A stretch of DNA of 64,000 bases, taken from NCBI RefSeq assembly GCF_009915765.1, contig NZ_JAABLQ010000001.1, positions 1,116,001 to 1,180,000 of the forward strand. Direction: 5' to 3'. Positions 1 through 64,000 of the stretch are shown piece by piece. A model generated the notes under the pieces. The model saw only the letters and a program-made list of their open reading frames with translations, had not been told where the DNA came from and ran no database searches. The translations under genes and the position numbers were made by a program. The stretch's first letter is position 1, and each line of letters begins with the position of its first letter. This DNA is from Pannonibacter sp. XCT-53. Lineage in GTDB: Bacteria > Pseudomonadota > Alphaproteobacteria > Rhizobiales > Stappiaceae.

Positions 1-280
1 CATAGGCGGAGGAGCCGAGGAAGGCGAACTCGATCTGGTTGGCGGCCAGCGCCTGGATGACGCCGTCGTAGTTGCCGGCGGTGAAGATCTCCACGTCCAC
101 GCCGACCGTCTTCTTCAGGTACTCCTTGAAGGGGGTGTAGCGGGCGATGCGGTCGCTTTCGTTTTCGCCGGACAGGATGCCGAACTTGACGACCTTGTAA
201 TCCTTCTTCCAGTCCTCGGCATGGGCGGCGGTGGCGCCGAGGCCGAGGGCCAGCATGGTGGCGGCTGCAATGATACGCAT
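1..280 (-). CDS. phnD: Phosphonate ABC transporter substrate-binding protein, N-terminal part (cut by window edge)
   Basis: The first 93 residues of a periplasmic phosphonate-binding protein. The ATG lies at 280-278 and is followed by a typical signal peptide (MRIIAAATMLALG, with a likely cleavage after AHA). The mature start reads WKKDYKVVKFGILSGENE, then a segment with FTAGNYDGVIQALA and FAFLGSSAYA, which is characteristic of the PhnD family that delivers phosphonates to the PhnE permease. The rest of the gene, and presumably phnE, lie beyond the left edge. It sits 33 bp downstream of phnC on the same strand, so phnC-phnD are one transcript. Confidence 0.92.
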   Translation of the reverse strand, partial: MRIIAAATMLALGLGATAAHAEDWKKDYKVVKFGILSGENESDRIARYTPFKEYLKKTVGVDVEIFTAGNYDGVIQALAANQIEFAFLGSSAY

Positions 281-313
281 GTCAGTCTCCCTTGAAAGGT
301 GAGAGGGGTCGGA

Positions 314-1120
314 TCAGGCCGGCACCGCGAGCTTCAGGCTCGTCGATGTCACGGATTCGGAGAAGTCTTCCAGCTCGTCGCTGCCGTAGATGCCGCGCAT
401 CACCTCGCTGGTGAGCAGGCGCGGCGCGCCGTCGAACATCACCCGGCCGGCGCGCATGGCGATGATGCGGTCACAGTAGGTGCGGGCGGTGTCGAGGGTG
501 TGCAGGTTGACCAGGATGGTGATGCCGTCCTCGCGGTTGATGGTGCGCAGGGCGTCCATCACGCGGGTGGCGTTGCCCGGATCGAGGCTGGCGATCGGCT
601 CGTCGGCAAGCAGGATGCGTGGGTTCTGGACCAGGGCACGGGCAATGGCGACGCGCTGCTGCTGGCCGCCGGACAGGGTGCCGGCGCGTTGCAGCGCCTG
701 CGGGGCGAGATCGAGGCGGTCGAGTGCGCGGATGGCCAGTGTGCGTTCCTCGTCGGAGAACTGCATCGCCATGGAACTCAGGAAACCATGGGCCGAGAGG
801 CGGCCGACCAGCACGTTGGTCAGCACGTCGAGGCGCTCGACCAGATTGAACTGCTGGAAGATCATGGCGCAGTCCCGCCGCCAGTCGCGCAGGGCCTTGC
901 CCTTCAGCGTGCCGACATCGAGACCGCCGAAATGGATCGACCCTTCGGTCGGGTCGATCAGCCGGTTGATCAGGCGCAGCAGCGTGGACTTGCCGGCACC
1001 GGAGCGTCCGATCACCCCGACGAACTGGCCCGGGGCGATGGTGAGCGTGACGTTGTCGACGGCGCGGGTGGCGCCGAAGGAGCGGCCAAGGCCGGAGAGG
1101 GAAAGAAGGGTCTGTTCCAT
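314..1120 (-). CDS. phnC: Phosphonate ABC transporter ATP-binding protein
   Basis: A 268-residue ATPase that powers phosphonate import together with PhnD and PhnE. Walker A is GRSGAGKST near residue 40, the signature is [15 protein letters not shown], and Walker B is [13 protein letters not shown] followed by a Q/H-loop-type NLHTLD. Length and motif spacing fit the PhnC family. The ATG at 1120-1118 is the first start, about 65 bp downstream of a PHO-box-like repeat. phnC is the first gene of the transporter transcript and is separated from the catabolic phn genes by a methyltransferase gene on the other strand. Confidence 0.95.
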
Positions 1121-1185
1121 GGCGGGAACAGTGCCTTGCCTCTGTTACAGCGCCGCGTCATCCGAATGAATTTTCGACGGGGCTT

Positions 1186-1205
1186 TTGTGACGCGGACGT
1201 GACGT
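1186..1205 (-). promoter_or_regulatory. PHO-box-like direct repeat upstream of phnC
   Basis: On the minus strand two GTCAC cores, each preceded by C (CGTCAC), start exactly 11 bp apart (plus-strand GTGAC at 1188-1192 and 1199-1203). PhoB boxes are tandem CTGTCAC-like heptamers with an 11-bp period. The site lies about 65 bp before the phnC start, a suitable distance for PhoB activation, and a second copy precedes phnF. Binding by PhoB is inferred. Confidence 0.55.
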
Positions 1206-1471
1206 CATCGGCGGCTCTCGGCGCGGGGCGCGCCGGTGCGTGCGCGCAAGGATGGCGGAAGAGCGCCGAAACCGCCGGTTGAGCAATCAGAATCAAGGGT
1301 TTAGAGCCTGTGGCCGGGTGCGGAAAACCGCCGATTGCCATCGAAAGTTCATCGGCGGGTCGCGGAACTGTCATGTGATTGGCGCAAGGTCATTCGAACC
1401 AATTTTCCGCGCTGGCCGCTGGGCAAGCGGCCAGACCTGGCCTGCATCCCTCCAGCCGTCAGGAAAAGGCT

Positions 1472-2281
1472 ATGATCGAGACCGCCGACCAATTCGAGGG
1501 ACTGGCCGAATTCTACGAGGCCAACCGTCCCGGCTATCCGTGTGACGTCTTTGCCCATCTGGCGCGGACCTGTCCGCCGCGCCAGGGGCTGCGCGTTGCC
1601 GTCGACGTGGGCGCAGGACCGGGCAATTCGACCGACAACCTGCTGACCGGCCTCGGCGAGGGCTGGAGCGTGATCGCCAGCGAACCGGGCGAGGACATGC
1701 GCCGGGTGCTAATGCGAAGGTTCCGCACCACGCCGCAGGTGCAGATCATCGCGGCGCCGGCCGAGCAGCTGGCGCTGCCATCGGGCTTTGCCTCGCTGGT
1801 GGTCGCCTGTTCGGCGGTGCACTGGTTCGACCGGCCGAAATTCTATGCCGAGGCGGCGCGGATCCTGGCGCCGGGGGGCGTGCTGGCGCTGGTGCGCAAC
1901 CGGCGGCGGCCGGCGCAGATCTTCGACGACTTCGAGGCCTATGTCAGCGAGCATTATCCGAGCCGGGTGGAGCTGGAAGCCCGCGAGCTGCGCAAGGAGC
2001 CGAGCCACACGGAACTCTCCGGCCTCGACGGGTTCCTGACGGCGCACAGCCGGCGCTGGCCCTGGTCGCGCGCCTTCACCGCGCGCGAGCTGATCGACTT
2101 CTACCTGACGCGGGCGACCGTCTGGGCGGTGGTGCGGCGTCTCGGGCTGTCGCGGGTGATGGCGGACTATCTGGAAATCTGCGCCCGGCACGGGCTCTCC
2201 GGCGAGGCGCGGATGGAGGTGCAGTTCGACACGCTGGTGCGCTGGACCCAGCGCCGGGCCCGGTCGGCCAAGGGCGGCTGA
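1472..2281 (+). CDS. Class I SAM-dependent methyltransferase
   Basis: A 269-residue protein with a Rossmann-type methyltransferase fold. Motif I is VDVGAGPGNSTDNL near residue 35, the acidic loop is ASEPGEDMRRVL, and the post-motif segment is VVACSAVHWFD, all typical of UbiE/trans-aconitate-methyltransferase-like enzymes. The ATG at 1472 follows the N-terminal pattern of the family (DQFEGLAEFYEANRPGYP); an upstream TTG at 1379 would add 31 low-information residues. The substrate cannot be read from the sequence. It runs opposite to the phn genes on both sides, and its relation to phosphonate use is unknown. Confidence 0.85.
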   Translation: MIETADQFEGLAEFYEANRPGYPCDVFAHLARTCPPRQGLRVAVDVGAGPGNSTDNLLTGLGEGWSVIASEPGEDMRRVLMRRFRTTPQVQIIAAPAEQLALPSGFASLVVACSAVHWFDRPKFYAEAARILAPGGVLALVRNRRRPAQIFDDFEAYVSEHYPSRVELEARELRKEPSHTELSGLDGFLTAHSRRWPWSRAFTARELIDFYLTRATVWAVVRRLGLSRVMADYLEICARHGLSGEARMEVQFDTLVRWTQRRARSAKGG

Positions 2282-2355
2282 GCGGGGGGGGGAGCTGGTC
2301 GGGTGCGGGGAGGGGCTACTCGCTGCCCTTACCGGGGGCTGTCGCATGTGCGGCT

Positions 2356-2570
2356 AGACGGTTTTCGAGGCCTCTCAGCTCCCCTCCCCCTCGTGGGGAG
2401 GGGTAAGGGGTGGGGGGCACGGGCAGACGTTGGGTCGCAAAGCGTCCGAAGTAAGCCCAATCAGCAACGTATTTACCCTGGATTTAAGTCCGCTCCCCCC
2501 ACCCCCAAACCCCTCCCCACGAGGGGGAGGGGAGCCGAGAGGCTCCGGCAGGGTGAAACCGTCTGGCCTA
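2356..2570. repeat. Large inverted repeat with nested palindromes (REP/BIME-like)
   Basis: Two inverted arms (about 2356-2418 and 2495-2570) are separated by about 76 bp. Both carry an AGACGGTTT segment, then CTC(A/G)GCTCCC, then the core CCCCTCCCC-CTCGT-GGGGAGGGG. Each core is itself a 9-bp-stem hairpin (2382-2404 and its partner near 2511-2533), so the locus is a head-to-head pair of palindromic units. It occupies the noncoding gap between the convergent methyltransferase and phnM ends. No protein-coding content is seen. It may act as a bidirectional transcription or mRNA-end structure. Confidence 0.8.
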
Positions 2571-2638
2571 ACCAGCGATTGCCCAGCCCAAAAGGGTGCT
2601 GGGTGACTATTGGCGTTGGCAGATCAAGCCGCAGCTGG

Positions 2639-3811
2639 TCAGGCGGCGCGCAGGGCGCTGCCGAGGGAGCCGTCGGAGTAGATGAAGCGGCCCTGGCGCA
2701 GGGTGGCACGGACGTGGCCGATGCCTGTTTCATCTGCAATGACAAGATCGGCGAGGCGGCCGGTCTCGAGGCTGCCACGGTCGGTGAGACCCAGGGAATC
2801 TGCCGGGTTGCGGGTGGCGAGGCGCACCGCGCCGGGCAGGCCGGCGGGATCGGTCTTCGCCAGCTCCAGGAGCGCTGGCAGCATGGCGGAGGGATGGTAG
2901 TCCGAGGCCAGCATGTCGAGCACACCGGCCGCATGGGCCTCCCGGGCCGACAGGTTGCCGGAGTAGGACTGGCCGCGCAGGGCGTTGGGCGCGCCCATGG
3001 CGGTGGCAAGCCCGAGGCGGCGGGCCTCCCGGGCGGCCTCGATCGTCACCGGAAACTCGCTGATGACGACGCCGAGGCCCTGCATCAGCGCGACCTTGGC
3101 AAGGGTGTCGTCGTCATGGCTGGCAAGCGCCACGCCATGGCTGCGGCACAGGTCGGAAATGGCCGAAAGGGTGGCGGCCAGCACGTCGGCCGGCTGGGTG
3201 CGTTCCTCGATGCGGCGGGCAATGGCCTCGGCGGCCTCCTCGCGGCTCATGCCCTTCTCGCGGGCCATCTTCTGCACGTGGCGCTCGATGTCGCGGTACT
3301 GGCCCTGACCGGGGGTGTGGTCGGTCAGGGAGATGAGGTCGACGGTGCCTTCCGCAATCAGCTCGCCGATGACGTCCAGCGCCTTGGGGAAGGTGATCTC
3401 GAAGCGGGCGTGGACACGGTGGTCGACGTTGAGGCTGCCGCGCATGGCCTTGAGCTTGCGGATCACCGCGCTGGTGTGCTCGTAGCTGCGCAGGTGGCCA
3501 TAGGTCGACATGGGGCTGAAGGACACGGCGGCATAGGCCGTCGTGAAACCGGCGCCGGCCAGGCGCCGGTCGAGGTCGCGCAGGCCCAGTTCCAGCGGCA
3601 TCGGCACGTTGGGACGCGGCTCGACCTCGCGCTCGACCATGTCGCCGTGCATGTCGACGAAGCCCGGCAGGAGCAGGAGGCCGTTGCCCTGAAGGCTGGC
3701 GCCGGCGACGGGGCCCTCGTGCAGCTCGGCGATGTGCCCGTCCTCGATGCGCAGCGAACCGTGCTCGATCACCTCGGTCGGGGTGACGATGCGAAAATCA
3801 GACAGCCACAT
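2639..3811 (-). CDS. phnM: Alpha-D-ribose 1-methylphosphonate 5-triphosphate diphosphatase
   Basis: A 390-residue amidohydrolase-superfamily enzyme that removes diphosphate from ribose 1-phosphonate 5-triphosphate in the C-P lyase pathway. Metal-binding signatures are FVDMHGDMVE, LASHDDDT and LASDYHPSAML, and the EPRPNVP stretch is typical of PhnM. The ATG at 3811 is preferred over an upstream TTG at 3817. It overlaps the end of phnL by 14 bp, indicating translational coupling. It is the last gene of the phnF-M transcript. phnN and phnP, often next, are not in this window. Confidence 0.95.
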   Translation of the reverse strand: MWLSDFRIVTPTEVIEHGSLRIEDGHIAELHEGPVAGASLQGNGLLLLPGFVDMHGDMVEREVEPRPNVPMPLELGLRDLDRRLAGAGFTTAYAAVSFSPMSTYGHLRSYEHTSAVIRKLKAMRGSLNVDHRVHARFEITFPKALDVIGELIAEGTVDLISLTDHTPGQGQYRDIERHVQKMAREKGMSREEAAEAIARRIEERTQPADVLAATLSAISDLCRSHGVALASHDDDTLAKVALMQGLGVVISEFPVTIEAAREARRLGLATAMGAPNALRGQSYSGNLSAREAHAAGVLDMLASDYHPSAMLPALLELAKTDPAGLPGAVRLATRNPADSLGLTDRGSLETGRLADLVIADETGIGHVRATLRQGRFIYSDGSLGSALRAA

Positions 3812-4559
3812 GCTCAAGGTCTCCAGGTGCGGCTTCGGGGGCGGCTTGGGGGGCGGCGCCAGCTTCCTCCGGCAGGCGCTGGGTGGTCAGGAGGATTTCC
3901 CGGTCAATGAGGTCGGCCACGTCGCCGGGATGGTGGAAGACGCCGATCATGGCGACCCCGGCGGACTTGAGATCGGCAAGGCGGCGGACGAGCGCGGCAC
4001 GGGCGCCGGCGTCGAGCGAGGCGGTCGGCTCGTCGAGCAGCAGGAGCTTCTGCGGCAGGATCAGCGCGCGGGCGAGGTTCACCTTCTGCTGCTCGCCGCC
4101 GGAGAAGGTGGTGGGATAGGCGCGCCAGAGGTCGCGCTTGACGCCGAACTCGCCGAGCCAGCGGCGGGCTTCGTCCAGTGCTTCGGCCTGAGCCACGCCG
4201 GCGCGGCGCAGCGGTTCGGCCACGATCTCGTCGGCCGCCACGCGCGGACGGGCAACGAGGAACTGGGTGACGAAGCCGATGTCGCGGCGGCGCAGCAAGG
4301 TGATGTCCACGTCGGCAGCGGTGGCAAGGTCAATGCGGCCCTCTGCGGCCTGGTACCAGACGTGACCGGCCTGGGGCAGGTAGCTGCGGTAGAGGGTGCG
4401 CAGGAGGGTGGACTTGCCGACGCCGTTCTCGCCGCGCAGCAGCAGGAATTCGCCGGCGTGAAGACGGAAGGAAATGCCGCTGAAGGCGTGCAGGTCCTGG
4501 TCGAGGTGATACATGTGGAAGCGCTTCGACAGGCCTTCCACGTCGAGAACCGGGGTCAT
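3798..4559 (-). CDS. phnL: C-P lyase complex ATP-binding protein PhnL
   Basis: A 253-residue ABC-type ATPase needed for phosphonate catabolism rather than transport. Walker A is GENGVGKST, the signature SGGEQQKVNLARAL, and Walker B LLLLDEPTASLD. The ATG at 4559 follows an AAGGA sequence ten bases upstream. An in-frame TTG at 4583 would overlap phnK but would add eight unusual residues. The C-terminal tail is Ala/Pro-rich (QAAPEAAPG) and overlaps the phnM start. In the studied E. coli system PhnL acts with PhnGHIJ in the ribose-phosphonate step. Confidence 0.93.
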   Translation of the reverse strand: MTPVLDVEGLSKRFHMYHLDQDLHAFSGISFRLHAGEFLLLRGENGVGKSTLLRTLYRSYLPQAGHVWYQAAEGRIDLATAADVDITLLRRRDIGFVTQFLVARPRVAADEIVAEPLRRAGVAQAEALDEARRWLGEFGVKRDLWRAYPTTFSGGEQQKVNLARALILPQKLLLLDEPTASLDAGARAALVRRLADLKSAGVAMIGVFHHPGDVADLIDREILLTTQRLPEEAGAAPQAAPEAAPGDLEHVAV

Positions 4560-4579
4560 GCGAGCGTGATCCTTAGCTG

Positions 4580-5407
4580 TCAAAGTTTCGCGTGGACGAG
4601 CTGCTGGGTGTATTCGTGCTGCGGGTCCTGGAAGACCTGGTCGACCAGCCCCTGCTCGACCACCCGGCCGCGGCGCATGACCATGACCCGGTCGGCCATG
4701 GTGTGGATGACGCCGAGATCGTGCGAGACGATGACCATGGTGATGGAACGGTCGCGCTGCAGCCGCTTCAGCGTGTCGAGGACGAGGGCCTGGACGGAGA
4801 CGTCGAGCCCGGTGGTCGGCTCGTCGAGCAGCAGGAGCGCCGGTTCCAGCGCGATGGCCTTGGCGAGCTGCACGCGCTGCTGCATGCCGCCCGACAGCTC
4901 GATCGGCCGGGCATCCATGCGCTCCAGCGGGAACTCGGACGCGTCCAGCGCCTCGCGGGCCTTGTCGCGCAGCACCTTGAAGCTGCGCTCGCCGGCGATG
5001 AGCAGGCGTTCGGCCACGTTGCCGGAGGAGGAATGGCGCATCAGCAGGCCGAGATGCGGGTTCTGGTAGACGATGCCGATGTTGCGGGCGCAGAGCATGC
5101 GCCGCTCGAAACGGTCGAGGCCGAACAGGTTGCCGCCGAGGCCCGGCAGGTCCAGCTCGTAGGTGCCGGTGTCGGGCGTGTCCTCAAGGTTCATCATGCG
5201 CAGGAGCGTCGACTTGCCGGAGCCGCTCTCGCCGACGATGCCGAGCACCTCGCCCGGATAGACGGTGGCATCCACGTCCTCGAGCGCGGTGACCTTGCCG
5301 AAGCGGCGGGTGATGCCGCGCATGGTGAGGATCGGCGGCGTCGTCATCAGCTGCGGCAGCTGGCGAAGAGTGGCCTCGCCGCGCGGCGCGGGGCTTTGGG
5401 CGGTCAT
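4580..5407 (-). CDS. phnK: C-P lyase complex ATP-binding protein PhnK
   Basis: A 275-residue ABC-type ATPase that docks on the PhnGHIJ core complex in E. coli. Walker A is GESGSGKST, the signature LSGGMQQRVQLAKAI, and Walker B LLLLDEPTTGLDVSVQA. The ATG overlaps the phnJ stop in an ATGA arrangement at 5404-5407. About 20 N-terminal residues precede the usual family start, so a second ATG at 5347 is possible. The C terminus, DPQHEYTQQLVHAKL, matches the dipeptide-transporter-like ending of the family. Confidence 0.94.
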   Translation of the reverse strand: MTAQSPAPRGEATLRQLPQLMTTPPILTMRGITRRFGKVTALEDVDATVYPGEVLGIVGESGSGKSTLLRMMNLEDTPDTGTYELDLPGLGGNLFGLDRFERRMLCARNIGIVYQNPHLGLLMRHSSSGNVAERLLIAGERSFKVLRDKAREALDASEFPLERMDARPIELSGGMQQRVQLAKAIALEPALLLLDEPTTGLDVSVQALVLDTLKRLQRDRSITMVIVSHDLGVIHTMADRVMVMRRGRVVEQGLVDQVFQDPQHEYTQQLVHAKL

Positions 5408-6321
5408 GGCTGGAGCTCTCCGTTCTTGTACCAGGTGTCGATGGGGGCCAGGGCCTCGCCCTCGCTGCGGCGGATGGCCTTGATGCCGAAGTGGCTGTCG
5501 GAGACCTCGAAGCTGGACGAGCCGTCGTCCTGCGGGATCTCGTTCATGAAATAGCCGGTGAGGCCGGAGCGGTGGCAGGTGAGGTCGTGGTGGTCCTCGA
5601 CCTTGTAGGGCACGTCGGAGAAGACCAGCGGCTCGACCCGGGTGTAGGGCGGCACGGCATAGAGGCGCTTCTCGCGGCCGGCCGAGAGGAAGGTGAGGTG
5701 CCTTGCCATATGCAGCTTCGGCACGTCCCAGCGCGGGATCGGCGAGGGCGTCATGACATGGCGGCCGTTGACGAGGCTCGGATAGGCCGCGCCCTGCATG
5801 ATGCGGCCGGAGCGGACCATCTGCTCGTAGAGCGTCAGCCAGAGCCGGCCGTAGTCGGCATCGGCGTGCATCTGGCGGGCGACCGACATGTTGGGCTCGA
5901 CAGGACGCAAGGGTTCCGGGTTGGGCACCTGCAGCACGAGGATCTGGTCCTCGCGCAGGACTTCTTCCGGCACCCGGTGGCGCGACTGCAGGATCGTCGC
6001 CTCGCCCGTGTCCCAGGTCTCGCCGGCGCCGGAGACGCGGGAGAGGAACTTGCGGATCGAGGCGGCGTTGACGCTGTCATCGGCGCCCTGGTCGATGACC
6101 TTGACCACGGAGGTGGGCTTCAGCAGCGTCAGGGTCACCTGCAGGCCGCCGGTGCCCCAGCCGCGGGCAATCGGCACCTCGCGGCTGGCGTAGGGCATCT
6201 GGCAGCCGGGCACGGCGACCGCCTTCAGCATCTTGCGGCGCAGCTCGCGCTTGGCCGAGGCATCGAGGAACCCGTAGGAGAAGGCCTCCCAGGGCTTTGT
6301 CAGGCTGGCAAGGCTGGTCAT
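5404..6321 (-). CDS. phnJ: C-P lyase catalytic subunit PhnJ, variant with most cluster cysteines missing
   Basis: A 305-residue homologue of the radical-SAM enzyme that breaks the C-P bond. Core blocks are clear (GWGTGG, KVIDQGADD, QSRHR, PSPIPRWD, REKRLYAVPPYTRVE). In E. coli PhnJ the 4Fe-4S cluster is held by four cysteines spaced C-x2-C-x21-C-x5-C. Here the matching region reads DLTCHRSG, then FEVSDSHFG where the family has FVCSDTDYC. Only one cysteine remains there, and the only other one in the protein is C40 (PGCQMPY). The frame is intact on both sides, so this is substitution rather than a frameshift. Start and stop overlap phnI and phnK by 4 bp each (ATGA). Confidence 0.9.
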   Translation of the reverse strand: MTSLASLTKPWEAFSYGFLDASAKRELRRKMLKAVAVPGCQMPYASREVPIARGWGTGGLQVTLTLLKPTSVVKVIDQGADDSVNAASIRKFLSRVSGAGETWDTGEATILQSRHRVPEEVLREDQILVLQVPNPEPLRPVEPNMSVARQMHADADYGRLWLTLYEQMVRSGRIMQGAAYPSLVNGRHVMTPSPIPRWDVPKLHMARHLTFLSAGREKRLYAVPPYTRVEPLVFSDVPYKVEDHHDLTCHRSGLTGYFMNEIPQDDGSSSFEVSDSHFGIKAIRRSEGEALAPIDTWYKNGELQP

Positions 6322-7424
6322 GCGGGAACCTCTTCGGTCACGGCCGGCTGGCGGGCAGGGGCGGACGCTGCGGACCCCGCGTCCGGGGCTGCGGCCTTCG
6401 CCCTGGCGTCGCGCAGGGCATCCAGCGCCGACTGGAAGGTGACATAGTGGGGGAGCTTGAAGTGGATGCAGAAGCCCGAGGCCTCGACCGGCTCGGTGTG
6501 GTAGAGGAAGAACTCCTCGTTGACCGGCGAGTTCTGCGGCGCATCCGGCGCGTTGAGATCGAGCGTGGCGCCGGCGATGACCTTGATCTCGTTCCAGCCG
6601 AAGGTGGCGCAGAAACCGAGATCGAGCTGGCCGGAGCGGCCCTTGGAGGTCACTTCCGCCTGCGAGACCTTGACCCGGCCGGCGCTGAACATCGTGCCGC
6701 GCGGATGGCGGACGACCACTTCGGCCTCTGCCAGGCGCAGCTCGTTGACGGTCGGATGGGCGTTGCCATAGCCGCGCATGGCGGAATAGCCGAGCGCCAG
6801 CACGCCGCCGGTGTCGGCGCGGGCCAGGCTCTGCAGCGTGTGGGCGCGCTTGGCCGGGAACAGCAGCGGCTCGCGCGTCAGGTCGGGAATGTCGTCGAGG
6901 GCGACATCCTCGCGCGCCGGATCGGCGACGAGGCCTTGCGCCTTCTGCCAGGCGGCCAGCGAGGGCTGCTCAGCCGGGGCGGGCGTGCTGGCCGGTTCGA
7001 CCGGCGCGGGCACGAAGGGACGGCCCTCGAGCACGCCGGTGGCGAGCAACCGGTGCGAATAGTCGAGCGTGGGTCCCAGGATCTGGCCGCCGGGGATGTC
7101 CTTGAAGGCGGCGGAGATGCGGCGGTGGGTGAAGAGCTTGTCCTGCGTCACCGGCTCCGCGATGGTGAGGCGCGGCTGGGTGGTGCGCCAGGCGCGCAGC
7201 AGCAGCACCGCCTCGTAGAGGTCGCCGCCGGACTGGGCAAGCGCCAGCGCCGCCAGATCGGCCTCGTAGAGCGAGGCCTCGCCCATCACCCGGTCGATCA
7301 GCCAGGGCAGGGCGCGGCGGATTTCCGCAACGCGCCCGGCATCGATGGTGCCCATGTCGGCGCGGTAGAGGCGCTCGGACTGGTCAATGGCTTTTTCCCC
7401 GCCACGGGTTGCGACATAGGCCAT
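6318..7424 (-). CDS. phnI: C-P lyase core complex subunit PhnI
   Basis: A 368-residue PhnI: with PhnG, PhnH and PhnL it couples phosphonate to ATP-ribose, displacing adenine, to give ribose 1-phosphonate 5-triphosphate. The N terminus MAYVATRGGEKAI, the block ATFGWNEIKVIAG and the DFCIHFKLPHY-like ending (GFCIHFKLPHYVTFQ) are family hallmarks. The ATG overlaps the phnH stop by one base (TGATG), and the stop overlaps phnJ in ATGA. The C terminus carries an Ala-rich tail of about 30 residues beyond the conserved core. Confidence 0.95.
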   Translation of the reverse strand: MAYVATRGGEKAIDQSERLYRADMGTIDAGRVAEIRRALPWLIDRVMGEASLYEADLAALALAQSGGDLYEAVLLLRAWRTTQPRLTIAEPVTQDKLFTHRRISAAFKDIPGGQILGPTLDYSHRLLATGVLEGRPFVPAPVEPASTPAPAEQPSLAAWQKAQGLVADPAREDVALDDIPDLTREPLLFPAKRAHTLQSLARADTGGVLALGYSAMRGYGNAHPTVNELRLAEAEVVVRHPRGTMFSAGRVKVSQAEVTSKGRSGQLDLGFCATFGWNEIKVIAGATLDLNAPDAPQNSPVNEEFFLYHTEPVEASGFCIHFKLPHYVTFQSALDALRDARAKAAAPDAGSAASAPARQPAVTEEVPA

Positions 7425-8008
7425 CAGAGCACCTCGATCCGGGTCGAGCGGGGCAGGCCGATGACATCGCTGCCATCGACGATGAAGAGGTCAAAGCCGA
7501 GCGGATAGCGGCAAAGCCGGTCGCGCAGGGCGAAGAAGCCCGCCGGCAGGCCGGCGACGGCGATCTCGCGGGTGGTCTCGATGCCCGGACCCGACAGGCT
7601 GAGGCGCTGGCCGTCGCCCTCGGCACGGCCAAGCCGGGCCTCGACGACGACGGTGGCCCCGTCGTCGGGATAGAGCGCGGAGCCGACCTTCAGGGCGCCG
7701 AGGCGGGCGATGTCGGCACCCGGCTCCAGCGACAGGAAGACGTGGTCGGCGTCCGCCAGCGGCGTCAGGGTCGCGCCGGTCCAGGCGGCCAGGTCGCCGA
7801 TGACCGCATCATCCGCATGGACGCGGCATTCGCGGTCGACGAGGGCGAGCAGGATGGTGCGCGGACCGGGTTCGGGCAGATGGCGGATCTCGCCGGGACG
7901 GCTCAGCGCCCAGAGGATCGCCTCGAAGGCGGTGTTGTCGCGGATCTCCTCCGCGCCGCGCAAGGGCGCGGTGATGAGGGCGTGGGAACTGGGGGGCAGG
8001 GCACCCAT
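7424..8008 (-). CDS. phnH: C-P lyase core complex subunit PhnH
   Basis: A 194-residue PhnH, part of the PhnGHI nucleosidase-type complex. Recognised by the N-terminal block TAFEAILWALSRPGEIRHLP, the mid block ALVDRECRVH, and the ending GFFALRDRLCRYPLGFDLFIVDG. The ATG at 8008 was chosen because the conserved region begins about 20 residues after it; the longer open frame upstream overlaps phnG and has no family similarity. It is 26 bp from the phnG stop and overlaps phnI by one base. Confidence 0.94.
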   Translation of the reverse strand: MGALPPSSHALITAPLRGAEEIRDNTAFEAILWALSRPGEIRHLPEPGPRTILLALVDRECRVHADDAVIGDLAAWTGATLTPLADADHVFLSLEPGADIARLGALKVGSALYPDDGATVVVEARLGRAEGDGQRLSLSGPGIETTREIAVAGLPAGFFALRDRLCRYPLGFDLFIVDGSDVIGLPRSTRIEVL

Positions 8009-8034
8009 GAGCGGGTCTCCGTGAGGAAGAGGGA

Positions 8035-8487
8035 TCAGAAGGTTTCCATGTCGACGCGGGTGGCCTCGACGGCGCGCAGGCGCGCCCGGTCGCGGTCGGC
8101 ATTGGCCGCCTCCAGGCCGGTCACGAAGGCGTCGAGGACCGTGGGCGTCAGGCCGGCCGCCGCTGCGGCATCGATCAGTGCCATGGCCATGGCCCATTCC
8201 AGATCGCGGCCCGTGACCATGCCGTAGCCGGTGGCGTCGTGGTCGGTGAGGCGGACCTCGGCTTCGGCGACGAGCACCTCGCCGAGGTGGAAATCGGTGC
8301 CTTTCACCGTGTCGCGGAACGGCAGCATGACCAGGCCGGTGCGGCTGCGCAGGACCTCGACGGCTCCCAGCTGCGGCAGCAGGCCTTCGGCAAAACGCTT
8401 CACGCTGTCCGCATCGCCATGGGAGAGCGCGGTGAGAAAGGCGCTGTGGCCGCTGGTGGCCTCATGGGTGGGGGTGGTCTCAGTCAT
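8035..8487 (-). CDS. phnG: C-P lyase core complex subunit PhnG
   Basis: A 150-residue PhnG, the small subunit that pairs with PhnI in the core complex. Diagnostic segments are TGLVMLPFRDTVKGTDFHLGEVLVAEAEV split over residues 50-79, GYGMVTGRDLEWAMAMALID, and a C-terminal helix rich in Ala and Arg. The ATG at 8487 lies inside the end of phnF (8-bp overlap), consistent with coupled translation of regulator and enzyme genes. Confidence 0.94.
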   Translation of the reverse strand: MTETTPTHEATSGHSAFLTALSHGDADSVKRFAEGLLPQLGAVEVLRSRTGLVMLPFRDTVKGTDFHLGEVLVAEAEVRLTDHDATGYGMVTGRDLEWAMAMALIDAAAAAGLTPTVLDAFVTGLEAANADRDRARLRAVEATRVDMETF

Positions 8488-9226
8488 CCTGGTCAGGACT
8501 CCGGGGTTCGGCTTCGTCGGGAAGATCAAAGGTGAACTGCACGCGGTCGGCGGCCCAGATGGCCTGGGAGTAGCCGATCGGCCGTCCGGCGAGGGTCGCG
8601 TCGGTCTTGGTGACGACCAGCACGGGCTGGTCAGGGTGCTGCTTGAGCAGACGCGCCTCCTCGAGGGTGGGGCGGCGGGCGTAGATGGTGGTGCTCTTGC
8701 GCAGGTAGTCGGTGATGCCATGCGCGCGGTAGATGTCGGTGACGGAGCGGCCGGCGCGGCGCTGCTCGGCCATGTCGGGAATGAGGTCGAAGGGATGCCA
8801 GGCGACGCCGAGGCTGATCGGCACGCCGTCGGCAAGGCCCCGGCGCATGAGCCGGTGCACCGGCGCGCCCTCGGGCAGCTCCAGCGCCTCCGCCACGCGG
8901 CGCGGCGCGGCGATCACGTCATCGGTCACCTGTTCGCCCGCCGGCGTCACGCCCTGGCTCAGGAGGTTCTGGCGGAAGCGGGTGCGGCGGCTGATCTGGT
9001 AGTTGATGAGAGGCGCGCTTTCGACGAAGGTGCCGCGGCCCTGTTCGACGCGCAGCTTGCCCTCGACCGCAAGGGCGGCAATGGCGCGGCGAACCGAATG
9101 GCGTCCGGCCCCGAATTCGGCGCAAAGCTCCGGCTCGGTCGGCAGTTGCGCGCCCGGTGCCAGCACGCCGGAGAGGATGTCGGCTGCCAGCCGGTCCCGG
9201 ATCGACTGCCACGTTTCCCGCGCCAT
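8480..9226 (-). CDS. phnF: GntR/HutC-family regulator of phosphonate genes
   Basis: A 248-residue regulator: an N-terminal winged helix-turn-helix (WQSIRDRLAADILSG, PTEPELCAEFGAGRHSVRRAI) followed by a UTRA ligand-binding domain (RRTRFRQNLLSQG, with VTKTDATLAGRPIGYSQAIW near the end). Family members repress phn genes until a ligand is present. The ATG at 9226 has GGAGG five bases upstream; the TTG at 9238 is less likely. It is the first gene of the transcript and overlaps phnG by 8 bp. Confidence 0.9.
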   Translation of the reverse strand: MARETWQSIRDRLAADILSGVLAPGAQLPTEPELCAEFGAGRHSVRRAIAALAVEGKLRVEQGRGTFVESAPLINYQISRRTRFRQNLLSQGVTPAGEQVTDDVIAAPRRVAEALELPEGAPVHRLMRRGLADGVPISLGVAWHPFDLIPDMAEQRRAGRSVTDIYRAHGITDYLRKSTTIYARRPTLEEARLLKQHPDQPVLVVTKTDATLAGRPIGYSQAIWAADRVQFTFDLPDEAEPRSPDQDD

Positions 9227-9273
9227 CAAGGCCTCCAATTCATTCGAATGACTTGGAGAGGCATAGCGGGTTT

Positions 9274-9293
9274 AAGTGACAGAGCCGTGACGC
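9274..9293 (-). promoter_or_regulatory. PHO-box-like direct repeat upstream of phnF
   Basis: On the minus strand CGTCAC-GGCTC-TGTCAC gives two GTCAC cores starting 11 bp apart (plus-strand GTGAC at 9276-9280 and 9287-9291), followed by an A/T stretch TTAAA. This matches the tandem-heptamer pattern of PhoB sites, and the distance to the phnF start is about 50 bp. Together with the copy before phnC it suggests phosphate-starvation control of both phn transcripts. Confidence 0.55.
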
Positions 9294-9393
9294 GCCGGCC
9301 TGAAAACGTGCCGCGCGGCCCGGCAGGGGGCCGCGCGGATGCTTGTGCGGACAGATCGGATCATTCCGGATGACATGATCCTGCCCGGAAGGG

Positions 9394-10431
9394 TCAGTTC
9401 ATGCGCAACACCACACGGCCGTCGATCGCGCCCTGGCGCATGCGGTCGAAGATCGCGTTGATGTTGTCGAGGCTGTCTTCCGAGTAGTGCGCCCTGACCT
9501 TGCCCTCGGCCGCGAAGGCGAGGCTTTCGGTGAGGTCATTGCGCGTGCCGACGATGGAGCCGCGAATGGTCTTGGCGTTGAGCACCGTGTCGAAGATCGG
9601 CAGCGGGAAGTCCCCGGGTGGCAGGCCGACGAGGCTCATGGTGCCGCGCCGGGCCAGCATGCCGAAGCCCTGTGCAAAGGACTTGGTCGAGACGGCCGTG
9701 ACCAGCACGCCCTCGGCCCCGCCCAGTTTCTGCATCTCGGCAACCGGGTCGGTGGTCAGGGCGTTGATGGTGTGGTCGGCCCCCAGGTTGCGGGCAAGGG
9801 CCAGCTTGTCGTCATGGATGTCGACGGCGACCACATGCAGGCCCATGGCCTTGGCATATTGCACGGCCATGTGGCCAAGCCCGCCGATGCCGATGATGGC
9901 GACGGTCTCGCCCGGGCGTGTGTCGGTTTCCTTCAGGCCCTTGTAGACGGTCACGCCGGCGCAGAGCACGGGCGCGGCGGGCGCGAACTCGAGCCCGGCC
10001 GGCAGATGCCCGACATAGCCGGGGTCAGCCAGCACATACTCGGCAAAGCCGCCGTTGACGCTGTAGCCGGTGTTCTGCTGCTCGTTGCAGAGGGTTTCCC
10101 AGCCGCCGACGCAGTGCTTGCAGTGGCCGCAGGCGGAGTGCAGCCAGGGCATGCCGACCCGGTCGCCTTCCTTGATGCCCTTCACGCCGGCCCCGACCTC
10201 GCAGACGATGCCGACGCCTTCGTGGCCGGGAATGAAGGGGGGATTGGGTTTCACCGGCCAGTCGCCGTCGGCGGCGTGAAGGTCGGTGTGGCAGACGCCG
10301 CTGGCCATCACCTTGACGACGATCTTGCCGGGGAGGGCGACGGGACGGGCGACCTCGCAGACATCAAGCGGGGCGCCGAAGGCCCGCACGACGGCGGCCT
10401 TCATGGTCGCCGGATTGGGTGTCGCTGACAT
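9394..10431 (-). CDS. adhP: Zinc-dependent alcohol dehydrogenase, AdhP type
   Basis: A 345-residue medium-chain dehydrogenase that interconverts primary alcohols and aldehydes with NAD. Catalytic zinc ligands are in GVCHTDLHAA and PGHEGVG. The structural zinc site is CGHCKHCVGGWETLC, with all four cysteines present. The nucleotide-binding GIGGLGHMAVQYAKAMG and the following VDIHDDK acidic end suggest NAD use. The ATG at 10431 follows a GGAAGAAAG ribosome site. It stands alone between phnF and the divergently read adenine deaminase gene. Confidence 0.92.
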   Translation of the reverse strand: MSATPNPATMKAAVVRAFGAPLDVCEVARPVALPGKIVVKVMASGVCHTDLHAADGDWPVKPNPPFIPGHEGVGIVCEVGAGVKGIKEGDRVGMPWLHSACGHCKHCVGGWETLCNEQQNTGYSVNGGFAEYVLADPGYVGHLPAGLEFAPAAPVLCAGVTVYKGLKETDTRPGETVAIIGIGGLGHMAVQYAKAMGLHVVAVDIHDDKLALARNLGADHTINALTTDPVAEMQKLGGAEGVLVTAVSTKSFAQGFGMLARRGTMSLVGLPPGDFPLPIFDTVLNAKTIRGSIVGTRNDLTESLAFAAEGKVRAHYSEDSLDNINAIFDRMRQGAIDGRVVLRMN

Positions 10432-10679
10432 TTTGTCTTTCTTCCTTGGATTGAGGAAAGAGCGTGTCCTTTGGCCCTGGTGTGTGGCCGGAACCGGACA
10501 ACCGGGACGTTAAAGACGCAAGTCTTGCGCGGCCTTGCGCCAGATCAAAGCCGGCAGCACCTCCGTAGTCTTGCGAGGTCTGGAGAGGGCGGTGCAAACC
10601 GCCTTGCCAAGCTTGACACCCGCCGGCACAGCAAGGACCATGGCCGACGACAAGTCATTGCAGTCAGGGAGTTAGCCAC

Positions 10680-12494
10680 GTGACCGATGCCGCCGCCGAG
10701 AACCGGACGAAATCCTGGGCCGAGGTTGCCCCGCGCCTTGTCGCGGTTGCGGCGGGTCGGGCGGCGGCGGATCTGGTGATCCGGGGAGGGCGCCTTGTCA
10801 ATGTGCAGAGCCGCGAGATCCTTGACGGCTGGCAGGTGGCGATTGCCGAGGGGCGCTTTGCCTATGTCGGGCCGGACGCCTCGCATTGCATCGGGGAGGG
10901 GACCGAGATCGTCGAGGCCGAGGGGCGCTACCTGATCCCCGGCCTGTGTGACGGCCACATGCACATCGAGAGCGGCATGCTGACGCCGGCAGAGTTCGCC
11001 GCCGCCGTCGCCCCGCATGGCACGACGACGATCTTCCATGACCCGCACGAGATTGCCAATGTGCTGGGGCTGGCGGGTGTGCGCATGATGCATGACGAGG
11101 CCTTGCTGCAGCCGATCAACATCTACACCCAGATGCCCTCCTGCGCGCCCTCGGCGCCGGGGCTGGAGACGACCGGCTTTGCCGTGTCGGCTGCGGATGT
11201 GGCCGAGGCGATGGCCTGGCCCGGGATCATCGGCCTTGGCGAGATGATGAATTATCCCGGCGTCATCCACGGCGATCCGCAGATGCTGGCCGAGATGGCC
11301 GCAACCATGGCGGCGGGCAAGACGGTCGGCGGCCACTACGCAAGTCCTGACCGGGGTATCCCGTTCCACGCCTATGTCGCCGGCGGCCCGGCCGATGACC
11401 ATGAGGGCACGGCGGAGAGCGATGCGGTGGCGCGGGTGCGGCAGGGCATGCGCTCGATGATGCGGCTGGGGTCGGCCTGGTATGACGTGGAAAGCCAGAT
11501 CACGGCGGTGACGCAGAAGGGGCTCGATCCGCGCAACTTCATCCTGTGCACCGACGACTGCCATTCCGGCACGCTGGTGCATGAGGGGCACATGAACCGG
11601 GTGGTGCGCCATGCGATTGCCTGCGGCTGCGACCCGGTGATCGCGCTGCAGATGGCGACGATCAACACGGCGACGCATTTCGGGCTGGAGCGGGAGCTGG
11701 GCTCCATCGCGCCGGGCCGCCGCGCCGACGTGATCCTGACCTCGAGCCTCACCGAGCTGCCGATCGAGGCGGTCTATGCGCGGGGGCAACTGGTGGCCGA
11801 ACACGGCGAGATGCGCGTTGCCTGCCCGCATTACGACTGGCCGCAGTCCGCACGCGAGACGGTGCGCCTTGGCAAGGTGCTGGCCGCGTCCGACTTTGCC
11901 ATTGCCGCGCCGAAGGGCGCCAATGCGGTCAAGGCCAAGGTGATCGGCGTGGTCGAGAACCAGGCGCCGACCAGGGCGCTGACGGCGGAGCTGCCCGTGA
12001 TCGGCGGGCTGGTGGAAGGCGAGAACGGCGTCTGCCAGATCGCGCTGGTCGAGCGGCACCAGGCGACCGGCAAGGTGGTGAACGGCTTCGTCTCCGGCTT
12101 CGGCTACCAGGGCGAGATGGCCATTGCCTCGACCGTTGCCCATGACAGCCACCACATGATCGTCGTCGGCACCAGCCGCGAGATGATGGCCAGGGCGGCC
12201 AATCGCCTTGGTGAGGTCGGCGGCGGCGTGACGGTGTGGAAGGACGGCAAGGAGCTGGCGCTGGTGGAGCTGCCGATTGCGGGACTGATGTCGGACCGGC
12301 CGGCCGCCGAGGTGGCGGCGAAGGCGGCGGCGATGGTGGAGGCGATGGCGGCCTGCGGCTGCAAGCTCAACAACGCCTACATGCAGCATTCGCTGCTGGC
12401 GCTGGTGGTGATCCCGGAGCTCCGGATTTCGGATCTGGGCCTGGTCGATGTGACCCGCTTTGAACTGACCGAGCTGTTCGAGCCGACCGCCTGA
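10680..12494 (+). CDS. ade: Adenine deaminase
   Basis: A 604-residue amidohydrolase of the AdeC type, which converts adenine to hypoxanthine and ammonia for purine salvage. Metal-binding signatures are LCDGHMHIESGM near residue 95, HGTTTIFHDPHEIANV, and CTDDCHSGTLVHEGHM. The C-terminal half has the family-specific SGFGYQGEMAIASTVAHDSHH. A GTG start at 10680 is supported by GGGAG at a normal distance and by family length. The C-P lyase first step releases adenine, so a nearby adenine deaminase may be metabolically fitting; that link is inference. Confidence 0.94.
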   Translation: MTDAAAENRTKSWAEVAPRLVAVAAGRAAADLVIRGGRLVNVQSREILDGWQVAIAEGRFAYVGPDASHCIGEGTEIVEAEGRYLIPGLCDGHMHIESGMLTPAEFAAAVAPHGTTTIFHDPHEIANVLGLAGVRMMHDEALLQPINIYTQMPSCAPSAPGLETTGFAVSAADVAEAMAWPGIIGLGEMMNYPGVIHGDPQMLAEMAATMAAGKTVGGHYASPDRGIPFHAYVAGGPADDHEGTAESDAVARVRQGMRSMMRLGSAWYDVESQITAVTQKGLDPRNFILCTDDCHSGTLVHEGHMNRVVRHAIACGCDPVIALQMATINTATHFGLERELGSIAPGRRADVILTSSLTELPIEAVYARGQLVAEHGEMRVACPHYDWPQSARETVRLGKVLAASDFAIAAPKGANAVKAKVIGVVENQAPTRALTAELPVIGGLVEGENGVCQIALVERHQATGKVVNGFVSGFGYQGEMAIASTVAHDSHHMIVVGTSREMMARAANRLGEVGGGVTVWKDGKELALVELPIAGLMSDRPAAEVAAKAAAMVEAMAACGCKLNNAYMQHSLLALVVIPELRISDLGLVDVTRFELTELFEPTA

Positions 12495-12550
12495 CGGCAG
12501 CCGCCTGCGGACCGAAGGCCGGCCTGTCGCGTGTGGCCAATGGTCCGGGG

Positions 12551-13345
12551 CTAGAACAGGCCCTGGATGCGACGGATCACGAATTTCAGGTTGGAAAAGG
12601 CGATGACACTGGCCAGGCGCGGCCAGGAGATCCGGCCCTCGCGGTGCAGCCCGCGGAACACCGCAAGCTTGCCGCGTTCCATCTTCAGCACGGCGGCACT
12701 GAGGCCGGGGGCGGCGTCATGGCCGCCGACGATGCCCGACAGCGGCACGTCGATCAGCATGAAACGATGGCCGTCGGCGAGGATGCGGCACCACAGCTTG
12801 AAGTCCTCGCTGTAGCGCATGTCTTCGGGAAAGCGGTAGTCGGGGCTGTTGCGCAGCACCACCGAGGAGGTGATGATCCGGCTCCAGTAGAGCAGGCCGG
12901 TGAAGCTCAACGGCTGCGGCGCCGGCACCTCGACAGCCGGGGGCGGCGACAGGCTGAGGTCGACCTTGCGGGCATGCGAGGACCCGAAGCTGCCGGTTTC
13001 CTGCATGACGCGCATCTGGATCTCCAGCTTGCGCGGGTGCCAGATGTCGTCCGAATCGAGGAAGGCGACGTGATCGCCGCGTGCCATCGACCAGCCGGCA
13101 TTGCGGGCAAGGCTTGGCCCGCCGTTCTGCGGCATGCGGTGCAGGATGATCTCGGGTGCAGGACAGGTGGCGGCGAAGGCCCGGATCACCTCGACCGTGT
13201 CGTCGCGGCTGCAGTCATCGACGCAGATGACCTCGACCGGCAGCAGCGTCTGGTCGGCAATGGAGCGCAGCGTGGTGCCGATGGTGCGGGCAGCGTTGTA
13301 GCACGGGATGATGACGCTCACCCTGGCTGGGCCGGTCCTGTTCAC
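12551..13345 (-). CDS. Family 2 glycosyltransferase
   Basis: A 264-residue GT-A fold enzyme. The nucleotide-sugar-binding start is VSVIIPCYNAARTIGTTLRSI, followed by VICVDDCSRDDT, GGPSLARNAG and the DxD-type FLDSDDIWHP near residue 97, then YSEDFKLWCRI, which fits the acceptor/catalytic region. No transmembrane segment is evident. The GTG start at 13345 overlaps the stop of the flippase gene in a GTGA arrangement, so the two are co-translated and probably act in one surface polysaccharide pathway. The sugar and acceptor are unknown. Confidence 0.88.
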   Translation of the reverse strand: MNRTGPARVSVIIPCYNAARTIGTTLRSIADQTLLPVEVICVDDCSRDDTVEVIRAFAATCPAPEIILHRMPQNGGPSLARNAGWSMARGDHVAFLDSDDIWHPRKLEIQMRVMQETGSFGSSHARKVDLSLSPPPAVEVPAPQPLSFTGLLYWSRIITSSVVLRNSPDYRFPEDMRYSEDFKLWCRILADGHRFMLIDVPLSGIVGGHDAAPGLSAAVLKMERGKLAVFRGLHREGRISWPRLASVIAFSNLKFVIRRIQGLF

Positions 13346-14697
13346 GTCGCGCGTTCCCCATGTCTGAGTGCCCGGAGCATGCCGAGGAAAAACAGGATGC
13401 ACATAACAGATTCGGCCGCCACCATGGCGATTGCCGCGCCGACCGCGCCCTGACCGGGAATGAGGGCGACCGCCAGCGCCACATCGACCGCGATGGCTGC
13501 CAGCACGAACCAGAGCCGCAGCCGGATGAAGGCGCCGACGAACAGGACCGAACCGAAACACAGGCTGAGGGAGCGCAGCGGCAGCGACCACATGAGGATC
13601 ATCAGCGCCGCAGCCAGAGGCTGACCCTCGGCCCCGAAGAAGAAGCGCCCGACGAGATCGCCCGCCAGCGTCAGCAGCACGATGCCGGCCGCCGACAGGA
13701 TGAGGACCAGCAGGGTGGCCCCCTTCAGCACGGTGACGAGCTGCGCCCGGTCCTGGTGGTACCAGCGGTGGATGCGCGGCACGAGCACCTTCTCGAAGGC
13801 CATGTTGGGCACGAGCAGGAAGGCGTTCATGACCATGAAGGCGATGTTGTAGTAGGCCGCGCCCGCGTCGCTGCCGAGATATTTCACCAGCACCACGTTG
13901 AGCTGGGTGTAGAGCAGATAGGCAAAGCCGACGAGGCCGAAGGGCAGGGAGGCGCCGAGCACGTCGCCAAGGCTCGCCGGGGCCATGCCGGAGGCGCAGC
14001 TGGCGGAGGGGCGGGGGCCGTGTCCCTTGAGCGCAAGCCGGCCGCCGAGCCTTGCCCTGAGCCGCAGCGCGCCGAGCAAAACGATGGCCAGCGACCCGAG
14101 ACCGAAGGCGAGCAGGGCCGCCGCGAGGCCGGCCGTCGCCGGCAGCAGGGCGAGCAGACCGCCGAGCAGCCCCAGCCTGAACACATGCGGCAGCACCTGC
14201 CACAGCGCGAAGGCCGTGTAGTCCTCCTCCAGCTGGTACAGGACCCCGACCAGTTCCATGAGGATCTGCGCCAGGACGAAGACCATCAGCGCCAGGATGA
14301 CCACGGTCGTGGCCTGGTCATGCGGTCCCGCAAGCGCCCAGGCGGCCAGCAGGGCAAGCACCGCCAGCGCCGACGCCCGGACATAGCGCAGCGACGCGCC
14401 GAGCCACCGCTCCGCCTGCCAGCCCTCCTTGCCGAAGACGGAGAGCCAGAAGCTGCCGATGCCGAAGCAGGCGAGCGGGGCCATGATCGTGACAAGGCTG
14501 AGGCCGGCGGAGAAGCGGCCATAATCGTCGGGCCCGAGCTGCCGTGCGAGCACGGTCTGGGTGACGAAGGCAAGCAGGGCCGCCCCGCCCGTGGCCGCCC
14601 CGAGCTTCAGGAAGGGAGCCGCCTGGGTGAGAACCATGGCGAAACGTGTGGCGAGACGTGTGGCGGGACGCGGGCGGGGTGAAGGGGGGGGCGTCAT
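13342..14697 (-). CDS. Lipopolysaccharide/polysaccharide flippase (MATE/Wzx-like)
   Basis: A polytopic inner-membrane protein of about 451 residues with roughly 12-14 hydrophobic segments and the N-terminal signature LLAFVTQTVLARQLGPDDYGRFSAGLSL typical of the polysaccharide biosynthesis/Wzx superfamily. It likely moves lipid-linked glycans across the membrane. The ATG at 14697 is chosen; a GTG at 14730 and an ATG at 14637 are alternatives because no strong ribosome site decides. It lies directly upstream of the glycosyltransferase with a 4-bp overlap. Confidence 0.83.
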   Translation of the reverse strand: MTPPPSPRPRPATRLATRFAMVLTQAAPFLKLGAATGGAALLAFVTQTVLARQLGPDDYGRFSAGLSLVTIMAPLACFGIGSFWLSVFGKEGWQAERWLGASLRYVRASALAVLALLAAWALAGPHDQATTVVILALMVFVLAQILMELVGVLYQLEEDYTAFALWQVLPHVFRLGLLGGLLALLPATAGLAAALLAFGLGSLAIVLLGALRLRARLGGRLALKGHGPRPSASCASGMAPASLGDVLGASLPFGLVGFAYLLYTQLNVVLVKYLGSDAGAAYYNIAFMVMNAFLLVPNMAFEKVLVPRIHRWYHQDRAQLVTVLKGATLLVLILSAAGIVLLTLAGDLVGRFFFGAEGQPLAAALMILMWSLPLRSLSLCFGSVLFVGAFIRLRLWFVLAAIAVDVALAVALIPGQGAVGAAIAMVAAESVMCILFFLGMLRALRHGERAT

Positions 14698-14846
14698 GCT
14701 CGAGGGGTCGTCCTTCCGGCTCCGTGGCACCTCTGCCGGCGGTCGGCCTCATTGATGCCGGAGACTGCTTTCAAAAGCGTGACCGCACGCCGCAGGGCTG
14801 CAGGGGCCGCTTGTCCTGATACGGCATGCGATGCTGGGTACCAGAC

Positions 14847-15221
14847 ATGTGGAACTGCCGTCGCCCCCTCCGGTCCGTTCTGGTCGCGCTCTGTGTGCTG
14901 GCCCTGATTGCGCTCGGGGGCGGGGCAGGCGCAGGGATGCGCTCGGCACCCGAGCGCGACGCAGCGCTTGCGGCCTATGTGCTGGCCGGTGGCAGCCTCT
15001 CCGATCTCTGTCTCGGGGGTGGCGAGGAACCCGACAGCCATCCATCGTCCTGCAAGGACTGTACCTTGTGCAAGGTGCCGCAGCCCTTGCTGATCGAGAC
15101 GTCTCGTCTGCCGTTTCCCCGCAGCACGCCCGAGGCAGGCAGGTTCGAGCGCCAGGACGCTGTCCCCGCGCTCGCAGCCATGGCCATGCGTGTCAGGGCT
15201 CCGCCGCACCAGGCCGGCTGA
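14847..15221 (+). CDS. Small secreted cysteine-containing protein, DUF2946-like
   Basis: A 124-residue protein with an N-terminal hydrophobic signal (RSVLVALCVLALIALGG) and a mature part containing LSDLCLGGGEEPDSH, a CKDCTLCKVPQ cysteine cluster and the ending MRVRAPP. This arrangement (signal, spaced cysteines including CxxC, terminal RxPP) resembles DUF2946 proteins, which often accompany copper genes. An ATG at 14826 seven codons upstream is an alternative start. It precedes mbnP by 80 bp and probably shares its transcript. A role in metal handling is inferred from context. Confidence 0.6.
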   Translation: MWNCRRPLRSVLVALCVLALIALGGGAGAGMRSAPERDAALAAYVLAGGSLSDLCLGGGEEPDSHPSSCKDCTLCKVPQPLLIETSRLPFPRSTPEAGRFERQDAVPALAAMAMRVRAPPHQAG

Positions 15222-15301
15222 GCTTCTGTCCGCTGCAGCCCGGCCGGGCCGCAGCCCCTTGCCCTTTTCGGGCCTGCCTTCTTTCGGGAAAGATCCCTCA
15301 C

Positions 15302-16138
15302 ATGAAACTGCATCTTGTTGCGGCGCTTGCCGTCCTGTCGTCCACGCCGGCGCTCGCCGACATGCGCGTGTCCATTCCCTTTGCGGCCGAAATCGGCGGC
15401 AAGGCCTTTTCCTGCTCCGAGACCTACGCCGGCCTTGGCAGCACCGGCGCCGAGGTGAAGGCGGTCGACTTCCGCCTTTTCGTCTCCAACGCCGCTCTGG
15501 TGCGCAAGGACGGCACGCTGCAGCCGATCACGCTGGACCAGGACGGCCAGTGGCAGACCGGCAGCACCGCGCTCATCGACTTCGAGGACGCCAGCGGCGG
15601 CTGCACCAACGGCACCAAGGCGCTCAACACCACCTTGCGCGGCATCGTACCGGCCGGCGAGTACCAGGGGCTGAGCTTCACGGTGGGCGTGCCCTTCGAG
15701 ATCAACCATGGGGATCCGACCCTGGCGCCGGCACCGCTCAACACCACGGCGATGTTCTGGAACTGGCAGGGCGGCTACAAGTTCGTTCGCATCGACATGG
15801 TTCCGACCGACCGCAAGGAAGATGGCCCCAAGGGCTGGTTCCTGCATCTCGGCTCGACCCAGTGCGACGCGGCCTCGAAGACCGAATCGCCCAAGGCTTG
15901 CAAGAACGGCAACCGCATCGACGTGCAACTCGACAGCTTCCGCCCGGACGGCAGCACCGTGGTGATCGACCCGGCTCCGGTGGTGGCAGGGGCGGACCTG
16001 CGGGTGAATGCGCCGGAGACCTCGCCCGGCTGCATGGCCTTCCCGAAGGATCCGGACTGCATGACCGTGATGACCAAGCTGGGGCTGCCCTACATGGACG
16101 TGGCGGCCGGTCCCCAGGCGCTTGTCTCCCTGCGCTGA
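15302..16138 (+). CDS. mbnP: MbnP-family periplasmic copper-associated protein
   Basis: A 278-residue secreted protein (signal MKLHLVAALAVLSSTPALA) of the family once called metallo-mystery pair four-Cys protein. Visible family features are the FAAEIGGKAFSC start, VDFRLFVSNAALV, the FWNWQGGYKF block with W153 and W155, and the cysteine pairs in TQCDAA/KACKNG and PGCMAF/PDCMTV. In the methanotroph system, MbnH oxidises a tryptophan of MbnP to kynurenine to help bind copper. W153 or W155 are candidates here. The next gene, 4 bp on, is its MbnH partner. Confidence 0.88.
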   Translation: MKLHLVAALAVLSSTPALADMRVSIPFAAEIGGKAFSCSETYAGLGSTGAEVKAVDFRLFVSNAALVRKDGTLQPITLDQDGQWQTGSTALIDFEDASGGCTNGTKALNTTLRGIVPAGEYQGLSFTVGVPFEINHGDPTLAPAPLNTTAMFWNWQGGYKFVRIDMVPTDRKEDGPKGWFLHLGSTQCDAASKTESPKACKNGNRIDVQLDSFRPDGSTVVIDPAPVVAGADLRVNAPETSPGCMAFPKDPDCMTVMTKLGLPYMDVAAGPQALVSLR

Positions 16139-16142
16139 CGCC

Positions 16143-17264
16143 ATGCGCCGGCTGTTGCAGACGGCGGCGGCGAGTGTCTGGCTGGCTGTGGCGGTGCATC
16201 CCGCCGCAGCCGAGACCTTCGTCTGGCCCTTGCCCGCCTGGATGCCGCCCCCCGTCGTGCCGGGCGACAACGCCATGACGGCGGCCAAGGTGGATCTCGG
16301 CCGTCATCTCTTCTATGACGCGCGCCTGTCCGCTGACGGAACGGTCGCCTGCGTCTCCTGCCATGTCCAGGAGCGCGCCTTCACCGATGGTCGTCCGACC
16401 AGCGTCGGCATCGACGGGACAACGGGGCATCTCAATGCGCCGAGCCTCGCCAATGCCGCCTACCTGCCGGTGCTGACCTGGGCCAATCCGCACATGACCA
16501 CGCTGGAGTTCCAGGCGCTGGTGCCGCTGTTCGGCGAGGCTCCGGTGGAGATGGGCGGAGCCGGGCGTGAGGTCGAGATCTTTGCCCGTCTGGCGGCGGA
16601 CCCCTACTACGCCACAGCCTTTGCCGCGGCGTTTCCGGAGCGGCCGCAGCCGGATCTCTTCACGGTCACCCGGGCACTGGCTGCGTTCCAGCGCTCGATC
16701 GTCTCCGTGGCAAGCCCCTACGACCGGTTCAAGTATGGCGGGCAGAGCGATGCCCTGTCCGAGGCGGCGCAGCGCGGCGAGCAGCTCTTCTTCGACCATC
16801 GCCTTGAGTGCTATCATTGTCACTCGGGCATCCACTTCACCAACAATCTCAAGACCATCCGGACCAGCACAGGTGGCGGGGAGGCGGGCTACCACAACAC
16901 CGGCCTTCATGACCCCTATCCTGATGCGGCGCCCGGACTGATCGAGATCACGGGTCGGGAGGCAGATGCCGGCCGCTTCCGGACGCCGAGCCTGCGCAAC
17001 GTCGCGCTGACGGCGCCCTACATGCACGACGGCTCGATCCCCGACCTCAGGGGCGTGCTGGAGCACTATGCCCGTGGCGGTCGTGCCGGCAGCCATCCGC
17101 AGAAGGACGGCATGATCGTGGGGTTCGAGGTCAGCCCCCGGGAGGTCGACGACCTCATCGCCTTCCTCGAAAGCCTGAAGGACGAAACCCTGATCCACAA
17201 CCCGGCGCTTGCCGATCCCTGGCCGGAAGACCATCCGGCCCGCGCCAGACGGGTGATGCCGTGA
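16143..17264 (+). CDS. mbnH: MbnH-family di-haem cytochrome c peroxidase-like enzyme
   Basis: A 373-residue periplasmic di-haem enzyme (signal to about AAAE). Haem sites are CVSCH at residues 70-74 and CYHCH at 223-227. Family blocks include LGRHLFYDARLS, NAPSLANAAYLPVLTWANP, and FRTPSLRNVALTAPYMHDGS. MbnH proteins form a high-valent bis-Fe(IV) state that oxidises a tryptophan in MbnP. The ATG at 16143 lies 4 bp after mbnP; the stop overlaps the following gene in GTGA. Confidence 0.9.
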   Translation: MRRLLQTAAASVWLAVAVHPAAAETFVWPLPAWMPPPVVPGDNAMTAAKVDLGRHLFYDARLSADGTVACVSCHVQERAFTDGRPTSVGIDGTTGHLNAPSLANAAYLPVLTWANPHMTTLEFQALVPLFGEAPVEMGGAGREVEIFARLAADPYYATAFAAAFPERPQPDLFTVTRALAAFQRSIVSVASPYDRFKYGGQSDALSEAAQRGEQLFFDHRLECYHCHSGIHFTNNLKTIRTSTGGGEAGYHNTGLHDPYPDAAPGLIEITGREADAGRFRTPSLRNVALTAPYMHDGSIPDLRGVLEHYARGGRAGSHPQKDGMIVGFEVSPREVDDLIAFLESLKDETLIHNPALADPWPEDHPARARRVMP

Positions 17265-18157
17265 GCGCGCGACCGCACAAGCGCCTCGGCGGATCGACCT
17301 TGCGCGCGCGGCTGATGCTGCTGGCGGTTTGTGCCATTCTTCTGGCACCTGCGCGCGCGCTGGCGCATGACTATCTCCATGGCGACCTGCAGGTGATCCA
17401 TCCTGCCATCCCGGCCCTGGCTGCGCCGGGCGGGCCCTGGCCGGTGCACATGGTGATCGCGAACGATGGCGCAGTCGCCGACCGGCTGTTGGCGATCGAG
17501 ACCGAGTTCGGACCCGTGCGGTTGCGCCGTCCCAACGCCACTGGTGGCAGCGATGCGCTTGCCTGGCTGGCGCTGCCGCCGGGCGAAACTGTCGTGCTGA
17601 CAACAGGCGAAACGGAGGGATGGATCGCCGAGGTGCCGCGTGCGCTGATCGTGGGGGAACAGGTGTCGGGAACGCTGGTCTTCGAGCGGGCCGGGCGGCT
17701 GCCAATGGTCTTCCTGATCGACCCGGCGCCCGAGACGGCTGCGCTGCCTGTCGCGATCGCCCGGGAGGATGCGGGCGCGCCCGACGCCGGTACGCAGCGC
17801 GACCCGGGGGAAGATATCGTTGCCATAGCGGCGGCGCTGTCGCGGGCGACCTCCGGTGACGCGCGGGCCGTCGCCCCCGTGGTGCTGCAGGGCGACGTGG
17901 CGCTGGCGGGCTTCCGCACGGGCGAGGCAACCGCGCTCGCCTTCCTGCGCTTTGTCCCCGACGCAGGTTGGCACGTGGTGCTGTGGTCGAACGACAGCCT
18001 GCTGCTGCCGGCGAGCCTCATCGGGCTCGGGGTCTCGCGGCCGGCGGCAGAACGGCTCATCAGCGAGGCGAGGGCTCGCATTGACGCCGCAGGAGGCGCC
18101 TTTGCCGCCGCGCTTGGCCGCTTCCCCGGCACGGCCTATCCGTCGACCCCTGACTGA
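17261..18157 (+). CDS. PCuAC-like periplasmic protein with C-terminal copper-uptake-associated domain
   Basis: A 298-residue secreted protein. After a signal peptide ending ARALA the mature start HDYLHGDLQVIHPAIPA matches PCuAC (DUF461) copper chaperones. However, the usual His and Met ligands further on are not seen: the segments that should carry them read VRLRRPN and TTGETEGWIAEV. The second half (about 190-290, IVAIAAALS to RIDAAGG) resembles the domain of copper-uptake-system-associated proteins. GTG start, overlapping mbnH by 4 bp. It probably serves the same copper pathway, but with altered or lost copper binding in the first domain. Confidence 0.75.
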   Translation: MSARPHKRLGGSTLRARLMLLAVCAILLAPARALAHDYLHGDLQVIHPAIPALAAPGGPWPVHMVIANDGAVADRLLAIETEFGPVRLRRPNATGGSDALAWLALPPGETVVLTTGETEGWIAEVPRALIVGEQVSGTLVFERAGRLPMVFLIDPAPETAALPVAIAREDAGAPDAGTQRDPGEDIVAIAAALSRATSGDARAVAPVVLQGDVALAGFRTGEATALAFLRFVPDAGWHVVLWSNDSLLLPASLIGLGVSRPAAERLISEARARIDAAGGAFAAALGRFPGTAYPSTPD

Positions 18158-18281
18158 TCCTCGCCGGCGGCTGCAAGCAGGAAACTGCTTTCAATTCCGT
18201 TGACCGGCGCGACCCTGGTCGCCTGTTGGCGGTGCGGGCCCGTCGGGAGACCAAGGGGGGCGCGGCGCAGTCCGGCCCGTG

Positions 18282-18590
18282 TCAGCCGGTCGTCAGGAAA
18301 TCGGCCATCTCGACGTTGAAATAGGTCTTGGTGCGCGGGCCGGTCAGGATCGGGTCGATCCGGCGGACGCACTCGCGGTAATGCTCGGTCTTGCGGTGGT
18401 CGTCGAGCGCTTCGGCCGATGTGAAAACCTCGTAGATGACGAACCGGGTCTCGTCGTCCGGGTCGCGCAGCACATCGAAGCGCAGGTTGCCGGGTTCCTT
18501 GCGGGTGCCTTCATAATTGATGCGGAAAGCGTCGATGAATTCCTCGACATGGCCGGGCTTGACGTTGATGGAGACCATCTGGATGAGCAT
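18282..18590 (-). CDS. lsrG: Phospho-AI-2 isomerase LsrG (antibiotic-biosynthesis-monooxygenase fold)
   Basis: A 102-residue ABM-fold protein: MLIQMVSINVKPGHVEEFIDAF, then FDVLRDPDDETRFVIYEVF and HRKTEHYRECVRRI with the conserved histidines. LsrG processes phosphorylated autoinducer-2 in the cytoplasm. The ATG at 18590 matches the family start; the longer open frame upstream is not conserved. It lies 144 bp after lsrK on the same strand. No lsrF thiolase follows; the next gene is convergent. Confidence 0.88.
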   Translation of the reverse strand: MLIQMVSINVKPGHVEEFIDAFRINYEGTRKEPGNLRFDVLRDPDDETRFVIYEVFTSAEALDDHRKTEHYRECVRRIDPILTGPRTKTYFNVEMADFLTTG

Positions 18591-18734
18591 GACGGGGTTC
18601 CCTTTTGGGTTGGTGGGGTGTCGGGGGAGAACTGGCGGCCGCCCGGACGGGGCGCCGGCCATGTCGGTCGGACCCTTGCGTCCGGCTGCAGGCGGGCGAC
18701 GACCGGTCGGAACGGGGCGGCTGCCAGCGTCGGG

Positions 18735-20297
18735 TCAGAGACCGGGGGCCTTCCACATCGGCGTGGTGATGCCGTCGTCGACGAGCTGGCGCTGCAGGGC
18801 ATAGGCCCGGGCCCAGCGCTCTCCGGCCTCGTCGTAGATGGCCTTGTGGGCGAGGTTGGGCTCGAAATGCCGGTCCCAGCGCACCCAGTGGGTGGCTGCA
18901 TCGGCAAAGTCGCGGTGGAGCCCGATGCCGATGGCGGCGGCGGCGCCGCAGCCCAGCGCGGTTGCCTCCTTCACCACCGGCGTGACAACGGGAAGGCCCG
19001 TGGCGTCCGACAGGATCTGCGACCAGTGGGCGGATTTGGAAGCGCCGGCGGCGAAGATGATCCTGTCCGGCGTGCGGCCGGTGAGGGTGAAGATCGACGA
19101 GAGATTGCGCGCGGCGACGATGGCGGCATTTTCCTGCAGGGCACGGAAGATGGCGGCCTTGCCGGACTTGGCCGGGTCGATTGACAGGTTCAGGAGCGAC
19201 GGGGCCGCGTGATACCAGGCGCCGTAGCGCATCACGTCGGAGAAGACGGGAATGATGCCATGGGCGCCGACGGGCACATGGGCCGACTGCTCTTCAAGCA
19301 GGCGGTAGGCGTCGCCATCCGGTCCGGCTGCGGCCACTTCCTCGGCGCCGAAACTGTCGCGGAACCAGCGCATGACGAGGCCGACGAAGAAGCTGATCGC
19401 TTCGGCCTGGTTGAGGCCGGTGACGACATGGGGATTGATGCGCAGGTTCATGGCGCTGTCGGAGACCGACGGGGCGACGTTGACGACCTGCTGCCAGAAG
19501 GTGCCGCCGAGGACGGCGCAATCGCCCTCCCTCACGACACCGATGGCGGCCGAGCCGATCTGGCAATCGCCGCCGCCCATGACGACGGGCGTGCCGGGCA
19601 GAAGCCCGGTCTCGGCTGCCGCGTTGGCCGTGACCTCGCCGATGCGGGTGCCGGGTTCGACGGTGGGCGGGAAGATGTCCGTGCGCAGCCCTGCGCGGGC
19701 CGCAGCTTCCGGCAGCCAGTCGCGCGTGGCAAGGCTGTGGAGGCCGGTGGTGCCGGCGTTCGAGGGATCGCTGGCGATGACGCCGGAGAGGCGCGCGAGG
19801 ATCCAGTCGGACAGCATGCTGATGCGGTCGATCCGCTCATAGACATCCGGCAGGTGCCGTTTCAGCCAGAGGAGCCGGGGCAGGGCGCCGAGCGCGAAGG
19901 TCTGGCCGGTCTGGCGGTAGAGATCCTGTTCGAGGCCCGGGACGTCGCGCTTCAGGTCGGTCACTTCGGCATTGGCGCGGCTGTCGACATTGGCGCAGGC
20001 CCAGATTTCCCGGCCCGAGCGGTCATAGGCGACGATTGCCTCGCGCATGCTGGTGGCGCTGACGCTGCGGATGTCCGCCGGTGCGATCCCGGCGGACGCG
20101 ATGGCCTTGCGGATTGCCTGGGCCAGGGTCTGCCAGTTGGCCTCGACGTCGAAGTCCATGGAGCCGGGAAACCGGGGATCGGTCCGGTGCCACCATTCCT
20201 GCTGGGCGCTGGCGATCTGGTGGCCGGCCTCGTCGAAGATGACGGCGCGGCCACTGCCCGTGCCAGCGTCAAGGGCGAGCAGATAGGTCTTTGCCAT
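18735..20297 (-). CDS. lsrK: Autoinducer-2 kinase
   Basis: A 520-residue FGGY-family sugar kinase that phosphorylates imported autoinducer-2 in the cytoplasm. Visible motifs are LLALDAGTGSGRAVIFDEAG at the N terminus, WWHRTDPRFPGSMDFD, SVSATSMREAIVAYD, and FAAGASKSAHWSQILSD in the ATP-binding half. Length equals that of known LsrK. It starts 6 bp after the lsrR stop, so regulator and kinase are co-transcribed, opposite to the transporter genes. Confidence 0.94.
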   Translation of the reverse strand: MAKTYLLALDAGTGSGRAVIFDEAGHQIASAQQEWWHRTDPRFPGSMDFDVEANWQTLAQAIRKAIASAGIAPADIRSVSATSMREAIVAYDRSGREIWACANVDSRANAEVTDLKRDVPGLEQDLYRQTGQTFALGALPRLLWLKRHLPDVYERIDRISMLSDWILARLSGVIASDPSNAGTTGLHSLATRDWLPEAAARAGLRTDIFPPTVEPGTRIGEVTANAAAETGLLPGTPVVMGGGDCQIGSAAIGVVREGDCAVLGGTFWQQVVNVAPSVSDSAMNLRINPHVVTGLNQAEAISFFVGLVMRWFRDSFGAEEVAAAGPDGDAYRLLEEQSAHVPVGAHGIIPVFSDVMRYGAWYHAAPSLLNLSIDPAKSGKAAIFRALQENAAIVAARNLSSIFTLTGRTPDRIIFAAGASKSAHWSQILSDATGLPVVTPVVKEATALGCGAAAAIGIGLHRDFADAATHWVRWDRHFEPNLAHKAIYDEAGERWARAYALQRQLVDDGITTPMWKAPGL

Positions 20298-20303
20298 GAT
20301 GTC

Positions 20304-21257
20304 TCAGTCCCTGACGTCCAGAAGTGCGGTGGCCGTGGTCTCGTCGGTGATCAGGATGCCGATGAACTTCCCACGCAGGGCGGAATGGATTGCCTGGACC
20401 TTGCTCAGGCCGCCGGCGGCCGCGACCACCTTCTCGGCCTTGGACAGGCTTGCGAGTTTCACGCCGATGACCCGGTCATGCAGCGGCAGGTCCAGCACCT
20501 CGCCGCGCTCGTTGTAGAACTGGCAGAGGATGTCGCCGACCGCGCCCTTGCGGCGCAGCGGCACAACGTCGTCCGGGCTGATGTAGCCGGCGCGCACCAC
20601 GGTGGACCCGGGGGACAGTTCGCCAATGCCGACAAGCTGGAAAGAGGCGTTCAGCGCCATGTCGAGGAGATTGGCGACAGCCGGTTCCGACGACAGGTTC
20701 GCGGCAACACCGGGATCGCGCACCACGAGCGGGGCCGGGACGAGGTGAACGCTGCGGCCCCAGTTGGCGGTCCGCATGCCCTCGACATAGGTGCTGACGC
20801 CGCCGGTGAGGCTGACCAGCCCGATGTGCTTCTCGTTGGCCAGATGCCCGAGCCGCTGGATGGTGTTGCTGACGGTCGCGCCCCAGCCGACGGCCAGAAG
20901 GTCATCCTGCTTCAGCCGCTGCATGAGGAACTGCGCCGCAGCCTGGCCGAGGCGGTCGCTCGGATCCTCTTCCGGCAGGCGGGGGACGACATAGGCCTCG
21001 AGCAGGCCATAGCGGTCCTTGATCTCGCGCTCGAGGGTCAGGCAGCCCTGATAGCGCGAGTTGATGCGCACCTGGATGATGCCGGACCGGCGGCCGCTGT
21101 CGAGAAGCCGGGAGACCTTGATGCGCGACATGTTGAGCCGCTCGCCGATCTCGTTCTGGGTCAGGCCGTCATTGTAATAGTACCAGGCGATGCGGGTGAG
21201 GGTTTCCTCATCGGCATCGGCATAGCTCCAGTCGGTGTTGCCTGCATCCGTGCTCAT
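20304..21257 (-). CDS. lsrR: SorC-family transcriptional regulator LsrR
   Basis: A 317-residue regulator: an N-terminal helix-turn-helix (IAWYYYNDGLTQNEIGERLNMSRIKVSRLLD split over residues 24-54) and a sugar-binding domain with LAVGWGATVSNTIQRL and VLTAAGGLSKVQAI-type blocks. LsrR represses the lsr operon until phospho-AI-2 binds. It is divergent from lsrA across about 235 bp that hold repeated candidate operators. The ATG at 21257 is clear. Confidence 0.93.
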   Translation of the reverse strand: MSTDAGNTDWSYADADEETLTRIAWYYYNDGLTQNEIGERLNMSRIKVSRLLDSGRRSGIIQVRINSRYQGCLTLEREIKDRYGLLEAYVVPRLPEEDPSDRLGQAAAQFLMQRLKQDDLLAVGWGATVSNTIQRLGHLANEKHIGLVSLTGGVSTYVEGMRTANWGRSVHLVPAPLVVRDPGVAANLSSEPAVANLLDMALNASFQLVGIGELSPGSTVVRAGYISPDDVVPLRRKGAVGDILCQFYNERGEVLDLPLHDRVIGVKLASLSKAEKVVAAAGGLSKVQAIHSALRGKFIGILITDETTATALLDVRD

Positions 21258-21278
21258 GGCGGGTTCCTCAAGCGGACA

Positions 21279-21310
21279 TTGAACATATGAGTATCAAAGA
21301 AACATTTGAT
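21279..21310. promoter_or_regulatory. Candidate LsrR operator near lsrR
   Basis: An imperfect palindrome TTGAACATATGAGTATCAA (21279-21297) is followed at once by ACATTTGAT (21302-21310). The latter octamer ACATTTGA recurs beside lsrA. The position, just upstream of the lsrR start, fits autorepression. The assignment rests on repetition and place only. Confidence 0.4.
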
Positions 21311-21470
21311 CCGTCAACGGAGGGGCGGATGAAAAAATCATGACAGCTTGCGCGCTGACTGAAATGGCTTGAATCCGGCAATTTGAAGGAATTTTATGCC
21401 GCAGTGCGGCATGGCCCTCGCGTTGAGCATGTTGACGAGGCTGTCTTCATGTGATCATTTCATCCGCGTC

Positions 21471-21485
21471 TGATACATTTGAACA
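21471..21485. promoter_or_regulatory. Candidate LsrR operator near lsrA
   Basis: TGATACATTTGAACA lies 8 bp before the lsrA start. It shares ACATTTGA with the site beside lsrR and has the same TTGAACA half as the palindrome there. Occupation here would block ribosome and polymerase access to lsrA, as expected for an LsrR target. Confidence 0.4.
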
Positions 21486-21493
21486 GGTGCGGA

Positions 21494-22996
21494 ATGACTG
21501 CGATGCCTGCGGCCGGGAGGGCTGCCAAGCTCACGGACATCTGGAAATCCTACGGTCCCGTTCCGGTGCTGAAAGGGGTCTCGCTGTCGCTTGAGCCCGG
21601 CGAGGTGCATGCGCTTCTGGGAGGGAACGGTGCGGGCAAGTCGAGCCTGATGAAGATCATGGCCGGGCTCATTGCCGCCAATTCCGGCGCGGTGGAGATC
21701 AACGGCCGGGCGCTGGCCCATGCCTCGCCTGCTGCCGCACAAGAGCTCGGCCTCTACCTGGTGCCGCAGGAAGCGCATATCCTGCCCAACCAGACCGTGC
21801 TGGAGAATGTCTGCCTCGGGCTGGCCGCCTCGCCGCGCAAGCTGCGGCCGCAGGTGATGGCGCTTGTGGCGGAACTCTCGGTTTCCCTCGACCTTGATGC
21901 CCAGGCGGCCACGCTTGAAATCGCCGAGCGGCAGATCGTGGAGATCCTGCGCGGGCTTCTGCGCCAGGCACGGGTGCTGATTCTCGACGAGCCCACGTCG
22001 GCGCTGACACCGTTCGAGGTGAAGGCGCTGTTTGCCTGCTTGCGCAAGCTGCAGGGGCAGGGCGTCGGCATCTTCTTCATTTCGCACAAGCTGCGCGAGA
22101 TCCGCGACATCTGCGGCACGATCAGCGTGCTGCGCGATGGTGTCATTGTGCTCTCCGGCGCGCTGGACGGGTTCAGCGACGCGGAAATCATCGAGGCGAT
22201 GAGCCGGGTGCAGTCCGGTGACGAGGGGCTTCGTGCGCCGGCCACCCGGGCAAGAGGTCTCGCCGGACCGGCGAAGCTGCAGATCGAGCGTCTGGGCGGG
22301 GAGGGGTTCCGCGACATCAGCCTGGAGGTCCGGGCGGGCGAGATCCTCGGGCTCGCCGGCGTCGTCGGCGCCGGTCGGACGGAACTCGCCGAAACGGTTT
22401 TCGGCTTGCGGCCGCAGTCGTCCGGGTCCGTGCGTCTTGACGGCGAGGAGCTGACCGGCCGCTCGCCGCGCCGCTGTGTCGACCGGGGGCTGGTCTATCT
22501 GCCGGAGGACCGGCAGCAGCATGGCCTGTTCCTCGAGGCACCGCTTTACTGGAATGCCTCGTCCTATCTCGTGCACCGGCTGCCGTTCTTCCTGCGGCCG
22601 GGCGCCGAACGCAAGGCCTTCGACGGTTTCCGCGACCGGCTCGGCATCAAGTGCACCGGCCCCGGCCAGGAGGCGCGCCGGCTTTCGGGCGGCAACCAGC
22701 AGAAGGTGCTGCTGGCCAAGTGCCTCACCGTCAATCCGAAGGTGCTCATCCTCGACGAGCCGACGCGCGGCGTCGATGTGGCGGCCCGCAACGACATTTA
22801 CCGGCTGATCCAGTCGCTGGCCGAAACCGGTGTTGCGGTCCTGCTCATCTCTTCGGACTTCGACGAGATCGTGCAGCTCTCGGACCGGGTGCATGTCATG
22901 GCCTTCGGCCGTTCCTCGGGCGAACTGACGCAGACCCTGTCCGTCGACGCGATCGCCCATCTCGCCTTTGGCTCTGCGGAGGCCCATCATGCTTGA
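21494..22996 (+). CDS. lsrA: Autoinducer-2 ABC transporter ATP-binding protein
   Basis: A 500-residue double ATPase of the sugar-importer type. The first domain has Walker A GGNGAGKSS and Walker B VLILDEPTSALTP. The second has the degenerate P-loop region LAGVVGAGRTELAE, the signature LSGGNQQKVLLAKCL, and VLILDEPTRGVDVAARNDI. It energises import of AI-2 through LsrC and LsrD. The ATG at 21494 is preferred over TTG 21479. The stop overlaps lsrC by 8 bp. Confidence 0.93.
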   Translation: MTAMPAAGRAAKLTDIWKSYGPVPVLKGVSLSLEPGEVHALLGGNGAGKSSLMKIMAGLIAANSGAVEINGRALAHASPAAAQELGLYLVPQEAHILPNQTVLENVCLGLAASPRKLRPQVMALVAELSVSLDLDAQAATLEIAERQIVEILRGLLRQARVLILDEPTSALTPFEVKALFACLRKLQGQGVGIFFISHKLREIRDICGTISVLRDGVIVLSGALDGFSDAEIIEAMSRVQSGDEGLRAPATRARGLAGPAKLQIERLGGEGFRDISLEVRAGEILGLAGVVGAGRTELAETVFGLRPQSSGSVRLDGEELTGRSPRRCVDRGLVYLPEDRQQHGLFLEAPLYWNASSYLVHRLPFFLRPGAERKAFDGFRDRLGIKCTGPGQEARRLSGGNQQKVLLAKCLTVNPKVLILDEPTRGVDVAARNDIYRLIQSLAETGVAVLLISSDFDEIVQLSDRVHVMAFGRSSGELTQTLSVDAIAHLAFGSAEAHHA

Positions 22997-24077
22997 CCAG
23001 CTGGCGCGAAACCGCGTCGCCACCCTGCTTGCCATCCTGGCTGGCCTCTTCCTTGTGATCGGGATCGCGTCGCCGGACTATCTCTCGGCCACGACCTTCT
23101 CGCTCATCCTGTCCAGCAGCCTCGTGCTTCTGCTCGTCTCGATCGGCACGATGGTCGTGATCCTGACGCGCAACATCGACGTCTCGACCGGATCGATCCT
23201 CGGCCTCAGCGCGGCGGTGCTGGGCCTGTCGCTGGATGCGGGCGTGGCGCTGCCTGTCGCCATCGTGCTGTGCATTGCGACCGGCGTGCTTGCCGGCGCG
23301 TTCAACGGGTTCCTCGTTGCCATTCTCGGCATTCCCTCCATTGTCGCGACGCTCGGCACGCTCGGGCTGTTCCGCGGCCTGATGCTGGTCCTGACCGGCG
23401 GCAAGTGGATCGAGGACCTGCCGCAGGGGCTGAAGCTGCTGGCGGCCGATCTCGGCTTCGGGTTTTCGGTCGCAGGGCTCTGCGTGCTCGCCGTAGCAGT
23501 AGCCGCCTGGGGGTTCCTGACCTTCACCCGGTTCGGACGCTATTTCTATGCGGTCGGCGACAATCAGGCTGCCGCGCATCACCTTGGCGTGCCCGTGCGG
23601 CTGGTGCAGTTCCTGTCCTTTGTGGTTGCGGGAGCCTGTGCGGCGCTGGCGGGACTGGTGTTTGCGGCGCAGATCGGCTTCATCCCGAACCAGGCCGGCA
23701 ATGGCATCGAGCTGAAGGCCATCGCGGTCAATGTGCTCGGCGGCGTCAGCCTTCTGGGGGGAACCGGGTCCGTCGTCGGTGTCTTTGCTGCGGTGATCTT
23801 CATCACCTCCATCGACAGCGCCCTCGTCTTCCTGAAGATCCCGGCCTACTGGAACGACTTCATCGCCGGTGCGCTGCTTCTCAGCGTGCTCCTGCTCGAT
23901 GGCCGCATCCGCATGGTGATCGACCGGCGGATCCGCGCCCGCCGCTACGCCGTCCCTGAAAGGCATCCGGTTCACGCGCAGTCGTCGGCCCAGTCTTCGG
24001 CCCAGTCTTCGGCCCAGTCTTCGGCCCAGTCGTTGGCCCAGTCCGGGGTCGATATGGTCGCGGAGGCACGGCCATGA
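22989..24077 (+). CDS. lsrC: Autoinducer-2 ABC transporter permease LsrC with repetitive tail
   Basis: A 362-residue inner-membrane permease with about ten hydrophobic segments; family blocks are [37 protein letters not shown] and [18 protein letters not shown]. The C-terminal cytoplasmic tail is unusual: six four-residue units (AQSS four times, AQSL, AQSG) encoded by a 12-bp tandem repeat. The start lies inside the end of lsrA, and the stop overlaps lsrD in ATGA, so all transporter genes are translationally coupled. Confidence 0.93.
23976..24047 (+). repeat. 12-bp tandem repeat inside lsrC (six units)
   Basis: Six consecutive 12-bp units of the form GCCCAGTCTTCG encode the AQSS-type repeats. 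Units two to four are identical, and the first and last two differ by one to a few bases. Near-identity at the DNA level suggests recent copying, and length changes by whole units would keep the frame. Confidence 0.95.
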
Positions 24078-25072
24078 AGAAGCTCGTCTTCCGCTGGGAA
24101 ACCGCGCTGCTTGCCATGCTGGTGCTCGAGCTTGCCGTCTTCGGCCTGATCAACCCGCGCTTCCTCAATCCGCCCAACCTTATCTATGGCACGTCCGACT
24201 TCGTGCAGATCGGCATCGTCGCGCTGCCGCTGACGCTGGTGATCATCGCCGGCGGGATCGACGTGTCCTTTGCCTCGGTGATCGGGCTGGCGGCGATTGT
24301 CTTCGGTGTTGCCAATTTCTTCGGCGTGCCGCTGCCGCTTGCCATTGGCCTGGCGCTTGGGGTTGGCGCGCTCTGCGGCGCCTTCAACGCCGCCATCATC
24401 CACCTGTCGAAGATCCAGCCGCTCGTCGTGACGCTCGGCAGTCTCTACCTGTTCCAGGGCACCGCGACCGTTGTGTCGGGCCTGGTTGGCGCTGGCGGCT
24501 ACGAGGGCATCGGCAACTTCCCCGAGGCCTTCAACGCCTTCGGCTATGCCGAGGTCGCCGGTCTTCCGGCCTCGCTGGTCCTGTTTCTGGGGCTGGCCGG
24601 TCTCCTGATCCTGCTGCTGCATTTCACAAGGTTCGGCCGTTCGGTGTTCCTGTGCGGACAGTCGGACAAGGCGGCCCGCTTTGCCGGCATCGCGGTGACC
24701 CGGGTGCAGAGCCTGACCTATGTGGCAATCGGTGCCTGCGCGGCCGTCGCGGGGCTGGTGATGTCGGCCTATTTCGGCTCGGCCCGCGTTGATCTCGGCG
24801 CACAGACGCTGCTGCCTGCGGTCACGGCGGCCGTGCTCGGCGGGGCATCCATCTACGGCGGGCGCGGCTCGATCATCGGCACGCTGCTCGCAACCTTCGT
24901 CATTGGCTACTTCCAGCAGGGACTGCAGGCCATTGGCGTTCCAAGCCAGATTTCCAGCGCACTTTCGGGAGGGTTGCTGGTCATGGCGGTCGCACTGCGC
25001 CACGCAAGCACAGTGCTGACCGATGTCATTGCCGTCGCCAGGCAGAGCAAGGCCCGGCTGGCGGTCAAATAA
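24074..25072 (+). CDS. lsrD: Autoinducer-2 ABC transporter permease LsrD
   Basis: A 332-residue polytopic permease that pairs with LsrC. Family blocks include [59 protein letters not shown] and [20 protein letters not shown]. The ATG overlaps the lsrC stop by 4 bp. It is followed 14 bp later by lsrB. Confidence 0.93.
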
Positions 25073-25086
25073 GGAGGAGGAATACC

Positions 25087-26118
25087 ATGCGCACACGAGT
25101 TCTGAGCCTTGGCACGATGGCGGCCACGCTTCTGGCCAGCACCATGCTGATTGCCGGCGCGGCGAAGGCCGACAGCCAGATCGCCTTCATTCCGAAGCTG
25201 GTCGGCGTCGGCTTCTTTACCTCCGGCGGCGCCGGCGCGGTGAAGGCAGGGGAGGAGATCGGCACCAAGGTGACCTATGACGGCCCGACCGAGCCGAGCG
25301 TGTCCGGCCAGGTGCAGTTCATCAACAATTACGTCAACCAGGGCTACAAGGCGCTGATCGTGTCGTCGGTCTCGCCGGACGGCCTGTGCCCGGCGCTGAA
25401 GCGGGCCATGGACCGCGGCGTGCTGGTGATGACCTGGGACAGCGACGTGAACCCGGAATGCCGCAGCTACTACATCAACCAGGGCACGCCGGACCAGCTG
25501 GGCGGCCTCCTGGTCGACATGGCGGCAGAAGGCGTGACCAAGGAGAAGGCCAAGGTCGCCTTCTTCTATTCCAGCCCGACGGTGACCGACCAGAACGCCT
25601 GGGCGGAAGCGGCCAAGGCCAAGATCGCCAAGGAGCATCCGGGCTGGGAAATCGTCACGACGCAGTATGGCTACAATGACGCGCAGAAGTCGCTGCAGAC
25701 GGCCGAGAGCATCCTGCAGGCCTATCCGGACCTTGACGCGATCATCGCGCCGGACGCCAACGCCCTGCCGGCGGCAGCCCAGGCCGCGGAAAACCTGAAG
25801 CGCGCCGAGGGCGTCACCATCGTCGGCTTCTCGACGCCGAACGTCATGCGCCCCTACATCGAACGCGGCACGATCCAGCGCTTCGGCCTGTGGGACGTGA
25901 CCCAGCAGGGCAAGATCTCGGTCTATGTCGCCGATCACGTTCTCAAGAACGGGCCGATGAAGGTGGGCGACAAGCTGGACATTCCGGGCGTCGGCACGGT
26001 CGAGGTCTCTGCCAACAAGGTGCAGGGCTACGACTACGAGGCGGATGGCAACGGCATCATCCTGCTGCCGGAGCGCACCGTGTTCACCAAGGACAACATC
26101 GACAAGTTCGACTTCTGA
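25087..26118 (+). CDS. lsrB: Autoinducer-2 periplasmic binding protein
   Basis: A 343-residue secreted binding protein (signal to about AAKA). Residues known to hold the cyclic AI-2 ligand in LsrB are present in context: Lys in [12 protein letters not shown], Asp in [10 protein letters not shown], the Asp-Gln pair in PTVTDQNAW, and Pro/Ala in [13 protein letters not shown]. This makes real AI-2 binding likely rather than another sugar. It has a strong AAGGAGGAGG ribosome site, fitting the high level needed for a binding protein. A terminator-like hairpin follows. Confidence 0.95.
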
Positions 26119-26130
26119 TCACCCTTCCTG

Positions 26131-26160
26131 CGGCAGGCGGCGCGCGCTGCCTGCCGTTTT
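26131..26160 (+). terminator. Hairpin with short T tract after lsrB
   Basis: CGGCAGGC (26131-26138) pairs with GCCTGCCG (26149-26156), followed by TTTT and a T-rich stretch. It lies between lsrB and the aldolase gene, so it could end most lsr transcripts or let part of them through to the aldolase. Confidence 0.6.
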
Positions 26161-26182
26161 CTGTTTGCACTGGGACATGCCG

Positions 26183-27436
26183 ATGAAAAGCCGCTGGAAT
26201 GACGCTGACGCGAAGATGTTTGTTGACGAGGCCCTGGCGGCCGGACAGGACGCGGAGCTGGGGCTCCGGGTCTATTCCTCGCGGCTCATCGGCAGTGATC
26301 CAGACCTCGTGCTGCACGGCGGCGGCAACACCTCCGTCAAGGTGACAGATGCGTCGGGCGAGCGGCTCATGCATATCAAGGGCAGCGGCTGGGATCTGGA
26401 TTCCATTGCCGCTCCCGGCCTGCCGGCGGTTCGCCTCGATCCGCTGCTGGCCGCGCGCGAGGGGCCGAAGCTGTCGGACCCCGAAATGGTGGCGCTGCTT
26501 CGGGCGAACCTTCTGGAGGCGAGCGCGCCGAACCCCTCGGTCGAGGCGCTGCTGCATGCCTTCCTGCCCTTCGCCCATGTGGACCACACCCATGCCACCG
26601 CCATCCTGGCGCTGGCCGACCAGCCCGACATGCGTGCGACGGTTGCTGCGGTCTATGGCCGGCGGCTTGCCTATGTTCCCTATGTGATGCCGGGCTTCGA
26701 CCTTTCCATCGAGGCCGACCGGATCTACCGCGAGGCTCCGGGCTGCGAGGGGCTGTGGCTCGAGAACCATGGCCTCTTCACCTTCGCCGATGACGCGCGC
26801 AAATCTTATGAGCTGATGATCGAGTTCATCTCGATGGCCGAGGCGGAACTGGCGCGCAAGGGCGTGGCACTGACCGGCCCGCAGGCGAGCGACGGCCCTT
26901 GCGATGCGGCCCTGGCCGCCCGGATCGAGGCGGCGCTGCAGTCGGCGGCAGGATCGCCCTTCGCAAAGGGCGTTGCGCTTGACTACCGCTCGACACCGGC
27001 CATTCGCGCCTATGCGTCGCGGCCGGATGTGGAGGCGCTCAGCCTCAGGGGCACCGTGACGCCGGATCACGTCATCCGCATCAAGCCCTGGCCGCTGGTC
27101 CTGGAGCGCGGTGCGAGCGACGCGGACATTGCCGCCGGACTTGCCGCCTATGCCCGCCGCTACCAGGACTATTTCGAGCGCAACGCGGCGAAGGCGGCCG
27201 AGCCCAAGACCATGCTCGACGCGTTGCCGCGCGTGATCCTGGTGCGCGGCGAGGGCATGTTCGCCCTCGGCGCCAATGCCAAGGCGGCGCGGATCGGCGG
27301 CGATCTCTGCGAACAGATGGCCCGCGTCATCACCGCCGCCGAGGCCTATGGCACCTTCACGCCGATCAGCGAGGCCGACCTCTTCGACATGGAATACTGG
27401 ACGCTGGAGCAGGCGAAGCTGAAGGTGGCGGGGTGA
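26183..27436 (+). CDS. Class II aldolase/adducin-domain protein (stand-alone, RhaD-like half)
   Basis: A 417-residue protein matching the aldolase half of bifunctional rhamnulose-phosphate aldolase/alcohol dehydrogenases. Blocks are LVLHGGGNTSVK, the zinc-binding HVDHTHATAILALAD, WLENHGLFTFADD, and the ending DMEYWTLEQAKLKVAG. In the usual two-domain protein (about 700 residues) a short-chain dehydrogenase follows this point. Here the frame ends and no dehydrogenase remnant is seen downstream. ATG 26183 has GGGA seven bases upstream; ATG 26177 is an alternative. Its place behind lsrB suggests it may act on an AI-2 breakdown product, since lsrF is absent. That is inference. Confidence 0.82.
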   Translation: MKSRWNDADAKMFVDEALAAGQDAELGLRVYSSRLIGSDPDLVLHGGGNTSVKVTDASGERLMHIKGSGWDLDSIAAPGLPAVRLDPLLAAREGPKLSDPEMVALLRANLLEASAPNPSVEALLHAFLPFAHVDHTHATAILALADQPDMRATVAAVYGRRLAYVPYVMPGFDLSIEADRIYREAPGCEGLWLENHGLFTFADDARKSYELMIEFISMAEAELARKGVALTGPQASDGPCDAALAARIEAALQSAAGSPFAKGVALDYRSTPAIRAYASRPDVEALSLRGTVTPDHVIRIKPWPLVLERGASDADIAAGLAAYARRYQDYFERNAAKAAEPKTMLDALPRVILVRGEGMFALGANAKAARIGGDLCEQMARVITAAEAYGTFTPISEADLFDMEYWTLEQAKLKVAG

Positions 27437-27710
27437 CGGGCACTGCCGTGCCGTGCCGCCCGGGCGCTGAATGCCGAGCGCTGAATGCTAAGCACTTAAC
27501 GCCGGCGCTGAACGCAGAACGCCGGCGCTTTCGTTCTCCTCAGCCCCTGCCAGCAACGCCCCGCAAGGGGATCACCGTCCGTTGCCCCGTGCAAGGCAGC
27601 GGACGCCCTGACGATGGCCCGTGACGGCGAGGCGGCGTGCATCCCGTGTTTGCCTGCTCCCATGACGTGTGGCATGGTCGCGGTGGTGTGGTCGTCAACC
27701 GGGTGGGGAC
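27437..27710. other. Noncoding stretch between the aldolase gene and the defence region
   Basis: No gene is supported. It contains two copies of GCCGGCGC about 20 bp apart near 27500-27530, in a run of CGCTGAA-like repeats, and no tRNA-end duplication or integrase. With the hsdR-like scrap it forms the left junction of the Zorya region. Confidence 0.5.
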
Positions 27711-27782
27711 GTGTCGGCAAATTTCGGTCATCTGCAGCAGCTCAGCCCCGAGCTGCATCGCCTCGGTACGCTGGCGGAGCGT
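27711..27782 (+). pseudogene. Remnant resembling the N terminus of a type I restriction subunit (hsdR)
   Basis: From the GTG at 27711 a 24-codon stretch reads SANFGHLQQLSPELHRLG then TLAER, closely resembling the first residues of HsdR-type restriction proteins (NFxFLxxHDPQLxxLGxLAERYF). The similarity stops abruptly at 27782, where the expected continuation is replaced by unrelated sequence, 27 bp before the end of the convergent ASCH gene. Recognition is from memory of the family, and the fragment is short. If right, it marks a deletion or replacement edge. Confidence 0.5.
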
Positions 27783-27808
27783 GACGGGCCGGCACGGTGC
27801 CAGGGTGG

Positions 27809-28699
27809 TCAGCGCGCGTCGGAGGCGTCCGGCGTGGATCGGTGTTCGACCCGGACATCGACATGGTACGGGGCGGGGGAGGTGACCACGATCGTGTCGC
27901 CCTCGCGTGCCCCGGAGGCCTCGAAGAAGGAGCGGACCCAGCCGCGCTTGCGGAACAGTCCCTTGGTGCGGTCAATGTCGGACAGGACAGGCGAGGCCCC
28001 GCCCCAGTCGATGACCAACTCCCGTGGCGCTGCGCTGTCCCTGTTGCCCCCGCCGATGCACTCCTGCGGGAACCTGTCCAGAAACTCCCGGATGTAGAAG
28101 TGGCTGTTGCGGAGGTTTCCGCCGGTGAGCGTTGTCCTGCCCAGCAGCTGCGCCGGCCCGTCGGTCGGGGCGCCGGCGGGACGGTCCGCCCCGGGCCGGA
28201 TCGCGGCCGCCGCAACATCCGGCCGGGGCGAGAGCGACGTCATGACAGCAGCATCGACCTTGCGCGTTGCGCGCCAGGCATTCTCCGGGTCGACGCGGCT
28301 GCCGGCCTCGTCCAGGACGCGTGTCAACTGCCCTGCGACGTCGTCGGAGAACTTGACCCAGGTCACCGCGCCGTTCTTGTGCTCATAGGGGACCGGCCGA
28401 TCCAGTTTGCGAACATCCTCCAGTTTCCAGGGAATGACCCACCGCGCGACCTTGCCACTGCGGATCTCGGCCTCCGAAATGCAGTGATGATCATGGGCGG
28501 CGATCATCTCGTCGAGGGTGAGGGCGGGGCCACAGTCGACAAGCCTTGCAAGGCCGACGACCGTGCCGCTTCCCTGCCGGATGAGACCGAACCATCCGCG
28601 CGTTGACGTTTTCTGCGCGCGCATTTCCCAGTCCTTCCGGCCCTGCAGGATGTGCTCGATCCAGGGATCGCGAATGACCAGACCTCGTGTTACCTTCAT
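27809..28699 (-). CDS. ASCH-domain protein with possible B3-like C-terminal domain, linked to Zorya
   Basis: A 296-residue protein. Residues 1-125 form an ASCH domain (PUA-like fold) with the signature G-x-K-x-x-E-x-R at 20-27 (GRKDWEMR) and later ARWVIPWKLEDVRKL. A low-complexity linker follows. Residues about 190-285 (LTGGNLRNSHFYIREFL, DIDRTKGLFRKRGWVRSFFE, REGDTIVVTS) resemble B3/EcoRII-N-type DNA-binding domains in their GWxxFF...GDxxxV ending; this is tentative. It begins 24 bp after the zorD stop with a GGAGAG ribosome site, so it is very likely the fifth gene of the operon. ASCH domains bind nucleic acids, which suggests recognition of phage or modified DNA/RNA. It is not one of the standard Zorya genes. 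Confidence 0.8.
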   Translation of the reverse strand: MKVTRGLVIRDPWIEHILQGRKDWEMRAQKTSTRGWFGLIRQGSGTVVGLARLVDCGPALTLDEMIAAHDHHCISEAEIRSGKVARWVIPWKLEDVRKLDRPVPYEHKNGAVTWVKFSDDVAGQLTRVLDEAGSRVDPENAWRATRKVDAAVMTSLSPRPDVAAAAIRPGADRPAGAPTDGPAQLLGRTTLTGGNLRNSHFYIREFLDRFPQECIGGGNRDSAAPRELVIDWGGASPVLSDIDRTKGLFRKRGWVRSFFEASGAREGDTIVVTSPAPYHVDVRVEHRSTPDASDAR

Positions 28700-28723
28700 T
28701 GCTCAGTCTCTCCAGGGGCAGGA

Positions 28724-31700
28724 TCAGGGCAGTTCCCAGGCGCCGTCCGCGTCCGGGGCCGCGGGGGACAGGCCATCGCGGTGAAACTGTTCGGCCATGC
28801 AGTCCGCAAGGGTGATGCGGCTGCCGCGGGCCGGCGCCACGACAGCCTCGGACAGGCTGGCGACATCGGCGGCGCTGTCGCCCATCGGCCAGAGCGCCTG
28901 CTCCGCCAGCCTGCGCTTGCGCTGCATCAGGCTTTGCAGGAGGAAATCGAAGCTCTGCGCGCCAAGCTCCGGATGCATGGCCATGGGAACATGAACCGCG
29001 ACGGGGCGTGTCTGGCCGATCCGGTGGACACGGTCGTTGCACTGTTCCTCCACGGCCGGGTTCCACCAGCGGGACAGGTGGATGACATGGGTGGCCGCCG
29101 TCAGGGTCAGGCCCGTGCCCGCCGCCTTCGGCCCGAGGATCAGCATGTCAAAGCCGCCGTCGGCCTCAAGGTGCCTCTGGAAGCGGTTCACGATCTCCTG
29201 GCGGCGCGGGATCGGCGTGTCGCCGTTGATGACGTCGATGCGCGCGAGGCCGAAGACATGGCGCACGATCTCGGCGAAGCGGAACTGCATGTCACGATGT
29301 TCGATGAAGACAAGGACCCGTTCGCCGGCCGCCTGGATGCGGTGCAGGATGTCCATGACCGCATCCAGCCGCGCGCTCCTGGCGATGAACTCGTCCGGGC
29401 CCGCAGCGCCGGTGTCGCCGGGATGAACGGAGACGGAGCGAATGTGATGCAGCATCCTGAGGGCCGCGCCGGGCCCGCCGTTTGCCAGCTTGACCTGTGC
29501 AAGGTCATAGGCATCGGCCTGGATCTTCGGCATCAGGCGCGGATGCAGGAAGCGCCGCTTCCGCGGCAGATCACGGGCCACCTCGTCCTTCAGGCGGCGC
29601 AGGCCCAGGGGCGGCAGCGCGTCGCGCGGCCTGAAGATGCGCGCATGCAGCTCCGCCATGGTCCCGGCGTCGGCAACCCCGTAGCGGTCCTTGAACGCGG
29701 CGCCCGAGCCCAGGCATCCCGGTGCGATCCGGTCCATGATCGTCCACAGATCAAGGGCCGAGTTCTCGATCGGGGTTCCGGTCAGGCCGATGCGGAAATC
29801 CGCGTTCATCGCCTCGACGGCCCGGGAGGCCAGCGTCGCCCGGTTCTTGATGTTCTGGATCTCATCCATGACGAGCACGGAGAAGCGGACCTTGCCGAGC
29901 GAATGCTGGTAGTTGGCAAGGGTCGTGTAGGTGGTCAGGATCCAGTAGGTGTGCGCCCGGCCATCCTCGAAGGCCTCTTTCAGCCAGTCCAGATCCAGGT
30001 GAGGCAAGCCCGAGCGTGTCTCGGTGCCGCGCGTGTCGCGCCGCTTCTGCGACCCGAGCGCTGAGCCATAAAGGGGAATGAGCCGGCCAAACCCCCGTCC
30101 CTCGACGTGCTTGGCGACCTCCTGCTCCCAGTTCCGCAAGAGCGAGGTGGGGGCAACGACAAGCACCGGACCGCGGGTCTCGGCGCCCGGATCCTTCATG
30201 TGCTCCTTGACCCAGGCGAGAAAGGCGATGGTCTGCAGTGTCTTGCCGAGCCCCTGTTCGTCAGCGTTCAGAATGCCGGGCAGGCCCGTGCTCCATGCGC
30301 GCGTCGCCCAGTCGAAACTCTCCAGCTGATGCGGCTGCAGCGGGGTCTTGACGGCTGACGGCAGGCGCACCGGGATCGTGGCACGCCGCGGCCGGACGGG
30401 GGCGATGAACCTGAGCTCGTCATAATTGTCCCTTGTCCCGAGGATGAGGGCATCGGACGTCGGGTCCTGCGGGGTCTGGTCATCCTCCGGCCGGGCGGTG
30501 ATCTGTGCCCGTCGGCTGATCTCGCTCTCGATGGCGGCAAGGCGGGCGGGCGTCACGGGAACGCTTTCGCCTGCGATGTCCACCTGTGCCTCTACACCGG
30601 TCTCGAGCGCGCGGGACATGCTCACGCGCAGTTCGCCGAGCCGGGCTTCCGGCATCTGCCGGAGCGCCTCGACCAGATGCTGGGCAAAGGCTTCCGGCAA
30701 CCAGGTCGTGCCGCTGCTTTCGAAGGCGGCATCCGGGCGCTCGTAGCGGACGACGCCGGTGACGCGGTCCGAGTATTCGCGGGTCTCGATCAGGGCCGGA
30801 CCCGCGACGGCTTCCACCAGTTCGGCCTGCTGTGCGTCATCCAGCCCGTCAAGTGCCCCGCTGTCCTGCAGGTGGCGGTTGACGGCATCCGTGATGAACG
30901 CCCGCGGGTTGCGGATGAAGGCATGCCGTTCCTCACGGGGCGCCCGTTGCACGCGGGTCAATTCCGCAAGGACGGGCGCCGCACCCGGGTCAATGACCAG
31001 ATAGGCATTCTTGCCAAGGTGATAGGCGGGCCTTTCACCCAGCGCATGCAGGCGATCCTGAAACACGGCAAGGTCCTCGCCGGTCAGTTCGGCATCCTCC
31101 TCCGAGACATCCGCGTCGGTGCCTGCGCGCTTGAGCCGGTCCGCCGAATACGGCACGATCTCAAACTGCCCCAGCGATTTGTCGGGCGATATCGAAAACC
31201 GGTCCGCGATCCGCACCTCGAGCCCGCGCAGGAAGGCCGTCATCGCCAATCCGGCCCTCTCGCGGTTCTCCGGCATGTCGCCCGTGGCGAACCCGTCCGG
31301 CTCGATGGCGCGGCGGAACTCGCTGAGGGCGCGCCAGTGCTGCTCGACGGGCTGTGACGCGTCAAAGGAATCAGCCAGATCCAGCGCACGCTTCATCCAG
31401 AGTGGCAGCCGGCGTTCGCCTGCGCCCGTCTTCAGGATGGCACCGATGCGGATGGGCACCTCGCGGCGGCCCTGGCGGGACCATTCATAAGAGAGTTTGA
31501 AATCCGGGCGGCCGAGGACGCCGGTCACGTCGGTCTTGAGCAACAGGTCGACCGTTCGTGGCAATCCGATTGCCTCGGCAGAGGCCGACGAGAGGCTCGC
31601 CGCCGCGTCATGGGACAACCGGATGTGGTCGGCTGCAATGGTCACATCGCCCGGGTGCCTGTCCTCCCAGGCCCGCAGGTCCCCGAGGGCGAAGAGCAGG

Positions 31701-31843
31701 TCACGGTCGTCCGGTGCGAGGTCGGTGAAGCTGCGGCTGCTGCGCTTCGGCATCAGGCGGGAGAAGAGGGTCGTCTTCTCCGGCGGAAAGCGGATCTCGA
31801 TTGCATCCGCGGAGACCGAGCAAAGGGGCCTGGCGTCAGACAT
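28724..31843 (-). CDS. zorD: Zorya type I helicase/nuclease component ZorD (SNF2 family)
   Basis: A 1039-residue SNF2-type ATPase. Motif I is DEQGLGKTLQTIAFL near residue 530, motif II VLVMDEIQNIKN near 658, motif III GLTGTPIENSALDLW, and the C-terminal motifs are AAGTGLTLTAATHVIHL and CNDRVHRIGQTRPV near 940. The N-terminal 500 residues have no motif I can name. In Zorya, ZorD is the effector that degrades invading DNA after the membrane motor is triggered. Its ATG lies within the end of zorC (8-bp overlap). Confidence 0.88.
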   Translation of the reverse strand: MSDARPLCSVSADAIEIRFPPEKTTLFSRLMPKRSSRSFTDLAPDDRDLLFALGDLRAWEDRHPGDVTIAADHIRLSHDAAASLSSASAEAIGLPRTVDLLLKTDVTGVLGRPDFKLSYEWSRQGRREVPIRIGAILKTGAGERRLPLWMKRALDLADSFDASQPVEQHWRALSEFRRAIEPDGFATGDMPENRERAGLAMTAFLRGLEVRIADRFSISPDKSLGQFEIVPYSADRLKRAGTDADVSEEDAELTGEDLAVFQDRLHALGERPAYHLGKNAYLVIDPGAAPVLAELTRVQRAPREERHAFIRNPRAFITDAVNRHLQDSGALDGLDDAQQAELVEAVAGPALIETREYSDRVTGVVRYERPDAAFESSGTTWLPEAFAQHLVEALRQMPEARLGELRVSMSRALETGVEAQVDIAGESVPVTPARLAAIESEISRRAQITARPEDDQTPQDPTSDALILGTRDNYDELRFIAPVRPRRATIPVRLPSAVKTPLQPHQLESFDWATRAWSTGLPGILNADEQGLGKTLQTIAFLAWVKEHMKDPGAETRGPVLVVAPTSLLRNWEQEVAKHVEGRGFGRLIPLYGSALGSQKRRDTRGTETRSGLPHLDLDWLKEAFEDGRAHTYWILTTYTTLANYQHSLGKVRFSVLVMDEIQNIKNRATLASRAVEAMNADFRIGLTGTPIENSALDLWTIMDRIAPGCLGSGAAFKDRYGVADAGTMAELHARIFRPRDALPPLGLRRLKDEVARDLPRKRRFLHPRLMPKIQADAYDLAQVKLANGGPGAALRMLHHIRSVSVHPGDTGAAGPDEFIARSARLDAVMDILHRIQAAGERVLVFIEHRDMQFRFAEIVRHVFGLARIDVINGDTPIPRRQEIVNRFQRHLEADGGFDMLILGPKAAGTGLTLTAATHVIHLSRWWNPAVEEQCNDRVHRIGQTRPVAVHVPMAMHPELGAQSFDFLLQSLMQRKRRLAEQALWPMGDSAADVASLSEAVVAPARGSRITLADCMAEQFHRDGLSPAAPDADGAWELP

Positions 31844-33173
31844 TTTGATGCACCCATTGGGACCAGTTTTCTATGGAATTGTGCGCCTTCCAGACCTTCG
31901 ACTGGCGCATGATCTCGTCGCAGTGGTACTCCCGTTGGTAGAGTTTCGGGGCCTGCCGGTCGTCGATGCGGAAGATGTGGGTGCGATAGCTGTGGCACCC
32001 GTCCACCACGATCCTGTTGCCGATCCGCATGATCAGGAGGGAGGTCTTGCCGCCACGATCCTTCTGACGGCCGAAGCGGCGGCTCATGTCCGTGCCTTCT
32101 GTCTTCACCAGGTGCCGCCTGGCGTATTGCAGCGCGTCCGTGTCGAACGCCACCCAGGCTTCGTCGATCTTGCCGTCGTCATAGAGCTGGAGCCAGAAGT
32201 CCCTGCGAGGCGGCCACATGTGGCTCGGCTGCGTCGCCGTGACGACGTCACAGAAGAACTTCATGTCCTGGTGTGTCAGCCAGCGCAGCAGGATCGACTT
32301 CAGGTCCGGATCGAAGCCCGGCCAGATCCCGCCCGCATGCAGCCGGGGATCGTTCCAGCAGCCGATGATGCGTTCGGTCAGTTCGTTGCGCAGGGCGTCC
32401 GGCGGCGTGCGATTTTTCCAGACGGCGAGGACGGCCTCGATGGCGGCGCCTGCACCGACCTCGAGCACCGGCCCCGCCTCCGGTGCCAGCCAGTTGAAGA
32501 GTTTTGCCCGTGCATCGGGTCTTGCGAGATCAGGCGCCAGACGCTCCACGAAGATCTTGTGGGCCGCCCGCGTCAGGCCGGACGTGTGCGGGCTGCTGAT
32601 GCCGATCGATTTCAGCGCCTCGTAAGGATGCTCCGCGCCGACCATGACGCTCGCAAGATCCCGGGGCGCTGCCTCCGGCTGAAACAGCGTGGGAAGCGTG
32701 TCGACCAGCCTCCGGTATCTGCCGCCGAGGTCAGCCGCTCTCTTGCGCAGCCCCTCTGCCAGACGGTGTGTGTGGAGGGCCCCGGGCACAAAGCTGTCAA
32801 GGTAGACACGGGCCATCCCGTCAAGAAACGGGCCGGGCCCGCGGGTCTCGAGTTCGGCCAGATAAAAGCTGCGGACAGGCTCGAGGTCAGGGCGCATCCG
32901 TCGCTCATCATCGAAAACGGCGAGAGCTGCCGAGATGACCTTCTGGGTCGTGATCTTGTCCCAGCTCCAGGTCCGGACCCGATGAAGCATGTTCAGGGCG
33001 AGCGTTTCCCGATCCTGGTCGGCAGGTGCGCTGACCATGTCCGGCCAGCGGGAGGTGATCTTCCGGACGGACTTGGCCAGCGGGTCAAGCGAGGAAAACG
33101 CCCGGACGCGCATCGGAGCGAGCCGCCCGAGCAGCGCGCGCGCACCGTCGGACGCAGCAGGGACATCGTTCAA
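31836..33173 (-). CDS. zorC: Zorya type I component ZorC (EH-signature domain)
   Basis: A 445-residue protein that in type I Zorya is a DNA-binding component acting with ZorD. The C-terminal half fits the EH-signature domain: ERIIGCWNDPRLHAGG, SILLRWLTHQDMKFFCDVV, MWPPRRDFWLQLYDDG, then VDGCHSYRTHIFRIDD and HNSIENWSQWVHQNV. No enzyme motif is seen. It overlaps zorB by 4 bp at its start (ATGA) and zorD by 8 bp at its end. The presence of this gene rather than zorE defines type I. Confidence 0.87.
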   Translation of the reverse strand: MNDVPAASDGARALLGRLAPMRVRAFSSLDPLAKSVRKITSRWPDMVSAPADQDRETLALNMLHRVRTWSWDKITTQKVISAALAVFDDERRMRPDLEPVRSFYLAELETRGPGPFLDGMARVYLDSFVPGALHTHRLAEGLRKRAADLGGRYRRLVDTLPTLFQPEAAPRDLASVMVGAEHPYEALKSIGISSPHTSGLTRAAHKIFVERLAPDLARPDARAKLFNWLAPEAGPVLEVGAGAAIEAVLAVWKNRTPPDALRNELTERIIGCWNDPRLHAGGIWPGFDPDLKSILLRWLTHQDMKFFCDVVTATQPSHMWPPRRDFWLQLYDDGKIDEAWVAFDTDALQYARRHLVKTEGTDMSRRFGRQKDRGGKTSLLIMRIGNRIVVDGCHSYRTHIFRIDDRQAPKLYQREYHCDEIMRQSKVWKAHNSIENWSQWVHQNV

Positions 33174-34117
33174 GGCTGTCCTCCTCCGGCCTTGAGCGCG
33201 CTGCGGATGCCGCTGATTGCATCGGTGTCCGGAGGTGTCACCATGATGAAGCGAAGGTCGATGCGACGGTTGGTGGACCTGCCCTCGGGCGTGTCGTTCG
33301 TGGTCACGGGCCGGTCAGGACCGTAGGCGGCAACCGACAGAACCGGCTGGCCCTTGAGGTTCTGATGCTGCATGACGCGGTCGGCTGCTTTGGTCATGGC
33401 AAAGAACGTGTTGTTCGCGCGCGCGGCAGACAGGTTCCGGTTCCGCCGGTCCGATCCCATGGTGTCGGTATGGCCTTCGATCTGGACCGCCTCGACCATG
33501 GCAAAGGATGGATTGCACTTCACGTCGAAACGCGAGGCGGCCCCGATGGTGAAACAAGGGAGTATCTCGTCCAGTCGCTCGGCGAGTTTCGAGACGATTG
33601 CCGACTTCTCCGGCGTCAGCTTCGGACTGTTGGATGCGAACAACCCTTCGCCCTGGAAGCGTAAGGCATCGCTTTCTTCGCTCAGTTCGACCTTGAGATC
33701 CGGAAAGTCGACAAGGATCGCGTCGCGCAGGCGTTCCAGGACCTCGCGCCGGGCGACGGCCACCTGCGACAGATACTCCTCGAGCGGGTCGGCGATCTTC
33801 AGCCGGTCGAGTTTCTCCCGCAAGTCCGCGATTTCCTCATCCTTTTCCTCGATCTCGGACTTGAGCGCGGCAATCTCCTCCTCAAGGACCCGGATCTTCT
33901 CAGCCTGGCTCTCGGCACGTGCCTTCTGCTCGTCGCGCTGTTTGACCATGTCGTCGTAAAGGCTCGTGGGCACGGTCGATGTCTCGCGCGCCTGGCTGGC
34001 GAAGAACGCCAGCAGGATCATCATGATGAACAGGAACCCGACCGTCATGTCGGTCATCGAGACAAAGGCGCTTTCCTCGTCTTCCTCGTGCCGCGCTCGT
34101 CTTGCGTGGGCTCTCAT
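33170..34117 (-). CDS. zorB: Zorya motor component ZorB (MotB/OmpA-like)
   Basis: A 315-residue protein with a single N-terminal membrane helix bearing an ion-carrying aspartate (D23 in SMTDMTVGFLFIMMILL), a charged coiled coil (about 60-110, rich in Glu/Lys), and a C-terminal OmpA-like peptidoglycan-binding domain (IEGHTDTMGSD, LSAARANNTFF, GRSTNRRIDLRF). This is the layout of MotB/ZorB stators. Cysteines at about 187 and 200 may form a periplasmic disulfide. Overlaps zorA and zorC by 4 bp each. Confidence 0.93.
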   Translation of the reverse strand: MRAHARRARHEEDEESAFVSMTDMTVGFLFIMMILLAFFASQARETSTVPTSLYDDMVKQRDEQKARAESQAEKIRVLEEEIAALKSEIEEKDEEIADLREKLDRLKIADPLEEYLSQVAVARREVLERLRDAILVDFPDLKVELSEESDALRFQGEGLFASNSPKLTPEKSAIVSKLAERLDEILPCFTIGAASRFDVKCNPSFAMVEAVQIEGHTDTMGSDRRNRNLSAARANNTFFAMTKAADRVMQHQNLKGQPVLSVAAYGPDRPVTTNDTPEGRSTNRRIDLRFIMVTPPDTDAISGIRSALKAGGGQP

Positions 34118-36201
34118 GTCCTGACCCGCTTCTGGTGGGGCATGAACTGTTCGGCCTGAGCAACGACTTCATGCAAGGTGGTGATGCCCGGTTCCAGTGT
34201 CTTCTGGATCAGGGCCACGTGATCCTGTGCAGTGCCGAGGGCCGCCTCCAGCTGCGTGCTGTACTCCTTGAGTGCGCGCCCCAGCATCTGGTCGATCCCG
34301 TCGAGTTTCTCCGCCTCGCTCGACAGCTGCGCGATGGCGACGCGCGTCGCTTCCAGGTTCCTGCGAATGCCCTCGCGCTCGGTGCCAAGGGCCGTCCTTG
34401 CGCTCTCGAGCACATGCGCGGCGTTCTCGGCCACAGTCGCAGAGTTCTGCATCAGGGTTTCGGAGACGGTCTCGACCAGGTCCCCCACGCGACGCAGGGT
34501 TGTCTCGATGCGCTCATGTGACGCCCGGACCGGATCGGCTGCCGCGCTGAGCGTCAGGCCTGCGGCCCGGAAGCCTTCGGACGCACCGTGGATCGCGTCG
34601 GCGCCGCTGTTCAGGCCCAGGGCCGCGCTCTGTGCGCCGGACGCGCCGCGTTGCACGGCGTCGGCCATCTCCGACAGCCGGGTCGCGATCTCCTCAAGCC
34701 GCGACAGGAGTTTCGCGCCGATGACCTCGCCCATCTCGCTGCCAAGTCTGGCAATGTCCTGGCTGGTCTGGCCGAAGCTGTGGAGCAGGGCGCGCCCGGC
34801 CCCGGCGATGGCCTGGCCGGCTTCCTCCGTCGAGGCGGCCATGCGCTGCCTGGCGGCTTCCGCGCTCTCCTTACTGGCATTGTCGAGCGTTTGGCGGAAG
34901 TTGTCGGCTGCCTGTTTCATCTCGTCAGCCGCCGCGCGCATGGCTTCAGCGCCTTGCCCCGTGTTGTCGCGGATGCCGGCCAGGGTCTCGTTCATGACGG
35001 AGAGCAGACGCTCTGCCCCTTCGTTCATGGTTTCAGACGCGGCACGGCCGCTGGCCGAAACTTCGGACCGCATCTCCGCCAGCGCCCTTGCCATCTGGTC
35101 GAGGGCCTCACGCAAGCCGTCGCCCGCCTGGGTGTTGGCACCGCTCATCCGGTCCACCATCAGGCCGATCCGGTCTGTCGCCTCGCCGAGAGATTCGCTC
35201 GCCCGTCGCAGGGCATTGCCGACGGAGTGGGACAATTGCTGGGACAGGTCGCCCACCAGCCCTTCCATGCTGCTGGTGCCGAGGGAGGTGACCCGTTCAA
35301 AGATCGGATCCATCTTGCTCGAGATGGCACTCGTGATGGCATCTGGCAGCGCGTCCAGCGGTTCCCGCAACTGGGCGACGAGGCTGGTGCCGAGTGTCTG
35401 CAGGTGAGCGCGCTGCTCGCGTGTCTCGCGCAGCTGGCGCATCGCGACATCTTCCAGGCTCAGGAAGCTCAGGCGTGCCTCGAGGCTGGAACACAGGTGG
35501 TGCAGGGCGTCTTCGATCTGGCTTTGCCGTTTCCGGAGAATCAGCGTGAAGAGGATTGAACAGAACAGACCGGCCAATGACATGACGAACTTCGCCGAGG
35601 CGATCTGCATGAAGCCATACATGGCGCTGTTCATGCTGTCGGAGGCCCCGTTTATGCTCTGCGAGAACTGATGCAAGGCTGCAACCAGTCCGAGGAACGT
35701 CAGCAGGAGACCGGCAGATACGAGCGTGTTCGGAAGGACGCGGAAAAAGCCCGGACCAAACCCGAGGTCGTCAACGTTCAGGAACGAGGCCGGGCGGACC
35801 GGGTTGCGCAACCGGAGCGGGCCGTCAATGTCGTCACGGACGATCGTTTCGTCGAATTCGGAAAACGCCTGCCAGACGGCCCGGTGAGCGCTGGACGCCT
35901 GGAAATCGGTCTGCAGGCCGGCCGTGAAGTCGTTGTATCCCTCTGCAAAGGCCGTAGGATCCGCATGCTGGCGCACGCGGCCGTCGAGATCCCGGATTGC
36001 CCGCAGCTGGGACCCTGACCTTGCCAGATACCGGAGACTGGCTATGGCCGTCAGCAGCAGGAACAGCGCGGCGCAATACCCCGGCGCGCTTTCCTGAAGC
36101 GTCAAGACTTCCGCCAGGGCGATGATGCCGTCTTTCAGCATCAGGCCCGGATCACCACTGCCTGTGACTTGCAAGGCTGTCTCCTGCCGGTTCGGTCGCA
36201 T
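34114..36201 (-). CDS. zorA: Zorya motor component ZorA (MotA/ExbB-like with long tail)
   Basis: A 695-residue membrane protein. Hydrophobic segments lie near 40-60, 155-177 (LVSAGLLLTFLGLVAALHQF) and 203-222, the last two forming the MotA/TolQ/ExbB channel core. From about 225 to the end runs a long helical tail with heptad-like Ala/Glu-rich repeats (EMKQAADNFRQTL, SETLMQNSATVAENA). Such a long intracellular tail is what relays the signal in type I Zorya. First gene of the operon. The ATG at 36201 follows an inverted repeat in the leader. Confidence 0.92.
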   Translation of the reverse strand: MRPNRQETALQVTGSGDPGLMLKDGIIALAEVLTLQESAPGYCAALFLLLTAIASLRYLARSGSQLRAIRDLDGRVRQHADPTAFAEGYNDFTAGLQTDFQASSAHRAVWQAFSEFDETIVRDDIDGPLRLRNPVRPASFLNVDDLGFGPGFFRVLPNTLVSAGLLLTFLGLVAALHQFSQSINGASDSMNSAMYGFMQIASAKFVMSLAGLFCSILFTLILRKRQSQIEDALHHLCSSLEARLSFLSLEDVAMRQLRETREQRAHLQTLGTSLVAQLREPLDALPDAITSAISSKMDPIFERVTSLGTSSMEGLVGDLSQQLSHSVGNALRRASESLGEATDRIGLMVDRMSGANTQAGDGLREALDQMARALAEMRSEVSASGRAASETMNEGAERLLSVMNETLAGIRDNTGQGAEAMRAAADEMKQAADNFRQTLDNASKESAEAARQRMAASTEEAGQAIAGAGRALLHSFGQTSQDIARLGSEMGEVIGAKLLSRLEEIATRLSEMADAVQRGASGAQSAALGLNSGADAIHGASEGFRAAGLTLSAAADPVRASHERIETTLRRVGDLVETVSETLMQNSATVAENAAHVLESARTALGTEREGIRRNLEATRVAIAQLSSEAEKLDGIDQMLGRALKEYSTQLEAALGTAQDHVALIQKTLEPGITTLHEVVAQAEQFMPHQKRVRT

Positions 36202-36861
36202 TCACTCACGTCAAGGATGCAGGCGGCCGGCTCGCCTGCGGGCCGCATCCTGACGTCAAGCCCCTGTTTCAGTTCACGATCTCTGAGATATGCCTTCTGG
36301 GTCAACGAAGGTGGTATCGCAGATCCTGCAACCGTTTGTAAGTGGAGGGTGAGCTGTTGCCAAGCGGGATTGACGGGTCCGGTGGCGGATCCGCGCCGTC
36401 TGATGTCCCTGTCACGACTACGGAGGGGCGACGGCTGTCGAAGACCGGTTGAGGTCAACCATCCGGTGCCGGTGACGGGAGCGATGACGGGCACCGATGA
36501 CGGATGCCGATGATGCGCGAGGCGTCCGGCGCAGGCGTTGGAGGGCTGGATGTTGGTGATGCGGACGCGAGGGTGTCGGACTGTCGGCTGCCGGGACCGG
36601 CTGTGGTCGCCAGTGAACGCCGGACCGACCTGCCGGTCTCACCGCGTCCTGACGCTGGCGGCAGGATTGCCGGCGCAGCACCGCGGGGCTGCATCCTTTC
36701 CCGCCACATTCAGCCCTTTGCAGCCGGTCGCCGGTTGCGGCATCCATGAGAGCCGCGATGCAACGAAGGGGTGCACGACGTCGGGCAAGGCAATGGAGCG
36801 CGAGGCACCAAGAGGTAAGGCCTGTTGCTCGTCAAAAGTGCCGGTGATGTCTGGAAGAGGC
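36202..36861. other. Noncoding region between zorA and tRNA-Gln
   Basis: About 660 bp without a supported gene. It must carry the zor promoter. Close to zorA, an imperfect inverted repeat ACGTCAAGGATGC (36208-36220) and GCATCCTGACGT (36245-36256) could be an operator or leader hairpin. Further out are degenerate GATGACGG-type repeats near 36475-36515. No integrase, recombination site or duplicated tRNA end was found. Confidence 0.55.
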
Positions 36862-36935
36862 TGGCTGGGGAACCTGGATTCGAACCAGGACTAACGGAGT
36901 CAGAGTCCGCGGGTCTACCGTTAACCTATTCCCCA
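36862..36935 (-). tRNA. tRNA-Gln (anticodon CTG)
   Basis: On the minus strand the acceptor TGGGGAA pairs with TTCCCCA, then discriminator G and an encoded CCA. The anticodon stem-loop GCGGA-CTCTGAC-TCCGT gives anticodon CTG (first stem pair is a G-T wobble). The T arm CCTGG-TTCGAAT-CCAGG is perfect. Length 74 nt with CCA. It reads CAG codons. It lies about 660 bp from zorA, a typical neighbour of acquired DNA, although no duplicated 3' end was found. Confidence 0.95.
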
Positions 36936-37073
36936 GTAGACGCTGTGACGCCGGGCGGCGCCGCGATGTGAGGGGCTTATAGCCTTCTCCCCCGGCGGGA
37001 TCAACAGGCTCATTCAAAAAGTTTTCTGCCTGTGGATGACGCTGGTGTGACGGGCCGGAACAGGCCCGCGGGC

Positions 37074-37139
37074 GGGGCCGGGGCCGGGGCCGGGGCCGGG
37101 GACGGGGACGGGGATAGGTACGGGGATGGGGCCGGGGAC
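37074..37139 (+). repeat. GGGGCC-type hexanucleotide array with G-quadruplex potential
   Basis: Eleven consecutive hexamers: four GGGGCC, then GGGGAC/GGGGAT variants with one degenerate unit (AGGTAC), ending in GGGGCC and GGGGAC. The runs of four G every six bases on the plus strand could fold as a G-quadruplex in DNA or, if transcribed, RNA. It lies 185-250 bp before the ppx/gppA start, in its probable promoter or leader. Further G runs continue to about 37200. Confidence 0.9.
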
Positions 37140-37323
37140 TTGGGATGGGGCCTGATGCGGGGGCTGATGCATGGCCTGGTGAGGGGGGGCAGGAGAGGGG
37201 GCGCCGAGGCTTCCTTTGCGTGCAAGGGGGCAACCTGTTACACTTTCTCCAACATCAAGGATCGGGCGCGCCCGGAGGATCCTGCAAGGGGTCTGCGAGC
37301 GGCAGCGCATAAAGGACATCGAA

Positions 37324-40131
37324 GTGGACGACACGGGTCAGGACGCCCCCCGCGCAGGGAAGGGGCAGACTGATGCGGCGTCGCCTCCCGCTGCCGCCGC
37401 GTCGCGGCGCGCACGCGCGAAGAAGCGCCGCAGGCAGGCCAAGGGCCCGTCCGGGGGCGCGCCAGCCGGTGGCTCTGCCGCCGGCGGTCGGGGAGGCGAA
37501 TCCGGTGCCATGGCACCGCGGCAGCCGGCAGATGCGCCGGAGGCCCCGCGTCAGGTGCAGCAACAGGCGCAAGACAGAGCGCAGGGCAAGCCGCACAACG
37601 GTTCGCATGACGGGCCGCATGACGGGCCGCACGACGGTTCGCATGACGGGTCGCACGGTTGGGCCCGCGACTGGGCGCATGGCCTGGTGCGCGATGGCGT
37701 GCGGGACGGTTCGCGTGACAGTGGGCACGCCGGCGCGCGCAGTGGGGCGCACAACGAGGCGCACACTAGGGCGCATGACGGGACGCCAGACCGGGTGCAG
37801 GCCCCCGTCCCGGGATCCGGCAACGGGTCCGCGAAGGGGGCTGAAACTGGCTCTGGCACCGGATCTGGGCTTGGCTCTGGCACCGGATCCGGGCCGGGAT
37901 CTGGTCAGCAGTCTGGTCGGCTCTCTGGCCAGAATGCCGGCCCGGAGGCGGGCAGGACGCCCGGCCGCACGAGAGGTCGGGCGAAGGGCCGGACGGGGAC
38001 CCGCAGCGAGGGCCGGCATGACGGCCGAACTGCGAATCGGTCTGCGGATCGGGCTTACGGGCTGACCGGGGGCCAGGCAGGGGCCGAGGCCCAGGCTGCC
38101 GGGGCGACAAGGGTCCACGCTCAGACGGACAGGGCCCAGACGGACAGGGCTCATACGGATAAGGCTTTGGCGGCTCAGGCTCAGGCTCGTGATCAGGCTC
38201 CGGCAGGTCAGGTGCGGGGGCAAGGCGGGCCCGCGTCCGCGCATCAGGGTCAGGCGGCTGGCCAGAAGAAAGGCAAGCGACGTCAGCGTCCGAATCGGGC
38301 AGAGCGTCGCGCCGACCTGCAGGGTGAACCGCTGCCGAGCCTCGGCAGCGATCCGGCGCGCAAGGGCCATCGCCGGCGCGGCGCACACCGCTCCGGCCGC
38401 AACCGTCACTCCGAGGCTCTTCCCGGAAACCTGACCGGAAACCGGGCTGGTCATGAGGCCGGAACAGCAGCCGGAGCAGAAGCCGGAGCAGGGGCAGGGG
38501 CATTCTCTGGCGTGCCGGCCGGGCCGGCCGGCAACAGCACGGCCCAGCGCAGCGTCGGTCTTCCCGAAGCCCGCAGCTGGTCCGGGAGCGAAGTCCGCGC
38601 TGGTGGGGCTGCCGATGCACACGCCGGTGAGCCGTCTGGTGACCGTTACGGTGAACTGTCTGGAGCACTGTCTGGAGCACTGTCCGGGGTCTGGCCCCGG
38701 CCAGCCGGGGATCCGGGGACCCGGGACACGGCCGAGGCGCCGCTCCGCTCCGATGACCTGTCGGGAGACCGTCGCAGCGGCGGCGAGTACCCGTCCGCTC
38801 TTGAGGCGTCCGGACCTGACGCGTCCGGATCGGAAACCTCTGGTCATGAGCTGGCGGGGCGTGATCGTCCGGCTGATCCGGGTCAGGCCGGGCTGGGTCA
38901 GGCGGGCGAAGGTCTCCCTGGCGAGGGCCGCCGGCGGCGTGGACGCGGGGGGCAGGGACGGAGTGGCCAGGGCTGGGGCGCACAGGGCTGGGGCGCACAG
39001 GGAAAGGGCGGACGTGACGGCCACGGGCCGGCAGGTCCTGCCTTGCCGGGTCCTGCCGTGTCGGGTCATGACCGGCAGGCGGCCGCGCGCAACGAGCGCG
39101 GGCCGGCACATCCGCTGTATGCGGCGCTGGATCTTGGCACCAACAACTGCCGCCTGCTGATCGCCCGCCCGGAAGAGCGCGGCTTCAAGGTGGTCGATGC
39201 CTACTCGCGGATCGTCCGTCTGGGCGAGGGCGTCGGCGCCAGCCGCCGGCTGTCCGACGCGGCCATGGAGCGGGCGATCGAGGCGCTGGACAGCTGTCAG
39301 CGCAAGCTGGCCGAGCGCGGCGTGCTGCGCGCGCGCCTGATTGCGACCGAGGCCTGCCGGGCGGCCGACAACGGTCCGGACTTCATCGAGCGGGTGCGCC
39401 GGGAGACCGGGCTGGCGCTGGAAATCGTCAACCGCGAGACCGAGGCGCGGCTGGCCGTGGCCGGCTGCGCGTCACTGGTGGACCGGGACGCGGAAGGGGT
39501 GCTGCTGTTCGACATCGGCGGCGGCTCGTCGGAGATCGTCTGGCTCGACCTGCGCAACCGGGGCTCGGCCCGCGGCTATGCGCTCACCCGCTTCATCCGG
39601 GCCTGGACCTCGCTGCCGGTCGGGGTGGTCAATCTCGCCGAACGCCACGGCGGCATGCATGTCTCGCCCGAGATCTTCGAGGCGATGGTGGGCGACGTTG
39701 CGGCCCATCTCGACAGCTTTGCCGTGGGCACGGCGCTTGGCGAGGCGATTGCCGCCGGGCGCGTGCACATGCTGGGCACATCGGGCACGGTGACCACGCT
39801 GGCGGGGGTGCATTTCGGCCTGCGCCGCTATGACCGGCGACGTGTCGACGGGGCCTGGCTTGCCGACGAGGACGTGTCGGCGATGATCGAGAAGCTGCGC
39901 GGCATGTCCTATGACGAGCGCGTCGGCAACCCCTGCATCGGCGCGGACCGGGCGGACCTGGTGCTGGCGGGCTGTGCCATCCTGGAGGCGATCCGCCGCC
40001 GCTGGTCCTGCTCGCGCCTGCGCGTCGCCGACCGGGGCCTGCGCGAGGGCATCCTGACTGAACTCATGTCCGCGGACGGCGTCTGGTCGCGCGGCAGCCG
40101 GCCCCATCGGGGGCAGAAAGGAAAGACATGA
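37324..40131 (+). CDS. Ppx/GppA exopolyphosphatase-family protein with ~595-residue repetitive N-terminal extension
   Basis: A 935-residue protein. Residues about 595-935 are a normal Ppx/GppA domain: [69 protein letters not shown] and [16 protein letters not shown]. Such enzymes hydrolyse polyphosphate or pppGpp. The first ~595 residues are low-complexity, rich in Gly, Ala, Arg, Asp, His and Ser. They include a basic segment ([14 protein letters not shown]) and HDG(P/S), GTGSG and AQTDR repeats, so probably disordered. The GTG at 37324 has AGGA seven bases upstream. Homologues next to rlmE usually have much shorter leaders. The stop overlaps rlmE by 4 bp. Confidence 0.88.
37592..37651 (+). 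repeat. 12-bp tandem repeat in the ppx extension (five units)
   Basis: Five 12-bp units of the type CGCATGACGGGC encode HDGP/HDGS repeats (first unit HNGS). Degenerate copies continue downstream, and other short-unit runs lie near 37845-37905 (Gly-Ser-Thr) and 38115-38165 ([15 protein letters not shown]). All unit lengths are multiples of three. Confidence 0.9.
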
Positions 40132-40868
40132 CCGACGGCAAACGCGGATCCGGCGAACGCGGCCTGCATGTGCGCGTCAAGACGGCGGCCAAGCGCACGG
40201 TGTCCTCCACCCGCTGGCTCGAGCGGCACCTGAACGACCCTTACGTCCGCCGCTCGAAGATGGACGGCTACCGGTCGCGCGCGGCCTACAAGCTCATCGA
40301 GATCGACGACAAGCTCGGCCTGCTCAAGCCCGGCGCGCGCGTCGTCGACCTGGGCGCGGCCCCGGGCGGCTGGTGCCAGATCGCGGTCGAGCGGGTGAAA
40401 TCCTCGCCCGACGCGCCGATCGTGGTCGGCATCGACTATCTCGACATGGACCACATTCCGGGCGTCACCTTCCTCAAGAAGGACTTCCTTGACGACGACG
40501 CGCCCGACCAGCTGATGGCGGCGCTCGGCGGGCACAAGCCCGACGTGGTGCTGTCGGACATGGCCGCTCCGACGACGGGCCACCGCCAGACCGACCACCT
40601 GCGCACGACGCATCTGTTCGAGGTGGCGATCCAGTTCGCGCTGGAGAACCTCGCCCCGGGCGGGGCCTTCCTGGCCAAGGTGTTCCGGGGCGGGACGGAA
40701 AACCAGCTCCTGTCGCTGCTGAAGCAGGATTTCGTCACCGTGTCGCACATCAAGCCGCCGGCGAGCCGCAAGGAGAGCCCCGAGCTCTACGTGGTCGCCA
40801 AGGGGTTCCGCGGCCGCGGCCGCGCCGGCTTCCTGTCGGGGCACCGGGACGACGCGGCTGACGACTGA
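40128..40868 (+). CDS. rlmE: 23S rRNA (uridine-2'-O)-methyltransferase
   Basis: A 246-residue FtsJ/RrmJ enzyme that methylates U2552 of 23S rRNA in the 50S subunit. Blocks: [28 protein letters not shown] (residues 24-52) with the catalytic lysine, SAM-binding [33 protein letters not shown] with the catalytic aspartate, and [11 protein letters not shown] with the second lysine. The first 20 residues are Lys/Arg-rich. Overlaps ppx/gppA by 4 bp, an arrangement I associate with alphaproteobacteria. Confidence 0.95.
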
Positions 40869-40922
40869 GGGCCGCCGGGACCCTGCACGGGCTTGCGCGG
40901 CGGGACAGGCGGTCTGGCTCAG

Positions 40923-40970
40923 GTCCGGGCCGATATCCGGACCGAGATCCGGGCTGATGTTTGGGCCGGT
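40923..40970 (+). repeat. 12-bp tandem repeat after rlmE (four units)
   Basis: Four degenerate 12-bp units, consensus ATCCGGGCCGAT, in the gap between rlmE and guaB. Noncoding as far as can be seen. Confidence 0.8.
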
Positions 40971-41033
40971 ACGGCCCCGCGAGCCCGGGCCGGCAGGGGG
41001 CGTTCCGGGTCGCCCCGCGCAGGAAGTCAGGGA

Positions 41034-42680
<1,647 letters not shown>

Positions 42681-42744
42681 CGGGTTGGGCCACAGGTGAC
42701 CGGACGGGCGCCGTGGCGCCCGCCTGAAACACTGGAGTGCTGAC

Positions 42745-44037
42745 ATGAAGGACGGTGGACGGATCGCCGCAGCCATCGAGGTCCTGGCCGAGGTGGAGAG
42801 CCGCCGACGCCCGGTGCAGGATGCGCTGAAGGATTGGGGCAACGCCCACCGTTTTGCCGGATCGGGCGACCGCACGATCATTGGCAACCTGGTCTTCGAT
42901 GCGCTGCGCCACAAGCAGAGCCTTGGCTGGCAGATGCAGGACGCCAGCCCCCGGGCGCTGGCGCTGGCCACCTATGCGCTCAATTGGCAGCAGGGGCTGG
43001 CGCGGCTTGACGAGGTGATGGCCGACGACCGGCATGCGCCGGCCGCGCTCAGCGATGCGGAACGGGCGGCCCTGGCGACGCCAAGGGCCGAGCCGGCGCC
43101 GGAGGCAACCGCCGCCGACGTGCCGGACTGGCTGTGGCCGGCCTTCTCCGCCGCGCTGGGGGCGGATGCGGTGGCCGAGGGCCAGGCGCTCGCCCGCCGC
43201 GCGCCCATCGACATGCGCGTCAACACGCTCAAGGCGACGCGCGACAAGGTGATGAAGCGTCTCGCGCACATCGACCTGCACGAGACGGCCCTGTCGCCCT
43301 TCGGCATCCGCGTCGAGCCGAAGCCCGGCGCGGCGCGCCTGCCGCATGTGCAGGCCGAGGAAGGCTACCGCAAGGGCTGGTTCGAGCTGCAGGACGAGGC
43401 CAGCCAGATTGCCGCGCTCGTGGCGGCGGCCCGTCCGGGCGAGCAGGTGCTGGACTTCTGCGCCGGCGGCGGCGGCAAGACGCTGGCGCTGGCGGCGCTG
43501 ATGGAGAACCGCGGCCAGATCTACGCCTATGACAATGACCGCTTGCGGCTCGCGCCGATCCACGAGCGGCTGGCGCGTGCCGGGGCCCGCAATGTCCAGG
43601 TGCGCGATCCGCAGTCAGGCTCGCTGGACGATCTCGTCGGCCAGATGGATCTGGTCTTTGTCGATGCCCCCTGCACCGGCACGGGTGTCTGGCGGCGGCG
43701 GCCGGATTCCAAGTGGCGGCTGAGCGAAAAGGCACTGGCGGAGCGCCTCGAGGACCAGATCCGCGTTCTGGACGCGGCGCAGCGGTTCGTGAAGCCCGGC
43801 GGCCGGCTCGTCTATGCCACCTGCTCGGTGCTGCAGGCGGAAAACCACGACCAGATCGAGGCCTTCCTCGGCCGCAACGCCGGCTTCCGCCGCGGCTCGG
43901 CCGTGGCTGCCTTTGCGGCTGCCCTGCCGGGCAAGCCGCGGCCGAAGCACGTCACGCCGGAGGGACATCTGGTGCTGACGCCGGCGTCCACCGATACGGA
44001 CGGCTTCTTCCTGTCCGTAGCCGAACGGATTTCCTGA
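42745..44037 (+). CDS. RsmB/NOP-family rRNA (cytosine-5) methyltransferase
   Basis: A 430-residue m5C methyltransferase. It has an N-terminal NusB-like helical region (residues 1-75), SAM-binding VLDFCAGGGGKTLALAAL, the two catalytic cysteines in VDAPCTGTGVWRRRPD and VYATCSVLQAENHDQI, and a C-terminal DGFFLSV strand. The target cytosine is not readable; RsmB-like action on 16S rRNA is likely. It lies 64 bp after guaB, possibly co-transcribed, and ends beside a strong hairpin. Confidence 0.92.
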   Translation: MKDGGRIAAAIEVLAEVESRRRPVQDALKDWGNAHRFAGSGDRTIIGNLVFDALRHKQSLGWQMQDASPRALALATYALNWQQGLARLDEVMADDRHAPAALSDAERAALATPRAEPAPEATAADVPDWLWPAFSAALGADAVAEGQALARRAPIDMRVNTLKATRDKVMKRLAHIDLHETALSPFGIRVEPKPGAARLPHVQAEEGYRKGWFELQDEASQIAALVAAARPGEQVLDFCAGGGGKTLALAALMENRGQIYAYDNDRLRLAPIHERLARAGARNVQVRDPQSGSLDDLVGQMDLVFVDAPCTGTGVWRRRPDSKWRLSEKALAERLEDQIRVLDAAQRFVKPGGRLVYATCSVLQAENHDQIEAFLGRNAGFRRGSAVAAFAAALPGKPRPKHVTPEGHLVLTPASTDTDGFFLSVAERIS

Positions 44038-44045
44038 CCGGCCCG

Positions 44046-44093
44046 GCCCGGACTCCGGCCCGGACTCTGGCCCGGACTCTGGCCCTGATCTCT
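44046..44093 (+). repeat. 12-bp tandem repeat after the rRNA methyltransferase (four units)
   Basis: Four units of GCCCGGACTCTG type (the last degenerate) run directly into the left arm of the hairpin at 44087. It lies between two convergent genes. Confidence 0.85.
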
Positions 44094-44110
44094 GGCCGGC
44101 GCCAGAGATC
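44087..44110. terminator. Perfect 10-bp hairpin between convergent genes
   Basis: GATCTCTGGC (44087-44096), loop CGGC, GCCAGAGATC (44101-44110). It lies between the convergent ends at 44037 and 44122, the classic place for a bidirectional terminator, although no T tract follows on either strand. Confidence 0.55.
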
Positions 44111-44121
44111 GGTGCCAGAGC

Positions 44122-45597
44122 TTAGCGGAGGGGGGATCCGGGCAGTTCGGGAGCCTCGTCGTCCGGCGCGGACGGCGCGGCGGACGTCTCCTGATCCGGC
44201 CAGACATCTGCTGGCGCCAGGGAGGGCGTGTCGCCAGACCCGTCCGCAGCGGTGGCATCCTGGATGGACGCCGCCGGGTCTGCCTCTGGCGCCTCGTTGT
44301 CCGTCGCAGGCCCTTCGCCTGCGTCCAGTCCGGGGTCCAGTCCTTGGGTCGTGTCCTCGCGCGGATCGGGCGCTGCGGGCGCGTGCGGGCTCCAGACCAT
44401 GTCCGGCATCGGCACCGTCCGGTGACGCTCGATGATATCGCGCACCCAGTCCTGGACGGGGCGACCGTGCACCATGGCCGTCAGGACCTCGCGGGCGGCA
44501 AGACGCTCGCCGAGCGCCGCGAGTGCTGCGCCGACGGCATTGCCGGCCTCGCGGTCATCGGGGCGGTCCGACCAGGCGTCGTCGGCATGGCGCAGCGCGG
44601 CGCGATGGTCTCCCGACTTGCGGGCCAGAACTGACAGGCGCACCGCAATGGCACCGCCGCTGCGCGTGCGCTTGAGGGCGGCCTCATAGGCCTCGCGGGC
44701 CGCCATGAGATTGCCTGCGGCCATGAGCGCATCGCCCAGACAGGTGAAGGCCTCCGACGACCCCTGGCCGAGCCGCGCGGCACGATCGGCCAGATCGAGG
44801 GCCTCGTCGACGCGGCTGCGCTTCAGCATCAGCCGCGACAGGCCGACCAGAGCGGGCAGGTAGGTCTCGTCCTGGCGCAGGGCCGCGCGGTAGGCGGCAA
44901 TGGCGGTGCCGGGACGCGGATCATCGGCTGTGGCGTCGGCGAGAAGCGTCAGGGCCGGCGCGCTGTCCGGCGTCAGCGCGGCAAGGCGGGTTGCCAGCTC
45001 CTGCGCCCGGCCGGCGTCGCCTTGCTGCAGACGGATGGTGGCGAGACCGTAGAGGGCATTGCGGTTGTCCGGCGCGTCCGCCAGCACGGCCTCGAAGGAC
45101 TGTTCGGCGTTTGCCAGATCCCCGAGCAGGAACTGGCAGTTGCCGAGATTGGCCCGGGCGCGCAGATGGTCTGGATGGGCAAAGAGGATGCGGCGCAGCT
45201 GGGCGGCTGCCTCGTCGAGCTGTCCGTCGCGCAGGAGCCCGGTTGCCTGGCGAAAGGCGTCCTCGACCTCCTCCTGCGACCGGCGGGCATTTTCGAGGCT
45301 CGGCACCGGTGCGAGGCTGTCGCCGCGGCCGGCGGCCCCTTGCGCCAGGTGCGGATCGGCCGCCGCGGCCGGTGCGGCCTGCGGGGCCACGGCACCAGCG
45401 GGCTGATCGGTTGCGCGTGCCGGCGTGGGGGCGAAGGTTGCCACGAAGGCCGGGCCCGAAAGGGGCGGGGTGGGCTGGAGGGCCGAGCCGGGCGCGAAAG
45501 GCTCGGCCATCTGACCGCCGGGGCCTGCGGCGCGCGTGGGAGTGGTGCCCGGTTCTGGGCTCCACGTCATCCCGTTACGGTCGTCGGCAGTCGTCAT
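44122..45597 (-). CDS. Tetratricopeptide-repeat protein
   Basis: A 491-residue protein. Residues 1-105 are Pro/Ala-rich and probably disordered. Residues about 110-395 hold roughly seven TPR units, for example ATGLLRDGQLDEAAAQLRRIL, ANLGNCQFLLGDLANAEQSFE and CLGDALMAAGNLMAAREAYEA. The last 90 residues are acidic, Pro-rich and low complexity. No signal peptide or membrane segment is seen. It probably mediates protein-protein contacts; the partner is unknown. The ATG at 45597 follows GAGGA at a somewhat long distance. Confidence 0.8.
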   Translation of the reverse strand: MTTADDRNGMTWSPEPGTTPTRAAGPGGQMAEPFAPGSALQPTPPLSGPAFVATFAPTPARATDQPAGAVAPQAAPAAAADPHLAQGAAGRGDSLAPVPSLENARRSQEEVEDAFRQATGLLRDGQLDEAAAQLRRILFAHPDHLRARANLGNCQFLLGDLANAEQSFEAVLADAPDNRNALYGLATIRLQQGDAGRAQELATRLAALTPDSAPALTLLADATADDPRPGTAIAAYRAALRQDETYLPALVGLSRLMLKRSRVDEALDLADRAARLGQGSSEAFTCLGDALMAAGNLMAAREAYEAALKRTRSGGAIAVRLSVLARKSGDHRAALRHADDAWSDRPDDREAGNAVGAALAALGERLAAREVLTAMVHGRPVQDWVRDIIERHRTVPMPDMVWSPHAPAAPDPREDTTQGLDPGLDAGEGPATDNEAPEADPAASIQDATAADGSGDTPSLAPADVWPDQETSAAPSAPDDEAPELPGSPLR

Positions 45598-45800
45598 GGG
45601 GGAGGACCGTTCCTCTCTGTGTCGGGCCCTGCCGGATGCCTTGCCCCAGCACGCAATCCGAATCGGCATTGCCGGACATGGGCCAATCCTATCGGCTTGC
45701 CGGGCGAGGGTCAAAAGCGGGCCCGTGCCGGACCGGCCGCAAGGGCCTGGCGGGAGCGGATTCCTGTGGAGGAGTGCCGCACGGCAGCGGGACGGTTCTT

Positions 45801-45815
45801 TTCACATGAAGTGAA
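45801..45815. promoter_or_regulatory. Palindrome, candidate MarR-family operator
   Basis: TTCAC-ATGAA-GTGAA is a perfect inverted repeat of 5-bp arms with a 5-bp spacer in a locally AT-richer stretch, between the TPR gene and the MarR-family gene. MarR proteins bind short palindromes of this kind and often control divergent genes. The distance to the marR-type start (about 340 bp) is long, which lowers confidence. Confidence 0.35.
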
Positions 45816-45974
45816 ATTGATAAGACGAAGGCGCCGGCGATCAGGACCTTGGCGAGATTGCCAAGGTCTGCCAGATGCGCGGCAGGATGTCCCTGCCGGA
45901 TGCGTCTGCAGGACGTCTGGCCCAAAGGTCGCAGCCGGCCGGACCGGGTCTGTCAGCGAACGTCGCGTTCGGAG

Positions 45975-46054
45975 GCAGGCCTGGCAGCACGCGGGACTGG
46001 CAGCATGCGGGACTGGCGGGACGCAGGTCTGGCGGCATGCAGGTCTGTCTGCTC
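45975..46054 (+). repeat. 16-bp tandem repeat (five units)
   Basis: Five units of 16 bp, e.g. GCGGGACTGGCAGCAT, each differing by a few bases, located 98-177 bp before the MarR-family gene. The unit length is not a multiple of three, in keeping with a noncoding place. Confidence 0.85.
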
Positions 46055-46151
46055 CGGCCGGCCCTCCTGCACGATGCGGCGGCCGATCCGGCAGACGGAC
46101 GGACAGGGAACAACAGACAACAGACCGGGGACCCCGGCAAGCGAGGGCGCA

Positions 46152-46658
46152 ATGGCGGCCAAGGGCAGCAAGACGGCAGCGGCAACGCCGCAGATGCCGG
46201 CACAGGTCAGCCTGTTCGACAGCGAGCCGGCCATCGGCCTCGACAATTTTCTGCCGCTGAAGATCCTGGCGACGGCCCGTCTGGTCGAGCGCCGGCTGGT
46301 CAAGGCGCTGCAGTCCGAGCATGGCATCGCGCTGCCCGAGTGGCTGGTGCTGTCGGCCCTGATCGAGGCCGGCGAAGGCTCCGTGCGCGACCTTGGACCG
46401 CGCACCGGGCTGGATGCGGTGGCCATCAGCCGCGCGGCCATGCGCCTGACCGACCGCAAGTTCCTGAAGAAGAGCGAGAACCGGCAGGATCGCCGGCTTG
46501 TGGTGCTGAAGGCGACCAAGGCCGGGCGCGATCTGGCGGACGAGATCGGCCAGCGTCTGGGGCCGCTCGAGACGGAGATCTTCAAGGGGCTCGGCGCTCC
46601 GGACCGCATTCGCCTCGCCAGTCTCCTCGGCGCCCTGCAGACCCGGGAAGGGGCCTGA
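46152..46658 (+). CDS. MarR-family transcriptional regulator
   Basis: A 168-residue winged-helix regulator. LKILATARLVERRLVKAL starts the dimer helix, WLVLSALIEAGEGSVRDLGPRTGLD and AISRAAMRLTDRKFLKKSEN form the DNA-binding helices, and DRRLVVLKATKAGRDL is the wing. About 25 polar residues precede the domain. The ATG at 46152 is taken; the open frame continues upstream without similarity. Its ligand and targets are unknown. It lies 88 bp before guaA, which has its own housekeeping role. Confidence 0.85.
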   Translation: MAAKGSKTAAATPQMPAQVSLFDSEPAIGLDNFLPLKILATARLVERRLVKALQSEHGIALPEWLVLSALIEAGEGSVRDLGPRTGLDAVAISRAAMRLTDRKFLKKSENRQDRRLVVLKATKAGRDLADEIGQRLGPLETEIFKGLGAPDRIRLASLLGALQTREGA

Positions 46659-46746
46659 GCGCGCCTGTCAGCCTCCGTCCCCGCGCGGTGCCGGGCGGGG
46701 CAAAAAACCGGTTCAATTCCGCCTGTCGCCGGAGTAGAAGCTGCCC

Positions 46747-48318
46747 ATGACACAGCATGACCGCCTCCTCATCATCGACTTTGGCTCCCAGGTGACGCAG
46801 CTCATCGCGCGGCGTCTGCGCGAGCTGAATGTCTATTGCGAGATCCATCCCTACCAGAAGGTCACCGACGCGTTTCTGGCCGCATTTGCCCCGAAGGCCG
46901 TGATCTTCTCGGGCGGACCGGATTCGGTGACCCGCGCGGGCTCTCCCCGTCCGCCGCAGTCGGTCTACACGCTCGGCGTGCCGATCCTCGGCATCTGCTA
47001 TGGCCAGCAGGTGATGATGCAGGACCTCGGCGGCAAGGTCGAGGGCGGCAAGATCTCTGGCGGCGGCGGCACGGCCGAATTCGGCCGCGCCTTCGTGACG
47101 CCGGCCGGCGACAGGCTGCCGCTGCTCGACGGCTGGTTCGAGGGCGAGCGCGAGCAGGTGTGGATGAGCCACGGCGACCACGTCAGCAAGATCGCGCCGG
47201 GCTTCGAGGTCTATGGTGTGTCGCCGAACGCGCCCTATGCCATCACCGCCGACACTGGCCGCCGCTTCTACGCGGTGCAGTTCCACCCGGAAGTGCACCA
47301 CACGCCGAACGGCAAGAAGCTCTACGAGAATTTCGTCCGTCTGGCCGGCTTCACCGGCGACTGGACCATGGGCGCCTACCGCGAGGACGCGATTGCCAAG
47401 ATCCGCGCCCAGGTTGGCGACAAGAAGGTGATCTGCGGCCTCTCCGGCGGCGTCGACAGCTCGGTTGCGGCGGTGCTGATCCATGAGGCCATCGGCGACC
47501 AGCTGACCTGCGTCTTCGTCGATCACGGTCTCCTGCGCCAGGGGGAGGCCGAAGAAGTCGTCACCATGTTCCGGGACAACTACAACATCCGCCTGATCCA
47601 TGCGGATGAGCAGGAGCTGTTCCTCGGCGCGCTGGAAGGCGTGTCCGACCCGGAAGTGAAGCGCAAGACCATCGGCAAGCTGTTCATCGACGTGTTCCAG
47701 AAGCACGCCAACACGATCGACGGCGCCGAGTTCCTGGCGCAGGGCACGCTCTACCCGGACGTGATCGAGAGCGTCAGCTTCTCGGGCGGCCCGTCGGTGA
47801 CGATCAAGAGCCACCACAACGTGGGCGGCCTGCCGGAAAAGATGGGCCTGAAACTGGTCGAGCCGCTGCGCGAGCTGTTCAAGGACGAGGTTCGTGCGCT
47901 TGGCCGCGAGCTGGGGCTGCCGGAGAAATTCATCGGCCGTCACCCGTTCCCGGGGCCGGGCCTCGCTATCCGCTGCCCGGGCGAGATCACCCGCGAGAAG
48001 CTCGCCATCCTGCGCAAGGCGGATGCGGTCTATATCGACCAGATCCGCAAGCACGGTCTCTATGACGAGATCTGGCAGGCTTTCGTCGCGATCCTGCCGG
48101 TGCGCACCGTCGGCGTGATGGGCGACGGGCGGACCTATGACTTCGCCTGCGCGCTCCGCGCCGTGACCTCGGTCGACGGCATGACGGCGGACTACTACCC
48201 CTTCAGCCACGAGTTCCTGAGCGAGACCGCGACCCGCATCATCAACGAGGTCGAGGGCATCAACCGCGTCACCTACGACATTACCTCGAAGCCCCCGGGC
48301 ACCATCGAGTGGGAATGA
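46747..48318 (+). CDS. guaA: GMP synthase (glutamine-hydrolysing)
   Basis: A 523-residue enzyme that aminates XMP to GMP. The N-terminal glutaminase domain has the nucleophile in [13 protein letters not shown] and the His-Glu pair in [12 protein letters not shown]. The ATP-pyrophosphatase domain has the PP-loop [18 protein letters not shown] and the C-terminal dimerisation domain ends [18 protein letters not shown]. Full family length. A Rho-independent terminator follows at 48344. Confidence 0.97.
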
Positions 48319-48343
48319 CCGCGCTCCCCTTGCGCGCAAGTCG

Positions 48344-48370
48344 ACGGCGGCCCCTGTGGCCGCCGTTTTT
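48344..48370 (+). terminator. Rho-independent terminator after guaA
   Basis: ACGGCGGCC (48344-48352), loop CCTGT, GGCCGCCGT (48358-48366), followed by T residues to 48370. It sits between convergent guaA and the hxlR-type gene and ends guaA transcription. Confidence 0.85.
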
Positions 48371-48379
48371 GGTTTCAGG

Positions 48380-48769
48380 TCATGGTGCGGGGGTGTCGGC
48401 GACAGCCGTGAGGCTGCAAGCGTCCGCTCCGGCAAAGAGATGCATGTGGGCATCGCCCCATTGCTTCAGGGCGAGCAGGGCCGGGGCGAGGGACTGGCCG
48501 CGTTCGGAGAGGGCATAATCGACCCTGGGAGGCACCTGGGCGAAGACCGTGCGGATGACGAGGCCGTCGGCCTCCAGCTCGCGCAACTGTGTCGTCAGCA
48601 TGCGCTGGGTGACCTTGGCGAGCTTGCGCCGGATTTCATTGAAGCGCATCGGGCCGTCCAGCAGGTGAAACAGGATGACACCCTTCCACTTGCCATCGAT
48701 CAGGCTGAGCGCGGCTTCAACGGAACATCCCGGCGCACAGTCGTAGCTGAGGTGGCGCTGACGGGTCAT
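48380..48769 (-). CDS. HxlR-family transcriptional regulator
   Basis: A 129-residue winged-helix protein of the HxlR type: CSVEAALSLIDGKWKGVILFHLLDGPMRFNEIRR, with the effector-sensing N-terminal cysteines (CAPGC), then VTQRMLTTQLRELEADGLV and YALSERGQSLAPAL. HxlR proteins sense electrophiles or oxidation and control a neighbouring oxidoreductase. The ATG at 48769 fits the family length. Divergent from the quinone-oxidoreductase gene across a 98-bp region holding a strong palindrome. Confidence 0.9.
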   Translation of the reverse strand: MTRQRHLSYDCAPGCSVEAALSLIDGKWKGVILFHLLDGPMRFNEIRRKLAKVTQRMLTTQLRELEADGLVIRTVFAQVPPRVDYALSERGQSLAPALLALKQWGDAHMHLFAGADACSLTAVADTPAP

Positions 48770-48792
48770 CACGGTATCCTTTTTGACACTAT

Positions 48793-48817
48793 GTGCAAAA
48801 ATTGTGCGTTTTTGCAC
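48793..48817. promoter_or_regulatory. Operator palindrome for the HxlR-type regulator
   Basis: GTGCAAAAA (48793-48801) and TTTTTGCAC (48809-48817) are perfect 9-bp inverted arms around TTGTGCG. It lies in the middle of the 98-bp divergent gap, ideally placed to control both genes. A further TGCACA follows near 48831. Confidence 0.65.
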
Positions 48818-48867
48818 CGATAGATCATACTGCACACATTGGCTCGCAGCAAACCAAGGAGGTTTTC

Positions 48868-49881
48868 ATGCGAGCCGTTGCCTATCAATCCCCGCAGCCC
48901 ATCAGTTCTGCCCGCGCGCTGGTCGACGTCGACCTGCCAGTTCCCGTCGCAACAGGCCAGGATCTTCTCGTCGACGTCCGGGCCGTCTCGGTCAATCCGG
49001 TCGATACCAAGATCCGCAAGTCGGTTGCACCGGCCGAGGGGGAGTGGAAAGTGCTGGGCTGGGACGCTGCCGGCGTGGTGGTGGCCACCGGTCCCGAGGT
49101 GACCGCCTTCAAGCCGGGAGACGAGGTGTATTATGCCGGAGCGATCCATCGCCCCGGTACCAATGCCGAGTATCATCTCGTGGACGAGCGCATTGTCGGG
49201 CGCAAGCCGAAGAGCCTCGACTTCAAGGCCGCGGCTGCCCTGCCGCTGACGGCGATCACCGCCTGGGAGATGCTCTTCGACCGGCTTGACGTTGCCAAGC
49301 CGGTGCCGGGGGCTGCGCGTGCCATTGTCATCATCGGCGGCGCCGGCGGCGTCGGGTCCATTGCCATCCAGCTGGCCCGGGCGCTGACGGACCTCACCGT
49401 CATTGCGACGGCTTCACGGCCGGAAACCCAGGCCTGGGTGCGGGAGCTTGGCGCCCATCACGTCATCGATCACCGGTCGCCGATCGCGCCGCAAGTGGCA
49501 GAACTCGGCCTCGGCGCGCCCTCCTACGTGTTCTCGACCACCAACACCGACGACCACATGGCTGACAGCATCGATCTCCTGGCGCCGCAGGGCCGCTTCG
49601 GTCTGATCGACGACCCGAAGGAGCTGAACGCGCTGCCCCTGAAGCGCAAGTCGCTGTCGCTGCACTGGGAGCTGATGTTCACGAGGTCGCTGTTCGAGAC
49701 GGCCGACATGGCCCGGCAGCACGAGCTTCTGACCCGGGTTGCGGAGCTGGTCGATGCCGGCCAGATCCGCACGACATTGGCCGAAGACTACGGCACGATC
49801 AGCGCCGACACCCTCAAGCGCGCCCATGCCCTGATCGAGAGCGGCAAGGCCAAGGGCAAGATTGTCCTCGGCGGGTTCTGA
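48868..49881 (+). CDS. Zinc-type alcohol dehydrogenase/quinone oxidoreductase-like protein
   Basis: A 337-residue NADPH-dependent medium-chain reductase lacking zinc-binding cysteines. Blocks: VSVNPVDTKIRK, VLGWDAAGVV, GDEVYYAGAIHRPGTNAEY, LPLTAITAWEMLFDRL, and the nucleotide site IIGGAGGVGSIAIQLAR. This matches the zinc-binding-dehydrogenase/ZADH subfamily often induced by quinones and aldehydes. ATG at 48868 with an AAGGAGG ribosome site. Likely controlled by the divergent HxlR protein. Confidence 0.9.
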   Translation: MRAVAYQSPQPISSARALVDVDLPVPVATGQDLLVDVRAVSVNPVDTKIRKSVAPAEGEWKVLGWDAAGVVVATGPEVTAFKPGDEVYYAGAIHRPGTNAEYHLVDERIVGRKPKSLDFKAAAALPLTAITAWEMLFDRLDVAKPVPGAARAIVIIGGAGGVGSIAIQLARALTDLTVIATASRPETQAWVRELGAHHVIDHRSPIAPQVAELGLGAPSYVFSTTNTDDHMADSIDLLAPQGRFGLIDDPKELNALPLKRKSLSLHWELMFTRSLFETADMARQHELLTRVAELVDAGQIRTTLAEDYGTISADTLKRAHALIESGKAKGKIVLGGF

Positions 49882-49933
49882 GCAAGCGTGGGGCCGGGGC
49901 CTGCCGCGTGGCGTCTCCGGCCGGGGGACGCCG

Positions 49934-50395
49934 TTACCGGGTGGGCGGGGAGGGTTCCGCTGCTGGAGGGGCGGCGTCAGGCTGTGCCCCGGGCTGCCCG
50001 GCCTGCGGCCTCGGCAATGCCTCTGCCTGGGCCTGGGCCTGAGCCCGGGCCCGCGCGAGGAAATCGTCGACGGCCAGCGACAGCGCGGACGGCGGCGCGG
50101 GCTTGCGCTTGTCGAGGTCTGCCAGATAGGGCTCGATGGAATAGGACAGCATTGCCTCGTCCCGCGCCTCGTCGACCCGGGCAAGATGCTCGCGCAGCTG
50201 GTCGGCCGGCACGACGGTGGTCTTGCGCTCGGTGGTCCATTCGTAGAAGGCAGCACCGTCCGACCGTCGCGAAAAGGCGAAATGGGGCGTGTCGATGACA
50301 CGCGCATCCTCCTTGCGCAGGTTGAGCTTGCCGGAGTCGGTGGCTTTACGCGCAGGAACGTTTGGCTGTTGGCGCGTATGCGGGATTAGGCGGGA
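49934..50395 (-). pseudogene. 5'-truncated gene, probably C-terminal fragment of the DUF3857 protein
   Basis: An open frame of about 153 codons with no usable start before its conserved part: DSGKLNLRKEDARVIDTPHF, SRRSDGAAFYEWTTERKTTVVP, then QLREHLARVDEARDEAMLSYSIEP and a Pro/Ala/Gln-rich tail. A stop codon (50396-50398) sits just upstream. The VPxxxLxxHLxxVDxxRDxxxxSI pattern resembles the C-terminal end of DUF3857/transglutaminase proteins. A matching N-terminal fragment lies on the same strand 1.5 kb upstream, so both are probably parts of one broken gene. The family link is inference. Confidence 0.55.
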
Positions 50396-50398
50396 TCA

Positions 50399-50736
50399 GC
50401 AAGTCTTTGTCGGATCTCAGCCGTTCTGGCCGAATTCGCCCGGTATCCGCCGCGCAAGCTCTTTTGCCCGAAACAACGTGGCTCTCTAGTGGCCGAGGCC
50501 ATGCAATTTGAAATTTCTAATGAAAGCCATCGACGCCCGCTTCCGGGTGGAAACCATGTTCGACATCGCTTCATGTGTTCCCACGCCGAAGAAGATTGTG
50601 GTTCTCCGCCTATGTCAGAGGGGGATACCCCCCTCTTCTGTTCATCGGCGAGAACTTTCGGGATCAGTCGGTAAGCCGAACATGGCATAGAATTTCAGCT
50701 CGAAAATGAGCTCGTGCTGGTCGAAACCGAACGACG
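50399..50736. other. Noncoding left part of the insert
   Basis: No gene is supported. A G/C hairpin AGAGGGGG-ATAC-CCCCCTCT lies near 50617-50636, downstream of the 50737 gene, and may end its transcript. Short open frames on both strands have no recognisable features. Confidence 0.5.
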
Positions 50737-51162
50737 TTACGCTGCTGCTGCTGCTACGATGGCCTCACCCGCTTCAATCATGAAATCAATGATGGCCGCG
50801 GCTTCTTCGGGGACTTCATAGATAATTTCATCCGAGAAGGATAATTCGGCCGTGTCGTCGAACAGCAATTGAACCATATCGTTACTGGTGAAGGGCTCGC
50901 CACTTGGAAGTGTTGCAGGCCAGTTAAGCAGGACCGGCAGCTCATCGATCAGAGCATCCGGATCAGTCTCCCACTCCTGCATCAATTCGCCCAAACGGTT
51001 GACCCGCAACATTTGCTCATCCGGGTTATCGCCCATAAACGGGAACAGATTGGGGTTGTTTTGCACGGCAATATACCAGCCAATCGCCGCTTCTTCTGCG
51101 CCCTGATCGAATGCAATCATCAAAATATTTTTGGTCGAATCCTCAGATTTTCTTTCAGTCAT
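50737..51162 (-). CDS. Unrecognised acidic protein
   Basis: A 141-residue, strongly acidic protein with many Asp and Glu, no cysteine, no signal peptide and a C terminus of consecutive alanines (IVAAAAA). The sequence reads as mostly helical (IAFDQGAEEAAIGWYIAVQNN, EEAAAIIDFMIEAGEAI). I do not recognise the family. The ATG at 51162 has GAGGG upstream. It starts 42 bp after the neighbouring gene stops, so the two are probably co-transcribed. Composition unlike the chromosome around it points to transfer. A small acidic partner next to an unknown protein could be an immunity or chaperone-like pair, but nothing proves it. Confidence 0.65.
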   Translation of the reverse strand: MTERKSEDSTKNILMIAFDQGAEEAAIGWYIAVQNNPNLFPFMGDNPDEQMLRVNRLGELMQEWETDPDALIDELPVLLNWPATLPSGEPFTSNDMVQLLFDDTAELSFSDEIIYEVPEEAAAIIDFMIEAGEAIVAAAAA

Positions 51163-51204
51163 AACGCGCCCTCTTTGTTGGGGTCCCAATATTTGAAGCT
51201 TGGG

Positions 51205-51660
51205 TCAGGCATCATTGATAATTACATTGATACTCAAAGCGTTATGGGTTGAATCCGGTGTCGCTATGATCGTGTACCCGAGATCGGAGGGCCATTGATA
51301 CTGATCGCCCGGAGATGACCCGTTGGATTTCCAATCTATGGTCGGGCTGTTAAGGTTCTGATCGCTCATGACTTCCCAGCTGGGACGATCTCCCATGTCC
51401 AGAACCTGAACATGTGCGACAATACGAATGCCAAAACGCCAGACGCCATTGTTCCAACAATACCAAACGTATGCGTCGCCCACTGCGATTTTAGAGAGAT
51501 TTTCCGTAACATCGCAAGTCGCTTCACCCGAATAAGGAAGTAAGTCGGCGTCGGGCCACTGATCGATACTGTTGCCACCTTCTTGAAGTTCGGTTCCGTT
51601 TTGATCTGGAACCCATGTTACTTTCGAATTGTTATGAAAAGAAATGACAAGATTGGACAC
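51205..51660 (-). CDS. Unrecognised beta-rich protein
   Basis: A 151-residue protein with no signal peptide or membrane segment, rich in Asn, Ser, Trp and Asp, with alternating patterns expected of a beta sandwich (LVISFHNNSKVTWVP, AYVWYCWNNGVWRFGIRIV, YTIIATPDSTHNALSINVII). It has two cysteines. The layout recalls small lectin-like or pore-forming fold proteins, but I cannot name a family. GTG start at 51660 with GGAG at a good distance. An AT-rich leader with a palindrome (51731-51750) precedes it. Confidence 0.65.
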   Translation of the reverse strand: MSNLVISFHNNSKVTWVPDQNGTELQEGGNSIDQWPDADLLPYSGEATCDVTENLSKIAVGDAYVWYCWNNGVWRFGIRIVAHVQVLDMGDRPSWEVMSDQNLNSPTIDWKSNGSSPGDQYQWPSDLGYTIIATPDSTHNALSINVIINDA

Positions 51661-51730
51661 TGCGCATCTCCATGAGTAAAATTTTCCAAACTGCAGCGAT
51701 GCAACCAGAATACAACCATAATAATAAACT

Positions 51731-51750
51731 CGAAAATTTTCAGATTTTCG
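51731..51750. promoter_or_regulatory. AT-rich palindrome upstream of the insert genes
   Basis: CGAAAAT (51731-51737) and ATTTTCG (51744-51750) are inverted arms around a 6-bp spacer, about 70-90 bp before the GTG at 51660. Possible operator of the two-gene unit. Confidence 0.35.
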
Positions 51751-51880
51751 AATTTATACTGATATTTGATGTGCAGTTTGAATTTGCGAAACTAGTTTAA
51801 TCATGGGGATTTATCGAAATCAACTAAAAATAGAACTTGTATTGATATGCCGCTGAGGGTTCATCCAGCAGCGTTTAGAG

Positions 51881-52708
51881 CTAGTAGACCTTGCCGCCGA
51901 TCTCGGCCCGGGTGATGGTGTACCCATCGGCCGTGACGGTCTCGGGCTGCTGATCCGTCCGGCCATGCAGCCGGATGACGGCCTGCCGGCCGGCCGGGAT
52001 CGAGACGCGGCTGCGCAGGAAGCCGATCGGGAAGTCGGTGCTGAAGCCGGCACTGCTGGCGTAGGCCCCGCGGAACAGCGGGCGGCTGTCGACCACGGTC
52101 ATCTCGTAATCGATCGTGTCGTCCACCTGCACGTTCGGCAGGATGGCCAGAAGCGTCAGCTGGCCGGCGAGGATGCCGTTGCCCAGTTGATCCTCCTGCC
52201 GCAGGATCTCGAGGCGTGTGTCCTGCGTGACGTCGCGCCAGACACCATTGCGCCGGATCCGGACGGAGTTGAGGGTCAGGGTCTCGCGGCTCGGGTCGAA
52301 GTCCATCTGGATGGTCGAGGCCGCCTCGAGACCGGAGCGGTCGATGACCTGGCGCACGCGGCGGCGGTGGACGGTTTCCTCCGCTCCATCCCAGCGCTTC
52401 TGGTCGTCGATCATCAGAATGTAGACGCCGTCGCTCACCTGCAGCTCAAGCTCCGGATCCGGTTCCGGGATCGGCGCCAGGTCGACCCAGTCCGGGCGCG
52501 GGCCGATGCGGGCCTCCTGCTGCGGCCCGGCTTGCGCGGCGATGCCGGACGGCGGTGTGGACGCCGCATGCGCCGGCGGAGTGCCCGCAAGGGCGAGCAG
52601 CAGGACGAGGACGCTTGCGGCCAGCGCCGACCGGACCGGCACGGCGCCTGGCCACGGCACACGGGAGTTGTGGGGAGCGGCAAGGGGGCGGGAAAGCAGT
52701 GGAACCAT
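51881..52708 (-). pseudogene. DUF3857-domain protein, truncated N-terminal fragment
   Basis: 275 codons from the ATG at 52708: signal peptide (SALAASVLVLLLALAGTPPAHA), then the start of a DUF3857 domain (WVDLAPIPEP, SDGVYILMIDDQKRWDG, SGLEAASTIQMDFDP, LTLNSVRIRRNG, LAILPNVQVDDTIDYEMTVVD, YASSAGFSTDFPI). Intact relatives are more than twice as long and carry a transglutaminase-like domain next. Here the frame ends at GGKVY followed at once by AT-rich foreign sequence. It is probably non-functional, or at best a shortened secreted protein. Confidence 0.75.
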
Positions 52709-53050
52709 GACGACGCGCCAGACTGAGACCAAACGGTGCGGAACCGGTACAGTCGTCTGCCAAGTCCCTGACAGGATTGACAGTAGGCAGTCGTCAGCGC
52801 ACTGGCAAGTTGCAAGTTGGCGACAGCTGCGCCCAGGGGGAACAGGTCCGGGGCGAGGGCGGGCCCCGGCGGCGGCCTGGTTGGGGAGCGGCCCGGGAGC
52901 GGTCTGGTGGAGCGGACTGGTGGAGCGGACTGGTGGGGGGCGGCCAGCGCATCCGGACTTTCGCGGCCTGCCTGTGTCGGCTACTGCTGGCGGCCTTGCC
53001 GGTTGCGCCTGACGGCGCCGTCCGGACCGGACCAGGAGGATGAGCTGAGC
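52709..53050. other. Divergent intergenic region with 13-bp repeats
   Basis: Between the DUF3857 fragment and the ABC exporter gene. Three degenerate 13-bp units of GGAGCGGACTGGT type lie at about 52896-52934. A GGAGG motif precedes the exporter start. No other gene is supported. Confidence 0.55.
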
Positions 53051-54979
53051 ATGGCGGCAGATCAGGAGCGGGCGCCGCAGGGCCGGGAGGGCGGCCGGGC
53101 CGCACAGCGGGCAATGTGGCGGGCGATGCGGCGCGGGCAGGGCATCGGCGGCCATCTGGTGGCCAATGTCGCCTCGCTGCGGCGACTGCCGCAACTGGTG
53201 GCCTCGCTGTGGGCCGCCGGTCCCGGGCTTGCGAGCGCCATTCTGGTCCTTCGCCTGATCCGGGCGCTGCAGCCGCCGGCCGTGCTCTATGTCGCCAAGC
53301 TGATCATCGACGAGATCGTGGCCCGCTCGGCCGCCGGCGCGGGCAGCTTTCAGCTGGCCGACCTGCAGCAGGGCGGGGCGCTGTCCCCGCTCGCCGGGCT
53401 GATCCTGCTCGAGTTTGCGCTGGTGGCAGGCGATGCGGTGCTGTCGCGCGTCGATCGGTTGCTCGAACAGATGCTGGGCGAGCGCCATGCCAACCGGCTC
53501 GGGGCCGCCCTCATCCGCCAGGCGGATGCGCTTGACCTGGCCCAGCTGGAGACGGGCGAGATCCAGGACCGGCTGCAGCGGGCGCGCAACCAGTCGGTCA
53601 TGGGCAACAGCCTGCTCGGCCAGATGCTGAACCAGGCCCAGGATGCGGTGACGCTGATTGCGCTGGTGGCGGGTGTGGCCGCCTTTGCCCCGGCGCTGGT
53701 GCTGCTGCTGGCCTTCGCGCTTCTGCCGTCGCTGCTGGGCGAGGCCTATTTCAATTCGCTGCGCTACGGGCTCGACAAGGAGGCGACGGCCCGGCGGCGC
53801 GAGATCGACTACATCCGCTATGTCGGGGCCAATGCCCGCACGGCCAAGGAAGTGAAGCTGTTCGGCCTCGGAGCCTATCTGGCCGGGCGGTTCACGACGC
53901 TGGCCGGCTCGTTGCATGTCGCCAGCATGGCACTCGCGCGCAAGCGGGCGCTCTGGGGGGCGCTGTTCGGCATCCTGAGCGCGCTGTCCTACTATGGTGC
54001 CTATGGCTACATCGCCTTCCGGGCGGTGCAGGGCGACATCTCGCTGGGCGAGCTGACCTTCCTCGCCGGAGCGCTCATGCGCCTCAACGCCCTGTTCGAG
54101 CGCATGATCCTCGGCCTGACGCAGATCGCCGACCGGGCGCTCTATCTGGAAGACCTCTATTCCTTCTTCGAGCTGGTGCCGGGCGTGACGGAGCCGGAAC
54201 GGCCGCTGCCGTTTCCCGAGCCGATCCGCCAGGGCATCGTGTTCGAGAACGTGGGCTTCCGCTATCCGGGCAAGGAGGGCTGGGTGCTGCGCAACCTCGA
54301 CCTGACGATCCGGCCGGGCGAGACCGTGGCGCTGGTCGGCGAGAACGGGGCCGGCAAGACCACCATCGTCAAGCTCATGTCGCGGCTCTACGATCCGACG
54401 GAAGGCCGGATCCTGATCGATGGCATCGACTGCCGGGCCTTCGCGCTCGCCGATCTGCGCCGGCACGTGGGCGTGATCTTCCAGGACTTCGTGAAGTACA
54501 ATTTTCCGGCCGCGGTCAACATCGGCGTCGGACGCATCGAGGCGGTTGCGGACCGGGAGAGGATGGACGCGGCCGCGGAGGCAAGCCTTGCGGCTGACGT
54601 GATCGCGCGGCTGCCGGCCGGCTACGATCAGGTGCTCGGCGACATGTTCACCTCCGGCGTCGAACTGTCCGGCGGGGAATGGCAGCGGATCGCGATCGCC
54701 CGGGCTTACTTCCGGGATGCGGCCCTGCTGATCCTGGACGAACCCACCGCAGCCCTCGATGCCCGGGCCGAAGCGGCGGTGTTTGCCCGTTTCCGCGATC
54801 TCAGCCGGGGGCGGACGGCGGTCTTCATCTCGCACCGGTTCGGCACCGTGCGCATGGCCGACCGGATCGTGGTGCTGGATCGCGGCGGCATCCTGGAAGC
54901 CGGCAGCCACGACGACCTGATGCGCCGCGATGGCCACTACGCCGCGCTGTTCCGGCTTCAGGCGGAAGCGTTCCAGTAG
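53051..54979 (+). CDS. ABC exporter, fused membrane and ATP-binding domains
   Basis: A 642-residue half-transporter: a transmembrane domain with about six helices (residues 40-370, e.g. LIALVAGVAAFAPALVLLLAFALLP) and a C-terminal ATPase with Walker A VGENGAGKTTIVKL, signature ELSGGEWQRIAIARA and Walker B LLILDEPTAALDARAE, then the H-loop in FISHRFG. It would work as a dimer exporting a lipid, peptide or drug; the substrate is unknown. The ATG at 53051 has AGGAGG 11 bases upstream. The open frame extends upstream without similarity. Confidence 0.87.
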   Translation: MAADQERAPQGREGGRAAQRAMWRAMRRGQGIGGHLVANVASLRRLPQLVASLWAAGPGLASAILVLRLIRALQPPAVLYVAKLIIDEIVARSAAGAGSFQLADLQQGGALSPLAGLILLEFALVAGDAVLSRVDRLLEQMLGERHANRLGAALIRQADALDLAQLETGEIQDRLQRARNQSVMGNSLLGQMLNQAQDAVTLIALVAGVAAFAPALVLLLAFALLPSLLGEAYFNSLRYGLDKEATARRREIDYIRYVGANARTAKEVKLFGLGAYLAGRFTTLAGSLHVASMALARKRALWGALFGILSALSYYGAYGYIAFRAVQGDISLGELTFLAGALMRLNALFERMILGLTQIADRALYLEDLYSFFELVPGVTEPERPLPFPEPIRQGIVFENVGFRYPGKEGWVLRNLDLTIRPGETVALVGENGAGKTTIVKLMSRLYDPTEGRILIDGIDCRAFALADLRRHVGVIFQDFVKYNFPAAVNIGVGRIEAVADRERMDAAAEASLAADVIARLPAGYDQVLGDMFTSGVELSGGEWQRIAIARAYFRDAALLILDEPTAALDARAEAAVFARFRDLSRGRTAVFISHRFGTVRMADRIVVLDRGGILEAGSHDDLMRRDGHYAALFRLQAEAFQ

Positions 54980-55006
54980 CGGCGCCGTTGCAGCCGACCG
55001 GCTGGC

Positions 55007-55279
55007 TCAGGCGGCCCTGACCGGCTCGGCCGGACCGGTGAACCGGACGCCGAGCTGGTCCGCCTTGCGCCAGACGATCTGCACCGGCCGGCGGATCTGA
55101 TCGGTGTCGACATAGAGCATGAATTCGTCCGGCACGTCATGGGTGCTCGGAACCTTCAGCAGCACGCCGCCCTCGGAGGAGTTGCGCAGCATGCAGTCAT
55201 AGACACGCATGCCGTTGCCGAACACGATCCGGCCAGCCTTGAGGACACGCATGCGGGGCGCGGCGCGGCGTTCGTCCAA
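55007..55279 (-). CDS. PilZ-domain protein
   Basis: A 90-residue single-domain PilZ protein, a cyclic di-GMP-binding module. The RxxxR motif is in ERRAAPRMR at the N terminus, and the second motif is RNSSEGGVLL. It ends with VQIVWRKADQLGVRFTG. The start is a TTG at 55279, backed by GGAG at the proper distance and by the position of the RxxxR motif; the first ATG (55252) would cut that motif. Convergent with the ABC exporter gene. Confidence 0.88.
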   Translation of the reverse strand: MDERRAAPRMRVLKAGRIVFGNGMRVYDCMLRNSSEGGVLLKVPSTHDVPDEFMLYVDTDQIRRPVQIVWRKADQLGVRFTGPAEPVRAA

Positions 55280-55412
55280 GATCGCCTCCAGGAGTGTCTG
55301 AAAACTGGCCTGATGGTATCGGTGGCCCGTGAATCAAGTCTTGCGGCAATCCTCCAAAGTCGACCACAACTGGGTTAACGCGGCGACGCGATGCCGCGAG
55401 GGAGACCCTGGA

Positions 55413-55991
55413 ATGCTGTATCTGATCCTCGGGATCGCGCTGTTCTTCGGCGCACACACTCTCACCATGCTGCGCGAGCTGCGCGCAGGCCTGCAGGAGC
55501 GGCTGGGAAGCGGCGGCTACAAGGGCCTCTACAGCCTCGTTTCCGCCCTCGGCCTCGGGCTGATGATCTATGGCTACGGCCTCGCCCGTTTCGAGGGCGC
55601 GCCGCAGATCTACGAGCCGCCGGTGGGGCTCAAGCATGTGGCCTTCCTGCTGCTGCTGCCGGTGTTCGTGTTCCTGATCGCCGCCTATGTTCCCGGCCGT
55701 ATCAAGCGGGCGCTGAAGCACCCGATGCTGGTGGCCGTGAAGCTGTGGGCGCTTGCCCATCTGCTGGCCAATGGCGACCTTGCCTCGGTCCTGCTGTTCG
55801 GGTCCTTCCTGGTCTGGGCGGTCGTCGACCGGATCTCGATCAAGCGGCGCGTGCCGGTGGCCGCCGGTGGTCCGCCGCAGATCGACGTCGGCCCGGCCGG
55901 TGACGTGGTGGCGCTGGTGGGCGGCCTCGCGCTCTACGGGCTCTTCGTCTGGAAGCTGCACGAATGGCTGGTCGGCGTCGCGCCGATGTAG
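55413..55991 (+). CDS. NnrU-family membrane protein
   Basis: A 192-residue inner-membrane protein with about five to six hydrophobic segments. The family blocks LYLILGIALFFGAHTLTMLR, GYKGLYSLVSALGLGLMIYGYG and KLWALAHLLANGDLASVLLFG, with conserved histidines in membrane helices, fit NnrU, a relative of the NnrS/NnrU nitric-oxide-response proteins. No denitrification genes are nearby, so its role here is open. The ATG at 55413 follows GAGGGAGA. Confidence 0.87.
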   Translation: MLYLILGIALFFGAHTLTMLRELRAGLQERLGSGGYKGLYSLVSALGLGLMIYGYGLARFEGAPQIYEPPVGLKHVAFLLLLPVFVFLIAAYVPGRIKRALKHPMLVAVKLWALAHLLANGDLASVLLFGSFLVWAVVDRISIKRRVPVAAGGPPQIDVGPAGDVVALVGGLALYGLFVWKLHEWLVGVAPM

Positions 55992-56296
55992 GCCGGAGAG
56001 CGCCGGCGCAGCGACTGGCGCAGTCGCTGGCGGCGTTGCTGGCGGCGCGATGGGGGGAGGGCTCGGCGGTCGCGGTACGCCCGCCGCCGCAGCGCTCCTC
56101 GCAAGGCTGTGATGGGCGATTCTGCCGCCAAAGCGCGGTCCGGCCGCGCGGCTGCCTCACTTCAGCCATCAAGTGCTTGAAAACAGCGCGAGACGGGCGT
56201 TTGCCACGACGGGGGTGACACTGTAATGTGGCGCCGCGCCGCGTGGGCCCCGTCCGCGTCCGCGCCGCTTTGTCTGTATGCAGGAACCTGGCACGC
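55992..56296. other. Intergenic region with hairpin and promoter
   Basis: Just after the NnrU gene, CAGCGACT (56009-56016) pairs with AGTCGCTG (56022-56029) around loop GGCGC, a possible transcript end without T tract. Further on lies the promoter noted at 56201-56229. No gene is supported. Confidence 0.55.
56201..56229 (+). promoter_or_regulatory. Sigma-70-like promoter for the YfgM-bamB-der unit
   Basis: TTGCCA (56201-56206), a 17-bp spacer, and TAATGT (56224-56229), about 70 bp before the first gene. Spacing is ideal and both boxes are near consensus. Confidence 0.5.
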
Positions 56297-56977
56297 ATGT
56301 CCGATATTTTCCGCGAAGTCGACGAGGATATCCGTCACGAAAAGTACCGTCGCCTTTGGGACAGGTTCGGCGTCTACGTCATCATCCTTGCCGTGCTGGT
56401 GGTGGTCGGAACGGCCGGGTACCGCGGCTGGCTCTACTGGGAAGGGCAGCAGGCGCAGAAGGCCGGTGACACGTTCATGGCTGCCGTGCGCGCCGCTGAT
56501 GCCGGCAATTCGGCAGAGGCCCAGACCCTGTTCGAGAGCCTCGCGCAGTCGACCGGCGGCTATCCGGTGCTGGCGCGGATGCGCGCGGCCACCGACCTGG
56601 CGCGCCAGGGCAACGAGGCCGAGGCCCTGGCCCGCTTCGACGCGATTGCCGCCGATTCGTCGGCCGACCCGCTGCTGCGCGGCCTGGCCGCGATCCGGGC
56701 CGGCTATATTGCCCTCGACAGCGCCGACTATGCGACCGTTGCCGGCCGGCTCCAGCCGCTGGCGGCCAATGACAATCCCTGGCGGTTCGCGGCGCGCGAG
56801 ATCCTCGCCTTCAGCGCCTGGAAACAGGGTGACCTGACGGCGGCCCAGTCCTGGGTCGACCAGATCGCCGGCGACGCCGCCGCCCCGCGCGACATTGCCG
56901 GCCGCGTCGGCCTTCTCAACGACCTGATCCGTGCCGCCACCGGCAAGGCGCCGGCCGCTGCGGGAGTGAGCAACTGA
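56297..56977 (+). CDS. YfgM-like tetratricopeptide-containing membrane protein
   Basis: A 226-residue protein anchored by one N-terminal membrane helix (VYVIILAVLVVVGTAGYRGWLYW, residues 26-48 approx.) after a charged cytoplasmic start (SDIFREVDEDIRHEKYRRLW). The periplasmic part has TPR-like helices (GDTFMAAVRAADAGN, AGYIALDSADYATVAGRL). In E. coli YfgM sits beside bamB and acts with the SecYEG translocon and periplasmic chaperones. Here too it directly precedes bamB, with a 1-bp TGATG overlap. Confidence 0.87.
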   Translation: MSDIFREVDEDIRHEKYRRLWDRFGVYVIILAVLVVVGTAGYRGWLYWEGQQAQKAGDTFMAAVRAADAGNSAEAQTLFESLAQSTGGYPVLARMRAATDLARQGNEAEALARFDAIAADSSADPLLRGLAAIRAGYIALDSADYATVAGRLQPLAANDNPWRFAAREILAFSAWKQGDLTAAQSWVDQIAGDAAAPRDIAGRVGLLNDLIRAATGKAPAAAGVSN

Positions 56978-58329
56978 TGCCGCTGAAGACCTCCTCTCGA
57001 CTGCGCGCTCTTGCCGGGCTGGCCACGCTGATGGTCGTCCTGCAGGGCTGCAGCTCCGTGTCGGAATACACCGACGCGATCAATCCCTTCGCCGAGCGCG
57101 AGAAGATCCTGCCCGGCGACCGGCAGCCGGTCTTTGCCGATGCCGATCCGCTGGCCAGCGCGGCCGGCAAGGCGGCCAGCATCGGTTCGGCCACCGGTGG
57201 CCAGAACTGGCCGCAGGCCGGTGGCCCGGAAAACAACGATGCCGGCAACATCGCCGTCTCGGTGAGCGGCCAGCGCGTCTGGCGCGCCTCGATCGGCAGC
57301 TCCGGCGGCGGGCTGACAGCCTCGGGCCTGCGTGCCGCTGCCCGTCCGGTGTCCGACGGCGGACGCATCTTCGTCTACAAGCCCTCGGGCGAGGTGATGG
57401 CCTTCACGACCGGCGGCGCCCGGGCCTGGACCCGCGACCTGCGCCCCGAAGGCGAGGATGACGTGGCCTCGGGCGGCGGTGTCGCCGTGGCCAACGGCCG
57501 CGTCTTCGCCGCCACCGGCTACCGCAAGTTTGCCGCGCTCGATGCCGGGTCCGGTCAGGTCCTGTGGACCATCGACCTCAGCACGCCGGCGCGCGGCGCT
57601 CCGGCCGTCGGCAACGGCTATGTCTTCGTCGTGACCCAGAACAACGAGGTCTACGCGATCAAGCAGGAAGACGGGTCGGTCGTCTGGACCTATTCGGGCA
57701 TCGAGGAATCCGCCGGCCTCCTGTCCGCCTCTGCGCCGGCTGTGGTCGGCGGCACGGTCGTGGTGCCGTTCTCCTCCGGCGAGATCATGGCCATCGACAT
57801 CAAGAAGGGCGAGCCGATCTGGGCCGAGGGCGTTGCCCGCGCGTTCCGTACCCTCGCGCTCTCGACGCTGGCCGACGTGTCGGCCAGCCCGGTGGTGGCC
57901 GGCGGCACCGTGTTCGCCACGGGCGTGGCCGGGCGCACCATCGCCGCCTCGCTCAAGACCGGCCAGATCGAATGGCAGCAGGACATCGGCAGCGTGCACA
58001 CGCCGGTCGTCTCCGGCTCGGCCGTGTTCATGGTGACGCTGGATGACCGCATGGTCGCGCTCGACCGCAAGACCGGCCAGCCGCTGTGGCGCGCCGACCT
58101 GCCGCAGCTCGAGAACAAGAAGAAGCGCCGCAACTGGGCCGGTCCGGTGCTGGCAAACGGCACTCTTGTCGCTTTCTCGAACGACGGACGCATCGCGCTG
58201 GTTGACGCCACGTCCGGAAACGTGCAGAGCGTGAGGGATGTCCAGACCAATGTGTTCGTGACGCCGATCGTGGCCGGTGGCCGTGTGATCGTGCTTGAAG
58301 GCGACAACGGTCTGGCGGCCTTCAACTGA
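56977..58329 (+). CDS. bamB: Outer-membrane protein assembly factor BamB
   Basis: A 450-residue lipoprotein with a PQQ-like eight-bladed propeller. The lipobox LQGC puts the lipidated cysteine at residue 25. Repeats such as [26 protein letters not shown] and GQPLWRADL mark propeller blades. It belongs to the Bam complex that inserts beta-barrel proteins in the outer membrane. Translationally coupled to the YfgM-like gene and followed by der, an order shared with many proteobacteria. Confidence 0.93.
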
Positions 58330-58376
58330 GACAGAACGGGGATGGCCGGTGCGCCGGCCCCTCGAGGAGATGCAAA

Positions 58377-59798
58377 TTGGGTGCGACCGTCGCCATCATC
58401 GGCCGGCCGAACGTGGGCAAGTCGACGCTGTTCAACCGGCTCGTGGGCAAGCGCCTGGCGCTTGTCGACGACACGCCCGGCGTGACGCGTGACCGGCGCC
58501 CTGGCGAGGCACGCCTCGGCGACCTGCGCTTCACCGTGATCGACACGGCCGGGCTGGAAGACGCCGAGGCCACCAGCCTCGAAGGCCGCATGCGGGCGCA
58601 GACGGAAGAGGCCATCGTCGAATCCGACGTGGTGCTGTTCGTCATTGACGCCCGCGCCGGCGTCACGCCGCTTGATGCCTATTTCGCCGACGTGGTGCGC
58701 AAGTCCGACAAGCCGGTCATCCTGCTGGCCAACAAGGCCGAGGGCCGGGCCGGCGAGGGCGGGCTCTACGAGGCCTTCGCGCTCGGGCTCGGCGAGCCGG
58801 TGGCGATTTCCGCCGAACATGGCGAGGGGCTGGCCGGTCTCTATTCGGCGCTGCTGCCCTTCGTGGAGCAGGTGGAGGAAGACGAGCAGGCGGCCGCCGA
58901 CGAGGCCCGCTTTGCCATCGAGCTGGACGAGGACGGTCAGGATCTCGTGCCCGAGATCGCCGCCGGCACGGCCGAGCGCCCGCTCCGGGTGGCGATCGTC
59001 GGCCGGCCGAACGCCGGCAAGTCGACGCTCATCAACCGGATGCTCGGCGAGGAGCGCATGCTGACCGGTCCCGAGGCCGGCATCACGCGCGATTCCATCT
59101 CCGTCGACTGGCTGTGGCGGGACCGGCATGTGAAGCTGTTCGACACGGCCGGCATCCGCCGCAAGGCGCGCGTGCAGGAGAAGCTCGAGAAGCTGTCGGT
59201 TGCCGACGCGCTGCGCGCCATCAAGTTTGCCGAAGTGGTCGTCGTGGCCCTCGATGCCACCAATTCCTTCGAGAAGCAGGACCTGCAGATCATCGAGCTT
59301 TGCGCGCGCGAGGGCCGGGCGCTGGTGATCGCCATCAACAAGTGGGATCTGATCGAGGACCGCGAGGCCGCCTGGCAGGCCATCCGCGACGCCCAGGACC
59401 GCTATCTCAACCAGATCCGCGGCGTGGCCATCTGCACGCTGTCCGGCCTGCAGGGCCAGGGCATCGACCGGCTGATGGAAGCGGTGTTCGGGGCCTATGA
59501 CGTCTGGAACACGCGCATCTCGACCGCGCGGCTCAACCGCTGGCTCACCGGCATCCTCGCCCATCATCCGCCTCCGGCGGTGCAGGGCCGGCGGGTGAAG
59601 CTGCGCTACATGACGCAGGCCAAGACGCGTCCGCCGCATTTCTTCGTCTTCTGCTCGCGGCCGGAAGAACTGCCCGAAAGCTACACCCGGTATCTCGTGA
59701 ACAATCTGCGCGAGAAGTTCGAGATGCCGGGGACCCCCATCCGCCTGTCCTACCGCAAGGGCGACAACCCCTTCGCGGGCAAGGCCAAGCAGCGCTGA
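58377..59798 (+). CDS. der: Ribosome-assembly GTPase Der (EngA)
   Basis: A 473-residue protein with two tandem GTPase domains needed for 50S ribosome assembly. First domain: [27 protein letters not shown], and NKAE where NKxD is usual. Second: [30 protein letters not shown]. The C-terminal KH-like domain ends [16 protein letters not shown] ([15 protein letters not shown]). The start is TTG at 58377, with GAGGAG seven bases upstream; the nearby ATG at 58370 is in another frame. It lies 47 bp after bamB. Confidence 0.95.
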
Positions 59799-59889
59799 GC
59801 CCCCGTGCGGGCGGCCGACGGTCGCCCGCGTCTGCGCGGCCAGCGGCCACGCCCTCCCATCCCTGTGTTGCCTTCCGCCGGAGTTTGCC

Positions 59890-60681
59890 ATGATCCAGGA
59901 CCGTCTGGCCTTTGCCCTTGATCTTGCCGAGCGCGCCGGGGCGCTTGGCCTCGACTATTTCCGCCGTCTCGAGACGCTGACGGTCACGGCCAAGGGGCAT
60001 CAGGACCTCGTGTCGGAGGCGGACCGGGACGTGGAGACGCTGGTGCGGGACGCGCTGGCCGACCGGTTCCCGCAGGACGGCATCGTGGGCGAGGAACACG
60101 GGCGCCTGGCCGGCAGTTCCGGGTTCACCTGGGTCATCGATCCGATCGACGGCACGGCCAATTTCGTCGCCGGCATCCCGCAGTGGTGCGTGGTCATTTC
60201 CTGCGTCCACGAGGGCCGGACGGTGATCGGCATCACCTATGATCCGCTGGCGCGCGAGATGTTCCATGCGGTGCGGGGCGGTGGTGCCTTCGTGAACGGG
60301 CGTCCGATGCGGGTCTCGTCGAGCGACAGCCTCGGACGCGGATCGGTCGGTGTCGGCTTCAGCGGACGCACCAAGGCCTGCGGCGCAGTGCAGGTGATCG
60401 ACGCGCTGGTGGACCGGGGCGGCGTCTTCTTCCGCAATGCCTCGGGCGGCCTAATGCTGGCCTATACGGCGTCCGGCCGTCTGATCGCCTACTGCGAGGC
60501 GCACATGCACGCCTGGGACTGCCTGGCGGGCCTGCTGATGATCGAGGAGGCCGGCGGTTTTGTCCCGGCTTTCGACGCCGAGGCCGCGCTCACGGCGGGC
60601 GTGCGCGTCATCGCCGGCGCGCGGGGCATCGAGGCGGATCTCACCGCGATCTGTGACGCGTCATTCCCGAAGGTTGCCTGA
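59890..60681 (+). CDS. Inositol-monophosphatase-family phosphatase
   Basis: A 263-residue Mg-dependent phosphatase. Motifs: DLVSEADRDVE, IVGEEHG, the metal-binding WVIDPIDGTANFVAGIPQW, and the second metal motif HMHAWDCLAGLLMIEEAGG. Substrates in this family include inositol phosphates, histidinol phosphate and adenosine bisphosphate; the sequence does not decide between them. It lies 91 bp after der and may be read from its own promoter. A terminator lies 220 bp downstream. Confidence 0.88.
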   Translation: MIQDRLAFALDLAERAGALGLDYFRRLETLTVTAKGHQDLVSEADRDVETLVRDALADRFPQDGIVGEEHGRLAGSSGFTWVIDPIDGTANFVAGIPQWCVVISCVHEGRTVIGITYDPLAREMFHAVRGGGAFVNGRPMRVSSSDSLGRGSVGVGFSGRTKACGAVQVIDALVDRGGVFFRNASGGLMLAYTASGRLIAYCEAHMHAWDCLAGLLMIEEAGGFVPAFDAEAALTAGVRVIAGARGIEADLTAICDASFPKVA

Positions 60682-60901
60682 GGCACCCGAACAAGACCGT
60701 GGCGTCTGCCGCGGCTGAGCTGGATGACCGGCCTCGACCTCGCCGAAGTCACGCCGGCCCAGCAGAGCGTCGGGCCGGGACCGGTGGGTCGTGGCCTCTA
60801 TCTTTCAAGGAGTTACCGAGGAGAGACTTCGGCTCTCCGGTCCCGGGTCTCCGCTTCGCTCTCGCCCGTGATGACCAAGAAGGGCCTTGTCGGCACCTGG
60901 A
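60682..60901 (+). other. Leader-like noncoding segment ahead of a terminator (possible 3' UTR or sRNA)
   Basis: About 220 bp separate the phosphatase stop from the terminator at 60902. The segment contains GGAGAG-ACTTCGG-CTCTCC (near 60821-60839), a stable small hairpin, and a GGAGTTACC-type site near 60810. No convincing protein is encoded. It could be a long 3' untranslated region or a small RNA ending at the terminator. Confidence 0.35.
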
Positions 60902-60927
60902 GCCGGGGCGTCTGCCCCGGCTTTTTT
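60902..60927 (+). terminator. Rho-independent terminator
   Basis: GCCGGGGC (60902-60909), loop GTCT, GCCCCGGC (60914-60921), then six T (60922-60927). A textbook terminator for plus-strand transcription from the phosphatase gene or an intervening small RNA, just before the convergent SDR gene. Confidence 0.9.
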
Positions 60928-60950
60928 GTTGGCCCTGCGCAGGCGCCGCG

Positions 60951-61697
60951 TCAGACGACCAGCGGTTCGTAGTCCTTGAAGCTGTCCGACGGGCGATCAT
61001 AGAGGCGGCCGGTGTCGGTGAAGTCGGGACGCAGCAGGCGGATGATCTGCGGCGCCACCTCTGCCGGATGCGGCAGGGTCTCCGGGTCTTCGCCCGGCAT
61101 GGCCTTGGCCCGCATGGCGGTGCGCATGGCGCCCGGGTTCAGCAGGTTGGCACAGACGCCCATCGACCGGGTTTCAGCCGCATAGGTGCGCACAAGCGCC
61201 TCAAGTGCGGCCTTGGAGGCCGAGTAGGGGCCCCAGAAGGCCTTGCACTTGTGGGCGGCACTGGAGGTGAGGAACACGGCGCGGCCCGCATCCGACTGGC
61301 GCAGCAGCGGATCAAGCGAACGGATCAGGCGCCAGTTGGCGGTGACGTTCAGCGCCATGACCTTGTCCCAGGTCTTGATGTCGACGTGGCCGAGGGGGGA
61401 CAGGCCGCCGAGCATGCCGGCGTTGCCGACCAGCATGTCGAGCTTGCCCCAGCGCTCGTAGATCGCGGCGCCGAGCCGGTCGAGCCCGTCGTAGTCGGTC
61501 AGGTCGAGCGGCACCAGCGTGGCGCTGCCGCCGGCCGCCTTGATCTCGTCGTCCAGATCCTCGAGCCCGCCAACGGTGCGGGCGACGGCAATCACGTGCA
61601 CGCCTTCGGCCGCAAGCGCCCGCGACAGGAAATAGCCGATGCCACGCGAGGCGCCGGTAACGACGGCCACGCGGCCCTGAAGTGAAGTCTCGGTCAT
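60951..61697 (-). CDS. Short-chain dehydrogenase/reductase
   Basis: A 248-residue classical SDR: cofactor motif VTGASRGIGYFLSRAL, NAG in MLVGNAGMLGG, and the active-site Tyr and Lys in GPYSASKAALEAL with an upstream TSSAA serine. Small acidic residues after beta-2 are absent (VARTVGG), suggesting NADP use. The substrate is unknown. The ATG at 61697 lies 20 bp after purF; a GTG at 61721 overlapping the purF stop is an alternative. Placed after purF, as in related alphaproteobacteria. Confidence 0.88.
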   Translation of the reverse strand: MTETSLQGRVAVVTGASRGIGYFLSRALAAEGVHVIAVARTVGGLEDLDDEIKAAGGSATLVPLDLTDYDGLDRLGAAIYERWGKLDMLVGNAGMLGGLSPLGHVDIKTWDKVMALNVTANWRLIRSLDPLLRQSDAGRAVFLTSSAAHKCKAFWGPYSASKAALEALVRTYAAETRSMGVCANLLNPGAMRTAMRAKAMPGEDPETLPHPAEVAPQIIRLLRPDFTDTGRLYDRPSDSFKDYEPLVV

Positions 61698-61717
61698 GGT
61701 CTTCTGTCTCTGACGGA

Positions 61718-63223
61718 TCACCGCATCTCGACCAGGCGCGGCGGCTTGCGGAACTCCACATCCTCCGACAGGTCGGTGAGCGGGGTCGGATAGTCGCCGG
61801 TGAAGCAGTGGTCGGTGAACTGCGGATCGGTGTTGTCGCGGCCCTCGTAGCCCATGGCCTTGTAGATCCCCTCGATGGAGAGGAAGGCGAGGCTGTCGGC
61901 GCCGATGAAGGCCCGCATCTCTTCCAGGTTGTAACGGGCGGCGAGCAGCTTCTCGCGCACGGGGGTGTCGATGCCGTAATAGTCGGAATAGCGGATCGGG
62001 GGGCTGGCGAGGCGGAAATGCACCTCGCGCGCGCCGGCATCGCGGATCATCTGGACGATCTTCAAGGAGGTCGTGCCGCGCACCAGACTGTCGTCGATCA
62101 GCACCACGCGCTTGCCCTCGATCTGGGCGCGGTTGGCCGAGTGCTTGAGCTTGACGCCGAGGGTGCGGATCGACTGGGTCGGCTCGATGAAGGTGCGGCC
62201 GACATAGTGGTTGCGGATGATGCCGAGCTCGAAGGGCACGCCCGACTGCTGGCTGTAGCCGATGGCGGCGGGAACGCCGCTGTCGGGCACCGGAACCACC
62301 ACATCCGCATCGACATGGCTTTCCATGGCGAGCTGGGCGCCCATCTGGCGGCGCACGTCATAGACCGAGCGGCCGCCCACGACCGAATCCGGCCGGGCGA
62401 AGTAGACATACTCGAAGATGCAGGGGCGGGCCTTGCGGCGGCCGAAGGGGAAGTAGCTCTCGATGCCACCCGAGGTGCAGACGATGACCTCGCCATTCTC
62501 GATCTCGCGGATGAACTTGGCCCCGATGATGTCGAGGGCGCAGGTCTCGGAGGCGAGGATCGGGGCGCCGTTCAGGTCGCCGAGGACCAGCGGGCGGATG
62601 CCGAGCGGATCGCGGGCGCCGATCAGCTTCTTGCGCGTGAGGGCGACCAGCGAGTAGGCGCCTTCCATCTGCTGGATCGCCTCGATGAAGCGGTCGACGA
62701 TCTTGGGCTGGCGGCTGCGGGCCACGAGCTGCAGCACCACCTCGGAATCGGACGTGGACTGGCAGATGGCCCCGTCCCGGATGAGCTGGCGCCGCAACGT
62801 CAGGCCATTGGTGAAGTTGCCGTTGTGGCAGATGGCGAAGCCGCCGCCGTCGAGCTCGGCAAACAGCGGCTGGACGTTGCGCAGGGCCGGTTCACCGGTG
62901 GTCGAGTAGCGCACATGGCCGACGGCGGCGGAGCCGGCGAGGCGGCTGATCGTCTCGGCGCTGGAGAAATGGTCGCCAACGAGACCCAGATGACGCTCGG
63001 AGCGGAACTGGTCGTTGTCGTCGTAGGTCACGATCCCGGCGGCTTCCTGGCCACGGTGCTGCAGGGCGTGGAGCCCGAGCGCGGTCAGGGCTGCGGCATC
63101 CTCGTGCCCCAGAACGCCGAACACGCCGCACTCTTCGCGCAGCGTGTCGCCGTACAGGTCGTCGTCAGGCAGCCCGGTCGCGGGGTGCGCGGACTGCAGC
63201 GGATGATGGGTCGTTCCGGTCAT
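61718..63223 (-). CDS. purF: Amidophosphoribosyltransferase
   Basis: A 501-residue enzyme for the first step of purine synthesis, PRPP plus glutamine to phosphoribosylamine. A propeptide of about 30 residues precedes the nucleophilic cysteine in EECGVFGVLGHEDAAAL. The glutaminase block is GLHALQHRGQEAAGI and the PRPP loop VVLIDDSLVRGTTS. Only some of the cysteines that bind the 4Fe-4S cluster in Bacillus-type PurF remain (ETCALD, DHCFTGDYP); the SPPI block has no cysteine, so a cluster is doubtful. The ATG at 63223 follows GAGGAC. Downstream of cvpA. Confidence 0.95.
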   Translation of the reverse strand: MTGTTHHPLQSAHPATGLPDDDLYGDTLREECGVFGVLGHEDAAALTALGLHALQHRGQEAAGIVTYDDNDQFRSERHLGLVGDHFSSAETISRLAGSAAVGHVRYSTTGEPALRNVQPLFAELDGGGFAICHNGNFTNGLTLRRQLIRDGAICQSTSDSEVVLQLVARSRQPKIVDRFIEAIQQMEGAYSLVALTRKKLIGARDPLGIRPLVLGDLNGAPILASETCALDIIGAKFIREIENGEVIVCTSGGIESYFPFGRRKARPCIFEYVYFARPDSVVGGRSVYDVRRQMGAQLAMESHVDADVVVPVPDSGVPAAIGYSQQSGVPFELGIIRNHYVGRTFIEPTQSIRTLGVKLKHSANRAQIEGKRVVLIDDSLVRGTTSLKIVQMIRDAGAREVHFRLASPPIRYSDYYGIDTPVREKLLAARYNLEEMRAFIGADSLAFLSIEGIYKAMGYEGRDNTDPQFTDHCFTGDYPTPLTDLSEDVEFRKPPRLVEMR

Positions 63224-63272
63224 GGCGATGTCCTCGCTCTTCACGGGCCGGACGGGACCGGCCCAGCCTGGC

Positions 63273-63953
63273 TCAGTTTCCGGTGCCACCGGTGGTCAGT
63301 TGCTCGATGCCCCGGCGCTCGGCCGGCGAGTAGCCCGTGTTCTCGTCCGGTGCCGGCGTCGTTCCCGGCGCCGTTCCCGGTGCTGTTCCCTGCGTCTGGC
63401 CGGCCCCCGCGCCCGAGGTGGCGGCCGCCGGGGCCTGCCGGCTCGAGCGGATCCGGTCGAGGATCGCGGCCTCGGGATCTTCGGGCAGCGCCGCGATGAG
63501 CTGGTCGCCGACATGGACCAGCAGGTCACGCGACTTGGCCTGGGCCACCCAGTCCGGCTGGCGCTCTGCCGGCACGAACCAGTTGAAGAACAGCATGGCG
63601 ACGACGACCAGCAGCATGCCACGGGCCGCGCCAAAGACGAAGCCCAGCGTGCGGTCGAGCGCGCCGATCCGGCTGTCCAGCACGAAATCGGAAATGCGCA
63701 TCGTGATGTAGCTCACGATGATCAGGGTCAGCAGGAACACGCCGGCCACGGAGGCGCCAAGCGCCACGTACTCGTTGCTGATGTACTGGCGCGCAAAGGG
63801 CAGCACGTAGCCGTAGAGGAAATAGGCGCTGGCTGCGGCGGCAACCCAGGAGGCGATCGACAGCACCTCGCGCACGAAGCCGCGCACCATCGCCAGGACG
63901 GCGGACACCAGCATGATGACGAGAAGAATTCCGTCCAGAAGCGTGATCGGCAT
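63273..63953 (-). CDS. cvpA: CvpA-family membrane protein
   Basis: A 226-residue inner-membrane protein with four hydrophobic segments (LLDGILLVIMLVSAVLAMVRG, IASWVAAAASAYFLYGYVLPF, ASVAGVFLLTLIIVSYITMRI, MLLVVVAMLFFNWFVP). The MPITLLDGI start and VRGFVREVLSIASW are typical. The C-terminal 60 residues are Pro/Ala/Gly/Thr-rich and degenerate. CvpA neighbours purF in many bacteria and is linked to membrane integrity. ATG 63953 is preferred; ATG 63971 is an alternative. Confidence 0.9.
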   Translation of the reverse strand: MPITLLDGILLVIMLVSAVLAMVRGFVREVLSIASWVAAAASAYFLYGYVLPFARQYISNEYVALGASVAGVFLLTLIIVSYITMRISDFVLDSRIGALDRTLGFVFGAARGMLLVVVAMLFFNWFVPAERQPDWVAQAKSRDLLVHVGDQLIAALPEDPEAAILDRIRSSRQAPAAATSGAGAGQTQGTAPGTAPGTTPAPDENTGYSPAERRGIEQLTTGGTGN

Positions 63954-64000
63954 TGCTCGGTCTGTCCTCATGTCCCGCGCGGCGCACCGGACATAAGCCG

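What the first reader, a model, noticed from the sequence alone, without database searches (positions are those of the whole stretch)
27809..36201. Type I Zorya operon with a fifth, ASCH-domain gene
Seen: zorA, zorB, zorC and zorD overlap each other by 4-8 bp, and 24 bp after zorD, with its own ribosome site, comes a 296-residue protein. Its N-terminal ASCH domain (G20-K22-E25-R27) is joined to a C-terminal part that looks like a B3/EcoRII-N-type DNA-binding domain. Known: type I Zorya is described as a four-gene system with a membrane motor, ZorC and the nuclease ZorD. Inference: the fifth gene may add a nucleic-acid sensor, for example for modified phage DNA, or a regulator of ZorD. This is the best candidate for an undescribed system in the window.
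Basis: partly seen in the sequence, partly recalled or inferred. Interest (0 to 1): 0.78.

Follow-up and report, generated by a model that had tools for sequence, protein, structure and literature searches.

The report
Portable DNA-reader gene on Zorya operon
Directly behind the four genes of a known bacterial anti-phage system (type I Zorya) lies a fifth gene whose relatives also sit beside the helicase genes of unrelated defence systems; its protein is predicted to join two nucleic-acid-binding folds and likely helps the defence nuclease recognise phage DNA, a role not yet tested.

Summary
zorA-zorD (minus strand, 36201-28724) match type I Zorya models, and 24 nt behind zorD lies a 296-aa gene. 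Predicted structures support both readings of its protein: an N-terminal ASCH fold and a C-terminal B3-type DNA-binding fold, joined by a low-confidence linker. It is a real family: 259 homologues, and 53 ASCH-B3 loci among the best 80 found by sequence alone. Of the 53, 22 lie with type I Zorya (17 directly 3' of zorD), 16 with Hma/DUF499 systems, 4 with type III restriction-like genes and 11 elsewhere. The gene tree requires several moves between systems. It is not a fixed Zorya component: in a survey by zorC, 2 of 61 zorD genes have it directly 3', and 2 of the 5 surveyed zorD genes closest to this one. So it is a portable accessory, not a new Zorya subtype. Comparison with congeners suggests that the five genes fill one exchanged block at a tRNA-Gln hotspot. 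Most likely role (inferred, untested): a DNA reader that targets or licenses the neighbouring SNF2 helicase-nuclease, possibly on modified phage DNA. I found no paper linking ASCH to Zorya in the library searched.

The parts
34114..36201 (-). zorA, 695 aa, motor stator subunit
   Evidence: PADLOC ZorA1 792 bits
33170..34117 (-). zorB, 315 aa, OmpA/MotB-like subunit
   Evidence: PADLOC ZorB1 379 bits; Pfam OmpA 47 bits
31836..33173 (-). zorC, 445 aa, EH_Signature protein (TTG start)
   Evidence: PADLOC ZorC1 517 bits; Pfam PF15611 186 bits
28724..31843 (-). zorD, 1039 aa, SNF2-type helicase; the PADLOC model is described as SWI2/SNF2 helicase with Mrr-like nuclease
   Evidence: PADLOC ZorD1 1249 bits; Pfam SNF2-rel_dom 137.5 and Helicase_C 58.7 bits, no nuclease family in Pfam
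27809..28699 (-). fifth gene, 296 aa, ASCH-B3 accessory
   Evidence: 259 homologues; 53 ASCH-B3 loci; dN/dS 0.08-0.33 in 11 of 12 pairs
28295..28699 (-). ASCH domain, residues 1-135, motif G20-K22-E25-R27
28160..28294 (-). low-confidence linker, residues 136-180
   Evidence: Mean pLDDT 38-64 in the ten-residue blocks over residues 131-180
27830..28159 (-). B3-type DNA-binding domain, residues 181-290
   Evidence: Model of the domain alone, pLDDT 92.8; the best 25 PDB rows are all B3-like domains
28708..28713 (-). GGAGAG, ribosome-binding-site-like, upstream of the fifth gene
   Evidence: Sequence
27635..27781 (+). 147-bp stretch 93% identical to the start (34 bp of leader plus about 38 codons) of a type I hsdR gene of a congener; likely marks one border of the exchanged block
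36862..36935 (-). tRNA-Gln (ctg); similarity to four congeners stops at its 3' end, the likely other border

Best explanation
The fifth gene encodes a portable accessory protein, predicted to join an ASCH fold to a B3-type DNA-binding fold, that likely acts as a DNA reader for the SNF2-type helicase-nuclease ZorD encoded directly before it. Proposed order of events: phage injection activates the ZorAB motor, which brings ZorC and ZorD to the entering DNA (from the literature); the B3 domain then docks on DNA while the ASCH cleft probes bases, modified or flipped ones by analogy with other PUA/ASCH-superfamily readers; the bound protein targets or licenses ZorD on that DNA. Shown here: the genes, their neighbourhoods, the predicted folds, purifying selection, and a gene tree that requires repeated moves between systems. 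Inferred: DNA binding, base reading, contact with ZorD, and whether the effect is to activate ZorD on phage DNA or to restrain it on host DNA.
For: Of 53 ASCH-B3 relatives found by sequence alone, 22 lie with type I Zorya, 16 with Hma and 4 with type III restriction-like genes. In all three the usual slot is directly 3' of the helicase gene: 17 of 22 for zorD (24 nt in the window and in L002, L003, L009, L010, L011), 15 of 15 loci that hold hmaA (a 4-nt overlap in 14, 31 nt in L048), and 3 of 4 for the Res-like gene (overlaps of 4, 4 and 1 nt). Gene tree: starred branches force at least 6 changes of the Zorya label, and holding the Zorya rows together is rejected (p-AU 4e-82). ASCH genes without B3 also follow divergent zorD genes (L068, L070, L071, L081) and lie between hmaA and hmaB (L073, L075). 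In some Hma loci ASCH and B3 are two adjacent genes (L220; Bradyrhizobium plasmid L247), which suggests that the two domains act together. Both folds have DNA-bound solved members among the matches: TRIP4 ASCH-dsDNA and B3-DNA complexes. Paper passages: EVE, a PUA/ASCH-superfamily modified-base reader, recurs with a COG1743-DUF499-SNF2-nuclease operon in archaea, and ASCH is fused to HsdS in some type I restriction systems (PMC7641849); ASCH/PUA modules are called readers in a type-2 BR (DUF499) system (PMC12839542); an ASCH-like barrel of a phage-defence glycosylase is predicted to bind DNA with a flipped 5hmC (PMC13160076).
Against: No binding, complex or phage data exist. Most surveyed type I Zorya lack the gene: 2 of 61 zorD genes have it directly 3', and close relatives of this system lack it (L200, zorD 77% identical). 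In three loci it is convergent with zorD (L041, L043, L054), in one it lies 5' of zorA (L053), and in 11 of 53 loci none of the three systems was recognised, so strict co-expression with such a helicase is not required. Some ASCH proteins are enzymes (YqfB, ZmASCH), so catalysis is not excluded.
Confidence: 0.48

Rival explanations
1. Restraint: the protein keeps ZorD (or HmaA) off host DNA, binding host marks or the nuclease itself, and so lowers the cost of the system.
For: A paper passage suggests that type I Zorya can damage host DNA (PMC11890865). Hma and the type III-like loci carry methyltransferase genes that could write a mark.
Against: No methyltransferase gene belongs to the Zorya operon, and close zorABCD systems persist without the gene.
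Confidence: 0.17
2. Enzyme: the ASCH domain hydrolyses a modified base or cuts nucleic acid, and B3 brings it to DNA; it strips phage DNA modifications so that ZorD can act, or is itself an effector.
Against: In both alignments YqfB T24, recalled as catalytic, aligns with E25, so that triad is not kept; the profile alignment is weak (probability 7.6%).
Confidence: 0.13
3. Transcription regulator: B3 binds an operon promoter and ASCH senses a ligand, tuning expression of the defence genes.
Against: 11 of 16 Hma loci already hold a gene of the WYL cluster by hmaA (the WYL name rests on one member). The gene lies at the 3' end of the Zorya operon and in three loci is convergent with it.
Confidence: 0.12
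4. Independent passenger: a small defence or selfish gene that merely shares defence islands.
For: 11 of 53 loci have none of the three systems recognised (in L025 WYL- and HmaA-like fragments lie nearby, and L018 is cut by a contig end); ASCH-only relatives occur in 20 Vibrio phage records and on plasmids.
Against: The same slot, spacing and orientation recur in different systems, and ASCH and B3 stay adjacent even as separate genes.
Confidence: 0.1

Closest known systems
Type I Zorya (ZorABCD)
   Same: All four proteins match PADLOC type I models, in operon order A-B-C-D.
   Different: Described as four proteins (passage of PMC12904381); here a fifth gene follows zorD.
Hma (HmaABC), also called DUF499-centred BREX-related (BR) systems
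   Same: hmaA is directly followed by the same ASCH-B3 family in 15 loci here.
   Different: Partners are a methyltransferase and a DUF499 ATPase, not a membrane motor. The passages I saw report EVE beside such operons in archaea and ASCH/PUA fused to DUF3780 in type-2 BR, not ASCH-B3.
EVE-type modified-base readers in modification-dependent restriction
   Same: PUA/ASCH superfamily; recur beside helicase-nuclease defence genes.
   Different: EVE is a different domain family; no modified-base binding has been shown for ASCH-B3.
B3-like recognition domains of restriction enzymes (LlaJI.R1, BfiI, NgoAVII, EcoRII-N)
   Different: There B3 is part of a restriction enzyme; here it is joined to ASCH in a separate protein. 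Sequence identity is 8-15%.
TTHA0113 (PDB 2dp9) and other solo ASCH proteins
   Different: No B3 domain (124 residues); the entry title gives no function.

Membership tests
Type I Zorya | ZorA and ZorB motor proteins | tested here: met
   PADLOC ZorA1 792 and ZorB1 379 bits
Type I Zorya | ZorC (EH_Signature) and ZorD (SNF2 helicase) in the same operon | tested here: met
   ZorC1 517, ZorD1 1249 bits; overlapping genes
Type I Zorya | Anti-phage activity | not testable with these tools
   Needs phage challenge
New five-gene Zorya subtype | Fifth gene kept in the clade of this zorABCD | tested here: not met
   2 of 5 surveyed zorD at 1600 bits or more have it; 2 of 61 surveyed zorD overall directly 3'
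ASCH superfamily | Signature GxKxxExR | tested here: met
   G20, K22, E25, R27; each 90% or more conserved in 37 rows, R27 invariant
ASCH superfamily | Pfam PF04266 gathering score | tested here: not met
   19.5 against 21.2 bits; a relative, L218, passes with 22.5
ASCH superfamily | ASCH/PUA-like fold | tested here: met
B3-like DNA-binding domains | B3 fold in the C-terminal domain | tested here: met
B3-like DNA-binding domains | Binds DNA | not testable with these tools
   Needs a binding assay
YqfB-type ac4C amidohydrolases | Catalytic Lys-Thr-Glu (recalled as K21-T24-E74) | tested here: inconclusive
   K22 matches K21, but T24 aligns with E25; weak profile alignment
Modified-base readers (EVE/YTH/ASCH) | Binds a modified base | not testable with these tools
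   Fold and context only

The most novel reading that the evidence does not exclude
ASCH-B3 is a general plug-in specificity subunit for SNF2-type and related defence helicase-nucleases: it docks on DNA through B3, inspects bases through ASCH, and gives systems as different as the Zorya motor, Hma and type III restriction a shared, swappable way to recognise modified phage DNA; in Zorya it would add DNA content to a trigger described so far as membrane perturbation.
Probability: 0.25. Interest if true: 0.82.

Novelty: new variant of a known kind. Interest (0 to 1): 0.6.

Why it matters
A review passage lists membrane perturbation as the Zorya trigger. An accessory that reads DNA would add a second check. 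Because the gene tree has the same module joining Zorya more than once, and because it also sits with Hma and type III-like genes, one experiment could reveal a shared principle: helicase-nuclease defences borrow interchangeable DNA readers. It also gives a compact set of natural variants (ASCH alone, ASCH-B3, ASCH with another C-terminal part, split ASCH and B3 genes) in which that idea can be tested directly.

Tried and rejected
Rejected: a new Zorya subtype, because close relatives lack the gene. Rejected: chance neighbours. With a zorC hit in 32 of 397 genomes of the order and about 4000 genes per genome (assumed), about 0.002 of 53 relatives would be expected next to a zorD; 17 lie directly 3' of one.

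Led nowhere: the pattern search of viral contigs gave no relative (one search repeated it by mistake). Promoter and terminator scans of the operon gave no more than shuffles. None of the 20 direct-repeat families shown (of 22) links the tRNA to the far end of the block. The 3' neighbours of zorD in loci without ASCH were listed but not scanned for other readers. No ASCH remnant stood out behind zorD in seven ASCH-less loci; the best hits were 87 aa at E 5e-4 in L200 and 27 aa at E 7e-4 in L236. PDB sequence search gave three matches up to E 1, of which only 1wk2 and 2dp9 stand out. Pfam has no convincing family for the B3 part: the most frequent match, in 5 of 44 members, is StcE_b-sandwich (best E 9e-6; 0.047 for the window), which I take for a shared beta-rich pattern. 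Papers: 'Zorya' with 'ASCH' gave 4 papers; in PMC12458937 ASCH occurs only in a reference title, in PMC12505986 the match is an author name, and the other two, on seagrass and barley, I judged from the listing. 'ASCH', 'B3 domain', 'restriction endonuclease' gave none. The main structural paper on type I Zorya is not held; what I say of the motor comes from passages of PMC12904381 and PMC11890865.

Limits: the zorD tree is a quick one without bootstrap, and 25 of its 29 ASCH-positive rows were found through ASCH. The 80 loci are the best 80 of 93. Of the 53, L018 is cut by a contig end, L005 has ASCH and B3 on two ORFs, and L006 and L009 show zorD without the rest of the operon. 'Directly 3'' for L034-L036 rests on tblastn, as the longest-ORF starts run back into zorD. 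L025 was counted as 'elsewhere' although WYL- and HmaA-like fragments are near. The second AU test named its group after the tree was seen, and L043, L048 and L054 are long branches. The pair L009-L010 was too alike for dN/dS. Eight genomes with only partial zorC hits (7 of 37, 1 of 32) were not fetched.
Full report
OBSERVATION. PADLOC type I models match all four Zorya proteins strongly. The fifth protein has no PADLOC or NCBIfam hit. Its Pfam ASCH match is just under the curated cut-off (19.5 against 21.2 bits), but the motif G20-K22-E25-R27 is present and each residue is 90% or more conserved in 37 aligned relatives.

A FAMILY, AND WHERE IT SITS. Protein search gave 259 homologues; the 120 listed, other than the window's own, are 41-63% identical to the query. 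A scan of one genome per GTDB species, by sequence alone, gave 93 relatives; the best 80 loci were kept. Of these, 53 carry ASCH and B3. By neighbourhood, 22 of the 53 lie with type I Zorya: 17 directly 3' of zorD (within about 130 nt), 3 convergent with zorD, 1 just 5' of zorA, 1 four kilobases from zorD. Sixteen lie with Hma (order WYL, hmaA, ASCH-B3, hmaB, hmaC where complete), 4 with a ResIII-like gene and a type III methyltransferase, and 11 elsewhere. The spacing repeats: 24 nt after zorD in the window, L002, L003, L009, L010 and L011; a 4-nt overlap with hmaA in 14 of 15 loci that hold hmaA. Among loci that match only the ASCH part, four more follow divergent zorD genes (L068, L070, L071, L081), L074 lies near a weak zorA match, L073 and L075 lie between hmaA and hmaB, and L067 follows a type III methyltransferase gene. 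Several ASCH proteins have a different C-terminal part instead of B3. In L220 and on a Bradyrhizobium plasmid (L247), ASCH and B3 are separate neighbouring genes inside Hma.

NOT A FIXED COMPONENT. To avoid bias I searched whole genomes for zorC and looked at what follows zorD: 37 of 398 genomes of the phylum sample, 13 of 385 of the class, 32 of 397 of the window's order and 12 of 390 of the order around one relative have zorC hits (the window's genome is in the first three, and the relative, chosen for its ASCH gene, in the last). I fetched 77 regions (36 phylum/class, 30 order, 11 second order; window and seed relative left out). Of these, 61 hold zorD with at least 500 bp behind it, 12 had no zorD hit and 4 were too short. 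Eight genomes with only partial zorC hits were not fetched. ASCH lies directly 3' of zorD in 2 of 61 (both in the second order, 2 of 11), and elsewhere in the region in two more (L142, 5' of zorA; L130/L218, about 3 kb 5' of zorA). Of the five surveyed zorD genes closest to this one (1600 bits or more), 2 have the gene; the nearest on the tree, L200 (77% identical), does not. On the zorD tree starred branches force at least 16 changes of ASCH presence (quick tree, and 25 of 29 positive rows were found through ASCH).

MOVES BETWEEN SYSTEMS. On the ASCH-B3 tree, starred branches force at least 6 changes of the Zorya label and 4 of Hma. Holding all 24 Zorya rows together is rejected (p-AU 4e-82), as is joining the two main Zorya clades, a group named after the tree was seen (p 5e-57). 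The Rhizobium Zorya clade lies among Hma rows, with support under the star threshold for that placement. The gene is under purifying selection: dN/dS 0.08-0.33 in 11 of 12 pairs, Zorya-linked and Hma-linked.

ONE BLOCK. In four congeners the similarity to the window stops at the 3' end of tRNA-Gln (window 36852-36862). In one of them the same hotspot holds a type I restriction system (HsdR, HsdM and HsdS families), whose hsdR start is 93% identical over 147 bp to window 27635-27781; that stretch is single-copy in the window's genome. It ends 27 bp from the end of the fifth gene. I infer that the incoming block ran from about 27782 to the tRNA and holds the five genes and no other recognised gene; the exact ends are not proven.

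MECHANISM. Passages describe type I Zorya as a ZorAB motor that recruits ZorC and ZorD to entering phage DNA (PMC12904381; PMC11890865). A PUA/ASCH-superfamily reader (EVE) recurs beside a methyltransferase-DUF499-SNF2 nuclease operon in archaea (PMC7641849); ASCH is called modified-DNA-binding in another defence context (PMC10853773), and ASCH/PUA modules are named as readers in a type-2 BR system (PMC12839542). With the recurring slot behind helicase genes and two nucleic-acid-binding folds, the best-supported role is a DNA reader for the helicase-nuclease. Whether it reads modified bases, and whether it activates or restrains, is inference. Rivals (restraint, enzyme, regulator, passenger) stay open and are listed with tests.

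NOVELTY. I found no report of an ASCH gene with Zorya in the library searched (listings, with passages of PMC12458937, PMC12505986, PMC8565338, PMC11890865 and PMC12904381 read). Related reader-helicase pairings are published, so I call this a new variant of a known kind.

Noticed in passing
window 36862-36935; L261-L264: tRNA-Gln (ctg) looks like an integration hotspot: in 4 of 4 congeners similarity to the window stops at its 3' end, and one carries a type I restriction system there.
   Followed up: partly
window 27635-27781: Remnant of the start of an hsdR gene beside the fifth gene, 93% identical to a congener's locus, single-copy in this genome.
   Followed up: partly
L062-L064, L068, L080, L081: ASCH proteins with another C-terminal part in place of B3; in L063, L064, L068, L080 and L081 it shares a motif like GEKG.E..F..Y..A...L..M....W.RPN..GNWGIVS. 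L068 and L081 follow zorD directly.
   Followed up: no
L245 (Vibrio phage 1.122.A), L246 and 18 other phage records: ASCH-only relatives are carried by 20 Vibrio phage records; in one the gene lies about 1.3 kb from a C5 cytosine methylase gene.
   Followed up: partly
L007, L046, L049, L052, L058, L077, L080: Other large defence-like neighbours of ASCH genes: SMC/AAA-like proteins, a UvrD-type helicase, a ResIII-type helicase with a weak PLD match, AIPR, HsdR-like and DEAD-MZB helicases.
   Followed up: no
Piscirickettsia salmonis plasmids, hits H22-H30: An ASCH-like match (31% identity) lies under genes annotated as Druantia DruA.
   Followed up: no
L219 (G278), 10749-11072: A lone B3-domain gene, about 10 kb upstream of the zorA of a type I Zorya without a nearby ASCH gene.
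   Followed up: no
window 37216-40131: A 971-aa ORF whose C-terminal third is conserved in congeners (86-90% identity) while the N-terminal part is glycine/arginine-rich and repeat-like.
   Followed up: no
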